From assembly GCA_004292515.1 (NCBI GenBank), contig RDXB01000037.1:1-63196 (forward strand): DNA of 63,196 nucleotides. Direction: 5' to 3'. Shown here piece after piece: positions 1 through 63,196 of the stretch; position 1 is the first letter of the stretch, and each line of letters begins with the position of its first letter. Both the position numbers and the translations under genes were made by a program. The notes beneath the pieces were generated by a model that was given only the letters and a program-made list of their open reading frames with translations, did no database searches and was not told the DNA's origin. This DNA is from Oscillatoriales cyanobacterium (GTDB taxonomy: Bacteria; Cyanobacteriota; Cyanobacteriia; CACIAM-69d).

Positions 1-1
1 T

Positions 2-49
2 GGAGCGGATGAAGCCGACTTCGCCGCGATGAAGCAGGAAGCTTCCTGA
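2..49 (+). CDS. C-terminal end of an unidentified gene (partial)
   Basis: The first bases read as an open frame of 15 codons ending in TGA at 47-49 (ending DFAAMKQEAS). The gene would start outside the window. A hairpin begins at the stop codon, which fits the end of a gene. The piece is too short to identify a family, so only the presence of a probable 3' end is claimed. Confidence 0.35.
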   Translation, partial: GADEADFAAMKQEAS

Positions 50-78
50 TTGCTGCATTTGCTAGTCAATTGCAGCAA
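49..78 (+). terminator. hairpin after the left-edge reading frame
   Basis: ATTGCTGCA (49-57) and TGCAGCAAT (70-78) form a perfect 9-bp inverted repeat just after the partial frame. No clear T-run follows, so it may be a processing or weak termination hairpin rather than a strong intrinsic terminator. Confidence 0.35.
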
Positions 79-247
79 TTGTTAGTGAATTAGTGACGGC
101 TAACCAATGTCACTGCGGTTCATGAACCCTTGCATTTTCCATGACCACCCCCGCAACTTCTGATAACCATGCTAAACATGATGGGCAATGGACGATGTTG
201 CTCCACCGCACTCGTCCATCCACTGTGCTGCGAGGAGCGATTGCGTT

Positions 248-1975
248 GTGAGCCGAGACTGGACTTGTCCGGGGACAAATCCTGAGAATCCCCACCCACC
301 CGAGTTAGTGACGGGCACTGACTGCCCCCTCTGTGGGATGTCGCGAGAAGCAGCCCTGAAGGGGCCGATACCCCCCCCGCCTCCTAAGTCTCCTGGCTCT
401 GGCCCAGTCACCCAAATCGATCCTTACAACCAACCATCAAAACGATCAAAAGGGAATCGTTGGCCTTGGCTGATCGTTCCGGTTCTGGTAGCTGCGGGGG
501 CAATGACTCCCCTCATACTCGGCCGTACTGGAGATCCTCCTAAAACCTGCCCAACGGGTCAAGCCTTGGTGAATGGCCAATGCCAGACCGGTGTATCACC
601 ACCGCCCTTCCCGCCAGAGTTGATCAGTGGACTCTCCGTTCCTAGTGCCAATCCCACCCCTGGGACTGCCCCCATCGGCCCCCTCAAACGGTTGTTTAGG
701 GAGGAGAAGCCCGATGCCGATCGCGGGGTGCAACTCTTTAATCAGACCAAATTTGCTGAAGCGCTCGAAGCTTTCACCAAAGCGGCCAACGGCGACCCAA
801 AAGATGCCGAAATCTTAATTTACAAAAACAACGCCCTGGCTCGCACCGCCACAAAGCCGCCGTTTCGGATTGCGGTGATTGTGCCCGCTATCCAAAATGA
901 CGAAGTGGCCATGGAAATGTTGAGAGGGGTGGCCCAGGCCCAAGAACGGTTCAACAAACAAGGGGGACTGAATGGCCGCTATCTCGACTTGATTTTGGCG
1001 ACCGATAAAAATGATCCCGCCTTGGGAGAGCAAGTGGCTCAGTTTTTGAGCACTATTCCCGATGTGTTGGCGGTTGTTGGTCACAACATCAGCAGTGTCA
1101 CTGAGAAGGTGCTGCCCATCTATGAAAAAGCGGGGATGCCGGTGATTTCACCCACCAGCACTAGCACCGATCTCAAGAGCAACACCTTCTTCCGCACCGT
1201 GCCGAGCGATGAAGCGACGGGCAATCGATTGGTGGCCTATTTAGTAAGCCAAAAAGTCACCCGAGTGGCCTTGGTATACGATGCCGATCGCTACAGTCAA
1301 AGTCTGTTGAGGGTGGTGAAACCGGAACTGGACGCAGCTCAAGTAACAGTGGTGCGCGGCATTGAATTGACAATCGCTAATTTTGATCCCAATGCAGAAA
1401 TCGCAACGCTGAATAACCAGCCGGAGATCGATCGCCCGGAAGTGATTGTCTTGATCTCAGGTCAAAAAAATCAGTCTGTGGCGAACCAATTGATGAAAGC
1501 GAATGCCCAACTACCGACCGATCGACGCTTTCGATTTGTTGGCAGCGACGCGCTCTATGATTCCGAAACATTGACGATCGGGACGGATGTGGTGAAGGGC
1601 TTGATTTTGGCTGTGCCTTGGGCGCGGGACAGTGCCTCAGCGGAGCAATTTACAGAGCGAGTGCGCGCCCTGTGGAAAGGCGACGTGGGCTGGCGAACGG
1701 CCACTTCCTACGATGCCCTGCAAGCGCTGATTCAATCCCTGTCGGATCAGGCGAACCGTGCTTCAATCCTGGCAGCGCTCCAGCAAGTCAACCTGCCGCC
1801 CACAGAAACCTCGGGAGACTCCCTCGCCTTCACCAATGGCGATCGGGCTGGGGAAGCGGTGTTGGTGGAAGCGACCAATCGCCCATCCTGTGGGCAAGTG
1901 GCTGGCACGGGCATGGCCTTTTGCTTGCTGCGGGAGGGGCGATCGCCCAAATCCAGCCCCAGTCCTACGCCCTAG
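248..1975 (+). CDS. membrane receptor, cysteine motif + TM + LivK-like ligand-binding domain (copy 1)
   Basis: Predicted 575-residue protein from GTG at 248. An upstream in-frame ATG (188) is rejected because the paralogue starts at the matching GTG and GGAG at 233-236 is well placed. Residues 1-30 carry a short motif (C7, C26, C29; CPLCGM) like half of a zinc ribbon. A membrane span lies near 72-92, followed by a small CPTGQ..NGQC motif, a TPR-like helical pair, then a Peripla_BP_6/branched-chain amino-acid receptor fold (RIAVIVP, GHNISSVT, PTSTSTDL, FFRTVPSD). The topology suggests a cytosolic cysteine motif and an extracytoplasmic ligand domain. No permease or ATPase lies nearby, so sensing rather than transport is inferred. 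The ligand is unknown. Confidence 0.8.
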   Translation: MSRDWTCPGTNPENPHPPELVTGTDCPLCGMSREAALKGPIPPPPPKSPGSGPVTQIDPYNQPSKRSKGNRWPWLIVPVLVAAGAMTPLILGRTGDPPKTCPTGQALVNGQCQTGVSPPPFPPELISGLSVPSANPTPGTAPIGPLKRLFREEKPDADRGVQLFNQTKFAEALEAFTKAANGDPKDAEILIYKNNALARTATKPPFRIAVIVPAIQNDEVAMEMLRGVAQAQERFNKQGGLNGRYLDLILATDKNDPALGEQVAQFLSTIPDVLAVVGHNISSVTEKVLPIYEKAGMPVISPTSTSTDLKSNTFFRTVPSDEATGNRLVAYLVSQKVTRVALVYDADRYSQSLLRVVKPELDAAQVTVVRGIELTIANFDPNAEIATLNNQPEIDRPEVIVLISGQKNQSVANQLMKANAQLPTDRRFRFVGSDALYDSETLTIGTDVVKGLILAVPWARDSASAEQFTERVRALWKGDVGWRTATSYDALQALIQSLSDQANRASILAALQQVNLPPTETSGDSLAFTNGDRAGEAVLVEATNRPSCGQVAGTGMAFCLLREGRSPKSSPSPTP

Positions 1976-2066
1976 CACTGAGGGTGACCGATTCTTGGGC
2001 TAGCTGATCGCTCACTAGGGCCTGGTTGCGCTGGGCCCGATCGGGCTGGGAATTGAGGGCGATCGC
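1976..2066 (-). pseudogene. relic of the C-terminus of the TPR gene
   Basis: Read on the minus strand, this stretch translates as AIALNSQPDRAQRNQALVSD, then QLAQESVTLSA. It matches the C-terminus of the intact TPR protein at 4004-5677 (AIALNPQHDRAQRNQALVSD, then RLAQEAATLSA). Nucleotide identity over about 90 bp is roughly 80 percent by eye. Nothing else of the TPR gene is found here. It is a by-product of the tandem duplication and shows that receptor and TPR gene were already convergent neighbours before it. Confidence 0.8.
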
Positions 2067-2178
2067 AGCCCGCCAACTCGTGCTGACCAATCTCGCAATT
2101 ATGCTAAGTATGATCAACAAAGGCGATGTAGCTCAACTGCATCAGTCCATTCACTGTGCTGCGCGGAGAGATTGAATT

Positions 2179-4014
2179 GTGAGCCGAGACTGGACTTGCC
2201 CAGGGACTAATCCTGAGAATCCCCATCAGCCAGCCCCCATGACAGGGCCCGATTGCACCATTTGTGGGATGTCACGGGAGGAGGCCCTGAGCCAGTCTTC
2301 CCCCATTCACCGGAACCAGCCAACTCCATCGCCATCGAAATCGCCATCGAACTCCTCTGGCCCAGTTACGCAACTCGACCTCAAACCCTATGACCAGCCC
2401 ACCCAGCTCGACCCTACTCCCCTGCGTCCGCCCGGCAGTTGGCCCATTTGGCTCATTCTGATTCCAGCCATGATTGCCATAGGCGGGGTGATTGCGTTTC
2501 TCACTAGCCAGAATAAAACCCCAGAAATTGCCTGTTCTGAGGGGCAATCACTGGTCGATGGTCGCTGTGAACCAGCAGTCCAACCGCCCTCGATCGCGAG
2601 TCAAGTCAGCGGCTTGGGTGCACCCAGTTCGGGGACTCAGGCCACCGGCCTGACGATCGGCAATGGTGGCAGCAGCGGCGGGAGTAGTGGTGGGAGTAGT
2701 GGTGGGAGCTGGAGTGTGCAGCGGTTTTATAACGATGAACCCAACCAGGATGCTGATGATGGCATCCGGTTTCTCAATCAGCAGCAGTTTCCCGAAGCCC
2801 TAGAAGCGCTGCAAAAAGCTGTTGCTGGGGAGCCAAAAAATCCCGAACTTTTGATTTATCAAAACAACGCTCTTGCTCGCACTCGGGCCACCGCAGCCAT
2901 GCCAACTTTCCGTGTGGCAGTGGTTGTGCCCGCCGGGAAATCTAAGGAAGCGGCGATCGAAATCCTGCGGGGAGTTGCCCAGTCACAAGCCGAATTCAAT
3001 AAGGCGGGTGGGCTGAATGGTCGCTATCTCGAATTGGTTTTGGCAACCGATCGCAATGATCCCCAAGAGGCCAAGGTGCTTGCTCAGACCCTCGTGGCTC
3101 GACCCGATCTATTGGCCGTTCTTGGTCACAACATCAGCAGCGTCACTCAGGTTGTGCTGCCCATTTATGAAGCGGCTGGTGTGGCCCTCGTTTCTTCAAC
3201 CAGCACCAGCATTGACCTCAAGAGTAAAACCTTTTTCCGCACGGTTCCCAGTGACCGCACAACGGGGATCAAGATTGTTAACTACTTGGCCAGTCAAGCG
3301 GTGAAACAGGTGGGCGTGGTTCACGACCAAGACAACTACAGCCAAAGCTTGCTGAATGTGGTGACCACAGGATTGGATGCGGCCCAAATTCGGATTGTGC
3401 AAAAGGTGGATTTGACGATGCCCAATTTTGATGCGAGTCAAATGGTTGATGCGTTGAATCGTGAACCGGCTGGCAGTCGCCCGGAAATGTTGGTGCTGAT
3501 TCCCGGCCAGAAAAATCGATCGGTGGTGCATCAGATTTTGCGGGCCAATGCCCAGCGCCAACAACGCTTTCGCATGATTGGCGGGGAAACACTCTACAAC
3601 GCAGAAACGCTGGCGATCGGGACGGATGCGATTCAGGGGTTGATTTTGGCTGTGCCCTGGGCGCGGGATAGTGCCAAGGCAGTGCAGTTCACCGAGCGGG
3701 CAAGGGCCCAGTGGAAAGGTGATGTGGGCTGGCGGGTCGCCACTTCCTTCGATGCAATGCAGGCCTTGATTAAGGCCCTGTCACCGCAAGCCGATCGCCA
3801 GTCGGTTTTAGCGGATCTCCAGCGACTCAACCTGTCGCCCGATCAGACGGCGGGAGATTCCCTGGCCTTCACTAATGGCGATCGGGCTGGGGAAGCGGTG
3901 CTGGTGGAAGCAACCAATCGTCCCTCCTGTGGGCAAGTGGCTGGCACGGGCATGGCGTTTTGCTTGCTGCGGGAGGGGCGATCGCCAAAATCTAGCGCTA
4001 GCTCTACGCCCTAG
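2179..4014 (+). CDS. membrane receptor, cysteine motif + TM + LivK-like domain (copy 2)
   Basis: Paralogue of the preceding gene with the same order: N-terminal SRDWTCPGTNPENPH and CTICGM motif, proline-rich linker, membrane span (WPIWLILIPAMIAIGGVIAF), CSEG..VDGRC motif, a Gly/Ser-rich linker of GGSS repeats absent from copy 1, a TPR-like helix pair, then the Peripla_BP_6-type domain. It starts at GTG 2179 after GGAGAG. The last 50 codons are nearly identical in DNA to copy 1 while the linkers differ, which suggests recent conversion. Its 3' end overlaps the convergent TPR gene by 11 bp. Ligand and partner are unknown; a role with the TPR protein is only suggested by position. Confidence 0.8.
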   Translation: MSRDWTCPGTNPENPHQPAPMTGPDCTICGMSREEALSQSSPIHRNQPTPSPSKSPSNSSGPVTQLDLKPYDQPTQLDPTPLRPPGSWPIWLILIPAMIAIGGVIAFLTSQNKTPEIACSEGQSLVDGRCEPAVQPPSIASQVSGLGAPSSGTQATGLTIGNGGSSGGSSGGSSGGSWSVQRFYNDEPNQDADDGIRFLNQQQFPEALEALQKAVAGEPKNPELLIYQNNALARTRATAAMPTFRVAVVVPAGKSKEAAIEILRGVAQSQAEFNKAGGLNGRYLELVLATDRNDPQEAKVLAQTLVARPDLLAVLGHNISSVTQVVLPIYEAAGVALVSSTSTSIDLKSKTFFRTVPSDRTTGIKIVNYLASQAVKQVGVVHDQDNYSQSLLNVVTTGLDAAQIRIVQKVDLTMPNFDASQMVDALNREPAGSRPEMLVLIPGQKNRSVVHQILRANAQRQQRFRMIGGETLYNAETLAIGTDAIQGLILAVPWARDSAKAVQFTERARAQWKGDVGWRVATSFDAMQALIKALSPQADRQSVLADLQRLNLSPDQTAGDSLAFTNGDRAGEAVLVEATNRPSCGQVAGTGMAFCLLREGRSPKSSASSTP

Positions 4015-5677
4015 AACTACTAGCACTAAGGGTGGCTGCTTCCTGGGCTAGGCGATCGCTGACGAGGGCTTGGTTGCGCTGGGCCCGATCGTGTTGGGGA
4101 TTGAGGGCGATCGCCTGGTGATAGGAGTCGATCGCCTCGGGGAAGCAGTCAAGCCGCACCAGCACATTGCCCCGGCTGTACCAAACTTCGGGATCTTGCC
4201 GATCGAGGTCGATCGCCCGATCGTAGCTGCTGAGGGCGGCGGCAAAGTTGCCGAGCTGCGTCAGGATAATGCCGCGATTGTGCCAAGCGCTGGCGTTTTG
4301 GTCGTTGAGTTCGATCGCCCGATCGTAGGCTTGCAGGGCTTCCTGGGGTCGTTGCAACCGCGCGAGGGCATTGGCCCGGTTATACCAAGCTTCGTGGCTG
4401 GCCGGATTCAGGGAAATGGCTTGGTTATAGGCCTGCAAGGCCGGTTCGATTTGTTGCAGCTTGCTCAAGATCAAGCCCTGATGCAGCCACAGATCGGGAT
4501 TGTTGGGATTCAAGCCGATCGCCTGTTGGTAGGAAGCGGCGGCTTCTTCAAACTTGCCCAGCCGCATCAACACCAGCCCCCGGTTGTGCCAGCTTTCGTA
4601 GCTGTCGGGCTTCAGGCGCACGGCTCGATCGTAGGCAGCGATCGCGGCGGGATAGCGTTGCAGCGCCTCTAGCACCACCCCTTTGCCCCACCAAGCGGCG
4701 TAGCAGTCCGGCTGTTGATCGATCGCCTTGTCATATTCCGCCAAGGCCCCTTCAGGATCACCACTCCGAAACCGTTGTTCCGCGCGATCGGCAATATTAT
4801 CAGCACTGGCAGCCAAGGAGCCTGTCGGCACAGATTGGATCGTCATCTGCTGCATTTGCAACGACACCAACTGTTCCACTAAGGTGCGTAATTCCTGTTG
4901 AATTTGGGGCTGAATTAGCCCGAGCAATTCCTGGGGTGCTTTTTGGGTGAAGTCTTGCAGCAGCTTGGCTTTTTGGCGTTCGGCTTGCCCGGCCAAGATT
5001 TGCATATTGGAGATAAATTCTTTTTCCAGCTCGGCAATTTGGTGGCGGGAGACGCGGCGATCGCCCGCCAGTTTGTCTTGAAACTGGCTGAGTTCTTGGT
5101 CGGCCGCTGTTTTCACCGCTGCCACATGGGTTTCCAGCTCCGCAATCAAGGCCGAGGCCGACTCCTTGGTGCGCTCCACTTGGGCCTGGAGTTCCTGCAA
5201 ACTGCGGTTGGCTTGGGTGGTGGCCCCTTTGATCCGCCGATCGAGGTCGCCCACATCTTTTAAACTGCGGCGCACGGACTGCACCAGGTGATTCACCACC
5301 CGCCGCCGACCCAACCAGAGGCCCGCCGTCGTGGCCAAGGGAGCCAGCCCAAAGGCAATCAGCAACCAACTGAGGCCGCCCACCACGCGATCGAGTCCCA
5401 CATCAGCGGTGGGGTTAGCCACGCTGGCCTGGGCCACTTGCTGGCTGGGGTCAGCCGATTCCACGCCAGCGATCGGGGCTTCCGGTTGGGCCAGGCTGGC
5501 ACAGGCGCGATCGGGCTGACCCGCTTGGTTGGTGGGGCAGGGAGTGATCGAGGGGGCCGCGGCCTGGGCCGAATCACTGTTGAGCAATGCGGGGCCGGCG
5601 ATCGCCAAAGCCGGAATCAGGGCCGCCGCCCAACGGCGATCGGGCTTTGCACCGAAATTGCTGCGGGAAGAACTCAT
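4004..5677 (-). CDS. secreted or membrane-anchored coiled-coil TPR protein
   Basis: 557 residues. The N-terminus has a signal-like hydrophobic stretch ending in AQAAA near residue 40. A second membrane span lies near 98-123 (LLIAFGLAPLATTAGLWLG). A long charged region at about 130-270 (KTAADQELSQFQDK, AELEKEFIS) looks like coiled coil. From about 290 to 545 come at least seven TPR units of the W-Y-NRG..L..L..F.EA type. TPR arrays usually hold protein partners; no catalytic motif is seen. It converges on the duplicated receptor genes, and a relic of its 3' end lies between them, so the association is old. Function is unknown. Confidence 0.8.
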   Translation of the reverse strand: MSSSRSNFGAKPDRRWAAALIPALAIAGPALLNSDSAQAAAPSITPCPTNQAGQPDRACASLAQPEAPIAGVESADPSQQVAQASVANPTADVGLDRVVGGLSWLLIAFGLAPLATTAGLWLGRRRVVNHLVQSVRRSLKDVGDLDRRIKGATTQANRSLQELQAQVERTKESASALIAELETHVAAVKTAADQELSQFQDKLAGDRRVSRHQIAELEKEFISNMQILAGQAERQKAKLLQDFTQKAPQELLGLIQPQIQQELRTLVEQLVSLQMQQMTIQSVPTGSLAASADNIADRAEQRFRSGDPEGALAEYDKAIDQQPDCYAAWWGKGVVLEALQRYPAAIAAYDRAVRLKPDSYESWHNRGLVLMRLGKFEEAAASYQQAIGLNPNNPDLWLHQGLILSKLQQIEPALQAYNQAISLNPASHEAWYNRANALARLQRPQEALQAYDRAIELNDQNASAWHNRGIILTQLGNFAAALSSYDRAIDLDRQDPEVWYSRGNVLVRLDCFPEAIDSYHQAIALNPQHDRAQRNQALVSDRLAQEAATLSASSSRA

Positions 5678-5811
5678 GAACGGCCGGCCTCCAAACCCAT
5701 AGCGAGCGAATGATTCACCCCGGCCACAACCGGGACACTAGCTACTGTTTCGGAGACTCACGCCAGCAATCCGGGGAACTGGTTTGAGGGGCGATCGCAT
5801 TTCCCAAGGGC

Positions 5812-5992
5812 AAACTGAAACGGTTGGTTTCCCATGCCCCAATCGTCGTCACAAGGGGCTGAAGCCCCTTGCTGATCCACAATCCGCTAGCGGCGGAATC
5901 AGGGTTCTAGGCGATTTAACGATACTCCCTCGGCCCCTTGCTGCTCCACGATTCGCTAGCGGCGGAATCAGGGTTTCAGGCTCATTGACGAT
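5812..5992. repeat. dispersed element, type 1 (degenerate, partly doubled)
   Basis: CTGAAACGGTTGGTTT and CAAGGGGCTGAAGCCCCTTG (5852-5871) followed by CGCTAGCGGCGGAATCAGGG match the elements at 9405-9550 and 49499-49749. The CGCTAGCGGCGGAATCAGGG block occurs twice (about 5885 and 5953). The right end, TTGACGA, lies a few bases from the stop codon of the site-2 protease gene. Confidence 0.7.
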
Positions 5993-5997
5993 CGGCT

Positions 5998-7518
5998 TTA
6001 ACCCAACCAACTCCAGAGCAGACGCGGCGCGGGCAAAATCGCCAACACCAAAATCCCCAAGGCCAAAAAGCCCAGTCCATCCCGTCGATCGTCCAGAGGA
6101 GTCACGTCATCTAGGGCCGGTTGACCCACGGCAGGCAAAAAGAACACCAACAGCGCCAACGACAAAAACTCACTACGGGCCAAGGCCAAGGCCACCACGG
6201 CAAAGCGGGTGATGTGACCAGCGATCGCCCCGCCTTGGGCCCCTAGCATCGATCGCATGATGCGGCCGCCATCCAGGGAGCCGAGGGGCAGCAGGTGAAA
6301 CGCCCCCAGCCATAGACCAATGTAGCCAGCCAGGGCGATCGGGCTGAGGGCGATCGCTTTCCCCGCCGTCAAGCTGCTGCCCAACACCGCCTTACTGAGC
6401 AGGGTCAAAGCGATCGAATAGCTGGGGTCAATCGATCGCCAATTCAGCAAACCCGACCCAGCCATCGGCATCACCACCTGAGAATGGGCCAAACCCCAGA
6501 CCAGCAAAGGCAGAGACACCAACAGACCCCCGATCGCTCCCCAAAAGCCCACATCAAACATGGCGCGGCGGTGGGGCATGGGCGATCGCAGGGGCGTAAA
6601 GGCTCCCAAAGTACCCAGCAGCGCCGGAATCGGAATGAACATCGGCAGCGACACGGCCACCTGGTGGCGCTTGGCAGCCAGGTAGTGGCCCAACTCGTGG
6701 GCCCCCAACACGGCCAGCAACCCGATCGCATAGGGCAAACCCGCCTGGATAAAAGTCCAGTCCCGCATCAAGTCCAGCTTCGGGTCTCGCAGCATCTCCG
6801 CCCCCATCAGGGTCATGGACAGCAGGGACAACACGAGTAATCCCCCCGACCAGAGTCCTTGTTTCCAGAGGGGCGGCTCGGTGGCCAAACTACGACCGAT
6901 CGCCGTGCGCTGGGGGTTGGGAACCAGGGCAAAAAAGGGCTTACCGTTCTGACCTTCTTGGAAAATGACCAGGAAGCGATCGCTAAACTTTTGGCGGATT
7001 TTGTCGCAAACCGTGCGGTAGGCCAGTGCTGGCTCCGCGCGTAACTGACCATGACACAGGGCGGCTTGGGGGCGGTGTTCCACGCTGCTGAGATAAAACA
7101 CTGACCAGGGAAAACAGTCTTGCAGGCTGGCCTCATCGGCGCGATCGAGCAAGCGCGGGGGAATTTTGGAAGATCCCAGCGCCTGGGCCAAGGCCAACGC
7201 CTCCGCTGGACTAGTGGGGTCAGAAAGCACCGACACGGGCGCATCCAAATCGTCGCTGAGGGGCTGTTGTGGTCGAGCCGATCGCCCCTGTTGCACCAAC
7301 ACCACGTACAGCAGCGGGCAAGCCACAAAGGGCGGCAACGCCAACCACACCGGAATGGGTTGGCTCGTGCCGTTCACCAGCGTCCAAGTCGTCCAAATGA
7401 GGGCCGGGGACATCATCACCAGCCACAGTACCCACACAGAGGCGCGGGTGATGCCACTGACGCTCTGGCGAACAATAAAATATGCGACGATGCCGATCAA
7501 CAAAAGCCAAACAATCAT
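5998..7518 (-). CDS. site-2 protease family (M50) membrane metallopeptidase
   Basis: 506 residues, many membrane spans. The zinc motif HELGH lies near residue 274 and the second metal motif LDGGR near 416, as in M50 intramembrane proteases. A soluble N-terminal domain precedes the membrane core, as in cyanobacterial and plastid EGY-like members. Such enzymes cleave substrates within the membrane, often anti-sigma factors or transcription factors; no substrate is evident here. A paralogue of the same build lies at 34288-35796. The ATG is only 3 bp from the ATG of the divergent beta-lactamase-fold gene. Confidence 0.9.
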   Translation of the reverse strand: MIVWLLLIGIVAYFIVRQSVSGITRASVWVLWLVMMSPALIWTTWTLVNGTSQPIPVWLALPPFVACPLLYVVLVQQGRSARPQQPLSDDLDAPVSVLSDPTSPAEALALAQALGSSKIPPRLLDRADEASLQDCFPWSVFYLSSVEHRPQAALCHGQLRAEPALAYRTVCDKIRQKFSDRFLVIFQEGQNGKPFFALVPNPQRTAIGRSLATEPPLWKQGLWSGGLLVLSLLSMTLMGAEMLRDPKLDLMRDWTFIQAGLPYAIGLLAVLGAHELGHYLAAKRHQVAVSLPMFIPIPALLGTLGAFTPLRSPMPHRRAMFDVGFWGAIGGLLVSLPLLVWGLAHSQVVMPMAGSGLLNWRSIDPSYSIALTLLSKAVLGSSLTAGKAIALSPIALAGYIGLWLGAFHLLPLGSLDGGRIMRSMLGAQGGAIAGHITRFAVVALALARSEFLSLALLVFFLPAVGQPALDDVTPLDDRRDGLGFLALGILVLAILPAPRLLWSWLG

Positions 7519-7521
7519 CTG

Positions 7522-8355
7522 ATGCCCAAGCCACCGCAGGCTGTATTCGATTCAATCTACGCTTTTCCACCCAATCGCGACACCCTGGGAGGAACTGCTT
7601 ACTTTATTGTAGGAAACTCGATCGACCCTGATCGCATTGATCCACTTAATGCACACCACGGGAACCCCAGCCCCGCAAGGGCCAACATCCTGATCGATTG
7701 TCCGCCTTGGACTCCAGAAACGCAGGATTTTTTAACCCAACAGGGGGGCGTGCGCTGGTGGATCTTCACCCACCGCAGTTCCTTTGGCCCCCTAAAAGCG
7801 GTGCGGGCCCTACAGGCCGCCTTCAGCGCGCCCGTCTCCAGCGATGCGACAGGCTCCGAGCAAGCAGGTGCTGATCGGGACTCTTCAGCAGTGGGCTGTG
7901 AATTGGTGGTGCAAGAACAGGAAGCCTACTTGCTCCCGAATTTACCCGTCACGACCTTTCGCGAACAGCTTGACCTTGCGCCCGATCTACGAGTGATTTG
8001 GACACCGGGCCACACGCCGGGTTCAAGCTGTGTTTGGTTCGATCGCGCTGGGGGAATTTTGTTTAGTGGTCGGCATCTGTTGCCCACGCCCCAAGGGGAG
8101 TTGATGCCTCTGAAAACCGCCAAAACTTTTCATTGGTTCCGGCAACTGCGATCGGTGCAGGGTCTGATTGATCGCTTTTCGGCAACAACCCTGGCCCATT
8201 GCTGCCCGGGCGCAAATATTGGCTTTTTGCGTGGGGCCTTGTCGATCGACCAAGCCTATGGGCGACTAACCAGCTTGAACTTAGCGGCGGCTCGACTTGA
8301 TCCGGTAGCCCTTCAGTCGCCGACTGCCGATCAACCCTTGTCCTCAGAGGGTTAA
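7522..8355 (+). CDS. metallo-beta-lactamase-fold protein lacking the usual metal motif
   Basis: 277 residues from ATG 7522; the open frame runs further upstream, but that part is antisense to the protease gene. The fold is recognised from TAYFIVGN...ILIDCPPW, the strand WIFTHRSSFG where the family normally has THxHxDH, the later HTPGSS motif, and LFSGRHLLP. The first-motif histidines and aspartate are missing, so zinc hydrolase activity is doubtful. I recall related cyanobacterial proteins sharing this loss, which would make it a family trait rather than decay. Two short insertions rich in D, S and A (around 7633-7680 and 7839-7890) look specific to this strain. Function is unknown. Confidence 0.75.
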   Translation: MPKPPQAVFDSIYAFPPNRDTLGGTAYFIVGNSIDPDRIDPLNAHHGNPSPARANILIDCPPWTPETQDFLTQQGGVRWWIFTHRSSFGPLKAVRALQAAFSAPVSSDATGSEQAGADRDSSAVGCELVVQEQEAYLLPNLPVTTFREQLDLAPDLRVIWTPGHTPGSSCVWFDRAGGILFSGRHLLPTPQGELMPLKTAKTFHWFRQLRSVQGLIDRFSATTLAHCCPGANIGFLRGALSIDQAYGRLTSLNLAAARLDPVALQSPTADQPLSSEG

Positions 8356-8401
8356 TCAACGGTCTACGGTTGGCTGGGGCCATCTCCGTGGCGATCGAGC
8401 G

Positions 8402-9253
8402 TCAATCCAGTTGGCGGCCGGTCAATTCTACGAAGATATCCTCTAGGTTGGACGGACGTACCATCAAGCCCGTTTTGACCGACTGGGCATCTAAGTATTG
8501 GTTGGCTTCGAGCAGGGTGGGGAAAAATTGGTAATCCCAGCGATCGGCTGTTTGTTTCATCACCAGCCCTTCGCCGTGCTTTTCGCGTAGGTCTTGTAGC
8601 GTGCCCAGCTCAATTAGGTTGCCCGCGTCCATGATCCCAATCCGATCGCACAGGTATTCCACCTCATCCATGTAGTGCGTGGTGAGCAACATGGTCATGC
8701 CGTTGCGGTTCAGATCGCGGATGATTTCCCACAGGCGGCGGCGGGTTTGCGGATCGAGGCCCACGGTGGGTTCATCCAGAAACAAAATTTCTGGTTCATG
8801 CAACAGGGCGCGGGCAATTTGCAACCGTCGCTTCATGCCGCCCGACAGGGTTTTGACCAGGCTCTCGCGCCGATCGCCCAGGTCCACATAGTCGAGCCAG
8901 CGATCGATCCGGGCTTGCCGTTCGCGTTGGGGAATGTGGTGCAGCCGCCCGTGAAATTCCAGGTTTTCCCAAACAGTCAAGTCACCATCGACGCTAATTT
9001 GCTGCAAGACCACGCCGATTCGCTGTCGCACTTGCACCATCTGTTGGGCCACGTCGTAGCCGGCCACCTGAATTTGCCCCCTCGTGAGGCTGGTCAGGGT
9101 GGTGATCATCCGAATGGTGGTGGATTTGCCTGCGCCGTTGGGGCCAAGCAGCCCAAACATCTCCCCTGCTTGAATTTCAAAACTGAGGTCATTGACTACG
9201 GGCCGATCGCCATAGACCTTTTGCACTTGTTGCAGGGAAACCGCAGCGCCCAT
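8402..9253 (-). CDS. ABC transporter ATP-binding protein, DrrA/ABC-2 type
   Basis: 283 residues with Walker A GPNGAGKST, signature LSGGMKRRL, Walker B ILFLDEPTVGLDP, and the switch histidine in TTHYMDE. Lineage features (MITTLTSLTRGQI, ending LEDIFVELTGRQL) place it with the daunorubicin-resistance-like ATPases that pair with ABC-2 permeases. No permease gene is adjacent: the next gene downstream on the strand is convergent, and upstream is a repeat element. Its partner must be encoded elsewhere. The substrate is unknown. Confidence 0.88.
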   Translation of the reverse strand: MGAAVSLQQVQKVYGDRPVVNDLSFEIQAGEMFGLLGPNGAGKSTTIRMITTLTSLTRGQIQVAGYDVAQQMVQVRQRIGVVLQQISVDGDLTVWENLEFHGRLHHIPQRERQARIDRWLDYVDLGDRRESLVKTLSGGMKRRLQIARALLHEPEILFLDEPTVGLDPQTRRRLWEIIRDLNRNGMTMLLTTHYMDEVEYLCDRIGIMDAGNLIELGTLQDLREKHGEGLVMKQTADRWDYQFFPTLLEANQYLDAQSVKTGLMVRPSNLEDIFVELTGRQLD

Positions 9254-9339
9254 GATGCCCGTTCGTGTAACGACTTTGTAACAACCGCTTCTACTCTACC
9301 CGCTTACCTGGCTTCGCGATCGCGGCTACGGGGATTGCG

Positions 9340-9550
9340 ATGGCCAAAATGGTTGATTTCCTGTACCACAACCGTTGCCACAACCGTTGTAGACAAGGGG
9401 CTTAGGGGCTGTCGTCATTGCCAGTAGGGATGCTGAAACGGTTGATTTTCTGTACCCCAATGGTCGTAACAAGGGGCTTAAGCCCCTCCCTTGCCCCCAA
9501 TGATCCGCTAACGGTGGAATCAGGGTTTCAAGCAAATTGACGACAGATCC
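9340..9550. mobile_element. MITE-like element, type 1, preceded by a partial copy
   Basis: A 145-bp unit (9405-9550) begins GGGGCTGTCGTCAT and ends TTGACGACAGATCC, an imperfect terminal inverted repeat around TGTCGTCA. Inside are GAAACGGTTGATTTTCTGTA, a CAAGGGGCTTAAGCCCCT palindrome arm and CGCTAACGGTGGAATCAGGG. A truncated copy of the first half precedes it (9340-9404, ATGGTTGATTTCCTGTA...ACAAGGGGCTTA). The right end touches the stop codon of the ABC exporter gene (9550-9552). No transposase is present. Confidence 0.7.
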
Positions 9551-11811
9551 TAAGCGTGATTACCTGTGGCTTCGAGGGATTCCAGTGTGTCCAAAATATC
9601 GAGGGCTGCTTGGTAGGTTTCCGCCAGAATTCGATCGTCCTCTTCGGGGTCGTCGTTGAGATCGTCGAGCACTAGCCGCAGGGAGCCAATGATGTCGCCA
9701 AGGCGCGATCGCACCCGGTAGGAAATGTTGGCAAAGGTGTCGTAGCGATCGCTTAAGGCCACCGCGCCCGCGTCACTGTAGAACGATCGCTGCACTTGCA
9801 AGCCATCTTCAAATAGCTCCATGGTGCTCAACATCCGAATCGCCGAGCGGTAGGACTCCCGTAACAGTTCCTCCCGTTCTTCATGGGTGTCAATCAGGTT
9901 GTCTACTAACAGTTGCAGGGAACCGACGGTCACGTTCAGGCGGGCGCGAATTTCGTAGGATGTGCGGTTGAAGGTTTCGCTGGCGGTGGCCAGGGGCTGT
10001 TGCACCGATTGGTTGCCAAACTGCATGGCGTAGAGCTGGGCGTAGGCTCCGCCTTTGACCAGCAGTTCGGCATGGGTGCCCACTTCCACGACCTGGCCTC
10101 GGTCGAGTACGGCGATTTGGTCGGCCCGTTGGATCGTGGACAACCGGTGGGCGATCGCAATCACGGTGCGATCGCGGCTGAGGGCTTCGATCGCCTCTTG
10201 CACCAGCCGCTCCGACACCGTATCCAAGGCGCTGGTGGCCTCATCGAGGATCAAAACCGGGGGGTTTTGCAGCAGGGCCCGGGCGATCGCCAACCGTTGG
10301 CGCTGGCCCCCCGAGAGCATCACGCCGCGATCGCCAATCATCGTGTCCAGGCCCCGAGGCAACCGCTCAATAAACTCCATGGCATTGGCCAGCTTGGCCG
10401 CCGCCACCACGGCTTCATCGGAGGCCGTGGGCAGTGGATAGGCGATGTTGTTGCGGATTGTGTCGTTAAACAGCACTGTTTCTTGGCTGACAATGCCGAG
10501 CGATCGCCGCAGGGATTGCACATCAAAGTCCCGTAAATCGCGCCCATCCAGGAGGATTCGCCCCGAGGTCGGATCCGCAAAGCGCGGCACTAACTCCACC
10601 AGGGTCGATTTACCCGCCCCGGAACTGCCCACCAGGGCCAGGGTTGTGCCCTTGGGCACGGTCAGGTTGATGTCTTGCAGGGTTAATTCGCTGCTGCCCT
10701 CGTAGGCAAAGCTGAGATGGTCAAACTTCAGCTCCTGGTCTAGGGCCGTAAACCGTTCTGTGCCATCGGTCAAAAAGCTCTTATTGTCCGATCGCAAAAA
10801 GTCATCCACCACATCCACGCTGGCCGCCGTGTTGGCCAACTGACCGCGCAACCGATTGAGCTGGGCCGCTAGGGGCAACAGCCGAAACAGCAGGGTCAAA
10901 TAGGTTAACAACACCGTGGAGAGGGCATTGAGCTGGTCGGCAAACAGCCAGCGGCTAACCGCCACAATCAGCATCAGCATCGTAATACTGAGAACTTCGG
11001 TCACGGGCGAAACGGCGGCGGCGTTGGCCTGCGATCGAAACTCCGCCATTTCCCGGGCCTTGGTCAGCCGAGTGATGCGCTCCATTTCGCGAGATTCCAT
11101 GGCGGCCGATCGCACCAGGCGCATTCCCCCGAGGATTTCTAGGACAGCTACGGAATAGTCCTTGGAGGTTTGGGAAACTTCTTTGCCCAACTGGCGCGCC
11201 TGATTGACGGACAGTTGGTTGACCCACACCACCACCCCAAACAGCAGCGTCGACACCACCGTCAACTGCCAAGACAGCAACAGCAACAGCACTACCATCA
11301 CGGCGATCGACACCACCGTAGCCATCAGTTGTAGCAAGTTGGAAACCGTTGCTGATACCCGACCGATTTCGTTGCCAAGGCGGTTGTTGATGTCACCGAT
11401 CCGCATCCGGGCAAAGTAGCTGAGGTTGACGTTGAGCAACAGGCGCATCGCATCCAACCGCAGGTCGGCCGCGAGCGATCGCTGCAACATGCCCACGGAC
11501 AAAATGCTGAGGTAGTTCGCTAGGTTTTTGAGGGCGATCGTGCCGACCACAGCTAGGGCCAGGGCGATCGGCTGGTAATCCGGGGGAAGGCGATCGAAGG
11601 GGGCAAACAACTGGCGCAAAATCGGCGGGGCCCCGGCCAGCACCGCATCTTGTCCCAGAAACCGCAGCACAACCGGCACAATCAGCGTGGTGCTGACCCC
11701 GTTGAACAGCGCCCCCGAAAAGCCCATCACCATTGTCCAAAGGGCTTGTTTGGGGTAGCGCCGGATCAGTCTCCACAGCAGTTGTTGGCGTTGGGTCATA
11801 GGAATTGTCAA
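9550..11811 (-). CDS. ABC exporter (fused permease/ATPase) with a C-terminal repeat domain
   Basis: 753 residues. An N-terminal six-span exporter domain (about 1-320) is followed by an ATPase with Walker A GSSGAGKST, signature LSGGQRQRL and Walker B VLILDEATSALD. It resembles MsbA/HepA-type lipid or polysaccharide exporters. Past the normal end (about residue 610) comes an extra stretch of about 130 residues with two similar helical units, RARLNVTVGSLQLLVDNL... and RSRLGDIIGSLRLVLDDL..., each followed by an acidic helix and a YR/YQ-A..ML/IL motif. The extension is not typical of the family. A glycosyltransferase gene lies 120 bp upstream on the same strand, so cell-surface glycan export is a reasonable inference. 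Confidence 0.88.
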   Translation of the reverse strand: MTIPMTQRQQLLWRLIRRYPKQALWTMVMGFSGALFNGVSTTLIVPVVLRFLGQDAVLAGAPPILRQLFAPFDRLPPDYQPIALALAVVGTIALKNLANYLSILSVGMLQRSLAADLRLDAMRLLLNVNLSYFARMRIGDINNRLGNEIGRVSATVSNLLQLMATVVSIAVMVVLLLLLSWQLTVVSTLLFGVVVWVNQLSVNQARQLGKEVSQTSKDYSVAVLEILGGMRLVRSAAMESREMERITRLTKAREMAEFRSQANAAAVSPVTEVLSITMLMLIVAVSRWLFADQLNALSTVLLTYLTLLFRLLPLAAQLNRLRGQLANTAASVDVVDDFLRSDNKSFLTDGTERFTALDQELKFDHLSFAYEGSSELTLQDINLTVPKGTTLALVGSSGAGKSTLVELVPRFADPTSGRILLDGRDLRDFDVQSLRRSLGIVSQETVLFNDTIRNNIAYPLPTASDEAVVAAAKLANAMEFIERLPRGLDTMIGDRGVMLSGGQRQRLAIARALLQNPPVLILDEATSALDTVSERLVQEAIEALSRDRTVIAIAHRLSTIQRADQIAVLDRGQVVEVGTHAELLVKGGAYAQLYAMQFGNQSVQQPLATASETFNRTSYEIRARLNVTVGSLQLLVDNLIDTHEEREELLRESYRSAIRMLSTMELFEDGLQVQRSFYSDAGAVALSDRYDTFANISYRVRSRLGDIIGSLRLVLDDLNDDPEEDDRILAETYQAALDILDTLESLEATGNHA

Positions 11812-11931
11812 AAACGAGCGGGCTTTAGCTCGGGGGCACGGGAGGCGGATGGCTGTGACGCGACTGTCCTGTGCGACTGTCCTGTGCGATTGTATTGTGC
11901 GATCGCCTCCAACAATTAGGGCGATCGCGCA

Positions 11932-13140
11932 TCACAGCAGCGACTGAAAAATGGCGGCCAACCCCTCGGCCATGGCCGCTAGGCTATAGTGCGCCAGACA
12001 CCGTTGGCGGGCCGCTTGGCCCAAGCCGATCGCCCAGTTGGGGCGATCGACCAACTGACGAATCGCCCGGGCCAATTGTTCGGGGCTGCTGGGATCAACC
12101 AAGATGCCCGTATCGGCCAGCAACTCTGGAATATCACCCACCCGGCTGGCAATCACGGGCTTGGCCATGGCCATGCCGTCGGTCAGCTTCAGGGGAAATT
12201 GGGCCCGGGTTTCGGGGGTGTCGCGCTGGGGCACGACGATCGCATGGGACGCTGCCACAATCCCCGGCATTTCCTGGGGTGACTGCTTGGGCAAATACAG
12301 CAGCCAGCGCCCCCAACGGGCCTGGAGGTGGCGATCGTAGTCGTCGTAGGGACTGCCGCCCACAATCGCTAACCGCAGGCGCGGATCATCGAGCAAATCT
12401 AGGGCGGCCAACAAATCTTCCACCCCCTTGTAGGGGCGCGGCGCACCGGGAAACATCAGCACTTTGTAGTCTTGCCAACCCAGGTGCGATCGCTGGGCAA
12501 CCGGGTCAAAGCGGCTCGGATCAAACAAGTCCGTATCTTTGCCGCTGGGAATCAAGGTTCCGCCAAAGCGCTGCTGTAAGGCCACGGTGTTGGTGGTGAT
12601 GGCCGTAGCGCGATCGACCCACCGTTCGATCGCCTGTAAATAGAACGGATGATCCGGCTGGCGCAGGCCCCCATGCCGACCAAACAAATCCCGCAGCAGT
12701 TGTCGGGGGCGCGGCCGATAACGATAGCGATCGCCCCCATGCCAACTCAGTTCCCAGTCATCAATATCCAACACCAGGGGCCGCCGGGCCGCCGCCGCCT
12801 TCAGTAGCCCTACCCCGTAGCTAGTGGGTTTCAGCTTGTGGGCATAGATCAGATCACCGTTGATTTGGGGCCAAAGCTGGATGAGTGATCGGCAAAACCC
12901 TGGGTACGATCGCCCCGGCACCACCACCCAGTCCCAGGTTGTGCCCGGTGGCCGCGGCCCCGGTTCCCCAAAGGCTGGCCCCACAATTTGAATCCGATAG
13001 CCCAGTCGCTCTAGGGCCTGGGCCAGCAAGAACGTTCGGACACCACCGCCCCAGCGGCCAACCCCCCGCACGGACAAATCACCCACTAGGATCGAAATCT
13101 TCGGCGCTGACTGGGGCGCGAGGGACGCAGGCATAGTCAA
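11932..13140 (-). CDS. GT4-type glycosyltransferase
   Basis: 402 residues, GT-B fold. The N-terminal half begins with ISILVGDLSVRGVGRWGGGVRT. The C-terminal half has the nucleotide-sugar-binding stretch VLMFPGAPRPYKGVEDLL and the family-typical LTDGMAMAKPVIASRVGDIPEL. The usual ExxxxxxxE region reads RAQFPLKLTDGMA, so the first acidic residue is not clear. It probably transfers a sugar to an envelope polysaccharide or glycolipid. It lies upstream of the ABC exporter on the same strand, which may be co-transcribed. Confidence 0.85.
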   Translation of the reverse strand: MTMPASLAPQSAPKISILVGDLSVRGVGRWGGGVRTFLLAQALERLGYRIQIVGPAFGEPGPRPPGTTWDWVVVPGRSYPGFCRSLIQLWPQINGDLIYAHKLKPTSYGVGLLKAAAARRPLVLDIDDWELSWHGGDRYRYRPRPRQLLRDLFGRHGGLRQPDHPFYLQAIERWVDRATAITTNTVALQQRFGGTLIPSGKDTDLFDPSRFDPVAQRSHLGWQDYKVLMFPGAPRPYKGVEDLLAALDLLDDPRLRLAIVGGSPYDDYDRHLQARWGRWLLYLPKQSPQEMPGIVAASHAIVVPQRDTPETRAQFPLKLTDGMAMAKPVIASRVGDIPELLADTGILVDPSSPEQLARAIRQLVDRPNWAIGLGQAARQRCLAHYSLAAMAEGLAAIFQSLL

Positions 13141-13195
13141 GGCGATCGGGTAGCGTCGCGGAGAGCATCAGACGGCATCACAGACGATTCCAGGC

Positions 13196-13396
13196 TCAGG
13201 GATGCACAATCCGGATTCGCCCCAGTTGCACCAGGTCAAAGACTCGGGCGATTTGCCGCCGCTGATCGTCGGTCATTCTAAAATCGCAGAGGAGGCAATT
13301 AGCCAGACTTAAATAGTCTTGCCGGGCGATCGCCTCAACTCCATCCAAGCGATCGAGAACTGGCTGAAGGTCGAATTCTGTCGCTTTCGTCGCCAT
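13196..13396 (-). CDS. small conserved hypothetical protein
   Basis: 66 residues from ATG at 13396. A longer frame to 13537 is rejected because the extra N-terminus is arginine-rich, of atypical composition and overlaps the divergent glyoxalase II gene. The protein is mostly helical by appearance (FDLQPVLDRLDGVEAIARQD, then YLSLANCLLCDFRMTDDQRR). It ends in a hydrophobic strand RIRIV. No known domain is recognised. Confidence 0.55.
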   Translation of the reverse strand: MATKATEFDLQPVLDRLDGVEAIARQDYLSLANCLLCDFRMTDDQRRQIARVFDLVQLGRIRIVHP

Positions 13397-13502
13397 TGAC
13401 GCTGATGCCGAAGAGGTCGCAAGGCCAAGCCGTCGCGGTTTTCGCCGCTTGCGCGCTCTTCGCGCGGTGGGGGGTCTATTGTTAAATCTATTTCGCACCC
13501 CA

Positions 13503-14279
13503 ATGTACGTCGAACGCATTCCGGCTCTGTTGGACAACTATATCTTTTTGCTGGTCGATCGCGCTCGTCAAGAGGCCGTGGCCATTGACCCCGGCGAAGC
13601 AGCCCCCGTTTTTGACCGGCTGAAGGCGCTGGATTGCCGACTGAGCGCCATTTTCAATACCCATCACCACCACGATCACATCGGCGGCACCAAAGCCCTG
13701 ATGCAGGCCTTTCCCGATTTGGTGGTCTACGGGGGCGTGCGCGATCGGGGCCGGCTTCCGGGCCAGCAAGTCTTTCTCGAAGGGGGTGAGCGTCTCCGCT
13801 TTGCCGATCGCCCCATTGACGTGCTGTTTGTGCCGGGCCACACCCACGGCCACCTGGCCTACTATCTGCCACCAGCGCCCGAGGGTGATGGCTGGGGCGA
13901 GCTATTTTCCGGGGATGTGATCTTTGGGGCCGGTTGTGGCCGTCTCTTTGAAGGCACACCGGCCCAAATGTTGCAGTCGATCGCCCAGTTGCGCCAACTG
14001 CCCGACACCACCCGCATTTGGTGCGCCCATGAATATACCCTCGGCAATTTGGCATTTGCCCTGACGATCGAGCCGGACAATGAAGCCTTGCAGCAACGGG
14101 CGATCGACACCCGCGCCGCCCGATCGCGCCAGGAACCCACTGTCCCCCTCGACCTGGGCCAAGAAAAACAGACCAACCCATTTTTGCGGTGGGACAGCCC
14201 CGCGATTCAAGCCACGCTGCAAACCACCGACCCTGTGCGGACTTTCTCGAAACTACGCGGCAAAAAAGATCTGTGGTAG
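13503..14279 (+). CDS. gloB: hydroxyacylglutathione hydrolase (glyoxalase II)
   Basis: 258 residues from ATG 13503. It carries the full zinc motif THHHHDHIGG, then VPGHTHGHLAYYL, FSGDVIFGAGCGRLFEGT and WCAHEYTLGN, the signatures of glyoxalase II within the metallo-beta-lactamase fold. The C-terminal substrate-binding part ends KTNPFLRWDSP-like and FSKLRGKKDLW. It hydrolyses S-lactoylglutathione to D-lactate and glutathione in the cytosol, the last step of methylglyoxal detoxification. It is divergent from the 66-residue hypothetical gene. Confidence 0.93.
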   Translation: MYVERIPALLDNYIFLLVDRARQEAVAIDPGEAAPVFDRLKALDCRLSAIFNTHHHHDHIGGTKALMQAFPDLVVYGGVRDRGRLPGQQVFLEGGERLRFADRPIDVLFVPGHTHGHLAYYLPPAPEGDGWGELFSGDVIFGAGCGRLFEGTPAQMLQSIAQLRQLPDTTRIWCAHEYTLGNLAFALTIEPDNEALQQRAIDTRAARSRQEPTVPLDLGQEKQTNPFLRWDSPAIQATLQTTDPVRTFSKLRGKKDLW

Positions 14280-14917
14280 CAATTAACCGCAGCCCTCACG
14301 ATTGACCGATCGCCATGCATCACCCATGCATCACCCATGCATCACCCATCCATCACCCATCCATCACCCAAGGAGCATGGCCAGATCCTGGGAAATATTG
14401 GCAATTTTTGCAACTCAAAAGCCACCAAAATCGGGAAAAATTACGCGATCGTTCATGATCCAGACTGCACCAAGCTTGCAAATTCAGAACCCACTATTGG
14501 CGACAAACTTCCCGGCGATCACCCTCATCTGGGCAGTCAATTCAGATAGAAAAATTCAGAAGGATTCTGAAAAATTCCTAGCAAGGGCTGAATGATCTAC
14601 AACGCGCATGATTCAGTCTTTCAATCAACATCCTCAAGGGGAGTTTCGAGGATGAGCACGCAGTTTTTGCCGCTTTTCCAGCCCGATCAGGATGATCAAT
14701 TCAAAAGCCGCATCAACCTATTTTTTACAAGTCTTATGATTTATCACAATCAGGATTAAGACTTTCCAAAGAAGCTAGCTTATTAGGTGAGAGCAAGATT
14801 ATGACCAATATATCCATCGGGCTAGCGAGTTGCTGTGATCGCCCAGGTTTTGAGTCTGCTTGAGGGCATCCACAGCAGCGATCGCTACCCATCCTGTGAC
14901 TTGAGGGGGAACTCTGC
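14280..14917. other. gene-poor interval with a CATCACCC tandem repeat
   Basis: No convincing gene. At about 14312-14372 a 10-bp unit (ATGCATCACC / ATCCATCACC) is repeated about six times. A hairpin CATCCTC...GAGGATG lies near 14629-14655. The stretch 14600-14830 is more A+T rich than the flanks and probably holds the promoter of the peptidoglycan-binding gene at 14918. Confidence 0.5.
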
Positions 14918-15775
14918 ATGGTTGTGTTGCGCTTGCCTTGGCATCGCTTGTCGAACCAAGCTGCGATCGGAATTGTTGCGTTGGCGGTTGCGGTCGGCGC
15001 GCTGTGGTCAACTCCAGAGCGGGCGGAGGCGCGATCGCCTGTGCTGCGTCCGGGGCAATCTAGCAGCCGCGTTGCTGCGGTTCAGGGGCGATTGCGTCAA
15101 CTCGGGTTCTTTAACGCTCGCCGCAACACCGGCTACTACGGGCCAATCACCATGGCCGCCGTGCGCCGCTACCAAGCCAGCCGGGGCCTGCCCATCACTG
15201 GCTCGATCGACAGCAAAACCCTCCGCGGCCTGAACGGTGTGCCGATCGCCCGGGGAGCTAGCCCTGTTCACATCCGCAGCAGCAGTGGTGGCGGGTCGGC
15301 CCCCTCCAGCGCCCGCACGGTAGCGATCCAAAATCGTCTGCGATCCTTGGGCTTTTTTAACGCTCGCAGTACAGGTCATTACGGGCCAATCACGCGCCAA
15401 GCGGTGCAAGCTTTTCAGCGATCGCGCGGTCTGACGGCCGATGGCGTGGTGGGCCCCAAGACGCGATCGGCACTCTTTGGCAGCAGCAGCACCCCGAGCC
15501 GGTCTTACCGCGTCAATTCTGGCCGTTATGGCAACCTCAGCGGCTCGATCGGCATCGGCGAAACCAGCGCCCGCGTCGCCACGCTCCAGGCTAAACTCCG
15601 CACCCTCGGCTATTTCAACTCCCGCACTAACACGGGTTACTACGGCCCCCTAACGCGCAACGCCGTTTTGCGTTATCAAGCAGCTAACGGACTGCCCCGC
15701 ACGGGCACGGTTTCCCCAGAAATGACGCGCCGGTTAAGTGGCGTAGCCCTGTCGGGGATGCGCGGCAAGCCCTAA
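14918..15775 (+). CDS. secreted protein with three peptidoglycan-binding domains
   Basis: 285 residues. The signal peptide has hydrophobic IGIVALAVAVGALW and a likely cleavage near AEA-RS (about residue 39). Three PG_binding_1 repeats follow at about 45-107, 128-190 and 208-275. Each has the pattern V..LQ..L..LGFFNAR...GYYGPIT..AV..YQ..RGLP.TG. No catalytic domain is attached, so it probably docks to the cell wall. A good ribosome site, GAGGGGGAA, precedes the ATG. Confidence 0.9.
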   Translation: MVVLRLPWHRLSNQAAIGIVALAVAVGALWSTPERAEARSPVLRPGQSSSRVAAVQGRLRQLGFFNARRNTGYYGPITMAAVRRYQASRGLPITGSIDSKTLRGLNGVPIARGASPVHIRSSSGGGSAPSSARTVAIQNRLRSLGFFNARSTGHYGPITRQAVQAFQRSRGLTADGVVGPKTRSALFGSSSTPSRSYRVNSGRYGNLSGSIGIGETSARVATLQAKLRTLGYFNSRTNTGYYGPLTRNAVLRYQAANGLPRTGTVSPEMTRRLSGVALSGMRGKP

Positions 15776-15818
15776 CGATCCCTAGCGATTCTGGTCTGGT
15801 TTCTGTTGGAGAATTCCT

Positions 15819-15852
15819 GAGGTTGGGTTGGGCGATCGCTGAACCCAACCTC
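15819..15852. repeat. AGGTTGGGTT hairpin repeat
   Basis: GAGGTTGGGTT (15819-15829) and AACCCAACCTC (15842-15852) are perfect 11-bp inverted repeats around a HIP1-containing loop. A similar hairpin occurs at 24852-24881. Repeats of this AGGTTGGGTT type are common between cyanobacterial genes. This one follows a stop codon and may help end the transcript. Confidence 0.7.
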
Positions 15853-15991
15853 TACAGTTTAAATATCAACTTGACCGCTCCCACGCAGAATACGAGGATC
15901 ATTAATGGTCAATACACAGTCAATAAATGGTCAATAAATGAGTCCGCGAATTAACTAGTCTTTGATTAATCGCAACTACTATTTGTTAGCT

Positions 15992-16657
15992 ATGTCACCT
16001 ACTGCAATTCGAGAATTAATCACCAGCCTTGAGGATGTGGAAACCCAACTGGGCTTGATTCCGAATGGCGATGATGCATTTTTTGCGGAAGCTTTCCCAA
16101 CCATCGACGCGATCGCCGACTCCGATCGCTCCAGCCTTGACCAACTGCGCGATCGCTTTCTTTACCATTGGCGATCGGGCAAAGTGGATGAAGGAATCGT
16201 CAATCTCCTAGTGATTTCCCCTCTTCTAGAACTAGCAGGATTTTACGATCCGCCCTTTCGGATGCGTGCTGAAGTACCCGTCACGGTTGAATCACAAGTT
16301 GAAGGCACAACACTGCGAGGGCGTATTGATTTTTTAGTTATTCATCAACGGTTTTGGCGCGCCATTATCGAATCCAAAGACACGACCTATGATGTCAGTA
16401 TGGCGCTGCCACAAACCTTAGCTTATATGGCTGGTACAGTTCAAAATAACTTGCCACTATACGGCGTTGTCACCAATGGCAGCCATTTTCTATTTTTGAA
16501 AGTCCAAAAACAAGATGAGCAGGTTTTCTATGGACTATCCGATGAATTTGCCCTCCGATCGCGCCCTAACGCTCTCTATTCTGTTCTCAGCATTTTGCGA
16601 CAACTAGCCCACATCATTGCTGATTCCTCAACTGTTACCAACCCACCATCGACCTAG
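15992..16657 (+). CDS. orphan PD-(D/E)XK nuclease-like protein (HsdR N-terminal type)
   Basis: 221 residues from ATG 15992; an upstream TTG (15962) is less likely. The core GRIDFLVIHQRFWRAIIESK supplies an aspartate and an E-x-K pair in the spacing of PD-(D/E)XK enzymes. The region QTLAYMAGT...LPLYGVVTNGSHFLFLKV resembles the N-terminal nuclease domain of type I restriction R subunits. No helicase motor, methylase or specificity gene is nearby, so it is not a restriction system as it stands. It may be a solitary nuclease-like regulator or remnant. The A+T-rich upstream region differs from its neighbours. Confidence 0.65.
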   Translation: MSPTAIRELITSLEDVETQLGLIPNGDDAFFAEAFPTIDAIADSDRSSLDQLRDRFLYHWRSGKVDEGIVNLLVISPLLELAGFYDPPFRMRAEVPVTVESQVEGTTLRGRIDFLVIHQRFWRAIIESKDTTYDVSMALPQTLAYMAGTVQNNLPLYGVVTNGSHFLFLKVQKQDEQVFYGLSDEFALRSRPNALYSVLSILRQLAHIIADSSTVTNPPST

Positions 16658-16783
16658 GCTGCACCATTGATGATCGCAGCCGATCGCTAGGGTCGTGCAG
16701 CCGCCAAATTGGGTGATCGGGGTTGGATATAGCCAAGTTTGGTGTTTGATAGACGGAACCAAACTTGCTGCGTTGAGAACGTG

Positions 16784-17639
16784 ATGGCAAAACGCATTCC
16801 AGAACAGACTGTGAAAGCCGGTGACTACACCTGGGTCTATCGCGAGGTTGTGCCCGAGTCGCCCAACGATCGCCCGCCCCTGTTATTGCTGCATGGGTTG
16901 GTGGCCTTTGGCTATAGCTGGCGGAAGGTGATGCCCGCGCTGGCAGAACAGGGCTTCCGGGCGATCGCCCCCGACTTTCCCGGTTTTGGCGCGTCCGATC
17001 GCCCCGAGCGGTTGGATTTTGCCTACACACCCGACGCGATGATCGAACTGCTAGATTCAGTTTTTGGCAGCCCTGGAACTCGATCGCGTCTCGATTGTGG
17101 CTCAGGGATTTTTCGGCTCCCTGGGGATTCAGTACGCCCTGCGGCATCCCGATCGCGTCGAGCGGCTGGCAATTATCAACGCACCGATTTTTCCCGAAGC
17201 CAAGCTGCCCTGGAAAATTTCCCAAATGGCGATTCCGCTGGTGGGTGACATGATGACCCAAGATCCGCTGCTGGTCGATCGGCTGCTTGAAGGTGGCGGC
17301 CCCTACCAAGTGGATGATGCGGATTTGGATGTGTATCGCCGGCCATTCCTGACCAGTTCTGGGGCGGGGCGGGCCCTGCTAGCAGTGTTGCAAAACCTGC
17401 GACTGGAACAGACCGTTCAGGAAATTACCGACGGTCTAGCCCGCTGGGAAAAGCCGACCTTGGTAGCCTGGGGCACGAGCGATCCTTGGTTGCCTGTAGC
17501 AGCCGCCAAGGCAGCGGCCCAAACCATTGCCAACTGCGAGTTTGTGGAAATGGATGAAACGGGTCACTATGCCCAAGAGGACTGGCCGGAAAAGGTATCA
17601 GAGGCGCTGATTCCCTTTCTGCGACGAATGGCGACTTGA
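16784..17639 (+). pseudogene. alpha/beta hydrolase interrupted by a one-base frameshift
   Basis: The N-terminal frame from ATG 16784 (PPLLLLHGLVAFGYSWRKVM...APDFPGFGASDRP) and the C-terminal frame to 17639 (ALELDRVSIVAQGFFGSLGI...SDPWLP...DETGHYAQED) join into one normal-length hydrolase if one base is removed at the GTTTTT run near 17060-17065. As written the product stops early. The cause may be a true mutation or a homopolymer sequencing error. Where a haloalkane-dehalogenase-like enzyme has its nucleophile, this protein reads VAQGFFGS, so the catalytic residue may be absent. The late acid (SDPW) and histidine (TGH) remain. Confidence 0.8.
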
Positions 17640-17664
17640 CAGGCGAGTGGGATGTCGATACATA
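17636..17664 (+). promoter_or_regulatory. candidate psbQ promoter
   Basis: TTGACA (17636-17641) overlaps the stop codon of the hydrolase frame. It is followed after 17 bases by TACATA (17659-17664). A further TACAAT lies at 17669-17674. Only the -35 is a strong match. The position, about 85 bases before the psbQ start, is reasonable. Confidence 0.4.
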
Positions 17665-17747
17665 TCGTTACAATTCAGTGACCCAGCGAACGGCCACAAA
17701 TCCGTTCATCATTTGATTTTTCCCGCACTTTTTTTTAACGAGACCCC

Positions 17748-18188
17748 ATGATTCAACTCCGTTCGGCTCTGTTGGCTCTGGTGATGGTGGCGACGATCGC
17801 CTTTGCTGGTTTGGGTTTTGCCCCCGCTGCCCAAGCAGAAACCTATACCAGCGCTCAAAAAGCCCAAATCGAAATTTTTGTACCCAGTGTGCAAGACCTA
17901 CGCGATCAGCTACCCGAGATCGAAAGCTACATTGCTAACAAGCGTTGGCGCGAAATCCAAACCTTTGTCCATGGCCCCTTGGGTGAACTGCGCGAACGCC
18001 TAAGCCGGGTTAGCCGTCGGTTGAAGGGCAGCGATCGCACCACCGCCGAAGCCGCTGCCAAGGATCTGTTTAAGCACCTGGTGGCAATGGATGAATTTGC
18101 TGGCCAGTTTGATTACAAACGCGCTGGCAATGAATATTTGGCGGCTGTGAAGGCTTTCGATCAATTCCTGAGTGTCGTGCCTCAATAG
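17748..18188 (+). CDS. psbQ: photosystem II protein PsbQ (CyanoQ)
   Basis: 146 residues. A signal peptide (LLALVMVATIAFAGLGFAP) ends in AAQA before ETYTSAQ. The mature part is a four-helix protein with FVPSVQDLRDQLPEIESYI, FVHGPLGELRERLSRVSRRL and the C-terminal YLAAVKAFDQFLSVVP, typical of CyanoQ, a lumenal photosystem II subunit. CyanoQ is usually a lipoprotein with a lipobox cysteine; here there is no cysteine in the signal region, so the mature protein may be soluble in the lumen. It is followed by a strong terminator. Confidence 0.88.
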   Translation: MIQLRSALLALVMVATIAFAGLGFAPAAQAETYTSAQKAQIEIFVPSVQDLRDQLPEIESYIANKRWREIQTFVHGPLGELRERLSRVSRRLKGSDRTTAEAAAKDLFKHLVAMDEFAGQFDYKRAGNEYLAAVKAFDQFLSVVPQ

Positions 18189-18211
18189 TTCACTTGTGTC
18201 AATGGTTTTTC

Positions 18212-18258
18212 AAAATGCCCCTTGATTGGACTTAGGCGATCGAGGGGCATTTGTTTTG
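18212..18258 (+). terminator. intrinsic terminator of psbQ
   Basis: AAATGCCCCT (from 18213) pairs with AGGGGCATTT (18243-18252), and TGTTTT follows. It lies 24 bp after the psbQ stop codon. Confidence 0.8.
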
Positions 18259-18291
18259 GTGTTGTACCTGACCTACAGCCTTTACCTCGCT

Positions 18292-18425
18292 TAATCAGTA
18301 CAGCAGCTAATCAGTACAGTAGCCTGTAGGGTGGGAATTGCCCTCCTGCGGGCTACTGCGATAACTAAATTATGCTAATTAAATTGCGCTGATTAGCGCT
18401 AATTAAATTGTGCTGATTACATGAG
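18292..18425. repeat. short A+T-rich tandem repeats
   Basis: TAATCAGTACAGCAGC is followed by TAATCAGTACAGTAGC near 18293-18324. Farther on, GCTAATTAAATTGCGCTGATT and a near-identical copy ending TTGTGCTGATT stand in tandem (about 18375-18420). They fill the interval between psbQ and the convergent proA. No gene is seen. Confidence 0.55.
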
Positions 18426-18476
18426 GTAAAAACTATATTTTTACTGCCAAATCAATATTCCAAACTTGCGGCATCC

Positions 18477-19742
18477 CTAGCCATCCCCTTGGACAATTTG
18501 CTTAATTGTGGTCAGCATATCCAGCCCGATCGCCCCGCGTCGGTAGCCTTTTTGATTGGACATACCTAAAAACACCGAGGCACTGCCGCGCGGGTTGCGT
18601 TGGAATCGGGGGGAAGCGTTGATGTAGGTGGAGGCGCTGTCGAGGCGCGAGGCAAATTGATGGGCTTCCCGGTAGGATTCGGTGGCGATGCAGTCGGCAT
18701 GGCCGCTGCTGTGGGTGTGGATCACGGCGATCGCTTCTTCCACGCTGGCCACGGTGCGAAAGGCGACGGTTTTGGTGAAGTAGGGTCGGTTCCATTCTTC
18801 ATCGGCCGTTAAGGGCAAGTCGGGGAAGTCCTGTTGCAAATGGGCATCAACCCGGACTTCAAACCCCTCCGTTTGCAAGGAGCCAAACAGGACACCCAGC
18901 ATTGATCGATTGTGGCGCTCATGCACCAAGACTTTTTCGATCGCATTCACGGCCTCCGGGTCGCCCTGATGACTGTCGCTGATGGCCCAGCGCACCACGT
19001 CGAGTTCGCCGGACAGGGCCCAATAGAGATAGCAGTTGCCGATCGCCGCTCCCAGCACGGGCACGGTGGCAAACTGACTGACCTGCTGCACCAGCTTGGG
19101 CCGCCCGTAGGCCAAAATCAGGTTCAAGTAGCGTTCTTGGGCCACCAAATCCCGCACGGAGATGTCGCGATCGGGCGGAATAGCTGTCACGCATTCCGGC
19201 GGCAGATCTCCAGACATCAGCCCATCGGTCAGAGCCGTGGCGATCGCGGCATTGGTGTGCTTGGTTTCGCCCGTGCCGTAGAGGATCATGCTGTTGCCGG
19301 TTTTGACCCCCATGCCCGCTGCGATCGCCCCCAACTCCGGCAAGCCTTCATAAACCAGAGCGATCGTCCCCAAAGGCATCAGTTGGCAATAGCTTTGGAG
19401 GTGCTGGGTTTGGTGGTTAGCGCGGATTGCTTGGCGGATCGGGTCGGGTAAGTCCGCCAGGCGATCGAGCATTTCTGCCACCCGCTGCAAGCGATCGGGC
19501 GTGAACTTAATCCACAACGGGGGCAAGCCGCTGGCGGCCTTTTCGCGGCTGGCTTCCAGATCGAGCGTATTGGCTTCTAGGATGTCGTTTTGGGCCGCTC
19601 GGAGGGCCTTAGCCATCACTTTGAGCGCCTGCGATCGCTCGCCACTGCGCATGGCCACCAGCGCCGATCGTCCCCGCGCCGCCGCCGCCAAAGCGCCAAA
19701 CAAGTCCAGCGCACCCGAATCAACCAGGCGATTCCCAACCAT
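18477..19742 (-). CDS. proA: gamma-glutamyl phosphate reductase (glutamate-5-semialdehyde dehydrogenase)
   Basis: 421 residues, the usual length. An aldehyde-dehydrogenase-like NADP enzyme, recognised by PLGTIALVYEGLPELGAIAAGM, MILYGTGETKHTNAAIATAL, the VLVHERH region and HTHSSGHADCIATES. It reduces gamma-glutamyl phosphate to glutamate semialdehyde, the second step of proline synthesis, in the cytosol. The next gene upstream on the same strand ends 3 bp before the start, so the two are probably co-transcribed and translationally coupled. The proB gene is not in the window. Confidence 0.93.
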   Translation of the reverse strand: MVGNRLVDSGALDLFGALAAAARGRSALVAMRSGERSQALKVMAKALRAAQNDILEANTLDLEASREKAASGLPPLWIKFTPDRLQRVAEMLDRLADLPDPIRQAIRANHQTQHLQSYCQLMPLGTIALVYEGLPELGAIAAGMGVKTGNSMILYGTGETKHTNAAIATALTDGLMSGDLPPECVTAIPPDRDISVRDLVAQERYLNLILAYGRPKLVQQVSQFATVPVLGAAIGNCYLYWALSGELDVVRWAISDSHQGDPEAVNAIEKVLVHERHNRSMLGVLFGSLQTEGFEVRVDAHLQQDFPDLPLTADEEWNRPYFTKTVAFRTVASVEEAIAVIHTHSSGHADCIATESYREAHQFASRLDSASTYINASPRFQRNPRGSASVFLGMSNQKGYRRGAIGLDMLTTIKQIVQGDG

Positions 19743-19745
19743 ATT

Positions 19746-20240
19746 TCAGCGCCGGTATGCTAGCCACAACAATACTATGGGCAAGCCAATGGTCAGCAAG
19801 CCCAACCCAACCCAGGCTCCCGAACCCGCCAATCCTTTCAAAATTAGCGGCAACCAAGCCAGTACTAAGATCGACAACGCACAGAGGGCGATCGTCCAAT
19901 AATTGTCCGCTAGGGGTGGGCGCACCAACAGCCAGCGCGCTCCTGTCCAGCGCCACATGCGCCGATAAACATAGCTGGCGGAGACTTGCTCGATTCGATC
20001 GCCCGCCCCCTCATCCACCACAAAAATTTGTTGACACCGATTGCATCCCAAGGCATCCATCAGGGCGATCGGTTGTAGCGTCCCTCGCTGACGACAGGGA
20101 CAAGGATAAGACCGATCTAGCTCAACCTTACAGGCTTTCAACGATCGCACGACCGGAAGGGGGATAACGATCCGCACCCCTAGCTTAACAGGGCAAACCC
20201 AGTCGATTGGTAGCGGAGCGATCGTAGGGCAGTGGGTCAC
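19746..20240 (-). CDS. conserved membrane protein with a zinc-ribbon-like N-terminal half
   Basis: 164 residues. The N-terminal half has two cysteine pairs, YPCPCRQ and LGCNRCQQIFVVDE, resembling a small zinc ribbon. Then comes WTGARWLLVRPPLADNYW and two membrane spans (TIALCALSILVLAWLPLIL and AWVGLGLLTIGLPIVLLWLA). The function is not known. Its stop is 3 bp from the proA start, so it leads a two-gene unit; whether it has any part in proline synthesis is not shown. The start is uncertain because ATG 20240 gives a few atypical residues. Confidence 0.65.
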   Translation of the reverse strand: MTHCPTIAPLPIDWVCPVKLGVRIVIPLPVVRSLKACKVELDRSYPCPCRQRGTLQPIALMDALGCNRCQQIFVVDEGAGDRIEQVSASYVYRRMWRWTGARWLLVRPPLADNYWTIALCALSILVLAWLPLILKGLAGSGAWVGLGLLTIGLPIVLLWLAYRR

Positions 20241-20802
20241 AAGCTAGTGCGACCGAGCCAGGAAATAATCGAGCCAGACAGCGATCGCCTAACTGCCAAA
20301 CAACCATTGAGGAGGGGTTGCTATCTCACTCGTTCATGACCCTAACTCATCACCCTTTCATCACCAACTCATCACCCTAGTCCAGTCAGGCATCTCGGAA
20401 TCTTGAGCAAAAACCCAAATCCAAATGGCAACCGGTTAGCAGCCAGACTCCGCCATCGTCACCAGGAGGATTTGATCAGTTTGGCACAACCCTTGAGCAT
20501 TTCTGAAACCCAATAGGTAGCCCACTAGATTAGGTGTTGAATAAAGACGGAGGCGTGACCCTGAAAAGAATACTCTCGCAGGGTCAAGCACAGAGAGATG
20601 GATAAGAACGGGGGGAAACGCCTTAACTAGCTATTCGCCCTGATTCTTAACTGATGCGCTTGATCGTTCCTCTTTTTGACCACTGTCGAGGTGATCTCAT
20701 GTACCCCCTAGCTGTGATCGTAATTGGATGATGTGGTGATCTTCGCTGCAACCCAGCCAGGGCCAACGCCAACCCGATTGCCCCTTTCACGAACCGGCCG
20801 CG
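20241..20802. other. gene-free interval with a hairpin
   Basis: No gene is recognised. A perfect stem TGACCCTG (20556-20563) / CAGGGTCA (20579-20586) with a 15-base loop stands alone without a T-run. TCATCACCCT-type short repeats occur near 20345-20382. The rest is unremarkable. Confidence 0.4.
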
Positions 20803-21344
20803 TTAAGCAGCCCTGCGGAGGAGCCAGTTGTGATCAGACCCTAGGCCTGCAATGGGCCTCGCCTGCAACGGCAACCGCATCCAAAAATCACTGCCCTGAC
20901 CCGGAACCGAATCGACCTCCAAACTGCCCTGGTGGCGATCGACCACAATTTGGCAAGCAATAGCCAAACCCAAGCCCGTGCCCCGGCCAACAGCTTTGGT
21001 TGTGAAGGAGCGCTCAAAAATATGCTGACGAATGGGTTCGGGTATCCCCTGAGCATTATCGCGAATATGGATTTCCACAAACTGGCGATCGGGCGCTAGG
21101 GTCGTTTCAATCGCAATGGTGGGGGCAAGAGCAACCAGTTCTGCAAAGGACTGCTGGCGAGCCACCTCATCAAACGCATCGATCGCATTCGCCAGCAAAT
21201 TCATAAAAACCTGGTTGAGCTGCCCTGGAAAGCAAGACACTTCCGGCAGATCGCCATAGTGCTTTTGAATCACAATTTCGGGACGGCGAGTATCTGCTCT
21301 TAATCGATATTGCAAAAGCATTAATGTGCTATCAAGTCCATCGT
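20803..21344 (-). pseudogene. sensor histidine kinase remnant (ATPase domain only)
   Basis: The frame encodes the end of a dimerisation region (HDGLDSTLMLLQYRL) and a complete HATPase domain: N box NLLANAIDAF, G1 DNAQGIPEPI, F box FERSFTTK, G2 GTGLGLAIA, and the final GSLEVDSVPGQGSDFWMRLP. The phosphoacceptor histidine helix and all sensor parts are missing. The 5' side is replaced by a 93-bp miniature element (21345-21437), from which the first 20 or so codons of the open frame derive. The fragment therefore looks like a 5'-deleted kinase; no response regulator is adjacent. Confidence 0.75.
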
Positions 21345-21437
21345 GGGTAGTGCCGTAATTCAGTAATGATGAACGGGTAAAAGCCTTGCAGTGTAAGCAG
21401 TTTTTCTCCAAAAAACATCACCTCACAGGCACTACCC
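21345..21437. mobile_element. 93-bp MITE with GGGTAGTGCC ends (copy A)
   Basis: GGGTAGTGCC (21345-21354) and GGCACTACCC (21428-21437) are perfect 10-bp terminal inverted repeats. The interior matches, in opposite orientation, the copy at 42921-43023: GCCTGTGAGGT.ATG, TTTTTGG.GAAAAA.TGCT, CATCATTACT.AAT.ACGG. No transposase and no clear target duplication. It abuts the broken end of the histidine kinase fragment. Confidence 0.8.
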
Positions 21438-21498
21438 TCCTGCCCAAACAGTTTGTACCGGGTTGGATCAGACTCCATACTCGATTTTCGTGAAGGGA

Positions 21499-22836
21499 CT
21501 AATCAGAGATCGTCGGTTGCTGGTTTACCCAACTCAGTCGATAGCGCCGGGACAAATCTAGGGTGAAGGTCAAGATATCGTGACCCCAGGCATACCAATG
21601 GCTCTCGATTTCTACCCACTGCACACCATATAGGCCGGTGCGATCGCTCCCAAGCACCCAGGGCCGATCGCCCGCAGGCAAAAAGGGTCCCGCCGGATCG
21701 TCGGCCACTAACCAATAGATCAGGCTGTGGCTGGTGGGGGGCTGGTAGCGATCGCGCCAAGCCGGGTGCAAGTTTTGATGCCAGCAGCCAAAGAACAGGT
21801 GATAGCGCCCGTGGTGGTGCAGCACTTGGGGGCGCTCCATTTCATAAAACGCTGAGGCGGCTGGCTCGGTGGCGCTGGCCTCGACGCAAATCGGGGCGGC
21901 GGCGGGGGCTTGCAGTTGGTAGGGCCCGGCGATCGCCTCGGCCGTGGCCAACCCCACGCCGCCGTGGAAATAGTTGTGAGTGCCCTGCAAAGCGGCGGTG
22001 AAGTAGAGGTAGTAGCGGTTCGATCGCGGATCGTGCCAGACAAAGGGATCGCGGCGATGGCAAAAAGCTTCCCCCATTTGCTTAATCACGGCGGCGTGGG
22101 GTTCACGTTTATAAAAGTGATCGAACTGGGCTTGCTCGGCGGGGCTGGTCCAAGATGGCTCGGGCGATCGCGCCCAGGTTTGACCGTCCGCAGACTCAGC
22201 CAAGCCAATTTGCTCGTGGTTCCAGCGGGGGCGCGGCGGCGATCCACCATAGAACTGATAGAACCGGCCCGCCTCCTCGCGCACACAGCCAGCCAAAATT
22301 CGCCCGCCGGCCCAACTGCCCGAGGGTTGGGTGATTGGGCCGATCGCTTGCCATTGTTGGCCGCCGTCATCGGAGTAGGCCGCGTGCCACTCACCCACCG
22401 CATAGAACGGATCGGCATCGCCCGGCCCGGTTAGGTAATGCAGCCACAGCCGATCGCCCGATCGCCACACCATCGCATCCCAAGTGACCCAGCCCGCCGC
22501 CAATTGGGGTGCGTAGCCCGCCGCCAAAGCCGCCCGGTAGCGATCGATCGGGGGCTGGGCTTGGGGAGCCAGGGATGCATCCAAGGCGATCGCCCGCTCC
22601 AAGGCCGCCACCGCTTCCGGCAGTTGGTGCGCTTCCAGGGCCAAGGCTCCCAGTTCGAGCCAGCCCTGCGCCTCGGCCGGATTCAGCGCCACCACTTGCC
22701 GCATGGCCGCCAGCGCCGATCGCCCCCGTTGCTGCTGTTGATAGATCAAAGCCAGCGCCCGATAGGCCTTGGGCCGCAACGGATGGGTCAAAATTGCCCG
22801 ACGCACCAGCGCCCGATCGGGAAGCCCAATGCTCAT
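21499..22836 (-). CDS. TPR protein fused to a GH32/43/68-like five-bladed propeller
   Basis: 445 residues. About 1-95 hold two TPR-like units (PKAYRALALIYQQQQRGRSA and AQGWLELGALALEAHQLPEA). From about 105 a five-bladed beta-propeller of the furanosidase type begins. Its landmarks are an early WDAMVW, the RDPFVWHDP motif (CHRRDP) and EMERPQVLHHHGRYHLFF, in the order of nucleophile, RDP and acid/base blocks in GH68/GH32-like enzymes. There is no signal peptide, so a cytosolic enzyme acting on a sugar such as sucrose or a glycoside is inferred. The TPR fusion is unusual for these families. The substrate and exact family are not settled. Confidence 0.65.
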   Translation of the reverse strand: MSIGLPDRALVRRAILTHPLRPKAYRALALIYQQQQRGRSALAAMRQVVALNPAEAQGWLELGALALEAHQLPEAVAALERAIALDASLAPQAQPPIDRYRAALAAGYAPQLAAGWVTWDAMVWRSGDRLWLHYLTGPGDADPFYAVGEWHAAYSDDGGQQWQAIGPITQPSGSWAGGRILAGCVREEAGRFYQFYGGSPPRPRWNHEQIGLAESADGQTWARSPEPSWTSPAEQAQFDHFYKREPHAAVIKQMGEAFCHRRDPFVWHDPRSNRYYLYFTAALQGTHNYFHGGVGLATAEAIAGPYQLQAPAAAPICVEASATEPAASAFYEMERPQVLHHHGRYHLFFGCWHQNLHPAWRDRYQPPTSHSLIYWLVADDPAGPFLPAGDRPWVLGSDRTGLYGVQWVEIESHWYAWGHDILTFTLDLSRRYRLSWVNQQPTISD

Positions 22837-22863
22837 TACCTGTCTTGCCTCAAGGTCTTGCGT

Positions 22864-22960
22864 TGCCGATTGTCGCGGGGTAATTGTCGCGGGGTAATTA
22901 TTGCGTTGCCGATTATTGCGGGGTAATTATTGCGGGGTAATTATTGCGGGGTAAATAATC
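22864..22960. repeat. tandem repeat of GGGGTAATTATTGC units
   Basis: About six copies of a 14-bp unit (CGGGGTAATTATTG with variants CGGGGTAATTGTCG) lie between the TPR-glycosidase and zur genes. The block GCGTTGCCGATT occurs twice inside. There are no spacers, so it is not a CRISPR array. Confidence 0.7.
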
Positions 22961-22974
22961 ACTCGTCAACCGTT

Positions 22975-23502
22975 TCAGACCGGCAGATCGGCCACCGGGG
23001 TCGCATGGCATTGGCAACTAGCGGCCGAGTGATCGATCGCGTCCTCCGGGGCCGCCGGGTGAGCCGGGCCACTCTCCGTGGGGGCCGCCGCCTCCGCCGT
23101 GGCCAAGGGTCGATCGGGTAGGTAGGACGCACAGCCGTCGCACAGTCCGTAAAACTCCAGGGTGTGATAGAACACACGAAACCGGTGTTGCTGGCTCAGA
23201 CGCATGGCCAAATCCTGCACCGGGCATTCATGAATCGGTTGCGATCGCCCACATTGAATACAGTTCAAGTGGTGGCGATCTTTTTTGATAAAGCTATAGA
23301 GCGACTCGCCGCTAGCCAACATTCGCACCTGCACCGAGCCACTGAGCTTGAGGGCCTCCAAGGCTCGGTAGACCGTTGCCAGCCCCATGCCTTGACCCAC
23401 CTCGCGCAGCTTGATGTAAAGCGCCTGGGCAGAGAGTTCGCCCTCAATGGTTTGCAAAATTTGCAAAATACGCTCTTGATTGCGGGTCAGCGGACGTTTC
23501 AT
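22975..23502 (-). CDS. zur: Zur-type (FurB) zinc uptake regulator
   Basis: 175 residues, Fur superfamily. An N-terminal winged helix (RNQERILQILQTIEGELSAQ, GLATVYRALEALKLSG) is followed by the metal-binding dimerisation domain with HHLNCIQCG and FYGLCDGC, the two structural zinc CxxC pairs. The sequence GMGLATVYRALEALKLSGSV, GESLYS and YHTLEFYGLC is close to what I recall of Anabaena FurB/Zur rather than iron-sensing Fur. A 40-residue tail rich in A, P, C and H (ending ASCQCHATP) is extra. Zur represses zinc uptake and replacement genes when zinc is sufficient; probable operators lie at 57178-57192 and 61984-61998. Confidence 0.82.
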   Translation of the reverse strand: MKRPLTRNQERILQILQTIEGELSAQALYIKLREVGQGMGLATVYRALEALKLSGSVQVRMLASGESLYSFIKKDRHHLNCIQCGRSQPIHECPVQDLAMRLSQQHRFRVFYHTLEFYGLCDGCASYLPDRPLATAEAAAPTESGPAHPAAPEDAIDHSAASCQCHATPVADLPV

Positions 23503-23674
23503 GGCGATCGGGTGCCTAGGGGAATTCCGACTCGATCGGGTTTGCTACTCCCTATTCAATCAGGTTGTTGAGCCGAACGTCTGTCCTCGGGAATGGCCAC
23601 CGGAACCGGCCCCCATCGCCTTAAAATGGTTTCTCGATCGTTCGATCGTCGCTACCTCTTAGGTTTCTAGCCCC

Positions 23675-23932
23675 GTGAGCAACCAGCAATATCGCGCCAA
23701 AATCCATGTCACCCTGCGTCCGTCCGTGCTTGATCCGGCCGGTGTGGCAGTGCAGTCCGGTCTCAAGCAATTGGGCTATGAGGCGGTTGATTCCGTGCGC
23801 ATTGGCAAATATATCGAGCTGACCGTGGCAGCCACCGATCCCGAAGCGGCGCGCGCCCAGGTCGATGAGATGTGCGATCGCCTCTTGGCTAACCCCACCA
23901 TCGAAAACTACTCGATCGAAATTGCCGCCTAA
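23675..23932 (+). CDS. purS: phosphoribosylformylglycinamidine synthase subunit PurS
   Basis: 85 residues from GTG 23675 (SNQQYRAKIHVTLRPSVLDP, then AGVAVQSGL). The pattern of DP.G.AV...L..LGY..V..VR.GK.IEL matches PurS, the small subunit that joins PurL and PurQ in the fourth step of purine synthesis (FGAR to FGAM). PurQ and PurL are not next to it; a prenyltransferase gene follows 33 bp downstream and may be co-transcribed. Confidence 0.9.
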   Translation: MSNQQYRAKIHVTLRPSVLDPAGVAVQSGLKQLGYEAVDSVRIGKYIELTVAATDPEAARAQVDEMCDRLLANPTIENYSIEIAA

Positions 23933-23965
23933 GCAGACCAATGGATTGATGACCCCCACTACCTC

Positions 23966-24841
23966 ATGGGCAACGTAACGCAAACAGGGCGGGTGATCGT
24001 GCGGTTGCTGCGCTGGGATAAGCCAGCGGGGCGACTGATTTTGCTGATTCCAGCCCTATGGTCGCTGGTGCTGGCCAGCGATGGCCGTCCCAATTGGCTG
24101 TTGCTGGCGGTGGTGGTGGTGGGAACGATCGCCACCAGCGCGGCCGGCTGCGTGGCCAACGACCTCTGGGATCGCAACATTGACCCCCAGGTGGAACGCA
24201 CCAAGCAACGGCCCCTGGCCGCCCGATCGCTCTCGGTGACGGTCGGCGTGGTGGTGATGGTGGTGGCGACCCTTTGTGCGGCGGGGCTGTTGCCCTTTTT
24301 GAATCCCCTGAGCATTGGCCTCTGTGTAGCGGCCGTGCCGGTGATTGGGCTATATCCAGCGGCCAAGCGCGTGTTCCCGATTCCCCAACTGGTGCTGGCG
24401 ATTGCCTGGGGGTTTGCGGTACTGATTCCCTGGAGCGCGGCGATCGACCCGCCCAGCCTAGAGTTGCCCGCCTGGTTGCTGTGGGGCGCGGTGGTGCTGT
24501 GGACGCTGGGCTTTGATACGGTCTATGCCCTGGCCGATCGAGAAGACGATCGCCGCCTAGGGATTCACTCCAGCGCCTTGTTTTTTGGGGACTTTGCCCC
24601 CCAGGCGATCGGTGGGTTCTATGCGGGCACGGCGTTGTTGCTGGCCTATGTGGCCCTGGCCCTGTCGCTCAATTGGGTCTTTTGGCTGACCTTAATCGGG
24701 GCGATCATCCTCTGGATTCAGCAATATCTCCGCCTGAGCGATCGGCAACTGTCGCGGGCGGCCTACGGCAAAATGTTTGCGGAAAACGTGACGATCGGCT
24801 TTGTGCTGCTGGCCGGAATGCTGGTCGGCTGCTGGTTTTAG
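23966..24841 (+). CDS. UbiA-type 4-hydroxybenzoate polyprenyltransferase
   Basis: 291 residues with about eight membrane spans. The two aspartate-rich motifs of UbiA enzymes are present: NDLWDRNID near residue 66 and DREDD near 193. RWDKPAGRLILLIPALW marks the 4-hydroxybenzoate branch. In cyanobacteria this enzyme attaches the prenyl chain to 4-hydroxybenzoate in plastoquinone synthesis. The start may be the ATG at 23966. A hairpin follows the stop (24852-24881). Confidence 0.88.
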   Translation: MGNVTQTGRVIVRLLRWDKPAGRLILLIPALWSLVLASDGRPNWLLLAVVVVGTIATSAAGCVANDLWDRNIDPQVERTKQRPLAARSLSVTVGVVVMVVATLCAAGLLPFLNPLSIGLCVAAVPVIGLYPAAKRVFPIPQLVLAIAWGFAVLIPWSAAIDPPSLELPAWLLWGAVVLWTLGFDTVYALADREDDRRLGIHSSALFFGDFAPQAIGGFYAGTALLLAYVALALSLNWVFWLTLIGAIILWIQQYLRLSDRQLSRAAYGKMFAENVTIGFVLLAGMLVGCWF

Positions 24842-24851
24842 GGACAACGTC

Positions 24852-24881
24852 AGGTTGGGTTGAGCTTGCGAAGCCCAACCT
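24852..24881. repeat. AGGTTGGG hairpin repeat, possible bidirectional terminator
   Basis: AGGTTGGG (from 24852) and CCCAACCT (24874-24881) pair around GTTGAGCTTGCGAAG-like sequence. It is the same kind of repeat as at 15819-15852 and sits between two convergent genes. Confidence 0.65.
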
Positions 24882-24916
24882 ACTGGATATTAGCCTAGCT
24901 TATTGGTCTAGTTACG

Positions 24917-25780
24917 CTACTGGGCCAAGCGGCGCTCGGTCACCAGGGTGAGCGCAACCCATTCGCCCCGATCGCTATAGCGACGAATCAGCCGTTGGCG
25001 CAGGTTCGGTTCAATCAGCCAGCCCGCTTCCAAAAAGAGCGATCGCCGAAAGTCCAGATGGCTGGGAAAGCTGGCCGACAGCCCATCGGCCAAGAGCAAT
25101 ACTGTCACCTTCCCGGCAGCAAACTCCAGGCGATCGCCCCGGATCGTGGCGGCTGAGGTGAGGGTTTGGTCACCAAATTCCAGGGTTTGCAACAACTGGT
25201 CGCCCGATCGAGTCATGGTGAGCTGGGACTTCCCATAGCTGGCCGGTTGAAAGTCGGGATAGACCGTGACGCTTTCGCCAGCCCACTGACCCGACAACTG
25301 ATCGAGCAACTCGGCGGGGGTGAGGGTGTGCCCCAGGCCGGGCGGGACTTCTGGATGCAGTCCCTCACGAATCACCGTCAGGGGCATCAGGTGTCGATCG
25401 CGATCGTACCGAATCACCAGGCGCGATCGATAGGGACGGGCCACCAACCCCAATTCAGCGCCAAACTCCGCAAAGGGCGCTAACTGAATCGAGCCTTGGG
25501 AAAAGGCCCCGGTTTCGAGGGCCAAAAAGCCGCGCCCCACCTCGCTATAGGTCAGGTTCAGATCCTTAGTGGGGGGAGCGGTCTGGGGATCGGGAAAGTA
25601 GCGATCGGCCGTGGGGGCAAATTTGCGCACCCGTTGGTGAATGGTTTTGCCCCCATCACTGGACTCCAGGCTGGTGATGCTGGGATCGTCACTCAAGACT
25701 TGACCCTGCTCATCCACGGTGGCAAAGGAGCCGCGCCATTCACCGAGATTTTCGAGTAAACAGTTCCAGGTCGATCGCAT
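24917..25780 (-). CDS. DUF3598 family protein
   Basis: 287 residues from ATG 25780; an upstream start at 25999 is rejected since the extra part is arginine- and HIP1-derived and overlaps the divergent gene. It starts WNCLLENLGEWRGSFATVDE, has SLESSDGGKTIHQRVRKF, YSEVGRGFLALETGAFSQGS and a second lipocalin-like half (LSGQWAGESVTVYPDFQP). This two-lobed pattern is typical of DUF3598, a cyanobacterial and plastid family related to calycin/lipocalin-like bilin proteins. The function is unknown. Confidence 0.75.
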   Translation of the reverse strand: MRSTWNCLLENLGEWRGSFATVDEQGQVLSDDPSITSLESSDGGKTIHQRVRKFAPTADRYFPDPQTAPPTKDLNLTYSEVGRGFLALETGAFSQGSIQLAPFAEFGAELGLVARPYRSRLVIRYDRDRHLMPLTVIREGLHPEVPPGLGHTLTPAELLDQLSGQWAGESVTVYPDFQPASYGKSQLTMTRSGDQLLQTLEFGDQTLTSAATIRGDRLEFAAGKVTVLLLADGLSASFPSHLDFRRSLFLEAGWLIEPNLRQRLIRRYSDRGEWVALTLVTERRLAQ

Positions 25781-25968
25781 GGTGCTCCCCAACAGTGACT
25801 GCAGCCCGGCCGCGCTGGGTTGGGGCTGGGCTGGCTCGATTCTAGCCCGCCCGATCGCCTGGGTTCGAGGGTGACCGAGAAGGGGCGATCGGCAAACCTT
25901 GACGCGGCCGATCGCCCTAGCCGATAACCGAATTGCGCCCGATCGCCCCAGCACTAGCCAGGACTCCC

Positions 25969-28900
25969 ATGACAACAATGCAGCAATGGTGGTGGACATA
26001 CGGGTGGACGCTCGCTGTGACCGGCGGACTGGTGGCGGGCGGGGGCGATCGGGCAGCGGCCTTCAACCCCGAGCATTTGCGCCAACTGTTTGCCACCAAT
26101 CAATGTCAGGGCTGTGATCTGTCGGGAGCCGACCTCAGCGGCCAGCGGATGAACTATGCCAACCTCGACCAAGCGAATTTGTCGGGGGCCAATCTCAGCG
26201 GCGCAAGTTTGCAGCGGGCTTTGATCTGGGGGGCAGACCTGTCGGGGGCCAAGCTGGTGGGCACTAACCTGGAAGGCGCTACCCTGTCTCGGGCGAATTT
26301 GCAGGGCGTGGATTTGCGATCGGCCAATCTGGAGCGCAGTGAACTCGACAGAACCAACCTGGCGGGCGTTGATCTCAGCGGTGCAGATTTATCCTCTGTG
26401 AACTTTAACCAAACGAATCTGAGCGGAGCCAAGCTAGCGGGAGCCGACCTCAGTAATGCGGCACTCAATCAAGCCAACCTGACCAACGCTGATCTGACCG
26501 ATGCAATTTTGTTTGGGGCCGAGCTGAATGGGGCGAACTTAACTGGGGCCCAGCTCGCGGGGGCCAATCTGGACGGGGCCAAGCTCGCGGGGGCGATCGG
26601 TTACGGCGGCCCGCCCCCCAAGGATGGGCCCGTGATGTTGATTCGTGAAGTCCAATCCTCGGCGGCCGGCGCGGCTTTGATGGATCGGGGGCTGGAGCTG
26701 CTGCGCCTGGGCAATTTGACCGGGGCCCGCACAACCTGGGAACAGGCCTTGGCCACCTATCGGCGCGATCGCGATGGGGAGGGAACGGCCGCTACCTTGG
26801 CCCAACTGGCTTCGGTGGCGTTGCTGGAGCGGCAATTCGATCGGGCGATCGACCTGGGGTTACAAGGGGCCAGCCTCGCGCGTACCCACAATGCTCCCCT
26901 GGCGGAGGTGGTGGCCCTGGGGGCGATCGGCAATGCCTATTACGAGCGGGCCGAATATGTGAAAGCTCTGGAGTTTTTTCAGCAACGCATGATCCGGGCG
27001 GCCGGCACACCGCTCTACCATGCGGCGCTGCTCGATCGGGCTAAGGGGGCCGTGGCGATCGGGGACTACGCGGCCGGGTTGTTTGACCCGCTGGAGGTCT
27101 TGGGCGATCAAGGGGCCGTGCGGCCGATCGATCGCCTGAGTGCCCAAATGTCCCTGGTGCGCGCCTTTCACGGAGCCGGGGACTACAACCAAGCCCGCCG
27201 CTATTTGGCCCTGGCTCGTCAAACCCTCGATCCGCGCGATCGCCCCTTTTGGGAATCGGAACTGTGGCAGCTCACCAGCGCCTTGGACTTAAATCAGGGC
27301 AACTTTGCCGCAGCCCTGAAGGCGGCCAACCAAGCCCTGACCCTGGCCAACAGCCCCCGGTTGCAATATCAGGCCCAACGGACGATTGGGCTAGCAAAGG
27401 CGGCTCAACAGGACTGGCCCGGGGCGATCGCGGCCCACCGTCAGGCGATCGCCACGGCCAAAACGGTGGGCGATCGGCGGGGGCAAATCGAAACCCTCAG
27501 CGATTTGGGCTTGGCCCTGCACCGATCGGGCGCGTTGAAAGAAGCAGAACAGAGCTTAACGCAGGCGATCGCCGGTTGGGATGATTTGGCCGCTGAATTT
27601 ATTGGTGAAGACTACTTCAAAGTGGGTTTCATGGCCCTGCAATCCCAGGTTTATCAACGGTTGCAGGATGTGTTTTTAGCTCAAAATCGCCCGGAGCTGG
27701 CCCTGCTGGCCACGGAGCGGGGGCGATCGCGCGTGTTTGTGGATTTGATGTTGGCTAAAATCGCCAATCGCCAACAGGCCCCAGCCGATGAGCGATCGCC
27801 CTCGATCGAATGGCTGCAATCGGTGGCGCGATCGCAACGGGCCACCCTCGTGGTCTATGCCGCCCGCGAAGAGGACAGCACCGCCTATTGCCGCATTTAC
27901 AGCAAAATTTGCCAGTCGGTGGCCGCCAATCCCCAGCCCAGTGCGATCGATCCGCCCCCACCCAGCGCCGTGGATATTTGGGTGGTGTCGCCCCAGGGCC
28001 AAATCCAATACCGTCGGGGCACACTCCCCCAGGATGACGGCCGACCCGCGCCGATTCCGCTGACGGACTTGGTGGGCCGCAGCCGCAGCCGGGTTCCCGT
28101 GATGCAACTGCCCAGTCTGCGCCAACTCCATCGCCTGTTGATTGAGCCGATCGCGGACTTGCTGCCCCGTGATTCGAGCGATCGGGTAGTTTTTCTCCCT
28201 CAAGGCACGCTGTTTTTGGTGCCCTTTGCGGCCCTGCGTGATCAGGAAGGGCAATACCTAATTCAGCAACACACGATGTCCTTGGCCCCCTCCATTCGGG
28301 TGTTGGATCTGGCCAGCCGTCAGCAACCGCCACAGCCACCCGACAAGGCCCGGCGATCGCCCGGTGCGGCCCTAATTGTGGGCAATCCCACCATGCCGAG
28401 CATTCCCAGCAATCAACTCAATGGCGACCCGAAACCCCTAGCCCCGCTGCCGGGAGCCACCACCGAAGTCCAAGCGATCGCCCAACTGTTGGGGGTATCG
28501 CCCCTGACGGGCAACGCCGCCACCGAAGCGGCCGTGAAAAACCAAATGGGCAGCGCCCAGATTATCCACCTGGCCACCCACGGCTTGTTAGATGACTATT
28601 TTGGGGATGGGGTGATCCCAGCCGTGCCGGGGGCCTTGGCGTTCACCCCAGGGAAAAATCCCAGCAATAACGACGAGGAAGATGGGTTCTTGACCACTGA
28701 GGAAATTTTGAATCTGAAGCTACAAGCTGATTTGGTGGTGTTGAGTGCCTGCGACACGGGGCGCGGCCGCCTGACCAGCGATGGGGTGATTGGTCTGGCG
28801 CGGGCCTTCATTGTGGCAGGTGCGCCCAGTACGATCATGTCCCTGTGGGCTGTGCCCGACGAACCCACATCGGCCCTGATGGTGACGTTTTACCAGGAAT

Positions 28901-29016
28901 TTTTGAAGTCGGGCGATCGGGCGGCGGCCCTGCGATCGGCGATGTTGCAAACCCAGCAGCGCTACCCCGACCCGGTAAACTGGGCGGCCTTTGCCCTGGT
29001 GGGAGCAACCCATTAG
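25969..29016 (+). CDS. secreted pentapeptide-repeat + TPR + CHAT protease-like protein
   Basis: 1015 residues from ATG 25969. The N-terminus looks like a signal peptide (TLAVTGGLVAGGGDRAAA). Residues about 45-210 are pentapeptide repeats of the A(N/D)LSG type (LSGADLSGQRMNYANLDQAN). Residues about 225-590 are TPRs. From about 640 a CHAT domain follows, with IIHLATHGLLDD (histidine near 871) and VVLSACDTGRG (cysteine near 928) forming the caspase-like His-Cys pair, then GLARAFIVAGAPSTIMSLW and a closing WAAFALVGATH. CHAT proteins are common in cyanobacteria and may act as proteases in regulated cleavage. The pentapeptide addition and export signal are the less usual parts. Substrate unknown. 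Confidence 0.88.
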   Translation: MTTMQQWWWTYGWTLAVTGGLVAGGGDRAAAFNPEHLRQLFATNQCQGCDLSGADLSGQRMNYANLDQANLSGANLSGASLQRALIWGADLSGAKLVGTNLEGATLSRANLQGVDLRSANLERSELDRTNLAGVDLSGADLSSVNFNQTNLSGAKLAGADLSNAALNQANLTNADLTDAILFGAELNGANLTGAQLAGANLDGAKLAGAIGYGGPPPKDGPVMLIREVQSSAAGAALMDRGLELLRLGNLTGARTTWEQALATYRRDRDGEGTAATLAQLASVALLERQFDRAIDLGLQGASLARTHNAPLAEVVALGAIGNAYYERAEYVKALEFFQQRMIRAAGTPLYHAALLDRAKGAVAIGDYAAGLFDPLEVLGDQGAVRPIDRLSAQMSLVRAFHGAGDYNQARRYLALARQTLDPRDRPFWESELWQLTSALDLNQGNFAAALKAANQALTLANSPRLQYQAQRTIGLAKAAQQDWPGAIAAHRQAIATAKTVGDRRGQIETLSDLGLALHRSGALKEAEQSLTQAIAGWDDLAAEFIGEDYFKVGFMALQSQVYQRLQDVFLAQNRPELALLATERGRSRVFVDLMLAKIANRQQAPADERSPSIEWLQSVARSQRATLVVYAAREEDSTAYCRIYSKICQSVAANPQPSAIDPPPPSAVDIWVVSPQGQIQYRRGTLPQDDGRPAPIPLTDLVGRSRSRVPVMQLPSLRQLHRLLIEPIADLLPRDSSDRVVFLPQGTLFLVPFAALRDQEGQYLIQQHTMSLAPSIRVLDLASRQQPPQPPDKARRSPGAALIVGNPTMPSIPSNQLNGDPKPLAPLPGATTEVQAIAQLLGVSPLTGNAATEAAVKNQMGSAQIIHLATHGLLDDYFGDGVIPAVPGALAFTPGKNPSNNDEEDGFLTTEEILNLKLQADLVVLSACDTGRGRLTSDGVIGLARAFIVAGAPSTIMSLWAVPDEPTSALMVTFYQEFLKSGDRAAALRSAMLQTQQRYPDPVNWAAFALVGATH

Positions 29017-29040
29017 CGTGATCGGGCATCCGTTCAGTCT

Positions 29041-29084
29041 TGCTGACGTTGGTTTGCTGACGTTGGTTTGCTGACGTTGGTTTT
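29041..29084. repeat. three tandem copies of GCTGACGTTGGTTT
   Basis: GCTGACGTTGGTTT is repeated three times, with one extra T between copies, between the CHAT gene and the convergent oxidoreductase gene, and the last copy runs into the latter's stop codon. Confidence 0.75.
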
Positions 29085-30729
29085 AGGAGCGCGAACCGAT
29101 CACCTGGCTCATCAACCATTGGGCCGCGATCGCGCTGTTCCCCAAACCGCTGGCCAAGCCCCAAGACCCCGTACCCGTAATCGCAAATCCATTGGGCGCA
29201 CAGGGGCCAACAATCGCCTCACCATCGGGATAGACCGGCCGCGAACCCACCCACGGCTGAATAGCAGCGATCGTCTGGGGATTCACAGGCCCCTCGGGCC
29301 AGCGCCAGTCTTCACCTAGGCTGTGGGCCACCAGGTCGGGAAAGAACTGCTGGGCCGCCCGCAATTGCGATCGCAAGGCCCACTGGCTGCCGGGATGGTG
29401 CAAGTCGAGGGGGTGCATCGTGCCGGGATAGAATTTGCAGCCCCCAATCCGCACTTCCCAGGTGCCTGCGGCTGGCCCCAGGGCATCGGGTTGAAATTGA
29501 TCAAGCTGGCGGGGGTCTAGCTCGGCGGGGGCGATGGAGCCTTGGCGGGTGGCCCAATGGGGACTGATAAATCCATCGCGATCGCGACTGGCCTCTAGGC
29601 GATCGCAGCCCTGGGCAGCCAGATCGTTCAACCAAGCCAGGAAGGCCGGTTGGGGACAAAAGGTGGGACTAATCACTAGGGGGCCGGCCAATCCGTCATG
29701 CTTCCAGGCGCGACGGGGAAACCGCAGCCCCCGGGCGATCGCGGTTTGATCGAGGGTGAAGGTAATTGATGTGCCGGCGATCGGGAACAGGGGCTGGGCG
29801 ATCGCGCCGCTGCGTTCGAGCAAGGGATCAAACCCGGTGGCGAAAATGAAGTGGTCAGTGCTGTTTCCTAAGGCGATCGTCATGCCCCCCTGCACGGCTC
29901 GCAATTGATGAATGCGGCCCCGGGAGTCGCGATCGATGCTGGTGATCGAAGAGGCGAGGTGCCAGCGCAGACAGCCCAGCTCCGTTAATTCCCTAGCCAA
30001 CTCCGCCACCAGCCGCCCCGCATGAATCGCGCCACCGGGCTGGAGGGTAATGATACTGGGGGAGCCAGCCTTGCTCAAAAAATCGGCTAGACCGGGGTTG
30101 AGCTGAACTGCTGTGACCGCATCCACCAGGCGCGCCGTGGTGGGATCGCCAACCTGATTCAGCCGTGCCACCTCCTGGCGGGCCCGAGCGGTGGCCGTGG
30201 AACCCTGATAAATTCGCAGCTTTGGCCCCAAGTGCAAGCCACAGCGGGCCGCCAGATCTGGGCGATCGCCCGCAAACTTGCGCCATCGCGCTAAATTTTG
30301 CAACCCGAACTGCACCATGGCCTGCTCGCGATTGGCGGCGGTGGGGGCCGCAGCCTCAGCTGCAGCCAGAAACCCCTCGATCGCGTGGCGGTCTGTAATC
30401 GTGGGTTGATAGCCCGGATAGGTGTAGCCCCCGCGATCGGCAGGCGTGGTGAAGGCAGTCGCCAACTGCTCCGGGGTCAAACCACCGGCCACCAAGCCTT
30501 CGGTGGCCGTCAAGCTGCGACCATTACCCGCCGTCAGCCCCGCCCCCGGTTGAGCCGCACGATCAATCATCACCACATCCGGCAAATTGCGACCCGATCG
30601 CTGGTATTCCTGCACAATGGCCCAGGCCGTTAGCAACCCCGCCACCCCGGCTCCAACGATATAAATTCGATCAGCCACCACCTGATCGACCCAGCGCCAT
30701 TCAACAGCGTTTTGCGGCAATGACATCAA
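29083..30729 (-). CDS. FAD-dependent oxidoreductase (DadA/DAO type)
   Basis: 548 residues (a start at 30726 is equally possible). A dinucleotide-binding fold IYIVGAGVAGLLTAWAI is near residue 22. A C-terminal GFAITGTGSWGLASGLGNSA is the second FAD contact of the DAO family. The middle contains FIFATGFDPLLERSG. The family oxidises amines or amino acids, giving imines and hydrogen peroxide, but the substrate here is not evident. It is longer than typical DadA (about 420). It converges with the CHAT gene. Confidence 0.75.
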   Translation of the reverse strand: MMSLPQNAVEWRWVDQVVADRIYIVGAGVAGLLTAWAIVQEYQRSGRNLPDVVMIDRAAQPGAGLTAGNGRSLTATEGLVAGGLTPEQLATAFTTPADRGGYTYPGYQPTITDRHAIEGFLAAAEAAAPTAANREQAMVQFGLQNLARWRKFAGDRPDLAARCGLHLGPKLRIYQGSTATARARQEVARLNQVGDPTTARLVDAVTAVQLNPGLADFLSKAGSPSIITLQPGGAIHAGRLVAELARELTELGCLRWHLASSITSIDRDSRGRIHQLRAVQGGMTIALGNSTDHFIFATGFDPLLERSGAIAQPLFPIAGTSITFTLDQTAIARGLRFPRRAWKHDGLAGPLVISPTFCPQPAFLAWLNDLAAQGCDRLEASRDRDGFISPHWATRQGSIAPAELDPRQLDQFQPDALGPAAGTWEVRIGGCKFYPGTMHPLDLHHPGSQWALRSQLRAAQQFFPDLVAHSLGEDWRWPEGPVNPQTIAAIQPWVGSRPVYPDGEAIVGPCAPNGFAITGTGSWGLASGLGNSAIAAQWLMSQVIGSRS

Positions 30730-30796
30730 ACACCAGCGCCCATCAAGCGCCCCTACGGAATTCGAGCGATCGCCGACTCGCGATCATCCGGCAATT

Positions 30797-31687
30797 TTAA
30801 AGCGTTCTTTCGGGTTCGGCCCCTTCCGGGGCGATCGCTGCAAACAGGGCTGAATAGTCGGTGTTGCCCAAGCCCAAGGCGATCGCCCGTTGCACCACTG
30901 CCCGCACCGCCTGGACGGGGGCCGTGTCGATCCCCTGGGCCGTTGCCGCCTGGTTAAACAGATCCAAATCCTTCAGCAAATGTTTGGTGGGGAAATTGGG
31001 GCGATCGAAGTCCCGATCGAGCATCCGTTGCAGCTTTTTGTCAAAGGTGGGCGCATAAAGGGCGCTGGGTCGCAAAATCTGCAAAAAGGTCTCAATTTCA
31101 ATCCCTTCGCGCTCAACCAAGGCCAAGCTGGCGGCAAAGGCCGTGGTCAGGGAGCCAATCAACTGATTCATGGCTAATTTCAAGGCGGCGGCGGCCCCCA
31201 CCGGCCCCACCAACAGCGGCTCGGGGCCAAAGGTTTGCAACCAAGCTCGCTCGCGATCGAACTGGGCCGGCGTTGCCCCCACCATCAGCAACAACTTGCC
31301 CGCGCTCAGTTCGGGAATGCTGCCCAGCACGGGCGCTTCGTAATAGTCAACCCCCAGCGCGGCCAGGTCAGTGGCGATTGATCGGCTCTCCTCGGGGGCG
31401 ATCGTGCCCATTTGCACCACGGTTTTGCCCGCCAACTGCGACCCGATCGCCCCGTCCAACAAGACCGATCGAATCGCGGCCCCATCGGCCAGCCACAGCA
31501 CCACTCGCTCGGCCGGGGCGATCGCGCTGGCCAAATCGGTAGTGACGCTGAGGCGATCGGTCGTGGGTAATTCGGCCAAGGCAGCGGGCGATCGATTCCA
31601 AGCCACCACCGACTGCCCCAGGGCCGCCAACCGCCCAGCCGCCGCCCGCCCCATCAACCCCATCCCCAACACGGCCACTGAAGTCAT
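30797..31687 (-). CDS. NAD(P)-dependent beta-hydroxyacid dehydrogenase family
   Basis: 296 residues from ATG 31687 (a longer start at 31714 is unlikely). The Rossmann motif VAVLGMGLMGRAAAGRLAAL is followed by WNRSP, and the domain break VGPVGAAAALKLAMNQLIGS has the catalytic lysine of the 3-hydroxyisobutyrate dehydrogenase / glyoxylate-succinic semialdehyde reductase family. The last part, FPTKHLLKDLDLFNQAA, fits this family. It probably reduces a small aldehyde or beta-hydroxy acid. It lies 70 bp upstream of the FAD oxidoreductase on the same strand. Confidence 0.85.
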   Translation of the reverse strand: MTSVAVLGMGLMGRAAAGRLAALGQSVVAWNRSPAALAELPTTDRLSVTTDLASAIAPAERVVLWLADGAAIRSVLLDGAIGSQLAGKTVVQMGTIAPEESRSIATDLAALGVDYYEAPVLGSIPELSAGKLLLMVGATPAQFDRERAWLQTFGPEPLLVGPVGAAAALKLAMNQLIGSLTTAFAASLALVEREGIEIETFLQILRPSALYAPTFDKKLQRMLDRDFDRPNFPTKHLLKDLDLFNQAATAQGIDTAPVQAVRAVVQRAIALGLGNTDYSALFAAIAPEGAEPERTL

Positions 31688-31845
31688 TGCGTGATTTCCA
31701 TCCACTCTGAACAATTAACGCCACTCAATCTCGATGAATTTTAGTGGCAAAGCTGGATTGCCCATCTCCCATTTGGGGATGAATCTTAATTTGCAAGTCT
31801 CCTCAAGGCTCGAATCATCAGACATCAGAGCAACAAGCTGAGATA

Positions 31846-31976
31846 GTCTCTGAGAAGTATCTTTCGTCCCGATCCGAGCACCAATAGCTGTAGCAGCAAG
31901 GGGCTTAAGCCCCTTGTCTCTGTCGATCAATGGGGTATGCAAAGTATCAACCTTGGCTTTTTAGACATCTTCTGAG
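31846..31976. repeat. dispersed element, type 3, with the shared core palindrome
   Basis: CTGAGAAGTATCTTT (31849-31863), GCACCAATAG, CAAGGGGCTTAAGCCCCTTG (31897-31916) and TCGATCAATGGGGTA follow in order. They match the degenerate element at 54420-54573, which also has CTGAGAAGTATCTTT, GCACCAATAG and TCGATTAATGGG. Near 31962 ATCTTCTGAG pairs imperfectly with the left end. No open frame here is credible; a short one on the minus strand is made of repeat sequence. Confidence 0.6.
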
Positions 31977-32179
31977 GTATTTCGTATAAAGAGGCATCAA
32001 GTAGCATTAGCCTGTATTAGTTTTTGTCAAAGATTCAATCTGTAAAACATTGCAATCACAGTGCGCCATTCATCTTCAGATGCAGTCTGATGACAGCCGA
32101 GATTCACAAGAGACGCTTCACAAGAGACGCTTTGCTATAGTGGAATTACAGTTAGTTCCATTACTTACTTAACCTAAAA

Positions 32180-32437
32180 ATGGCTAAGATCACTCTCTAC
32201 CAAGATTATGACTTTAGTGGCAATTCTCTGACCCTTGAAGAAGCCGTTTCAGACTTGTCGAAATATAACTTCAATGATCATGTTTCTTCATTAATTATTG
32301 AAGAAGGAGAATGGAATTTTTACCGGGATGTGGACTTTGCAGAAGACTATGGCATCACGTTAGGGCCGGGCGAATACCCTTGTGTGGATGAGATGGGGAT
32401 TGACAATGATGATTTGTCGTCATTGCAACCCACCTAG
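32180..32437 (+). CDS. single-domain beta/gamma-crystallin-like calcium-binding protein
   Basis: 85 residues (AKITLYQDYDFSGNSLTLEE...). Two Greek-key motifs are visible: Y..YDFSGNS and YR.VDFAEDYGITLGPG. Each half ends in the calcium-binding consensus (N/D)(N/D)xx(S/T)S: NDHVSS and NDDLSS. Both sites are complete, so tight calcium binding is likely. There is no signal peptide. Its base composition is more A+T rich than neighbours, and it stands alone between repeat-rich DNA, which hints at horizontal transfer. The biological role is unknown. Confidence 0.8.
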   Translation: MAKITLYQDYDFSGNSLTLEEAVSDLSKYNFNDHVSSLIIEEGEWNFYRDVDFAEDYGITLGPGEYPCVDEMGIDNDDLSSLQPT

Positions 32438-32587
32438 CCGGTCCCACAGCTCCACCCTGCCCCCAGCTCGATCGCGCAGCCATGAGCACGACAGGACGGG
32501 GAGCCGATCGATTGATTGATTGATCGATCAGTTCTCAGCTCGCATCGGCATCGACCAGCCTGCCACTATCTCAGCCCGCTACTATTC

Positions 32588-33886
32588 TCAGCCCGCCACC
32601 ATCAAGGCCGGTTCCACCGCTTCGGCCGGGCCCGTCAGCACAATATTGGGCGCACCAAAGTAGCGATCGGCTACAGCTTGGATGTCGTCGGCCGTGACCT
32701 GGGCGATCGAGTCTTGGAAGGTGCGATCGAACGCTAGCCCCAGCCCCAATACCTCATACCAGCCATAGAGCTGTGCTAGTTGGGCGTTGGTTTGCTTGCC
32801 GAGTGCATATTGACCCAGCAATTTGTTTTTGGCTGCTTCGAGATCCGCTGGGGCGATCGGGCTGTGCTTGAGCCGATCGATTTCCGACTGCAACCCGGCG
32901 ATCGCATCCGGCACGTTGTGGGGAGCCGTGCCCATGTAAGCCACAAAGTGAGACGGGCCCAACCGTGTGGGATACATCGCCGACACTTCGTAGGCCAGCC
33001 CCCGCTTTTCGCGCAGCTCCACAAACAACCGACTAGACAAACCATTGCCCAAGTAGGTGCTGGCCAGCTTGAGGGCTGCATAGTCCGGGTGGGCCTGGGC
33101 CGTCTGGGCTGCATCCAACGCCGAAGCCGCCCCATAGCCCAGCATGACGATCGCCTGTTGGGTTTCCTGGGCGATCGCTCGCTGCTGAATTTCCTGGGGC
33201 AGGGCCGGGAAAATCGGTTCGGGGATAGTGGTGGTGGGTGCTGGCCAGTCGCCAAACACCGACTCGATCGCCCCTAGGGCTTCTTGGGTGGTGAGACAAC
33301 CGGACAGGGCGATCGCCATTCGATCGGGGCGAAAGTAGGTTTGGTGGAAGGCTTGTAAGTCCGCGCGGGTCAGGGCCCCCACCGTGGCTTCAGTACCCAG
33401 GGTTGAATAGGCGTAGGGGTGGTCGGCACCGTAGATAATTTGCCGCAGGCGATCAAACCCGACGGAAAAGGGTTGTTCCCGTTGGGAGCGAATTGCCTGG
33501 AGGGTGAGGCCGCGTTCTAGCTCCACTTCCGACTCGGGAAAGGCCGGCGATCGCAGCAACTCCGCCGCCAGCGCCAACAACTCCACAAAGTCTCGGGAGA
33601 CGCTCTTGAGGCTGACTACAAAATAATCCGTGCTGGCATCAGTGCCAAGGCTTGCCCCGATCGACTCCACTTGCTCGGCAATCGCCATGGAAGAGAGTCG
33701 TTCGGTTCCCTTGGTCATCACCGTGGCCACCAAGTTGGCTAGCCCCGCTTGCGATCGCGCTTCCCACAGGCTCCCGGCTTTGATAAAGATGCGAGCAGCT
33801 ACAATATCCGCCGCAGAATTTTCGATCGCGATTGCCGTCAAGCCATTAGCAAAGACATGGTGCTGGAGCGGGGGCACAAACGTCAT
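32588..33886 (-). CDS. M16 family peptidase homologue, zinc motif lost
   Basis: 432 residues from ATG 33886. The fold is clear from FANGLTAIAIENSAADIVAA, RIFIKAGSLWE, the FYRPDRMAIALSG-type segment YFRPDRMAIALSG, and ELREKRGLAYEVSAMYPTR. The position of HxxEH is QAGLANLVATVMTKG, with no histidines, so it cannot bind zinc by that motif. The arginine-tyrosine pair region in the second half is kept. In bacterial M16 heterodimers one subunit has HxxEH and the other has the R/Y pair; this would be the latter. The zinc-bearing partner is not adjacent. Confidence 0.82.
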   Translation of the reverse strand: MTFVPPLQHHVFANGLTAIAIENSAADIVAARIFIKAGSLWEARSQAGLANLVATVMTKGTERLSSMAIAEQVESIGASLGTDASTDYFVVSLKSVSRDFVELLALAAELLRSPAFPESEVELERGLTLQAIRSQREQPFSVGFDRLRQIIYGADHPYAYSTLGTEATVGALTRADLQAFHQTYFRPDRMAIALSGCLTTQEALGAIESVFGDWPAPTTTIPEPIFPALPQEIQQRAIAQETQQAIVMLGYGAASALDAAQTAQAHPDYAALKLASTYLGNGLSSRLFVELREKRGLAYEVSAMYPTRLGPSHFVAYMGTAPHNVPDAIAGLQSEIDRLKHSPIAPADLEAAKNKLLGQYALGKQTNAQLAQLYGWYEVLGLGLAFDRTFQDSIAQVTADDIQAVADRYFGAPNIVLTGPAEAVEPALMVAG

Positions 33887-33980
33887 GGTGGAGGGGCGGG
33901 TGCGGGTGGCACTGGTTTTGCACAATACATTTTGACTTGTTTTACAACCTTTCGCCGCGATCGCCCTGGGATGATTGCAT

Positions 33981-34274
33981 TTAGGTTCCGGTGTTCAATC
34001 GGTGCTCTACCTCGGCAACGGACAGACCTTGATCGAGATACTGGGGAGAATCGGGATTGAACGGTGCTTGGAGGCGATCGATCGATTCGATCGTCGCATC
34101 GGGTGGCAACAAGGGCACATCGGGGTCAAACGCCGTCGGTCGCATCAGGGAGCTAGAAAACCCCTTGAAGACCAGGATGCGATCAGGCTCCCCCTCCACG
34201 ATCGCATGGACCAACCAAACTTCAGCGGGTTGCGTTTGGGTATAGCGTTCTAGCTGAGCTAACAGGCTGCTCAC
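33981..34274 (-). CDS. small conserved protein coupled to site-2 protease
   Basis: 97 residues from GTG 34274, preceded by the ribosome site AGGAGGG which overlaps the stop codon of the upstream protease gene (13 bp gap). The sequence begins SSLLAQLERYTQTQPAEVWL, then HAIVEGEPDRILVFKGFSSSLMRP, a compact alpha/beta pattern with no named domain that I recognise. Translational coupling with the M50 gene suggests related work, but this is inferred only from position. Confidence 0.65.
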   Translation of the reverse strand: MSSLLAQLERYTQTQPAEVWLVHAIVEGEPDRILVFKGFSSSLMRPTAFDPDVPLLPPDATIESIDRLQAPFNPDSPQYLDQGLSVAEVEHRLNTGT

Positions 34275-34287
34275 AGGTCAAACCCTC

Positions 34288-35796
34288 CTAGCCACCAATG
34301 CCCAACCGACCGGCCAAGCTGGGAGTCAGTGGCAACAACGTCGCCACCATCAAAAACAGCACCAGCAGCCCCAAGGCCGCCCGCGCATCATCAGGCTCCG
34401 ACAGTTCCTCCAGGGCTGGCCGCTCCAAGTCGCGTACCAGAAACGAAATCACCAACGCCCAGTAGAGCGCCAAAGGCGTGGCAAAGGAAGCCAGGGCCAA
34501 CACCACAACCGTCCCGATCGTGGTGCGGCGAGCGGTTTTGCGGCCATAGATCGCCTGCACAATCCGCCCCCCATCCAGTTGCCCCGCCGGCATCAGGTTA
34601 ATCGCCGTAATCGCCAGACCCAACCAGCCGATCGCCACCAAGGGATGAATATCCACCACAGATTCTTGCAGCTTGGCTCCCATCACCAGCTTGGCTAGCG
34701 TGCCCACCAGAATCGATCCTTGGAAAAACTCCGAGGGAATTTGGAACTGGCTACCCGGCACTGACAGCTCCAGCCCCACCAACAGCATCAGCAGGGACAG
34801 AGCCCCACCCACCACCGGCCCCGCCAAGGCAATATCACAGAGGGCTTGGCGATTGGGCAGCAGCGACTCAAACCGGTTAAAGGCCCCAAAGGAGCCGATT
34901 TGCCACACGGGCAGGAAAAACGGCAAACTCAGCTTCACATTCAGCTTGCGGGCCATGATTTGGTGACCCACCTCATGTAGCCCCAAGACGGACAGTAAGC
35001 CCGCCGCGATCGGGAGCGCTTCCCGGTAGCGCTCGGGATTCGTGAACAAGTCAAACCCCTGGAGCAAGCCTGCGGACTCGAAACAGGTGGCAATCGTGGC
35101 CACCATCAAGCCCACTGCGAAAATGTTCTGGGCCAGTGAAGTGGGCTTGGGGTCGGCACTACTGGGCAACACCACAAAGGTGGGACGTTCCTCGGGCCCT
35201 TCCACCAGAAACAGCCGGTAGCGATCGCCCAGACGCTCTTGCAGCTTCTGGTTAAGCGCAGTGTGAATGGTGGCCGGTTCGCCTCGCAGATTGCCTTTCA
35301 GGATTGCCCCTTCCTGGTAAGGAATCGTTTCCGTAATGAAGAAGGTGTCAATGCCGAATAGACCTTGAATCGCTTTGAGATCTTCCGCTGGAATCGCCAC
35401 CGACTGTGCGGGCGCTTGACCAGGGGCGGGAGCGATCGGGATGGCCGCACCTTCGGGGGCAGCCGATTCAGCTTCGGGGCTGGCTTCCGGGTGGGGCAGC
35501 GCAGGGGCGATCGGCGGCGGCAGATCGCGGGCGGCGGCGCGCAGTCGGTTGCCCAACACAATGTAGAGACCCGTTGATAGGGCCAGCACCAGCAAGATGC
35601 CCGCCAAATTCAGATAAATACCGACTGCAAACAAGACGAAAAAAGCCAACCACGGCAGCATCAGGGCTACAGATTGCAGCCAAGCCAAAATGCCTAATCG
35701 GCCAAAGGGGCGCGCGCGGTAGAACCCCCAACCGAGAATGACAAGGGCGGCGAGGGCGATCGCACTGGTTGCCAAGGTTTCGGATGCAAGGGGCAT
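34288..35796 (-). CDS. site-2 protease family (M50), second paralogue
   Basis: 502 residues from ATG 35796. HEVGH near residue 272 and LDGGR near 406 give both M50 metal motifs. A soluble domain near 130-220 (FITETIPYQEGAILKGNL, YRLFLVEGPEERPTFVVLPS) precedes the catalytic spans, as in EGY-type proteases. It shares overall plan with the protein at 5998-7518 but clearly differs in sequence. A proline/alanine-rich stretch with GQAPAQ separates the first spans from the soluble domain. It lies downstream of psaB, separated by a terminator, and is coupled to the 97-residue gene. Confidence 0.9.
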   Translation of the reverse strand: MPLASETLATSAIALAALVILGWGFYRARPFGRLGILAWLQSVALMLPWLAFFVLFAVGIYLNLAGILLVLALSTGLYIVLGNRLRAAARDLPPPIAPALPHPEASPEAESAAPEGAAIPIAPAPGQAPAQSVAIPAEDLKAIQGLFGIDTFFITETIPYQEGAILKGNLRGEPATIHTALNQKLQERLGDRYRLFLVEGPEERPTFVVLPSSADPKPTSLAQNIFAVGLMVATIATCFESAGLLQGFDLFTNPERYREALPIAAGLLSVLGLHEVGHQIMARKLNVKLSLPFFLPVWQIGSFGAFNRFESLLPNRQALCDIALAGPVVGGALSLLMLLVGLELSVPGSQFQIPSEFFQGSILVGTLAKLVMGAKLQESVVDIHPLVAIGWLGLAITAINLMPAGQLDGGRIVQAIYGRKTARRTTIGTVVVLALASFATPLALYWALVISFLVRDLERPALEELSEPDDARAALGLLVLFLMVATLLPLTPSLAGRLGIGG

Positions 35797-35945
35797 AGCA
35801 GTTTCCGGTCTTGAACGCGAGAGACAGAGTACGCCCCATCCTATCAAACTCCCTGGTCAAACTCGCTGGCGGAGAACCGGCGGTGCGCACGACAGCGGCG
35901 ATCGCCTGGGGTGCATCTCCCCAAGACCTCCCACCAGCAGCCAAA

Positions 35946-35977
35946 GCAAAACCCCCACCAAACGGCAGGGGTTTTGC
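35946..35977 (-). terminator. intrinsic terminator of psaAB
   Basis: GCAAAACCCC and GGGGTTTTGC pair perfectly around a short loop, 31 bp after the psaB stop codon. Read on the minus strand, GTTTTGCTTTGG follows the stem. Confidence 0.8.
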
Positions 35978-36007
35978 AGATCACTCAACCGCTAGGGGCG
36001 AGGGAAG

Positions 36008-38221
36008 TTAGCCGAACTTGCTCGAGGTCGAGGCGATCAAGAAGGCCGCGTAGGTCACGAAGTAGCCAACGGTGAAGTGGGCCAAACCAACCAAGCGAGC
36101 TTGCACGATCGACAGGGCCACCGGCTTGTCCTTCCAGCGAACCAGGTTCGCCAGCGGAGTGCGCTCATGCGCCCAAACCAGGGTTTCGATCAGTTCTTGC
36201 CAGTAACCACGCCAGCTAATCAGGAACATGAAGCCCGTTGCCCAGATCAGGTGACCGAACAGGAACATCCAGCTCCAAACGGCGAGGTTATTCATGCCGT
36301 AGGGGTTGTAGCCGTTGATCAACTGCGACGAGTTCAGCCACAGGTAATCGCGGAACCAGCCCATCAGGTAGGTCGAGGACTCATTGAATTGAGCCACATT
36401 GCCTTGCCACACGCACAGGTGCTTCCAGTGCCAGTAGAAGGTGATCCAGCCGATCGTGTTCAGCATCCAGAACATGGCCAGGTAGAACGCATCCCAAGCC
36501 GAGATGTCGCAAGTACCGCCACGGCCGGGACCGTCGCAAGGGAAGCTGTAACCGAAGTCCTTCTTGTCGGGCATCAGCTTAGAGCCACGGGCATCCAACG
36601 CACCCTTGACCAAGATCAAGGTGGTGGTGTGCAGACCCAGGGCGATCGCGTGGTGCACCAAGAAGTCGCCAGGGCCGATCGTCAGGAACAAGGAGTTGGC
36701 GTTGCTGTTGATCGCTTCCAACCAACCGGGCAGCCACACATCACCGTTGTTCGGCCAAGCCGTCGCCGCCAAGCTATCGGGGTTCGACAGCAGCGTATCG
36801 AAGCCGTAGAGCAACTTACCGTGAGCCGCTTGAATCCATTGAGCGAAAACGGGTTCGATCAGGATTTGCTTCTCAGGCGTACCGAAAGCCACAACCACAT
36901 CGTTGTGAACATACAGACCCAGGGTGTGGAAACCCAGGAACAGCGAGACCCAGCTCAGGTGCGAGATGATCGCTTCTTTGTGCTGGAGCACGCGATCGAG
37001 CACGTTGTTCTTGTTCTGGGCGGGATCGTAGTCACGCACCAGGAAGATTGCACCGTGGGCAAACGCGCCGACCATGATGAAGCCAGCAATGTACTCGTGG
37101 TGAGTAAACAGCGCAGCTTGGGTCGTGAAGTCCTTCGCAATGAAAGCGTAGGGCGGCATCGAGTACATGTGCTGAGCCACCAACGAGGTCACAACACCCA
37201 GCGAAGCCAGGGCCAGAGCCAGTTGGAAGTGCAGCGAGTTGTTCAGCGTATCAAACAAACCCTTGTGACCAGCACCCAGCTTGCCCGAGGGCGGCTTGTG
37301 CGCTTCCAGGATTTCCTTGATGCTGTGACCGATCCCAAAATTGGTGCGGTACATATGACCGGCGACGATGAACAACACCGCGATCGCCAGGTGGTGGTGA
37401 GCCATATCGGTCAACCACAGGGATTCTGTCTGGGGATGGAAACCACCCAAGAAGGTCAGAATCGCCGTACCCGCACCTTGGGCCGTCCCAAAAATGTGGC
37501 CAGCCGTGTCGGGGTTCTCAGCGTAAACACCCCAGTTGCCGGTGAAGAAAGGAGCCAAACCAGCCGGGTGAGGAGCCACCGACAGGAAGTTGTCCCAACC
37601 CACATGCACACCGCGCGATTCGGGAATCGCCACGTGCACCAAGTGACCCGTCCAAGCCAGCGAAGAAACACCGAACAGACCAGCCAAGTGGTGGTTCAGG
37701 CGCGATTCGGCGTTCTTAAACCAAGAGAGACTGGGGCGGAACTTGGGTTGCAGGTGCAGCCAGCCAGCGAACAGCATCAGCGCTGCCAACACCAGCAGGA
37801 ACACAGCACCTTGGTACAGGTCGCCAACGGTGCGCATCCCGATCGTGTACCACCAGTGATACACACCTGAGAACGCAATGTTCACAGGGCCCGAAGCACC
37901 CGCTTGGGTAAACGCATCAACGGCGGCTTGGCCGAAGTGCGGATCCCAAATCGCGTGGGCGATCGGACGCACGTTCAGGGGGTCTTTCGTCCACTGCTCA
38001 AAGTTGCCTTGCCAGGCCACATGGAACAGGTTGCCCGAAGTCCACAGGAAGATGATTGCCAGGTGACCGAAGTGCGAGGCGAAAATCTTTTGATAAAGAT
38101 TTTCTTCCGTCATGCCGTCGTGGCTTTCAAAATCGTGGGCTGTGGCAATCCCGTACCAGATCCGCCGCGTCGTGGGATCGGCGGCGAGATCCTGGCTAAA
38201 TTTGGGGAATTTGGTTGCCAT
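36008..38221 (-). CDS. psaB: photosystem I core protein PsaB
   Basis: 737 residues. Signature [20 protein letters not shown] holds the two cysteines that bind half of the F_X iron-sulfur cluster. Eleven membrane helices with many chlorophyll histidines follow the family pattern ([32 protein letters not shown]). With PsaA it forms the photosystem I reaction-centre heterodimer in the thylakoid. It follows psaA by 78 bp, with AGGAC as ribosome site, and ends in a strong terminator. Codon use is very even, which leaves a long meaningless frame on the other strand. Confidence 0.99.
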
Positions 38222-38299
38222 AAGTCCTGTTTTTGTCTTAATCCTCGTTGCCGAGGTCGGAAGACGACCTCAGATGCAATCCGGGGCTAAAGGGATTAG

Positions 38300-40558
38300 C
38301 TAGCCGCTGACCGCAATGATGCGAGCCAGGAAGAATGACCAAGTGGTCACAATGCCGCCAAGTAGGTAGTGAGCAACACCCACTGCACGACCCTGAGTGA
38401 TGCTCAGAGCGCGAGGTTGGATTGCCGGAGCCACCTTCAGCTTGTTGTGGGCCCACACGATCGATTCAATCAGTTCTTGCCAGTAGCCGCGACCGCTGAA
38501 CAGGAACATCAAGCTGAACGCCCACACAAAGTGAGCACCCAGGAACAGCAGACCATAGGCCGACAGAGCCGAACCGTAGGACGTGATCACCTGCGATGCT
38601 TGGGCCCACAGGAAGTCACGCAGCCAACCGTTGATGGTGATAGCGCTCTGGGCGAAGTTACCCGCCGTGATGTGCGCGACCGACCCATCGGGGTTGACCG
38701 TGCCCCACACGTCCGACTGCATCTTCCACGAGAAGTGGAAAATCACGATCGACAGGGAGTTGTACATCCAGAACAGGCCGAGGAACACGTGATCCCAACC
38801 CGAAACTTGGCAAGTGCCACCACGGCCGGGGCCGTCGCAGGGGAACCGGAAGCCGAGATTAGCCTTATCGGGGACCAAACGCGACGAACGCGCATACAGC
38901 ACACCCTTCAGGAGGATCAACACCGTCACGTGAATCGTGAAAGCGTGGATGTGGTGAACCATGAAGTCAGCCGTGCCCAGGGCGATCGGCATCATGGCCA
39001 CTTTGCCACCCACCGCCACGACACCGCCGCCAAAAGCATGGCTAACGATTTCGAGGGCATTGGGAGCGGTGTTACCGGGAGCCAGAGCGTGCAGGTTTTG
39101 CACCCATTGGGCAAATACTGGCTGCAGTTGGATACCCGTATCCGAGAACATATCTTGGGGACGACCCAAGGCACGCATCGTGTCGTTGTGGATGTAGAGA
39201 CCGAAGCTGTGGAAGCCCAGGAAAATACAGACCCAGTTCAGGTGCGAGATGATCGCATCGCGGTGACGAATCACGCGATCGAGCAGGTTGTCCACGTTCT
39301 TCGCCGGATCGTAGTCACGAACCATGAAGATCGCAGCGTGAGCGCCAGCACCCACAATGCAGAACGCGCCAATCCACATGTGGTGGGTGAACAGCGAGAT
39401 CTGCGTCGGGTAATCCGTCGCAATGTAGGGGTAGGGCGGCATCGCGTACATATGGTGCGCGATCACAATCGTCAACGAACCCAGCAAAGCCAAGTTCAGG
39501 GACAATTGGGCGTGCCAAGAGGTGGTCAGGATTTCATAGAGACCCTTATGACCTTGCCCAGTGTAGGGACCCTTGTGGGCTTCCAGAATTTCCTTCATGG
39601 AATGACCAATGCCCCAGTTCGTGCGGTACATGTGACCAGCCACGATGAAGAGCACAGCCAAAGCCAGGTGGTGGTGAGCCGTATCCGACAGCCACAGACC
39701 GCCAGTGACGGGGTTTAGACCGCCCTTGAAGGTGAGGAAATCGGCGTAAGCGCCCCAGTTGAGCGTGAAGAAGGGGGTCAGACCCTGAGCAAAGCTCGGG
39801 TAGATCTCCGCCATCAGATCCTTATTGAGGATGAATTCGTGGGGCAGCGGAATATCCTTCAGCGCCACACCCGAATCCAGTAGTTGGTTGATGGGTAGTG
39901 CGACGTGAATTTGGTGACCGGCCCAGCTCAGGCAGCCCAGACCCAGCAAACCTGCCAGGTGGTGGTTCATCATCGATTCGACGTTTTGGAACCATTCCAG
40001 TTTGGGTGCTGCCTTGTGGTAGTGGAACCAGCCAGCAAACAACATCAGAGCAGCCATCACCAGCCCACCGATCGCGGTCACATAGAGTTGATCGCCATTG
40101 GTGAAACCGGCGGCCCGCCACATTTGGAAGAGACCGGAGGTGATTTGAATACCGTGGAATCCACCGCCCACGTCGCCGTTGAGGATTTCTTGACCGACGA
40201 TCGGCCAAACCACTTGAGCGCTGGGTTTGATATGAGTCGGATCGCTCAACCAGCCTTCGTAGTTCGAGAAGCGTGCACCGTGGAAGTACATGCCGCTTAA
40301 CCAAACGAAGACCACGGCCAAGTGACCGAAGTGAGCGCTAAAAATTTTGCGCGAAACGTCTTCTAAGTCGCTGGTATGACTATCAAAATCGTGAGCGTCG
40401 GCGTGGAGGTTCCAGATCCAAGTCGTCGTCTTGGGACCCCGAGCCAAGGTGCGGTCAAAGTGACCCGGCTTGCCCCACTTCTCGAAAGAAGTCGGAACCG
40501 GGTTCTTGTCAACCGAAACCTTGACTTTTGCCTCTCGCTCTGGAGGGCTAATCGTCAT
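38300..40558 (-). CDS. psaA: photosystem I core protein PsaA
   Basis: 752 residues. [20 protein letters not shown] supplies its half of the F_X cluster. The N-terminus ([20 protein letters not shown]) and [20 protein letters not shown] are typical. Eleven membrane helices bind the P700 pair, antenna chlorophylls and phylloquinone. It heads the psaA-psaB operon. GAGGAGAA lies just before the ATG; the leader is about 200 nt if the TATAAT at 40767-40772 is used. Confidence 0.99.
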
Positions 40559-40766
40559 CGAGATTCTCCTCTCTCAAGACAGGAAACGAGGACTATCCAC
40601 CCGGCTGGCCTTCGCAGCGCCCCAAACGGGGGGGTACAGCGGGTAAGTGATGGTGGCGATCAAGGCTTGGGTAGCGGGGATCGGAGCACGCATCACAGCC
40701 AGATTGTCTGGAATTCCCGTCGCATCTAGCTCGCGGTGAACGACCGGGGTGGCTTCTCTCTTGAAG

Positions 40767-40772
40767 ATTATA
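40767..40772 (-). promoter_or_regulatory. -10 element of a candidate psaA promoter
   Basis: Read on the minus strand, CCACGTCTATAATCTTCAAG has a perfect TATAAT about 210 bases upstream of the psaA ATG. No good -35 stands 17 bases before it, which would fit an activated, light-regulated promoter. Long psaA leaders are known in cyanobacteria. Confidence 0.5.
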
Positions 40773-41066
40773 GACGTGGCCTTTGAATGGACTGGGGCGG
40801 GTTAACAATATTTCAAAATCCGTAAAGCCCGGTGGGATGCGGCATTTGGGCATTTTCATTTGGCAGCAAGATCCAGAAAGTTAGGTTTATAAAATTTGCA
40901 AACCTTTTTATTAAGAATTACAAAGAATCTGAGTCTGGTTTTCTGATTCTTTGTGCTGAAAGCGGCAAACAGCGGCGGGGCCGTGCTTCTCGGATACACT
41001 GGACTCGATTTCAGATTGGCTTTAGATCGGGCTTTGTAGGGTTATTCGGCTATTAGAGGTGGCGAT

Positions 41067-42887
41067 ATGGGCTGGCTGGGGATGCTGGGTCGGAGGCTGC
41101 GAGGGGCGATCGCCTGGGGTGGGGTGGTGTTGCTGTGGGGATCGCTGGTGGCGATCGCGGGCTGTGCCAAGGAACCGGTTTCGCTAACGACGGTGGCTAC
41201 TGCCAAGCCCAGTCCTGGCAAATTGGTGGGGGCGATCGCGGAGGTTGCGCCCCCGGTGCTAGTACAGCGCCTGAATCGGGATCTTGATCGCTACCAGCCG
41301 CAGGTGGAAATCATTGCGCCTCGACCCGATGAGCTGGTGACCCAGACTGAGGTGATGGTGCAGTTGCGGGTGCGCGATTTGCCCCTATTTAAGGATGAGG
41401 GGTTGGCGGCGGGCCCCCACGTGACGGTGATGCTGGACGATCGCCCGGTGGCTGAGGTGTTTGACGAGAACGAGGCGATCGACCTCAAAGACCTTACGCC
41501 CGGAACCCACACCATCCGCGCCTTTGCCGAACGTCCCTGGCATGAGAGCTTCAAAAATGACGGAGCCTTTGCCCAAAGTACGTTTCATGTGTTTGCCAAA
41601 ACGCGCGATCGCGCCCCCGATCTCAACCAACCGCTGTTGACCTATAACCAGCCGATGGGGACGGTGGGAACGGAGCCGGTGTTGCTGGACTTCTATTTAA
41701 CGAATGCGCCGCTGCACCTGCTGGCCCGTGAGCGGGATGATGACGAGATTCGGGACTGGAAAATTCGCGCCACGATTAATGGTGATAGCTTCGTGCTGGA
41801 TGATTGGCAGTCGATCTATTTAAAAGGATTCCGACGGGGCACCAATTGGGTGAAGTTGGAGTTGATTGACGATCGCGGCGAGCCGATCGCTAATGCATTC
41901 AACGAGTCGGTGGCGCTGGTGGAGTTTGACCCCAAACAGTCCAGCACGATCGATCGCCTAATTAAAGGAGATCTGTCGGAAGCCGAAGCCCAGGCGATGA
42001 TCGACCCGAACTATGAGCTGCCGGTGTTGGAACCGGAACCAACTCCAGAGCCGACTCCAGAACCGACTCCAGAGCCGACTCCAGAACCAGTTGAACCAAT
42101 CGCCCCGGAACCTACGACCACAACAACGGAAGCAACCCCAGCAGCCGCTGTGGAGTTACCGACGGAGCCGGAAACCGAAGCTGAACCGATCGCTGAACCC
42201 GCTGCCAGTGGAGAGGATGAGGCGATCTCACCCGCTGAAATCAACGGGGCGGTCAACCCGTCTAGCCCAGCCACCACTAGCGAATCCATTGAGGCTCCGG
42301 TGGCAACGGAGGCATCGACCGAAGATCCAGCAAGTGATCAGCCAGTAACCGAAGAGCCAGTGAGTGATCAGCCAGCAAGTGATCCGCGAGAAGAGACTCA
42401 GGATGCGCCCATTGAGCTGACCACTGAGCCTCTAGCCAGTGAGCCTCTAGCCAGTGAGCCTCTAGCCAGTGAGCAGGCCAGCGACTTGCCAGAGCCGATC
42501 ACTAGCCCGGAGACAGCCCCCGCCGTTGAGCCAGAGCCGGTGGACGAGCCGGAGTCGGTGGAGGAAACCGGGCCAGTCGCTAGCCCGAAACCTGCCCCCG
42601 CTCCGGTAGAACCGGCGATCGAACCGGAGCCAGTGACCGCGCCAGTGACCGCGCCAGCCGCGATCGAACAGCCGATCGCACCAGCAGCGGCCTCCGTTTT
42701 GGAACCAGCGATCGAACCAGCCTCGGAACCGAGCGCCGCCGTAGAACCGGCCCAACCTACGAAAAAACCCCTGAGCGGGGCACGGAAGCAAGTTTTGAGG
42801 TGGTTGAAACAAGCACAGCAAAGCTTGCCCGATGATTTGAACTTGCCCTTTGACATCAAGCAAGTGCCGCTTCCGTCAGGGGATTGA
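41067..42887 (+). CDS. lipoprotein with a long Pro/Glu repeat tail, divergent from psaAB
   Basis: 606 residues. The signal sequence ends in a lipobox, VAIAGC (cysteine near 33), so it is probably lipid-anchored. Residues about 70-310 form a folded part (VEIIAPRPDELVTQTEVMVQ, GPHVTVMLDDRPVAEV, GTHTIRAFAERPWHESFKN). That pattern looks like immunoglobulin-like or carbohydrate-binding sheets and occurs in other cyanobacterial proteins I recall. From about 320 the tail is low complexity, with PTPEP repeats (42034-42084) and three TEPLASEPLASEP units (42418-42475), and alternating acidic and proline residues. It closes with a small folded end (ARKQVLRWLKQAQQSLPDDL). Function unknown. Confidence 0.75.
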   Translation: MGWLGMLGRRLRGAIAWGGVVLLWGSLVAIAGCAKEPVSLTTVATAKPSPGKLVGAIAEVAPPVLVQRLNRDLDRYQPQVEIIAPRPDELVTQTEVMVQLRVRDLPLFKDEGLAAGPHVTVMLDDRPVAEVFDENEAIDLKDLTPGTHTIRAFAERPWHESFKNDGAFAQSTFHVFAKTRDRAPDLNQPLLTYNQPMGTVGTEPVLLDFYLTNAPLHLLARERDDDEIRDWKIRATINGDSFVLDDWQSIYLKGFRRGTNWVKLELIDDRGEPIANAFNESVALVEFDPKQSSTIDRLIKGDLSEAEAQAMIDPNYELPVLEPEPTPEPTPEPTPEPTPEPVEPIAPEPTTTTTEATPAAAVELPTEPETEAEPIAEPAASGEDEAISPAEINGAVNPSSPATTSESIEAPVATEASTEDPASDQPVTEEPVSDQPASDPREETQDAPIELTTEPLASEPLASEPLASEQASDLPEPITSPETAPAVEPEPVDEPESVEETGPVASPKPAPAPVEPAIEPEPVTAPVTAPAAIEQPIAPAAASVLEPAIEPASEPSAAVEPAQPTKKPLSGARKQVLRWLKQAQQSLPDDLNLPFDIKQVPLPSGD

Positions 42888-42920
42888 GGTGATTTCGCCG
42901 TTGACCAGCGGCTGAAAGTA

Positions 42921-43023
42921 GGGCATTGCCTGTGAGGTAATGATTTTTGGCGAAAAATTGCTGGTGTGGCAGGGCTTTCGCCCATCCATCATTACTCAAT
43001 GACGGTCAATGACGGCACTACCC
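42921..43023. mobile_element. 103-bp MITE with GGCACTACCC end (copy B)
   Basis: It starts GGGCATTGCC (two mismatches to the GGGTAGTGCC end of copy A) and ends GGCACTACCC (43014-43023). The interior matches copy A (21345-21437) over most of its length; TCAATGACGG is doubled here (42997-43016 region), explaining the extra 10 bp. It lies 33 bp after the lipoprotein stop codon and shows no target duplication. Confidence 0.78.
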
Positions 43024-43040
43024 GGTCATGGTTTGGTGGC

Positions 43041-43089
43041 GATCGACAGGGGGGGATCGACGGGGGGCGATCGACGGGGGGCGATCGAG
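43041..43089. repeat. GATCGACGGGGGGC tandem repeat
   Basis: Three units of GATCGACGGGGGGC-like sequence, each with a G6-G7 run and a HIP1 core, stand between the MITE and gyrA. The G-runs could form a local four-stranded structure on the plus strand; this is inference only. Confidence 0.7.
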
Positions 43090-43356
43090 CCGCGTGATAG
43101 AATGAGGTGCTGCAAGCTCAATGTTGGCGGCAATTTGGCCCGGTCGTCACCCCCCCCGTTGACCCCGGCAATGCGCCCCCAGTTCCGGGCGATCGCCCCC
43201 CGTGATGTTTCCTAAATCCACCAGTCGTTGATGCGTAGTTGACCCCCAAGGGAAGCCGGGCCGATCGCCCATTGAGTCTTTCGCTTGGGGTCATGTCGTT
43301 TTTAGGCACTGGTTTTTAGGCCATAAATTTTCAGGCACGTTCTGCACCCGAATCTT

Positions 43357-46020
43357 ATGAGTACCGCCGACAACCGGATTATCATGACCGACCTACGCCA
43401 GGAGATGTCGCGATCGTACCTGGAATACGCCATGAGCGTGATTGTGGGGCGGGCGCTGCCGGATGCCCGCGACGGTCTGAAGCCGGTACACCGCCGGATT
43501 CTCTACGCCATGCATGAGCTGGGGTTGGCGGCCGATCGCCCCTTCCGCAAGTGCGCCCGGGTGGTGGGGGAAGTGCTGGGGAAATATCACCCCCACGGCG
43601 ACACGGCGGTCTATGACGCGCTGGTGCGGATGGCTCAGGATTTTTCGATGCGCCACCCGCTGATCAATGGTCACGGGAACTTTGGCTCGATCGACAACGA
43701 CCCACCCGCCGCCATGCGGTACACGGAATGTCGGCTGCAAGCCCTCACCAGTGAGTCACTGCTGCAAGATATTGAGTCGGAAACCGTTGATTTCATCGAC
43801 AACTTCGACGGCTCCCAGCAAGAACCGACGGTGATGCCGGCCCGGTTGCCGCAGTTGTTGCTGAATGGTTCCTCGGGAATTGCGGTGGGGATGGCTACCA
43901 ATATTCCACCCCACAATCTGGGTGAGTTGGTCGATGGGCTGTGCGCGCTGATCCATGCCCCTGAAATTACCAATCAGGAGTTGATGCGCTGGATTCCGGG
44001 GCCAGACTTCCCGACGGGGGCGCAGATTTTTGGTACGTCGGGGATTCGGGAGGCGTATCTAACCGGGCGTGGCTCGATTACGATGCGCGGCGTGGCGAGT
44101 GTGGAGACGATCGAACGGCGCGGCGCACCCGATCGCGAGGCAATCATCATCACGGAACTGCCCTACCAAACCAACAAGGCAGCGCTGATTGAGCGGATCG
44201 CCGAGCTGGTCAACGACAAGAAACTAGAGGGGATTTCCGACATTCGGGACGAGAGCGATCGCGACGGGATGCGAATCGTGATTGAGCTGAAACGGGATGC
44301 GCGCGCCCAAGTGGTGCTGAACAATCTCTACAAGCACACGCCGATTCAAGCGAACTTTGGCGCGAATATGTTGGCGCTGGTGAACGGTGAGCCGCGCACC
44401 CTGACCCTGAAGGAATTTTTGCAGGTCTTTTTGGATTTCCGGGTGGAGGCGATCGAACGGCGCACCCGCTACGAACTGCGAAAAGCAGAAGAGCGCGACC
44501 ACATCCTGCAAGGCTACTTAATTGCGATGGGCAACCTGGATGCGATCATTGCTCTGATTCGCAGCGCTGCCGACACGCCCACCGCCAAGCAAGGGCTGAT
44601 CAGCGATTACAGCCTGTCGGAAGCCCAGTCCGATGCAATTTTGCAAATGCAATTGCGGCGGCTGACGGCTCTCGAAGCAGACAAAATTGACCAAGAACAC
44701 CAGGAATTACAAACTAAGATTGCTGACCTGCAAGATATCTTGGCTCGGCGCGATCGAGTGCTGACAATTATTGAAGAAGAAGTCAGTAATCTGAAAGCAC
44801 GCTTTGCCACACCGCGCCGCACCACGATTTCCCGCGACAGTGCCCAACTGGAAGAAATTGACCTGATCGCCAACGATCGCGCCACGATCGTGATTACGGA
44901 GCAGGGCTATATCAAACGAATGCCCGTCAGCACCTTTGAGACCCAAAACCGGGCCACGCGGGGCAAAACCGGCGCGAAGATGAAGGACGACGACGAGGTG
45001 CAGCATTTTCTCACTTGCTGCGATCGCGATCGGGTCTTGTTCTTCAGCGATCGGGGCGTGGTCTATGCCCTCAGCGCTTACCAAATTCCCGCCAGCTCCC
45101 GCGCGGCCCGGGGCACGGCGATCGTCCAGTTGCTGCCAATTCCCCACGACGAAAAAATCACCTCGGTGATCGCCGTGTCGGAATTCTCGGAAGACCTCTA
45201 CCTGGTGATGTTGACCCAACAGGGCTACATCAAAAAAACCGTGCTCTCAGCCTTTGGCAATATCCGCGCCAACGGGCTGATTGCGATCTCCCTAGAAGAG
45301 CGCGACCAACTGCGGTGGGTACGCCTGACCCGTGATGAAGACAGCATTTTGATCGGCTCGCGATCAGGCATGGCGATTCACTTCCGGGCCGACCGCAACC
45401 AACTGCGACCCCTGGGGCGGACGGCGCGCGGCGTGCGGGCCATGAGCCTCAAACAAGGGGACGAGCTGGTGGCGATCGACATTTTACCGGCGGCGATCGT
45501 CTCCCTGGTGGGCCAAGCCAGCGACGAAGGAACCGAAGACAATGAGCCGATCGAAGAGCCGATCGAAGAACCCACCGATGAGCTGCTCGATGAAGCCACC
45601 GAAACCAGCAGCCCCGGCCCCTGGGTCTTGGTAATTACGGCGCGGGGCTACGGCAAGCGCGTCCCCGTGGAGCAATTCAAGCTCTACAACCGGGCGACCA
45701 AGGGCAAAATCGCCACCAAGTTCAAGTCGGCCAAGGGGATTGATGATTCCCTGGCTGGGCTGTTGGTGGTGAACGATGCTGACGAAATTACGATCGCCAC
45801 CAAGCGCGCCACCATTGTGCGGCAGTCGGTGAACGCGATTCCGATTCAGTCGCGGGGGGCTACGGGCGTGATGGTGCAGCGGATTGTGGGTGACACGATC
45901 GCCGCCGTGGCCCTCGTGCCGCCGGAGGATACCAGCGAAGACAGTCTCGATCGGCCCGATGGCGCTGACCTGTCTGAGGACGTACCGGACATCATCGACG
46001 CAGGAGCCGAGCAGAACTAG
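43357..46020 (+). CDS. gyrA: DNA gyrase subunit A
   Basis: 887 residues. The breakage-reunion domain has [20 protein letters not shown], the KYHPHGD motif and the catalytic tyrosine in AAMRYTE. The C-terminal propeller has a GyrA-box-like [12 protein letters not shown]. The subunit cuts and rejoins DNA while GyrB supplies ATP-driven supercoiling. An acidic insertion at about residues 724-750 ([18 protein letters not shown]) splits two propeller blades and is not part of the standard fold. gyrB is not in the window. Confidence 0.97.
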
Positions 46021-46037
46021 CTGGTTGGGTCTAATGG

Positions 46038-46511
46038 CTACAACACCTGATGGGTATAGGCGTGTTGTTTCACATTGTCCTCGGGGCGAACCACGCTGTT
46101 GGCATTCAACACCCGTTTGCGTTCCGTAGAGTAGTTAAAATCCTGGCGCTGACCGCCTAGGGGAACGTGTTGCTGGGCTGTGGGGCGGCTTTTGTAAGTC
46201 CGAGTGGCCGCGATCGCCCGTTGTTGCCAATCAACACACCAATGGGCCGTGGCAGGAAACAACTCCGGCAGTTGAGCCGCCTCCGCTTGGCTCAGTACCG
46301 TGGCGATCGGCAGGGCGATCGCCGTGCGGTAGGAGGTAGGAATGCCTTGCACAATCGTTTCGAGCGCCGCTGACGGAATCGGTTCAATCAACTCCAGTTC
46401 TTGGACTTCTCCCTCTTCCTTGAGAAAACAAGTTGCTAATCCCAGCACCACATAGTCATCGGGGTGCAAGTCAGGTGCATCCGCTAGCAATCCATTCACA
46501 ACATCACTCAT
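46038..46511 (-). CDS. conserved hypothetical cyanobacterial protein
   Basis: 157 residues. The N-terminal part LHPDDYVVLGLATCFLKEEG and ELELIEPIPSAALETIVQGI reads as a folded alpha/beta region. SYRTAIALPIATVL follows. The rest (RQDFNYSTERKRVLNANSVV, then RPEDNVKQHAYT) is polar and probably extended. No domain is recognised, but I believe close homologues exist in many cyanobacteria. It converges with gyrA, stops 18 bp apart. Confidence 0.65.
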   Translation of the reverse strand: MSDVVNGLLADAPDLHPDDYVVLGLATCFLKEEGEVQELELIEPIPSAALETIVQGIPTSYRTAIALPIATVLSQAEAAQLPELFPATAHWCVDWQQRAIAATRTYKSRPTAQQHVPLGGQRQDFNYSTERKRVLNANSVVRPEDNVKQHAYTHQVL

Positions 46512-46996
46512 GGCAAACCGTTATCTAGGGGTAGAACGTCTAGGGGGACAAATCAGGCGTTGAGCGCCGCTTGCATTAGAAGCAGGCCGGGCGATCGCCC
46601 ACACAGCCCAGGCGACATGCCAGCAATTGCTTAGATTGCCTAGATCCGTTGTAGTCGATCGCCTGTGCTACCGAGGGATTAACTCAGACCCCCCAGCACC
46701 CAACACCCCAGCTTACGATCTCACCCCCACCCCCCAGGAAACGGCAGATCCAGACAAGACCCATAGGCGACGGACAACAGCCGCCCAATCTACCCGCGCG
46801 ATCGTGCGGGAGATCTTTGGTTTAGATTTAGAATTATCCTCGGGATCGCTCGCTCAAAAATCCTGCCAAATCCGCACCTAAACCGTAATCGCGCCCCGTT
46901 TGGGTTTAGATGCGTGATCCATCATGTTAAGTTATTTGCCAACCGACGGGCCCCACCCCCGCCACGGCACCGACGGGCCAGCGATGAGGAGCAGCT
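46512..46996. other. gene-poor interval upstream of the PBP gene
   Basis: No credible gene; a short open frame at 46627-46881 has atypical composition and no ribosome site. The sequence GGTTTAGATTTAGAATTATC and a similar CGTTTGGGTTTAGATGCGTG near 46899 suggest short repeats. The PBP promoter must lie here. Confidence 0.4.
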
Positions 46997-49447
<2,451 letters not shown>

Positions 49448-49498
49448 GGGGCGATCGCCATTACAATTTTTTAAAATCGGCTTAACAGTGCGAGCCAT

Positions 49499-49749
49499 GG
49501 GGCTGTCGTCATTTCCCGGAGTCAAGCGGCAACGCCTGGTGTTCCATGGCGCAATAGTTGTCATACCAATTTCGATGGTTAATGCTACAAATCCTGCGCT
49601 GAAACCCTTGTCAGACGAGAATCTTGAGTAGCGTCAATTGACGAAATTGGTGTAACAAGGGCCCCAAAGACCGTAACAAAGGGCTTTAGCCCCTTCCCAC
49701 GATCCACAAATGGTGGAGTCAGGATTGCGGTAGACATGACGACACACCC
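49499..49749. mobile_element. MITE-like element, type 1, with a second element nested in it
   Basis: Ends are GGGGCTGTCGTCAT (49499-49512) and ATGACGACACACCC (49736-49749), an inverted repeat with two mismatches. The interior has AACAAAGGGCTTTAGCCCCTT and AAATGGTGGAGTCAGGAT, matching the elements at 9405-9550 and 5812-5992. Removing the nested 88-bp unit (49564-49651) leaves about 160 bp, the expected size. Confidence 0.72.
49564..49651. mobile_element. nested 88-bp MITE with ACCAATTTCG ends
   Basis: ACCAATTTCG (49564-49573) and CGAAATTGGT (49642-49651) are perfect 10-bp inverted ends. Without it the flanks join as TTGTC..GTAACAAGG, matching GGTCGTAACAAGGGG in the type-1 copy at 9470. TA dinucleotides touch both sides (49563-49564, 49653-49654), as left by Tc1/mariner/IS630-type insertion, although the two sides are not quite symmetric. 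Confidence 0.65.
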
Positions 49750-49892
49750 TAGCCCTGGTGCTGAGATTGCTAAACCAGTGCAAGGCCCGTCTGGGGGTCT
49801 ATCGGTGTTGGCGATCGCCCTTGTTTGACCTGTCCGGTTTTTGCTTGCCTTGTTTTTTTGATTGTCCTTGTCCTTGTTAGTGGGTTGTCTCC

Positions 49893-50201
49893 ATGTCCCT
49901 AGCGCTCCTGTCCCTGCTCCCGTCCAATCCCCTGACTGCGATGGCCCTTGCCACGGCCCTGCTGTTGGAAGTCCCTACGACGTTTAAGCCCGCTTTCCCC
50001 TGGGCTTTCACGGCGGTTTATGTGGTGGGCTTCATTGCAGCAGTGTCGATCGGCTCTCTGGCTTGGTATAACTCCAAGCGGCCGGCTGGTTGGGAGGGCC
50101 GCGATCGCCCTGACTATCTCCCAGATTTGCAGGGCAATGCGAATGAAGGCGGCGCTGCCAGTGCCGATTCTGCGGGAGCTGAGGATCGCCCAGCCGAGTA
50201 G
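49893..50201 (+). CDS. small membrane protein resembling photosystem II assembly protein Psb35
   Basis: 102 residues. A first hydrophobic stretch ([20 protein letters not shown]) is followed by the stronger span [24 protein letters not shown]. Then [20 protein letters not shown] and an acidic, disordered tail. The motif [19 protein letters not shown] is what I recall for Psb35, a single-span thylakoid protein of cyanobacteria. The start is uncertain: an in-frame ATG at 49941 would drop the first 16 residues. It is on the same strand as cysC, about 100 bp before its start. Confidence 0.6.
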
Positions 50202-50298
50202 GAGCAAGATTGGTTCCCAAAGACCCGCTCGATCGCCTGCTCTTGACGGGCCGCTGGGCGGTCTGCAATGGTTTGCTGGTCCCATTCTCGGTTTGCCC

Positions 50299-50883
50299 AT
50301 GGATGCCCCCCTCTCTGTTTCTAGGTCAGCTTCCGAGTCAGCTTTTAGGTCAGCTCTTGGGGCGACGATTTGGCTGACGGGCCTGAGTGGCGCTGGCAAA
50401 ACCACGATCGCCCAGGCCCTGGCCGAAACCCTGCGATCGCGCGGGTTGCCGGTGGAAGTGCTGGACGGCGATCTGGTGCGGCAATATCTGAGCAAGGGCT
50501 TGGGCTTTAGCAAAGAAGACCGCGACGAAAACATCCGCCGGATCGGGTTTGTGGCGCAACTGCTGGCCCGCAATGGGGTCTATACGATCGTCTCGGCCAT
50601 TTCGCCCTATCGCGAGGTGCGGCGAGAGGTGCGATCGATGATCGAACGGTTCGTGGAAGTCTATGTGAACGCGCCCCTAGCGGTCTGTGAATCGCGGGAC
50701 GTGAAAGGCCTGTATGCTAAGGCCCGCGCCGGGATGATTCGTGGGTTTACGGGCATTGATGACCCCTACGAAGCCCCTGAACGGGCCGAGGTGGAATGCC
50801 GCACTGATCGCGATGAGCTGCCCGCTTGTGTTGAGCAGATTCTGAGCCAATTGCAAGCCTTGGGCTATTTGCCGCCCCAGTAA
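50299..50883 (+). CDS. cysC: adenylylsulfate (APS) kinase
   Basis: 194 residues from ATG 50299. The P-loop GLSGAGKTT is followed by [54 protein letters not shown], and the family-typical [20 protein letters not shown] plus [13 protein letters not shown]. It phosphorylates APS to PAPS in sulfate assimilation. The last codons overlap the left end of a MITE-like element, which contributes the TAA stop. Confidence 0.93.
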
Positions 50884-51028
50884 TAGCGCAGCAAGCTGCT
50901 TTAGATAGGTCAGTGCAAATGACTGTTGCCGTTACCCAATCGTTAGGCAGCAAGGGGCTTAAGCCCCTTGTTACGATGGCTGACTCGCAACGTTGACCCA
51001 GCGAATTAAGGCAGCCGCTCCCGTAGGC
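50876..51028. mobile_element. about 152-bp MITE-like element, type 2 (plus orientation)
   Basis: It starts CCCAGTAATAGCGC on the cysC stop codon. It then has GATAGGTCA, AAATGACTGTTGCC, TAGGCAGCAAGGGGCTTAAG, CCCCTTG, TTGACCCAGCGAATT, GCAGCCGC, ending near CCCGTAGGC. The copy at 61775-61926 is its reverse complement at roughly three-quarters identity and equal length. It fills almost the whole gap between cysC and the convergent PhzF gene. Confidence 0.75.
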
Positions 51029-51038
51029 TGTCGCAACG

Positions 51039-51950
51039 TTACGAATAAATCACCCCTTCAGACATCAACACAGAACGGCCACCCACCCGCACCCGATCGA
51101 CTTGCCCATCGGTCAGGTTGACGCGCACGGTTAATTCACTGGGCCGCTGGATCGCGGCTCCTTGCTCGATCGCCCATTGATGTTCGCCATCGGGGAGCGA
51201 TCGCCCCGCCACCAAATAGCCCCCCAGAGCCGCCGCCGCCGAGCCAGTGGCTGGGTCTTCGGCAATCCCCAAGGCCGGGGCAAACATCCGCACGGTGAGT
51301 CGATCGCTGCCCAAGCCGGCCACCAAGTAAACCTGGGGTGCTGCGCTGCTGGCGAGGGTTTGTTCCCATTGCCCCAAGTCCAGCCGAGCCGCCGCCAGGG
51401 CCGCCAAATCTCGCACGGGAATCACCGAAAAGGGCAAGCCACAGGAAGCCGTCGCCGGTTGCCAGCCGGGAACCGTTAGCTCCGCCGCCGTCAGCCCGAC
51501 GATCGCCCCCAATTCCGCCAGCGATCGGGAGATCGGCTGCACCAGCGGCCGCTGGGCCGCCTCTAACTCACTGGCAACGGGCCGATCGCCTTGGGCATAG
51601 ATCGTGACCGGCACAGGGCCCACGCCTTCTTCCAAGACGATCGCCGTGGTGTCGCCCGTGAGCGACAATTCCCCGATCGCCGCCAACACGAAAGCTGTAC
51701 CCACCGTGGGATGGCCCGCAAAGGGAATCTCACTGGCCGGCGTGAAGATGCGAAGGCGGCGCGTGCCGGTGGCTGTTTCTGGCGGTAACACAAATACGGT
51801 TTCTGAGAGATTCAATTCCCGGGCGATCGCCTGCATTCGATCGGGCGAAATGGCCGCCGCCTGGGGAAACACTGCCAGCGGATTTCCGCCAAAGGCTTGG
51901 CCCGTAAACACATCGGCCGTGTAGAAGCGATCGCCAGCAACAACGGTCAT
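51039..51950 (-). CDS. PhzF family isomerase/epimerase-like protein
   Basis: 303 residues from ATG 51950; an upstream open stretch to 52097 is non-family sequence. It starts TVVAGDRFYTADVFTGQAFG and has GNPLAVFP, ELNLSETVFVLPPE, FTPASEIPFAGHPTVGTAFV (catalytic glutamate in LSETVF) and the second half FAPALGIAEDPATGSAAAAL. These are hallmarks of PhzF-like proteins, which shift double bonds or isomerise; the substrate here is unknown. It is divergent from the chromate transporter gene. Confidence 0.9.
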   Translation of the reverse strand: MTVVAGDRFYTADVFTGQAFGGNPLAVFPQAAAISPDRMQAIARELNLSETVFVLPPETATGTRRLRIFTPASEIPFAGHPTVGTAFVLAAIGELSLTGDTTAIVLEEGVGPVPVTIYAQGDRPVASELEAAQRPLVQPISRSLAELGAIVGLTAAELTVPGWQPATASCGLPFSVIPVRDLAALAAARLDLGQWEQTLASSAAPQVYLVAGLGSDRLTVRMFAPALGIAEDPATGSAAAALGGYLVAGRSLPDGEHQWAIEQGAAIQRPSELTVRVNLTDGQVDRVRVGGRSVLMSEGVIYS

Positions 51951-52127
51951 AACAGGATGGATAAAGGAATGGGTTGAGCGATCCCCGGTTTGGGCGCAAC
52001 AACCATCAGCAAAACCTATCAAACTTTGGTCGGGCTTGGTTAGCCAAAGTACCTGGATTGGGGCGCGCCATTCGCTAGGCTCAACAACAACCCACAAGAT
52101 TTGTCAGCGATCGAGGAGGGGCGGCCG

Positions 52128-53366
52128 GTGCTCAAAAACTTCAGCAATCCAGACTGGCGCGATCGCCTGCGAGAATTGGCGGCCCTGTTTTGGCGGTTGG
52201 GCTGCACTGGCTTCGGTGGCCCCCAAGCCCACATGGCCCTGATGAACGAAGCTGTGGTGGCCCAGCGGGGCTGGCTGACGGCCGAAGAACTAACCGAAGG
52301 GATTGCCGTTTGCGAAATGCTGCCCGGCCCCGCTTCCACCCAACTGGGCATCTACATCGGCTACTGTCGGGCCGGCTGGGTAGGGGCACTGGTGGCCGGC
52401 CTCTGTTTCATCACACCCGCTTGGCTGATGGTGGTGGCCCTGGCTTGGGCCTATTTCCGCTACGGGACGCTGCCAGCGGTGTCCGCCCTGTTTTTGGGTC
52501 TATCGCCGGTGGTGGTGGCGATCGTCCTGGCCTTTTGTTGGACCCTGGGGCGCAAATTACTGGCTGGTGGCCCCAATGCCCTGCCCCGCTGGACGATCGC
52601 CCTGATCACCTTTCTGGCCCTGCGCTACAGCAACTTCGGCGTTCTGGGGCTGTTTGTGTTGGCGGGGTTAGCGGGCATGTGCTGGTTTGGCCCGGGGCTG
52701 GGGCGGCTGCGGGCGATCGCCCCGATCGGGCTGGCCAGCCCCCTCATCGCCACCCTGTCGCCAGAACCGCTAGCCGCCGCCAGTCTCTGGGGCTGGGAGC
52801 GAATGGGAACCTATGGCGGCCCCCTGGCTTGGTTCTTTTTGCGGGCGGGGACGTTGGTGTTTGGCGGTGGGCTAACGATCGTGCCGTTGCTGGAGTTGGA
52901 AGTGGTGCAGCGGTTTGGCTGGCTGACCCGATCGGAGTTTTTGCATGGGGTGGCGATCGGGCAGGTCACGCCGGGGCCGGTGTTGCTGACGGTGGCCTTC
53001 GTCGGTTACAAGGTGGCGGGTATTTTGGGGGCGCTGATTGCGGCGGTAGCGGCCTTTTTGCCCTCCTTTGGATTTGTCGGCTTGGCAGCTCCCTTGCTAC
53101 GGCGATCACGCCAAAATCCTTGGGTGAAGGCTTTTTTACAGGGCATCTCGCCGGCCGTGTTGGGGGCGATCGCAGCGGTCACGGTTCCCCTGGTGCAAGC
53201 GGCCCTGCTGCTCGATCGGCCGATCGGCGGGTTGACGTTGGTGATGACAGGTCTCTTAGGCGGGTCGCTGGTGGGGCTGTTGCGGTTTCGGCTGAAGGCT
53301 TGGCAACTATTGCTCGTGGGGGCGATCGTTGGCCTGGGCCTGGGCTGGTTGCCAAGATCCTGGTAA
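52128..53366 (+). CDS. chrA: chromate transporter, long-chain ChrA type
   Basis: 412 residues from GTG 52128, chosen because GAGGAGGGG (52113-52121) is the right distance before it; a TTG at 52101 is in frame but unsupported. Two homologous halves each begin with the ChrA motif: [20 protein letters not shown] and [40 protein letters not shown] and [20 protein letters not shown] are the paired PGP motifs. About ten membrane spans. It exports chromate or acts on sulfate-like oxyanions. It lies near cysC, a sulfate-assimilation gene, which is suggestive but not proof. Confidence 0.88.
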
Positions 53367-53367
53367 A

Positions 53368-53386
53368 GGCAGGTTGAAAACCTGCC
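53368..53386. terminator. hairpin after chrA
   Basis: GGCAGGTT and AACCTGCC form a perfect 8-bp stem with a three-base loop, directly after the chrA stop. There is no T-run; it may stabilise the transcript end. Confidence 0.45.
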
Positions 53387-53442
53387 CTCACGACAACTTC
53401 AAACTGTATCCTGATGGCCGACCTGTCGCCGATGCTGTCACC

Positions 53443-54390
53443 ATGCCCCCGCGCTATTCGCTGATCGTGCCGATCTACAACGAAGAGGAAACGATCGCCG
53501 AACTCTATCGGCGCGTGGTGGCCGTGGGTGAACAGTTGGATGGCCCCTTTGAGGTGGTGTTGATCAACGATGGCAGCCGCGATCGCTCCCTCACCTTGAT
53601 CCGAGCGTTACATCGGCAAGATCCGCGCATCTCCTACCTCTCCTTGGCGCGCAACTTTGGCCACCAAACCGCCGTGACAGCGGGGCTAAATTTCTGTCGG
53701 GGTCAGGTGGTGGTGATTCTGGATGCGGACTTGCAAGACCCGCCGGAATTGATCTTCGAGATGCTGGAGCAATGGCGATCGGGCTATCAGGTGGTCTATG
53801 CCCAGCGGGTGTCGCGCCAACAGGAAACCTGGTTTAAACGCGCCACGGCCTACGGGTTCTATCGGCTGCTGAAACAACTAGCTGATATTGAAATTCCCAC
53901 CGATACGGGGGATTTTTGTTTGCTCGATCGGGCTGTGGTGGATTTGCTGAACGCCATGCCTGAGCGCAACCGCTACATTCGCGGCCTGCGATCGTGGGTG
54001 GGATTTCGCCAAACCGCTGTGCAGTTCCATCGCGATCCGCGCTTTGCCGGTGACGTGAAATATACCTTCCGCAAGTCGGTGCGCTTGGCGATCGATGGGT
54101 TAGTGTCCTTTTCCAAAGCGCCACTGCGGCTGTCGGTTTATCTCGGGTTGCTGTCGGCGGTAATGGCGATCGTGATGGGCGCTTTGGTGTTTTATTGGCG
54201 GATTTCGCAGCCCCGATCGCCCGTCACTGGATTTGCAGCCATTGCGATCGCCATTTTCTTTCTGGGCGCAGTGCAACTGGTCAGCATCGGCATTTTGGGC
54301 GAATACGTGGGCCGCATCTATGAGGAGGTCAAGGGCCGCCCACTCTACACCCTAGGGGAAGTGGCTGGCTTCGGCGATCGCCCGGTCTAG
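53443..54390 (+). CDS. GT2 glycosyltransferase, dolichol-phosphate-mannose-synthase/GtrB type
   Basis: 315 residues from ATG 53443. The GT-A domain starts [20 protein letters not shown] and has [21 protein letters not shown] and GDFCLLDR. Two C-terminal membrane spans follow ([20 protein letters not shown] and [20 protein letters not shown]), then [20 protein letters not shown]. Enzymes of this build transfer glucose or another sugar to undecaprenyl phosphate on the cytosolic side. The acceptor pathway is not visible locally. A strong bidirectional terminator follows at 54602. Confidence 0.9.
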
Positions 54391-54419
54391 GCGATCGCTG
54401 CCTTTGCTGGGGGAAGCGC

Positions 54420-54573
54420 CTTAGAGGATCTCTGAGAGGATGTCTGAGAAGTATCTTTGGTCACGGGCAAAGCACCAATAGTCGTGGAAGGGGCTAGAGC
54501 ATCTTGTTGCCATCGATTAATGGGATACCCGTTAATGGGACACCCGTTGATGGGGCATCCGTCGATGGCAGAC
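54420..54573. repeat. degenerate type-3 element with a short tandem array
   Basis: CTGAGAAGTATCTTT, GCACCAATAG and AAGGGGCT-like remains match the element at 31846-31976. After it, CGATTAATGGGATACC, CGTTAATGGGACACC, CGTTGATGGGGCATC and CGTCGATGG form about four 15-bp units (54518-54567). No gene is present. Confidence 0.55.
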
Positions 54574-54601
54574 AACTCAGCCGGAATGCCAGATTAAGCA
54601 G

Positions 54602-54636
54602 AAAGCCCCCACCAGAAGATCTGATGGAGGCTTTTT
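54602..54636. terminator. bidirectional intrinsic terminator
   Basis: AAAGCCCCCACCAGA and TCTGATGGAGGCTTT form a 15-base stem with few mismatches. On the plus strand a T5 run follows; on the minus strand TTTC follows. It lies between the GT2 gene and tRNA-Gly, whose 3' ends face each other. Confidence 0.8.
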
Positions 54637-54640
54637 GAAG

Positions 54641-54712
54641 AGCGGGTGACGCGATTCGAACGCGCGACATTCACCTTGGCAAGGTGACGCTCTACCACTG
54701 AGCTACACCCGC
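54641..54712 (-). tRNA. tRNA-Gly (anticodon GCC)
   Basis: On the minus strand, GCGGGTGTAGCTCAGTGGTA opens a full cloverleaf. The acceptor GCGGGTG pairs with CACCCGC. The anticodon arm is TCACC-TTGCCAA-GGTGA, so the anticodon is GCC (decoding GGC/GGU). The T-arm contains GTTCGAATC. The discriminator base is T and no CCA is encoded. 72 nt. Confidence 0.96.
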
Positions 54713-54765
54713 TTGCGCCTTGCTTGCGTTTGACGCTTTAGTAGAATGCCCTAGGTTTTAGGGTT

Positions 54766-54771
54766 TGTCAA
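54766..54771 (-). promoter_or_regulatory. -35 element of a candidate tRNA-Gly promoter
   Basis: Read on the minus strand, TTGACA stands about 54 bases before the tRNA 5' end, followed about 17-20 bases later by CATTCTACT. The -10 is a weak match, so only the -35 is confident. Confidence 0.45.
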
Positions 54772-54955
54772 GAGTCTGGGAAAATTTTGTTGGCGACGGG
54801 GAAATCGCAGACTGAAAATTGGAAATCGCAGACTGAAAAACCGATCGCCCTGACCGGTCGAAGAGGTTAAGAGACGGGATGGGCGACTTTTGCGGTAGAT
54901 GTGCGGTAGATGTAAGGGGCGTTGATTGCGCTGCCCGATCGCCTGCTCAAACCCT

Positions 54956-55909
54956 ATGACTAGATTGCCAAACCCTGTACCCGACGATCGCCCGGGACTC
55001 CTGAACTATCGCTGCAATGTTTGTGGTCACCCCTGCCAAACTCGGGTGGTGATGTTGAACCGAGAAGCGCCCTCTTGCTTCCATTGCGGCTCGAACGTGC
55101 GGATGCGATCGCTGGTGGAGGCCTTATCGATCGCCCTGTTTGGCCAGAGCATCGCCCTACCGGATTTTCCACACCGACCCGATCTGAGGGGCATTGGCAT
55201 GAGCTGCTGGGATGGCTATGCAATTCCCCTAGCGCAAAAGCTGGGCTACACCAACACCTACTATCACCAAGAGCCATTTTTCGACATTCGCCATCCCCCC
55301 TCGGAATGGCTCGGGCAATTGGATTTTGTGATTTCGTCCGATGTGTTTGAGCATATCGAACCACCCGTGGCGATCGCCTTTGCCCAGGCGCGGCAACTGC
55401 TGAAACCCGGTGGGGTGATGATCTTCACCGTGCCCTACGTGGCGGAGGTCGAGCAGCCGGGTGGTCGCACGATCGAGCATTTCCCCAATCTCCACGATTA
55501 CCGCGTTGAGTCAGTGGGCGATCGCTTCGTGCTGCACAACACCACCCGCACCGGCCAGGTGGAAACCTTTGAGGACTTGGTATTCCACGGCGGGCCGGGG
55601 CTAAATCTCGAAATGCGGATGTTTGCGGAAACAGACTTGATCGCCCTGCTCAACCAGGCGGGCTTTGCGGTGGAGATTTGCCGCAACCCCAACTTTAACT
55701 TTGGGATCTACTGGCCCCACCACGGTTCCCTGCCCATGGTGGCGCGGGCGATCGAGCAGCCGAGCGATCGGGTTTCCCGGCAGCCGCTAAAGCAATTTAC
55801 TCAATCTCCCCTCGGCCGCCAGATCAAGCAGGGGTTGCGGCCTTGGGTTCCTGTGCCAATTCGCCAAAGCGCCCGCCACTGGCTACGCCAATGGCGATCG
55901 CGCCTGTAG
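54956..55909 (+). CDS. methyltransferase-like protein with N-terminal zinc ribbon
   Basis: 317 residues from ATG 54956. The first 40 residues have two cysteine pairs, YRCNVCGHPC and SCFHCGSNVRMRS, a zinc-ribbon pattern seen in SAM-dependent methyltransferases of polysaccharide loci. The methyltransferase core has LDFVISSDVFEHIEPPVAIA, then LLKPGGVMIFTVPY. The typical glycine-rich SAM motif is weak here (GIGMSCWDGYAIPLAQKLGY). The C-terminus is basic (QSARHWLRQWRSRL). It may modify a sugar or small molecule; the substrate is unknown. Confidence 0.78.
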   Translation: MTRLPNPVPDDRPGLLNYRCNVCGHPCQTRVVMLNREAPSCFHCGSNVRMRSLVEALSIALFGQSIALPDFPHRPDLRGIGMSCWDGYAIPLAQKLGYTNTYYHQEPFFDIRHPPSEWLGQLDFVISSDVFEHIEPPVAIAFAQARQLLKPGGVMIFTVPYVAEVEQPGGRTIEHFPNLHDYRVESVGDRFVLHNTTRTGQVETFEDLVFHGGPGLNLEMRMFAETDLIALLNQAGFAVEICRNPNFNFGIYWPHHGSLPMVARAIEQPSDRVSRQPLKQFTQSPLGRQIKQGLRPWVPVPIRQSARHWLRQWRSRL

Positions 55910-56004
55910 CGGTGATGATGGCGATCGCGCCGGTCAGATCGCGATCGCACCAGTAACGGCGACTTCAGAATCATCACCCTCCCTCTCAGGTCATTAGCCG
56001 TTGA

Positions 56005-57171
<1,167 letters not shown>

Positions 57172-57177
57172 TCAATT

Positions 57178-57197
57178 TGATAATGATTATCATTATA
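57178..57197 (-). promoter_or_regulatory. Zur-type operator with adjoining -10, hemB/folE intergenic region
   Basis: TGATAATGATTATCA (57178-57192) is a perfect 7-1-7 palindrome, the pattern described for cyanobacterial Zur boxes (Fur boxes are similar). On the minus strand TATAAT (57192-57197) touches it, so a bound repressor would cover the start point of hemB transcription. folE starts 348 bp away on the other side and may also be controlled from here. Confidence 0.75.
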
Positions 57198-57402
57198 ATT
57201 TTACGTGGGAATCAACATTGATATTGGTCGCTCCAAACGATCGATTCGGAGCAGTGACTGAGGGCATTAGCGGCTCGCAAGCCACTTGCGGTCCTCTAAC
57301 GCGCCAGTCCCCTTGCACCGCCCCAAACTCTGAATCTCTTCAATCTGCACGCTCGCCTAACCTTGAGGATGGGCGAGCGTTTCCCCAAGAAGGGGCACTT
57401 GA

Positions 57403-57512
57403 CCAGAGTTGCACCCGCAGAGTTGCACCCACAGAGTTGCGCCCACAGAGTTGCACCCACAGAGTTGCACCAGAGTCCCACTCGATTGCTGAACTCGATT
57501 GCTGAACTCGAT
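57403..57512. repeat. five copies of CAGAGTTGCACCCA and a CTCGATTGCTGAA doublet
   Basis: The 15-bp unit CAGAGTTGCACCCA(C) occurs about five times with single changes (57403-57474), followed by CTCGATTGCTGAA twice and a half copy. The array ends 28 bp before the folE ATG, so it is within the leader or promoter region. Confidence 0.8.
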
Positions 57513-57539
57513 TTACGCTACCCACTGCCGAACCTTCCT

Positions 57540-58172
57540 ATGACCCTTTCGATTCAGTCCCCGCGCCCCAGTGAGATTGCGACGGAAGCTACGCCCCGTG
57601 TCAGCCAAGCCGACATGGAACAGGCTGTCCGTACCCTGTTGATTGGTCTTGGTGAAGATCCCGATCGGGAAGGCCTGCTCGACACGCCCAAGCGGGTGGT
57701 GAAGGCCCTGCAATTTCTGACCTCGGGCTATCGGCAATCCCTGGATGAACTGCTCAACGGCGCAGTTTTCCATGAAAATGCCAACGAAATGGTCTTGGTG
57801 CGCGACATTGACCTGTTTAGCTCCTGCGAACACCACATTCTGCCGATTATTGGGCGGGTGCATGTGGCGTATATTCCCAACGGGCGCGTGATTGGCCTGT
57901 CCAAAATTGCCCGCATTTGCGAGATGTATGCTCGCCGCTTGCAGGTCCAGGAACGGCTAACGGCCCAGGTGGCGGATGCGATCCAAGGGCTGCTGAAACC
58001 CCAGGGAGTGGCTGTGGTGGTGGAAGCCAGCCATATGTGCATGGCTATGCGGGGTGTGCAAAAGCCGGGTTCTTGGACGGTGACCAGTGCTGTGCGCGGG
58101 GTGTTTGCCGAGGATTCCAAGACGCGCCAAGAGTTTATGGACTTGGTGATGCATCCGCGATCGTTCCGGTGA
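57540..58172 (+). CDS. folE: GTP cyclohydrolase I, zinc type (FolE, type IA)
   Basis: 210 residues from ATG 57540. The upstream open stretch is the tandem repeat and is excluded. Zinc ligands are present: the cysteine and histidine in [12 protein letters not shown] and the cysteine in [10 protein letters not shown]. Other landmarks are [40 protein letters not shown] and [12 protein letters not shown]. It converts GTP to dihydroneopterin triphosphate, the first step of folate and pterin synthesis. Divergent hemB and the Zur-type palindrome suggest joint control. A terminator follows. Confidence 0.95.
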
Positions 58173-58248
58173 GCCAGGGGCGAGGGGTTAGTCCCCCCTG
58201 AGCGATCGCCCAGCTAGCTCACCAACTAGATCGATTAGATCGATGGCT

Positions 58249-58297
58249 CATTCAGCGCAAAATTGCCGCCCATGGGGAATTTGCGCTGAATTTTTTG
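58249..58297 (+). terminator. intrinsic terminator of folE
   Basis: ATTCAGCGCAAA and TTTGCGCTGAAT pair around a loop containing CCGCCCATGG, and TTTTTTG follows. It lies about 77 bp after the folE stop. Confidence 0.8.
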
Positions 58298-58777
58298 CGT
58301 GTAATTACTGGCAATTTCAAAGGGGGCGGATATGATAGTCCGCAATACAAAACTTGCTAGTCATCCAACATAGATCGACATAGATCGACATCTATGCGGG
58401 TCACGATCGCCTTGCAGATTGATTGCTCGCGCTGGAGCCAGTAGCCGATTGTTCGGACTGGGGATCTGGGCAATCCAGGATCGAGGAATCCTCGGTCAAC
58501 ACTGGATAGCGTCGTGATCGTCTGGTCTCAATCACGTCCTCAATCACATCAACTAACAATCACATCAACCAACAATCACTCAATCACTCTTTTCTGTACA
58601 GTTTTCAACTAGCCGAAACGGGTGAAATGGGTGAAATGGGTGAATCTTGGTCACCCCAACGGGTCATCAATCGGTTGAGTGGCAAGGGTGTCGGGTGATT
58701 GCTCAACGATCTGGCGAGGGTGACGACGACGAACGGGTATGGGGGCACGATCGAACGGTGTTTAGGAGTTAGAGGTC
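58298..58777. other. non-coding interval before the CapA-like gene
   Basis: No gene is recognised. ATAGATCGACAT is doubled near 58371-58394, and CACATCAACTAACAAT / CACATCAACCAACAAT stand in tandem near 58544-58577. GGTGAAATGGGTGAAATGGG follows at about 58620. AGGAG and AGAGG stand before the ATG at 58778. Confidence 0.45.
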
Positions 58778-61700
58778 ATGGTTTACGCGGCCGGAGTTGG
58801 GGAGTCAGGGAGCATGGAGTTGACGTGGGATGCGGGTAGCTTGGCCAGTTGGTTCGATCGCTACTTGGTTCCCCACGGCATTCGGACGCGCGTTTCCTCG
58901 CAACTGTCGGGTCAGTTGGATGTGTGGGTGGAGTGTGACGGCGAGCCAGAGCGCGATCGGCTGGTGCGGTTTATTTGCCACCGGCTGCATAGCTTGAACC
59001 TGGCGGCGATCGAGGGGGTGCGAATCATGGCCCGGCGCGCGGGCCAGGCGGAGTTGCTGTGGCAGCAGTCCGTGCCCCTCGAACAACGGCCGGGTCTGAA
59101 TTCCACGGCCTATTACCAACGCCAAGCGGTGCGATCGCCCGATCGCCAAGTGGTGCAGCGATTGGCCCAAACCTGGCTGGCCGCCCGCGATGGCTGGGAG
59201 TCCCTGGCCGAAAGCACTCGGGCCCGCTTTGCGCCGCCCACGAATGATCTCGGAACCCTGGCCCGCTGGTTGCAGCCCCTGGAAACTCAGTTGGGGGTGA
59301 CTTTGGCGGTGGATGGGCTGAATGGCCGCTGCTTGGCGATCGCGGTGGCGTTGCCGTCCACAACTGCCGACACCGAGCTTGCCCCTGAGCTGGCCCCTGA
59401 GCTGGCCGATCGCCAACCGATTATCCAGGCTATTTGTCGGCGACTGTGGCAGTTCAACGCTACGGAAAATGGCCGAATTCGCGGCGTGCGGATCTATGGC
59501 ACGGTGGCGGATCAAGTTGATCCCCTGTGGCAGCAAACGATTCGGATTGTGGCTCCGGCGGGGCGACAGGACTTGCGGCTGGGGAACTGGACGCAACTGG
59601 TGCGCGACCCGGCCATGGAAGGCGTGTGGCGATCGCTGTTGCTGGGCGGTGCGGCGATCGTGCCCTTTGTGTTGGCCCTGTGGCTGGCCAGCACGCCACC
59701 GACCACCCAAAATCGGGTCTCATCGCCGGGGGCCGATGGGCGCAATAGCGACCCGATCGAACAGGTGGTGGTGGTGCGGCCCTTGGCGGCTCCAGTGGCC
59801 GAGCGGGTGCGCCAGGTGCGATCGCCGGTGGTGCAGGGGGCCTTGGAACCGCTGCCGGTGGTGCAACATCCACCGATCAATCCGGCTGACCCGGCGGTGA
59901 CGTTGATGTTTGGCGGTGATGTCACCCTCAGTCAACAGGTGAAGCGGCGACTGGGGGGGGATTGGTCGGCGGCGTTGGCGCAGTTTCCCGAGGCGCGATC
60001 AGTTGATCTGGCAATGGTCAATCTGGAAAATCCGATCACAGACGCGACCACCCAGCAATCAGGCAAAAAATTTAACTTCAAGGCAGAACCCGCATCGGTG
60101 GCGGCTTTGCAGGCTGGGGGAATCGACATCGTGACCCTGGCTAATAACCACACGATGGATTACAACCGCGCGGGTTTGGCGGATACGCTGACGGCCCTCG
60201 ATCGAGCGCAGATCCACGCGATCGGCGCAGGCCACGACATCACCGAAGCCCGCCGCCCCAAAATCATGGAGGTGAAGGGCCAGCGGATTGCCTACTTTGG
60301 CTACTACAACGCCCATTGGCACGCAGCGACGGCGGGGCAAGCGGGCACTAATCCCCGAGATCGCGACACCCTGGCGGCGGACATTCGGGCCGTGCGCGAT
60401 CAGGTGGATTGGGTGGTGGTGAATTTCCACTGGGGCGAGGAGTTGGCTCGCTATCCTGCGCCCTACCAACGCGAGATCGGCCGTCGGGCGATCGATGCGG
60501 GGGCAGACTTGGTGGTGGGCCACCATCCCCACGTGCTTCAAGGGGCGGAGGTTTATCGCGATCGGGCGATCGTCTATTCCCTGGGCAACTTTATCTTTGG
60601 CGGCAATTCCCGCAGCAGCTATGACACGGCGGTGCTGAAGGTGTCCCTCAAGCCCCAGCAAATGAAGCTGGAGTTTGTGCCGGTGCGGGTGCGGAACTAT
60701 CAGCCCCGGTTGGCGAAGGGCGATCGCGCTCGGGAAATTTTGCAGGAGTTGACCTATATTTCCCGGCGGTTCGATCGCCCCTTGACTTCACCGATGTTGC
60801 TGGATCAACGATCGCCGGAGCAGCGCAATTCCCCGGTGGCGCTTAATTCAGGCGCAATTGATTCTGGCGCGATCATCAATCCAGGCGCAATTGATACAGA
60901 CGTGGTTGATTCTGGCACGATCGATTCTGGCGCAATTGATTCAGGCGCGATCATCAATCCAGGCGCAATTGATTCAGGCGCGATCATCAATCCAGGCGCA
61001 ATTGATACAGACGTGGTTGATTCTGGCACGATCGATTCTGGCGCAATTGATTCAGGCGCGATCGATTCAGTGATCATCGAGTCCCCAACCAGCGAGCCAA
61101 CCAACCAGGCAGCATCCCCGCTGACCACCGAGCGATCGCCATCCTCGCGCAGCAATTCTCCGCAACTGCCTAGCTTTACGCGGCCGGCCAGCCGTGACGA
61201 TGCGCCGATCGCCCTTACACCCCATGCCGCCCCATCAACTGAACCAACATCTCAGCCAAGCTCCGAGCCAGCATCTCAGCCAATCTCTGAGCCAAGATCC
61301 CAACCGAGGACAACCGTGCAAATCATCCAGGCGGCTGAACGATCGGCGCGCGATCGCCTGGCCCAACTGATGGCGGCGGCGGAGTTGAGCGAACTTGTGC
61401 GATCGAACAACAGCCTGGTTGAGCCGGTGGAACCGATCGAGCCAGAGGAGTCGCCCTTAGCGATCGCCTCCCCGAGCGATCGCCCAGCATCTCGCCCAGC
61501 ATCATCGATGTCCCGGCCACTGTCTTTTGAAGTGCAACCCGGCCGGCGATCAGCAACCACGGGCGATCGGCCCAGTCCGCAGTTGCCCTTTGTCGATCGC
61601 TCCCCGGCAGCGACCCTCAGCAATAGCTTAAATCGCCCGAATGGCCTGCCCGATCGCCCGGCCCCAAATTCAGCCAATGGGTTCACCGCCCCTGGGATGA

Positions 61701-61780
61701 CACCCAGTTTCAGCAACCTGAGCTTGCCGGCCGTGGTCAAGTATGCCGCCGATCGCGCCGAGGCCATGCTCGAACCCTAG
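58778..61780 (+). CDS. CapA-family (PGA_cap) phosphatase-like protein with doubled N-terminal domain and repeat tail
   Basis: 1000 residues. Two similar domains occupy about 15-110 and 155-260; each ends RGVRI or EGVRI...LLWQQ/PLWQQ. One membrane span lies at about 285-307 (LLLGGAAIVPFVLALWLAS). The CapA domain at about 365-640 has MFGGDVTLS, MVNLENPITD, ANNHTMDYNRAGL, VVNFHWGEE, GHHPHVLQGAEVY, SLGNFIFGG, keeping the metal-binding histidines and acids of the metallophosphatase-like fold. CapA/PgsA proteins act in poly-gamma-glutamate or capsule assembly at the surface. The tail is low complexity with an SGAID minisatellite (60846-61070). The stop codon lies in the end of a MITE, so the tail may be shortened. 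Confidence 0.82.
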   Translation: MVYAAGVGESGSMELTWDAGSLASWFDRYLVPHGIRTRVSSQLSGQLDVWVECDGEPERDRLVRFICHRLHSLNLAAIEGVRIMARRAGQAELLWQQSVPLEQRPGLNSTAYYQRQAVRSPDRQVVQRLAQTWLAARDGWESLAESTRARFAPPTNDLGTLARWLQPLETQLGVTLAVDGLNGRCLAIAVALPSTTADTELAPELAPELADRQPIIQAICRRLWQFNATENGRIRGVRIYGTVADQVDPLWQQTIRIVAPAGRQDLRLGNWTQLVRDPAMEGVWRSLLLGGAAIVPFVLALWLASTPPTTQNRVSSPGADGRNSDPIEQVVVVRPLAAPVAERVRQVRSPVVQGALEPLPVVQHPPINPADPAVTLMFGGDVTLSQQVKRRLGGDWSAALAQFPEARSVDLAMVNLENPITDATTQQSGKKFNFKAEPASVAALQAGGIDIVTLANNHTMDYNRAGLADTLTALDRAQIHAIGAGHDITEARRPKIMEVKGQRIAYFGYYNAHWHAATAGQAGTNPRDRDTLAADIRAVRDQVDWVVVNFHWGEELARYPAPYQREIGRRAIDAGADLVVGHHPHVLQGAEVYRDRAIVYSLGNFIFGGNSRSSYDTAVLKVSLKPQQMKLEFVPVRVRNYQPRLAKGDRAREILQELTYISRRFDRPLTSPMLLDQRSPEQRNSPVALNSGAIDSGAIINPGAIDTDVVDSGTIDSGAIDSGAIINPGAIDSGAIINPGAIDTDVVDSGTIDSGAIDSGAIDSVIIESPTSEPTNQAASPLTTERSPSSRSNSPQLPSFTRPASRDDAPIALTPHAAPSTEPTSQPSSEPASQPISEPRSQPRTTVQIIQAAERSARDRLAQLMAAAELSELVRSNNSLVEPVEPIEPEESPLAIASPSDRPASRPASSMSRPLSFEVQPGRRSATTGDRPSPQLPFVDRSPAATLSNSLNRPNGLPDRPAPNSANGFTAPGMTPSFSNLSLPAVVKYAADRAEAMLEP
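60846..61070 (+). repeat. in-frame minisatellite coding SGAID-like pentapeptides
   Basis: About 15 tandem units of 15 bp (GGCGCAATTGATTCT type) encode DSGAI, INPGAI and DTDVV variants. A longer block of roughly 110 bp (from GCAATTGATTCTGGC to ACAGACGTGGTTGATT) is itself doubled. Length variation between strains is likely. Confidence 0.85.
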
Positions 61781-61926
61781 TAGTGCGACTGCTTGAATTT
61801 ACTGGGTCAAAGTCGCAAAGTCAGTCGTGGTGACAAGGGGCTTAAGCCCCTTGCTGCCTAATGATCTGGGGATGGCAACAGTCATTTGAATTGACCTATC
61901 AAAATAAGCTTGCCGCGCTACTAGGG
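61775..61926. mobile_element. 152-bp MITE-like element, type 2 (reverse orientation)
   Basis: Ends CCCTAGTAGTGCG (61775-61787) and CGCGCTACTAGGG (61914-61926) are inverted repeats with one mismatch. CAAGGGGCTTAAGCCCCTTG stands in the middle (61834-61853). GGCAACAGTCATTTGAATTG and TGACCTATC mirror the element at 50876-51028. The TAG in its left end is the stop codon of the CapA-like gene. Confidence 0.82.
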
Positions 61927-61983
61927 GCGGGAATGGGATCGATAGTGCGTCTGAGAGTTGGGGTGCGTTGCCAATGGACTGAT

Positions 61984-61998
61984 TGAGAACCATTCTCA
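61984..61998. promoter_or_regulatory. Fur/Zur-type box before the COG0523-like gene
   Basis: TGAGAACCATTCTCA is a 7-1-7 inverted repeat with one mismatch (perfect for six bases each side). It lies 22 bp before the first ATG of the COG0523-like gene, where bound repressor would block its transcription. Confidence 0.6.
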
Positions 61999-62019
61999 CA
62001 GGCTAAAAATTGGTCTAGG

Positions 62020-62862
62020 ATGGCTAGGGATGCTCGCCTTTCCCCACTCGCCGCCCCTATGACCGACGCTTCGTCCCGCTCCGTTGCGCCCCAATCCAGC
62101 CCGATCACCCTAGTGACCGGCCCAGGCGGCAGCGGCAAAACCACTTGGATTTTGCAAGAGCTACAGGCCCAGCAACCCAGCCCGCAGCCAGCGGCCTACT
62201 GTGCCTTGGGGTCGGGCACCTGTGCGATCGACGCGACGTGGTTGCAGAGCCATGTCCCGATCGAGCTGGTGGATGAAAACATGGGCGATCGGCTGTTGGC
62301 CCTCGTCCTCGAAGGAGTACCGGTCTATCTGGAGTTGGGCTTTTATCTGGATGTGGGCCTGATGCCGCCGCTGCTGAATGAGCTGGACTGTCGGCGGGTG
62401 GTGGTGGCCGCCCTCGCGCAGGCGGCCCCTTGGCAAAATTGGGCAACGGAATGGGTGTCGGGGCGCGCATCACGGGTTGACTGCGCCAATGCTGACCTGT
62501 GGCGGGGCAACTTGCCCGGGCAGGTGTTGGATGCCTCTAGCCTCGACACCGCTTGGCTGGAAATTGTCAGTGGAGCCTATGGACGAGTCGATCGGGCTAA
62601 AGGACTATTACCGATCGCCGAGGGGCAAACCCTGCTGCTGAACTATATGGCAAGCGATCCGCCTTCCGTTGAAGGGATGGTGACGGAATTGCCGTTGCCG
62701 CTGTTGACGGAGGGGCGACCCACGGGCTACGTCGGGTTGGAGTTGGTGGGGGAAGCGCTGGATCGCCCGGCCTTGGTGCAATTGCTGCGGGATTGCTGCT
62801 TGTCCGATGCCGAGTTGGCCAGCGCCCAATCCCAACTGCGATCGCAGCTAGCCACCAGCTAG
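62020..62862 (+). CDS. divergent CobW/COG0523-like P-loop protein
   Basis: 280 residues from ATG 62020, or 267 from ATG 62059 (TDASSRSVAPQSSPITLVTG), which is the more family-like start. The P-loop GPGGSGKTTW opens the fold. The later EIVSGAYGRVDRAKGLLPIA resembles the CobW C-terminal domain (VxRAKG). The CxCC metal motif of metal-chaperone members is absent, as is a clear NKxD base motif, so the role as a GTPase metal chaperone is uncertain. COG0523 genes are frequent Zur targets, and a Zur/Fur-type box lies just upstream. Confidence 0.6.
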   Translation: MARDARLSPLAAPMTDASSRSVAPQSSPITLVTGPGGSGKTTWILQELQAQQPSPQPAAYCALGSGTCAIDATWLQSHVPIELVDENMGDRLLALVLEGVPVYLELGFYLDVGLMPPLLNELDCRRVVVAALAQAAPWQNWATEWVSGRASRVDCANADLWRGNLPGQVLDASSLDTAWLEIVSGAYGRVDRAKGLLPIAEGQTLLLNYMASDPPSVEGMVTELPLPLLTEGRPTGYVGLELVGEALDRPALVQLLRDCCLSDAELASAQSQLRSQLATS

Positions 62863-63026
62863 GCTCCCGTCCCCCCCGCGATCACCCCCTGTAATTTTCT
62901 GGTGTATTAGCTGTTGATTAACCCCTTCAGCATCCCGGTGGCCAACACGCCCATCCGCGATCGCCAATCCAGTTGCGTCCGTTAGTCCCGCTGTTTTCCC
63001 GGCCCTTTACTCAGAATCCATCACCC

Positions 63027-63196
63027 ATGAAGCTAGCGGTTTTGTCTTGTTTGCACGCCAACTTAGCTGCCCTAGAAGCAGTGTTGAGCGACATCGACCA
63101 ACAAGGGGTCGATCAAATTGCTTGCCTCGGCGACTTGGTGGGCTATGGCCCCCAACCCAATGAAGTGGTCGATCGGGTGCGATCGCTCAACATCCC
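63027..63196 (+). CDS. metallophosphoesterase (partial, cut by window end)
   Basis: The first 56 codons (KLAVLSCLHANLAALEAVLS, DIDQQGVDQIACLGDLVGYG) match YfcE/MPP-type phosphoesterases. In classical members the first metal motif is DxH; here it is SCLHAN, a substitution that occurs in one subfamily. GDLVGYGP is the second motif. The rest lies beyond the window. Confidence 0.8.
   Translation, partial: MKLAVLSCLHANLAALEAVLSDIDQQGVDQIACLGDLVGYGPQPNEVVDRVRSLNI

Follow-up and report, generated by a model that had tools for sequence, protein, structure and literature searches.

Organisation of the locus

The window analysed here, 63,196 bases in length, is one whole contig (C60) of a 3.98-Mb genome from a Limnothrix-like cyanobacterium (G000). 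It carries two receptor genes arranged head to tail and followed by a convergent TPR gene, whose 3′ end overlaps that of receptor copy 2 by 11 nt. A short relic of the TPR gene lies between the receptors. The features are as follows:

169–247, plus strand: 5′ leader of receptor copy 1, homologous to 2101–2178 (63/77 aligned sites identical, two single-base indels)
248–1975, plus strand: receptor copy 1, most likely start GTG at 248, with a Peripla_BP_6 domain (7.5e-37)
1829–1975, plus strand: 3′ end of receptor copy 1, a putative recombinant tract unusually close to copy 2, left edge at ~1776–1835
1972–2066, minus strand: relic of the C-terminus of the TPR gene, 31 codons in frame, ending on the HIP1 octamer GCGATCGC at 2059–2066
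2067–2100, no strand: junction spacer of 34 nt, without assigned origin
2101–2178, plus strand: 5′ leader of receptor copy 2, aligned with the leader of copy 1
2179–4014, plus strand: receptor copy 2, most likely start GTG at 2179, with a Peripla_BP_6 domain (1.4e-30) preceded by a weak TPR-like stretch
4004–5677, minus strand: intact TPR gene (557 aa), convergent with receptor copy 2; 4020–4114 is the source of the relic

Alignment of 169–2066 with 2101–4114 (1862 aligned sites, 71% identity) revealed two head-to-tail units whose homology reaches beyond the receptor gene, so that the repeat unit is made up of leader, receptor and TPR tail. An earlier note on this DNA had proposed that a duplication copied the receptor together with the tail of the TPR gene, and had suggested a search for an extended match between the two units; the match found has almost exactly the limits given there. 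The junction spacer showed no significant match to DNA upstream of copy 1 (the match was equalled in 124/1000 shuffles). HIP1 octamers occur at 135 sites in the window (2.1 per kb), and at this density the octamer at the end of the relic, seen at one junction, can be a coincidence. Between the TPR gene and an M50 peptidase gene, at 5864–5992, are two 60-nt direct repeats that are 85% identical and 69 nt apart.

Receptor proteins

The two receptor proteins are 61% identical and both score well above the Pfam cut-off for Peripla_BP_6 (128.2 bits for copy 1 and 107.6 for copy 2; cut-off 31.7). Copy 1 is built from a short Cys-containing N-terminus, one hydrophobic segment, a linker and the periplasmic-binding-protein domain, the Cys motif and hydrophobic segment having been read by eye; both are seen in copy 2 as well. 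In sequence the proteins resemble Leu/Ile/Val-binding proteins of LivJ type (PDB 1z15, 2liv). They are not named LivJ here, because the NCBIfam transporter models match them much too weakly (84.9 and 102.6 bits, where the cut-off for the binding protein of a LivJ-type amino-acid ABC transporter is 477). The domain leads naturally to the prediction that both are extracytoplasmic small-molecule receptors. The Peripla_BP_6 domain and the LivJ-type similarity are shared with membrane-anchored cyanobacterial receptors of this kind, but hardly any of the relatives found, if any, can be aligned over the N-terminal ~140–180 residues.

The true starts are most likely GTG at 248 and 2179, since copy 2 has an in-frame TGA (2173–2175) and the two leaders differ by single-base indels. 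The ATG at 188 in the open reading frame call for copy 1 is unsupported as a start; by homology with copy 2, translation begins most likely at GTG 248.

Origin of the relic

Positions 1972–2066 match 4020–4114, within the TPR gene, at 82/95 sites (86% identity) with no gaps. In a search of the whole genome the TPR tail was matched with E = 3.6e-26 and the next best hit had E = 0.05; no other strong match was present, only short chance ones. Read on the minus strand the relic gives AIALNSQPDRAQRNQALVSDQLAQESVTLSARA followed by a stop, against AIALNPQHDRAQRNQALVSDRLAQEAATLSASSSRA followed by a stop in the TPR gene. The same residue is found in 26 of the 31 aligned codons, beyond which is a 9-nt in-frame deletion, and the relic has neither start codon nor gene body. 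The remnant of a TPR C-terminus that the earlier note had placed between the receptor paralogues is thus borne out, at 31 codons rather than 30, as is its readable amino-acid similarity.

Orthologues of the TPR gene are present in two Limnothrix genomes (G001 and G002; 78% identity), and when these serve as outgroup, each of the six polarisable differences in five amino-acid-changing codons (6/6) falls on the relic branch, while both polarisable silent changes in the last 31 codons (2/2) fall on the branch of the intact TPR gene. This makes the relic a derived copy of the TPR C-terminus, free of constraint, in agreement with its proposed descent from that gene. Over 93 sites the relic and the intact tail agree at 80, whereas the intact tail and its G001 orthologue agree at 72; since the relic is nearer to the intact tail than the latter is to G001, the sequence it now has was probably derived from the TPR gene after divergence from the G001 lineage, although the numbers are small.

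Folding of the relic, the TPR tail and the leaders as RNA gave stabilities no higher than those of shuffled sequences (z from −0.06 to −0.85), leaving a structured-RNA or terminator function without support, and scans for promoters and terminators yielded no more sites than shuffles. Most likely the relic has no function, and it would be expected to form just the 3′ end of the receptor 1 transcript.

Age mosaic in the receptor pair

Silent differences (Nei-Gojobori, uncorrected) are unevenly distributed along the repeat. For the receptor body, taken as the first 523 aligned codons, they amount to 68%. The last 48 receptor codons give 26% (~39 silent sites, with a boundary picked after the alignment had been viewed), and the relic compared with the TPR tail gives 32% (~24 silent sites). 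Six pairs of orthologues from G000 and G001 differ at 46–64% of silent sites, pairs with wrong-frame or over-extended open reading frames having been excluded. The body value is inflated by the linker (~421–643), which aligns poorly; the ligand-binding domain alone (854–1828) differs at ~63%, within the upper part of the range for congeneric orthologues. The safe statement is accordingly that, judged by silent sites, the receptor bodies go back about to the split within the genus or to a time before it, and that the receptor tail and relic are younger.

The contrast between tail and body (26% vs 68%) is that expected of a gene-conversion tract, with silent sites significantly closer than in the rest of the pair. 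A change-point test on silent identity (10/5000 shuffles) and the position at the receptor 3′ end of the longest identical run (32 nt; 9/2000 shuffles) agree with this. When silent sites were split into three segments, the strongest break fell at the poorly aligned linker (421–643), and this split is not counted as evidence on the ends. A closeness equal to that of the tail is also seen in the first 15 receptor codons (11/14 third positions identical). The leaders (169–247 and 2101–2178) are 82% identical, far closer than silent sites of the body, and may be either homogenised or functionally constrained.

An unconstrained relic that is less diverged than the silent sites of the receptor beside it makes the pair a mosaic, for which a later recombination step is needed. 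The tandem duplication put forward in the earlier note consequently stands as regards unit structure and the origin of the relic, but not as a single undisturbed event, as the relic and the receptor 3′ end are far younger than the bodies.

Receptor and TPR genes in other genomes

In both G001 and G002 the convergent neighbour of the TPR gene is a different one, which from its sequence we take to be cobH-like; the protein used for comparison was the C-terminal 209 residues of an open reading frame (L049 4225–5349) that starts in an overlapping frame. Neither neighbour arrangement is present in the outgroups G003 and G004. No receptor orthologue was found in the congeners G001 and G002, nor beside the TPR gene in any of five other genomes of the order, and no single-copy or intermediate state was found among these five or among 388 genomes of the class. 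A receptor-based scan of genome contigs gave no confirmed relative, and plasmid records gave no match. In the 388 genomes the best relatives of receptor 2 are ~44% identical, and in a tree of 45 receptors the two copies are sisters with full support on a long stem. Within the set of genomes compared, a receptor gene and the TPR gene stand as convergent neighbours in this lineage alone.

The cobH-like gene of G000 itself lies on another contig (C39:9957–10583, L094), where it retains the neighbours on its left but faces a different convergent gene on its right, again with an overlap of 4 nt. Some distant receptor relatives (L064, L065 and L066, in G288, G362 and G356) also occur as close pairs, ~2.7 kb apart, with longer frames (~900–1050 aa).

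Proposed history of the repeat

The locus probably arose by an old tandem duplication followed by partial homogenisation through gene conversion or unequal crossing-over, an order of events and a mechanism that we infer. In the lineage of the window, ~1.9–2.0 kb comprising the leader, the receptor and the last ~31 or more TPR codons would have been duplicated in tandem, placing a copy of the TPR tail, devoid of start and body, between the receptors as a non-coding relic. On the present evidence the receptor and TPR gene already stood next to each other in convergent orientation at the time of the copying of the tail, as the earlier note had argued. The receptor bodies would then have diverged, and later homologous recombination between the units, either gene conversion or unequal crossing-over via a transient third copy, would have homogenised the outer ends, namely the last ~50 receptor codons and the TPR tail, and probably also the leader and first ~15 codons. 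The relic would look younger than its flanking genes because the outer ends were homogenised later. In prokaryotes, gene conversion and unequal recombination are established ways in which paralogues become homogenised (PMC6053082).

The same mosaic could have been produced in the opposite order, by a young duplication after the split from other Limnothrix and subsequent homologous recombination in which a divergent allele of another strain took the place of the middle ~1.5 kb in one receptor. This alternative, which shares the TPR-gene origin of the relic with the history proposed above and differs from it in the order of events, is possible, at a clearly lower probability. It needs one duplication and one replacement, and it suits the old middle and the similarly low divergence of the relic and both ends (26%, 32% and 11/14 third positions). 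However, no donor was found among the 388 genomes of the class, where the best match is the one at ~44%; each body has the other as its closest relative, and a donor allele about as distant as the congeners compared, or more so, would be required.

A single tandem duplication of receptor and TPR tail with nothing after it, the relic being merely slower to diverge, fits the repeat structure exactly and is nevertheless very unlikely. An unconstrained relic of the same age as the bodies is expected to be ~36–50% identical to its source, against the 82/95 sites seen (P about 1e-13 at 50%). Protein-level constraint fails to explain this closeness, because it is the relic that took the amino-acid changes and the intact gene none.

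Also very unlikely is an origin of the relic outside the original duplication, in which one-ended recombination started within the receptor 2 3′ end, continued into the TPR tail and left a copy of this tail behind receptor 1 of an older tandem pair. The equal apparent age of the relic and receptor 3′ end, both younger than the bodies, would follow, but the join must then have fallen very close to the copy 2 leader, with just 34 nt left over, a spacer for which tandem duplication accounts without added assumptions. It is highly improbable that the relic has been kept or restored repeatedly, with the near-identical ends serving as a recombination track in a cassette-like locus for receptor diversification that combines a uniform leader and C-terminus with a diversifying ligand-binding body.

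Relation to known processes

The locus illustrates known processes cleanly, and no new mechanism follows from it. As a worked case it shows clearly how events in a tandem duplication in bacteria can be dated from the relic at the junction. It also calls for caution, since the age read from a relic of this kind may be that of later recombination and not of the duplication. As in other tandem duplications that include part of a neighbouring gene, the boundary of the unit lies inside the neighbour and the junction copy is truncated and unconstrained; there is no essential difference from these, the junction here abutting a HIP1 octamer. The pattern of one part of a pair being far closer at silent sites is also that of concerted evolution or gene conversion in bacterial paralogues (tuf, psbA and others; PMC6053082). 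Unlike in those cases, the effect is confined here to the ends, with a ligand-binding body that remains divergent and a tract that takes in the non-coding DNA of the relic.
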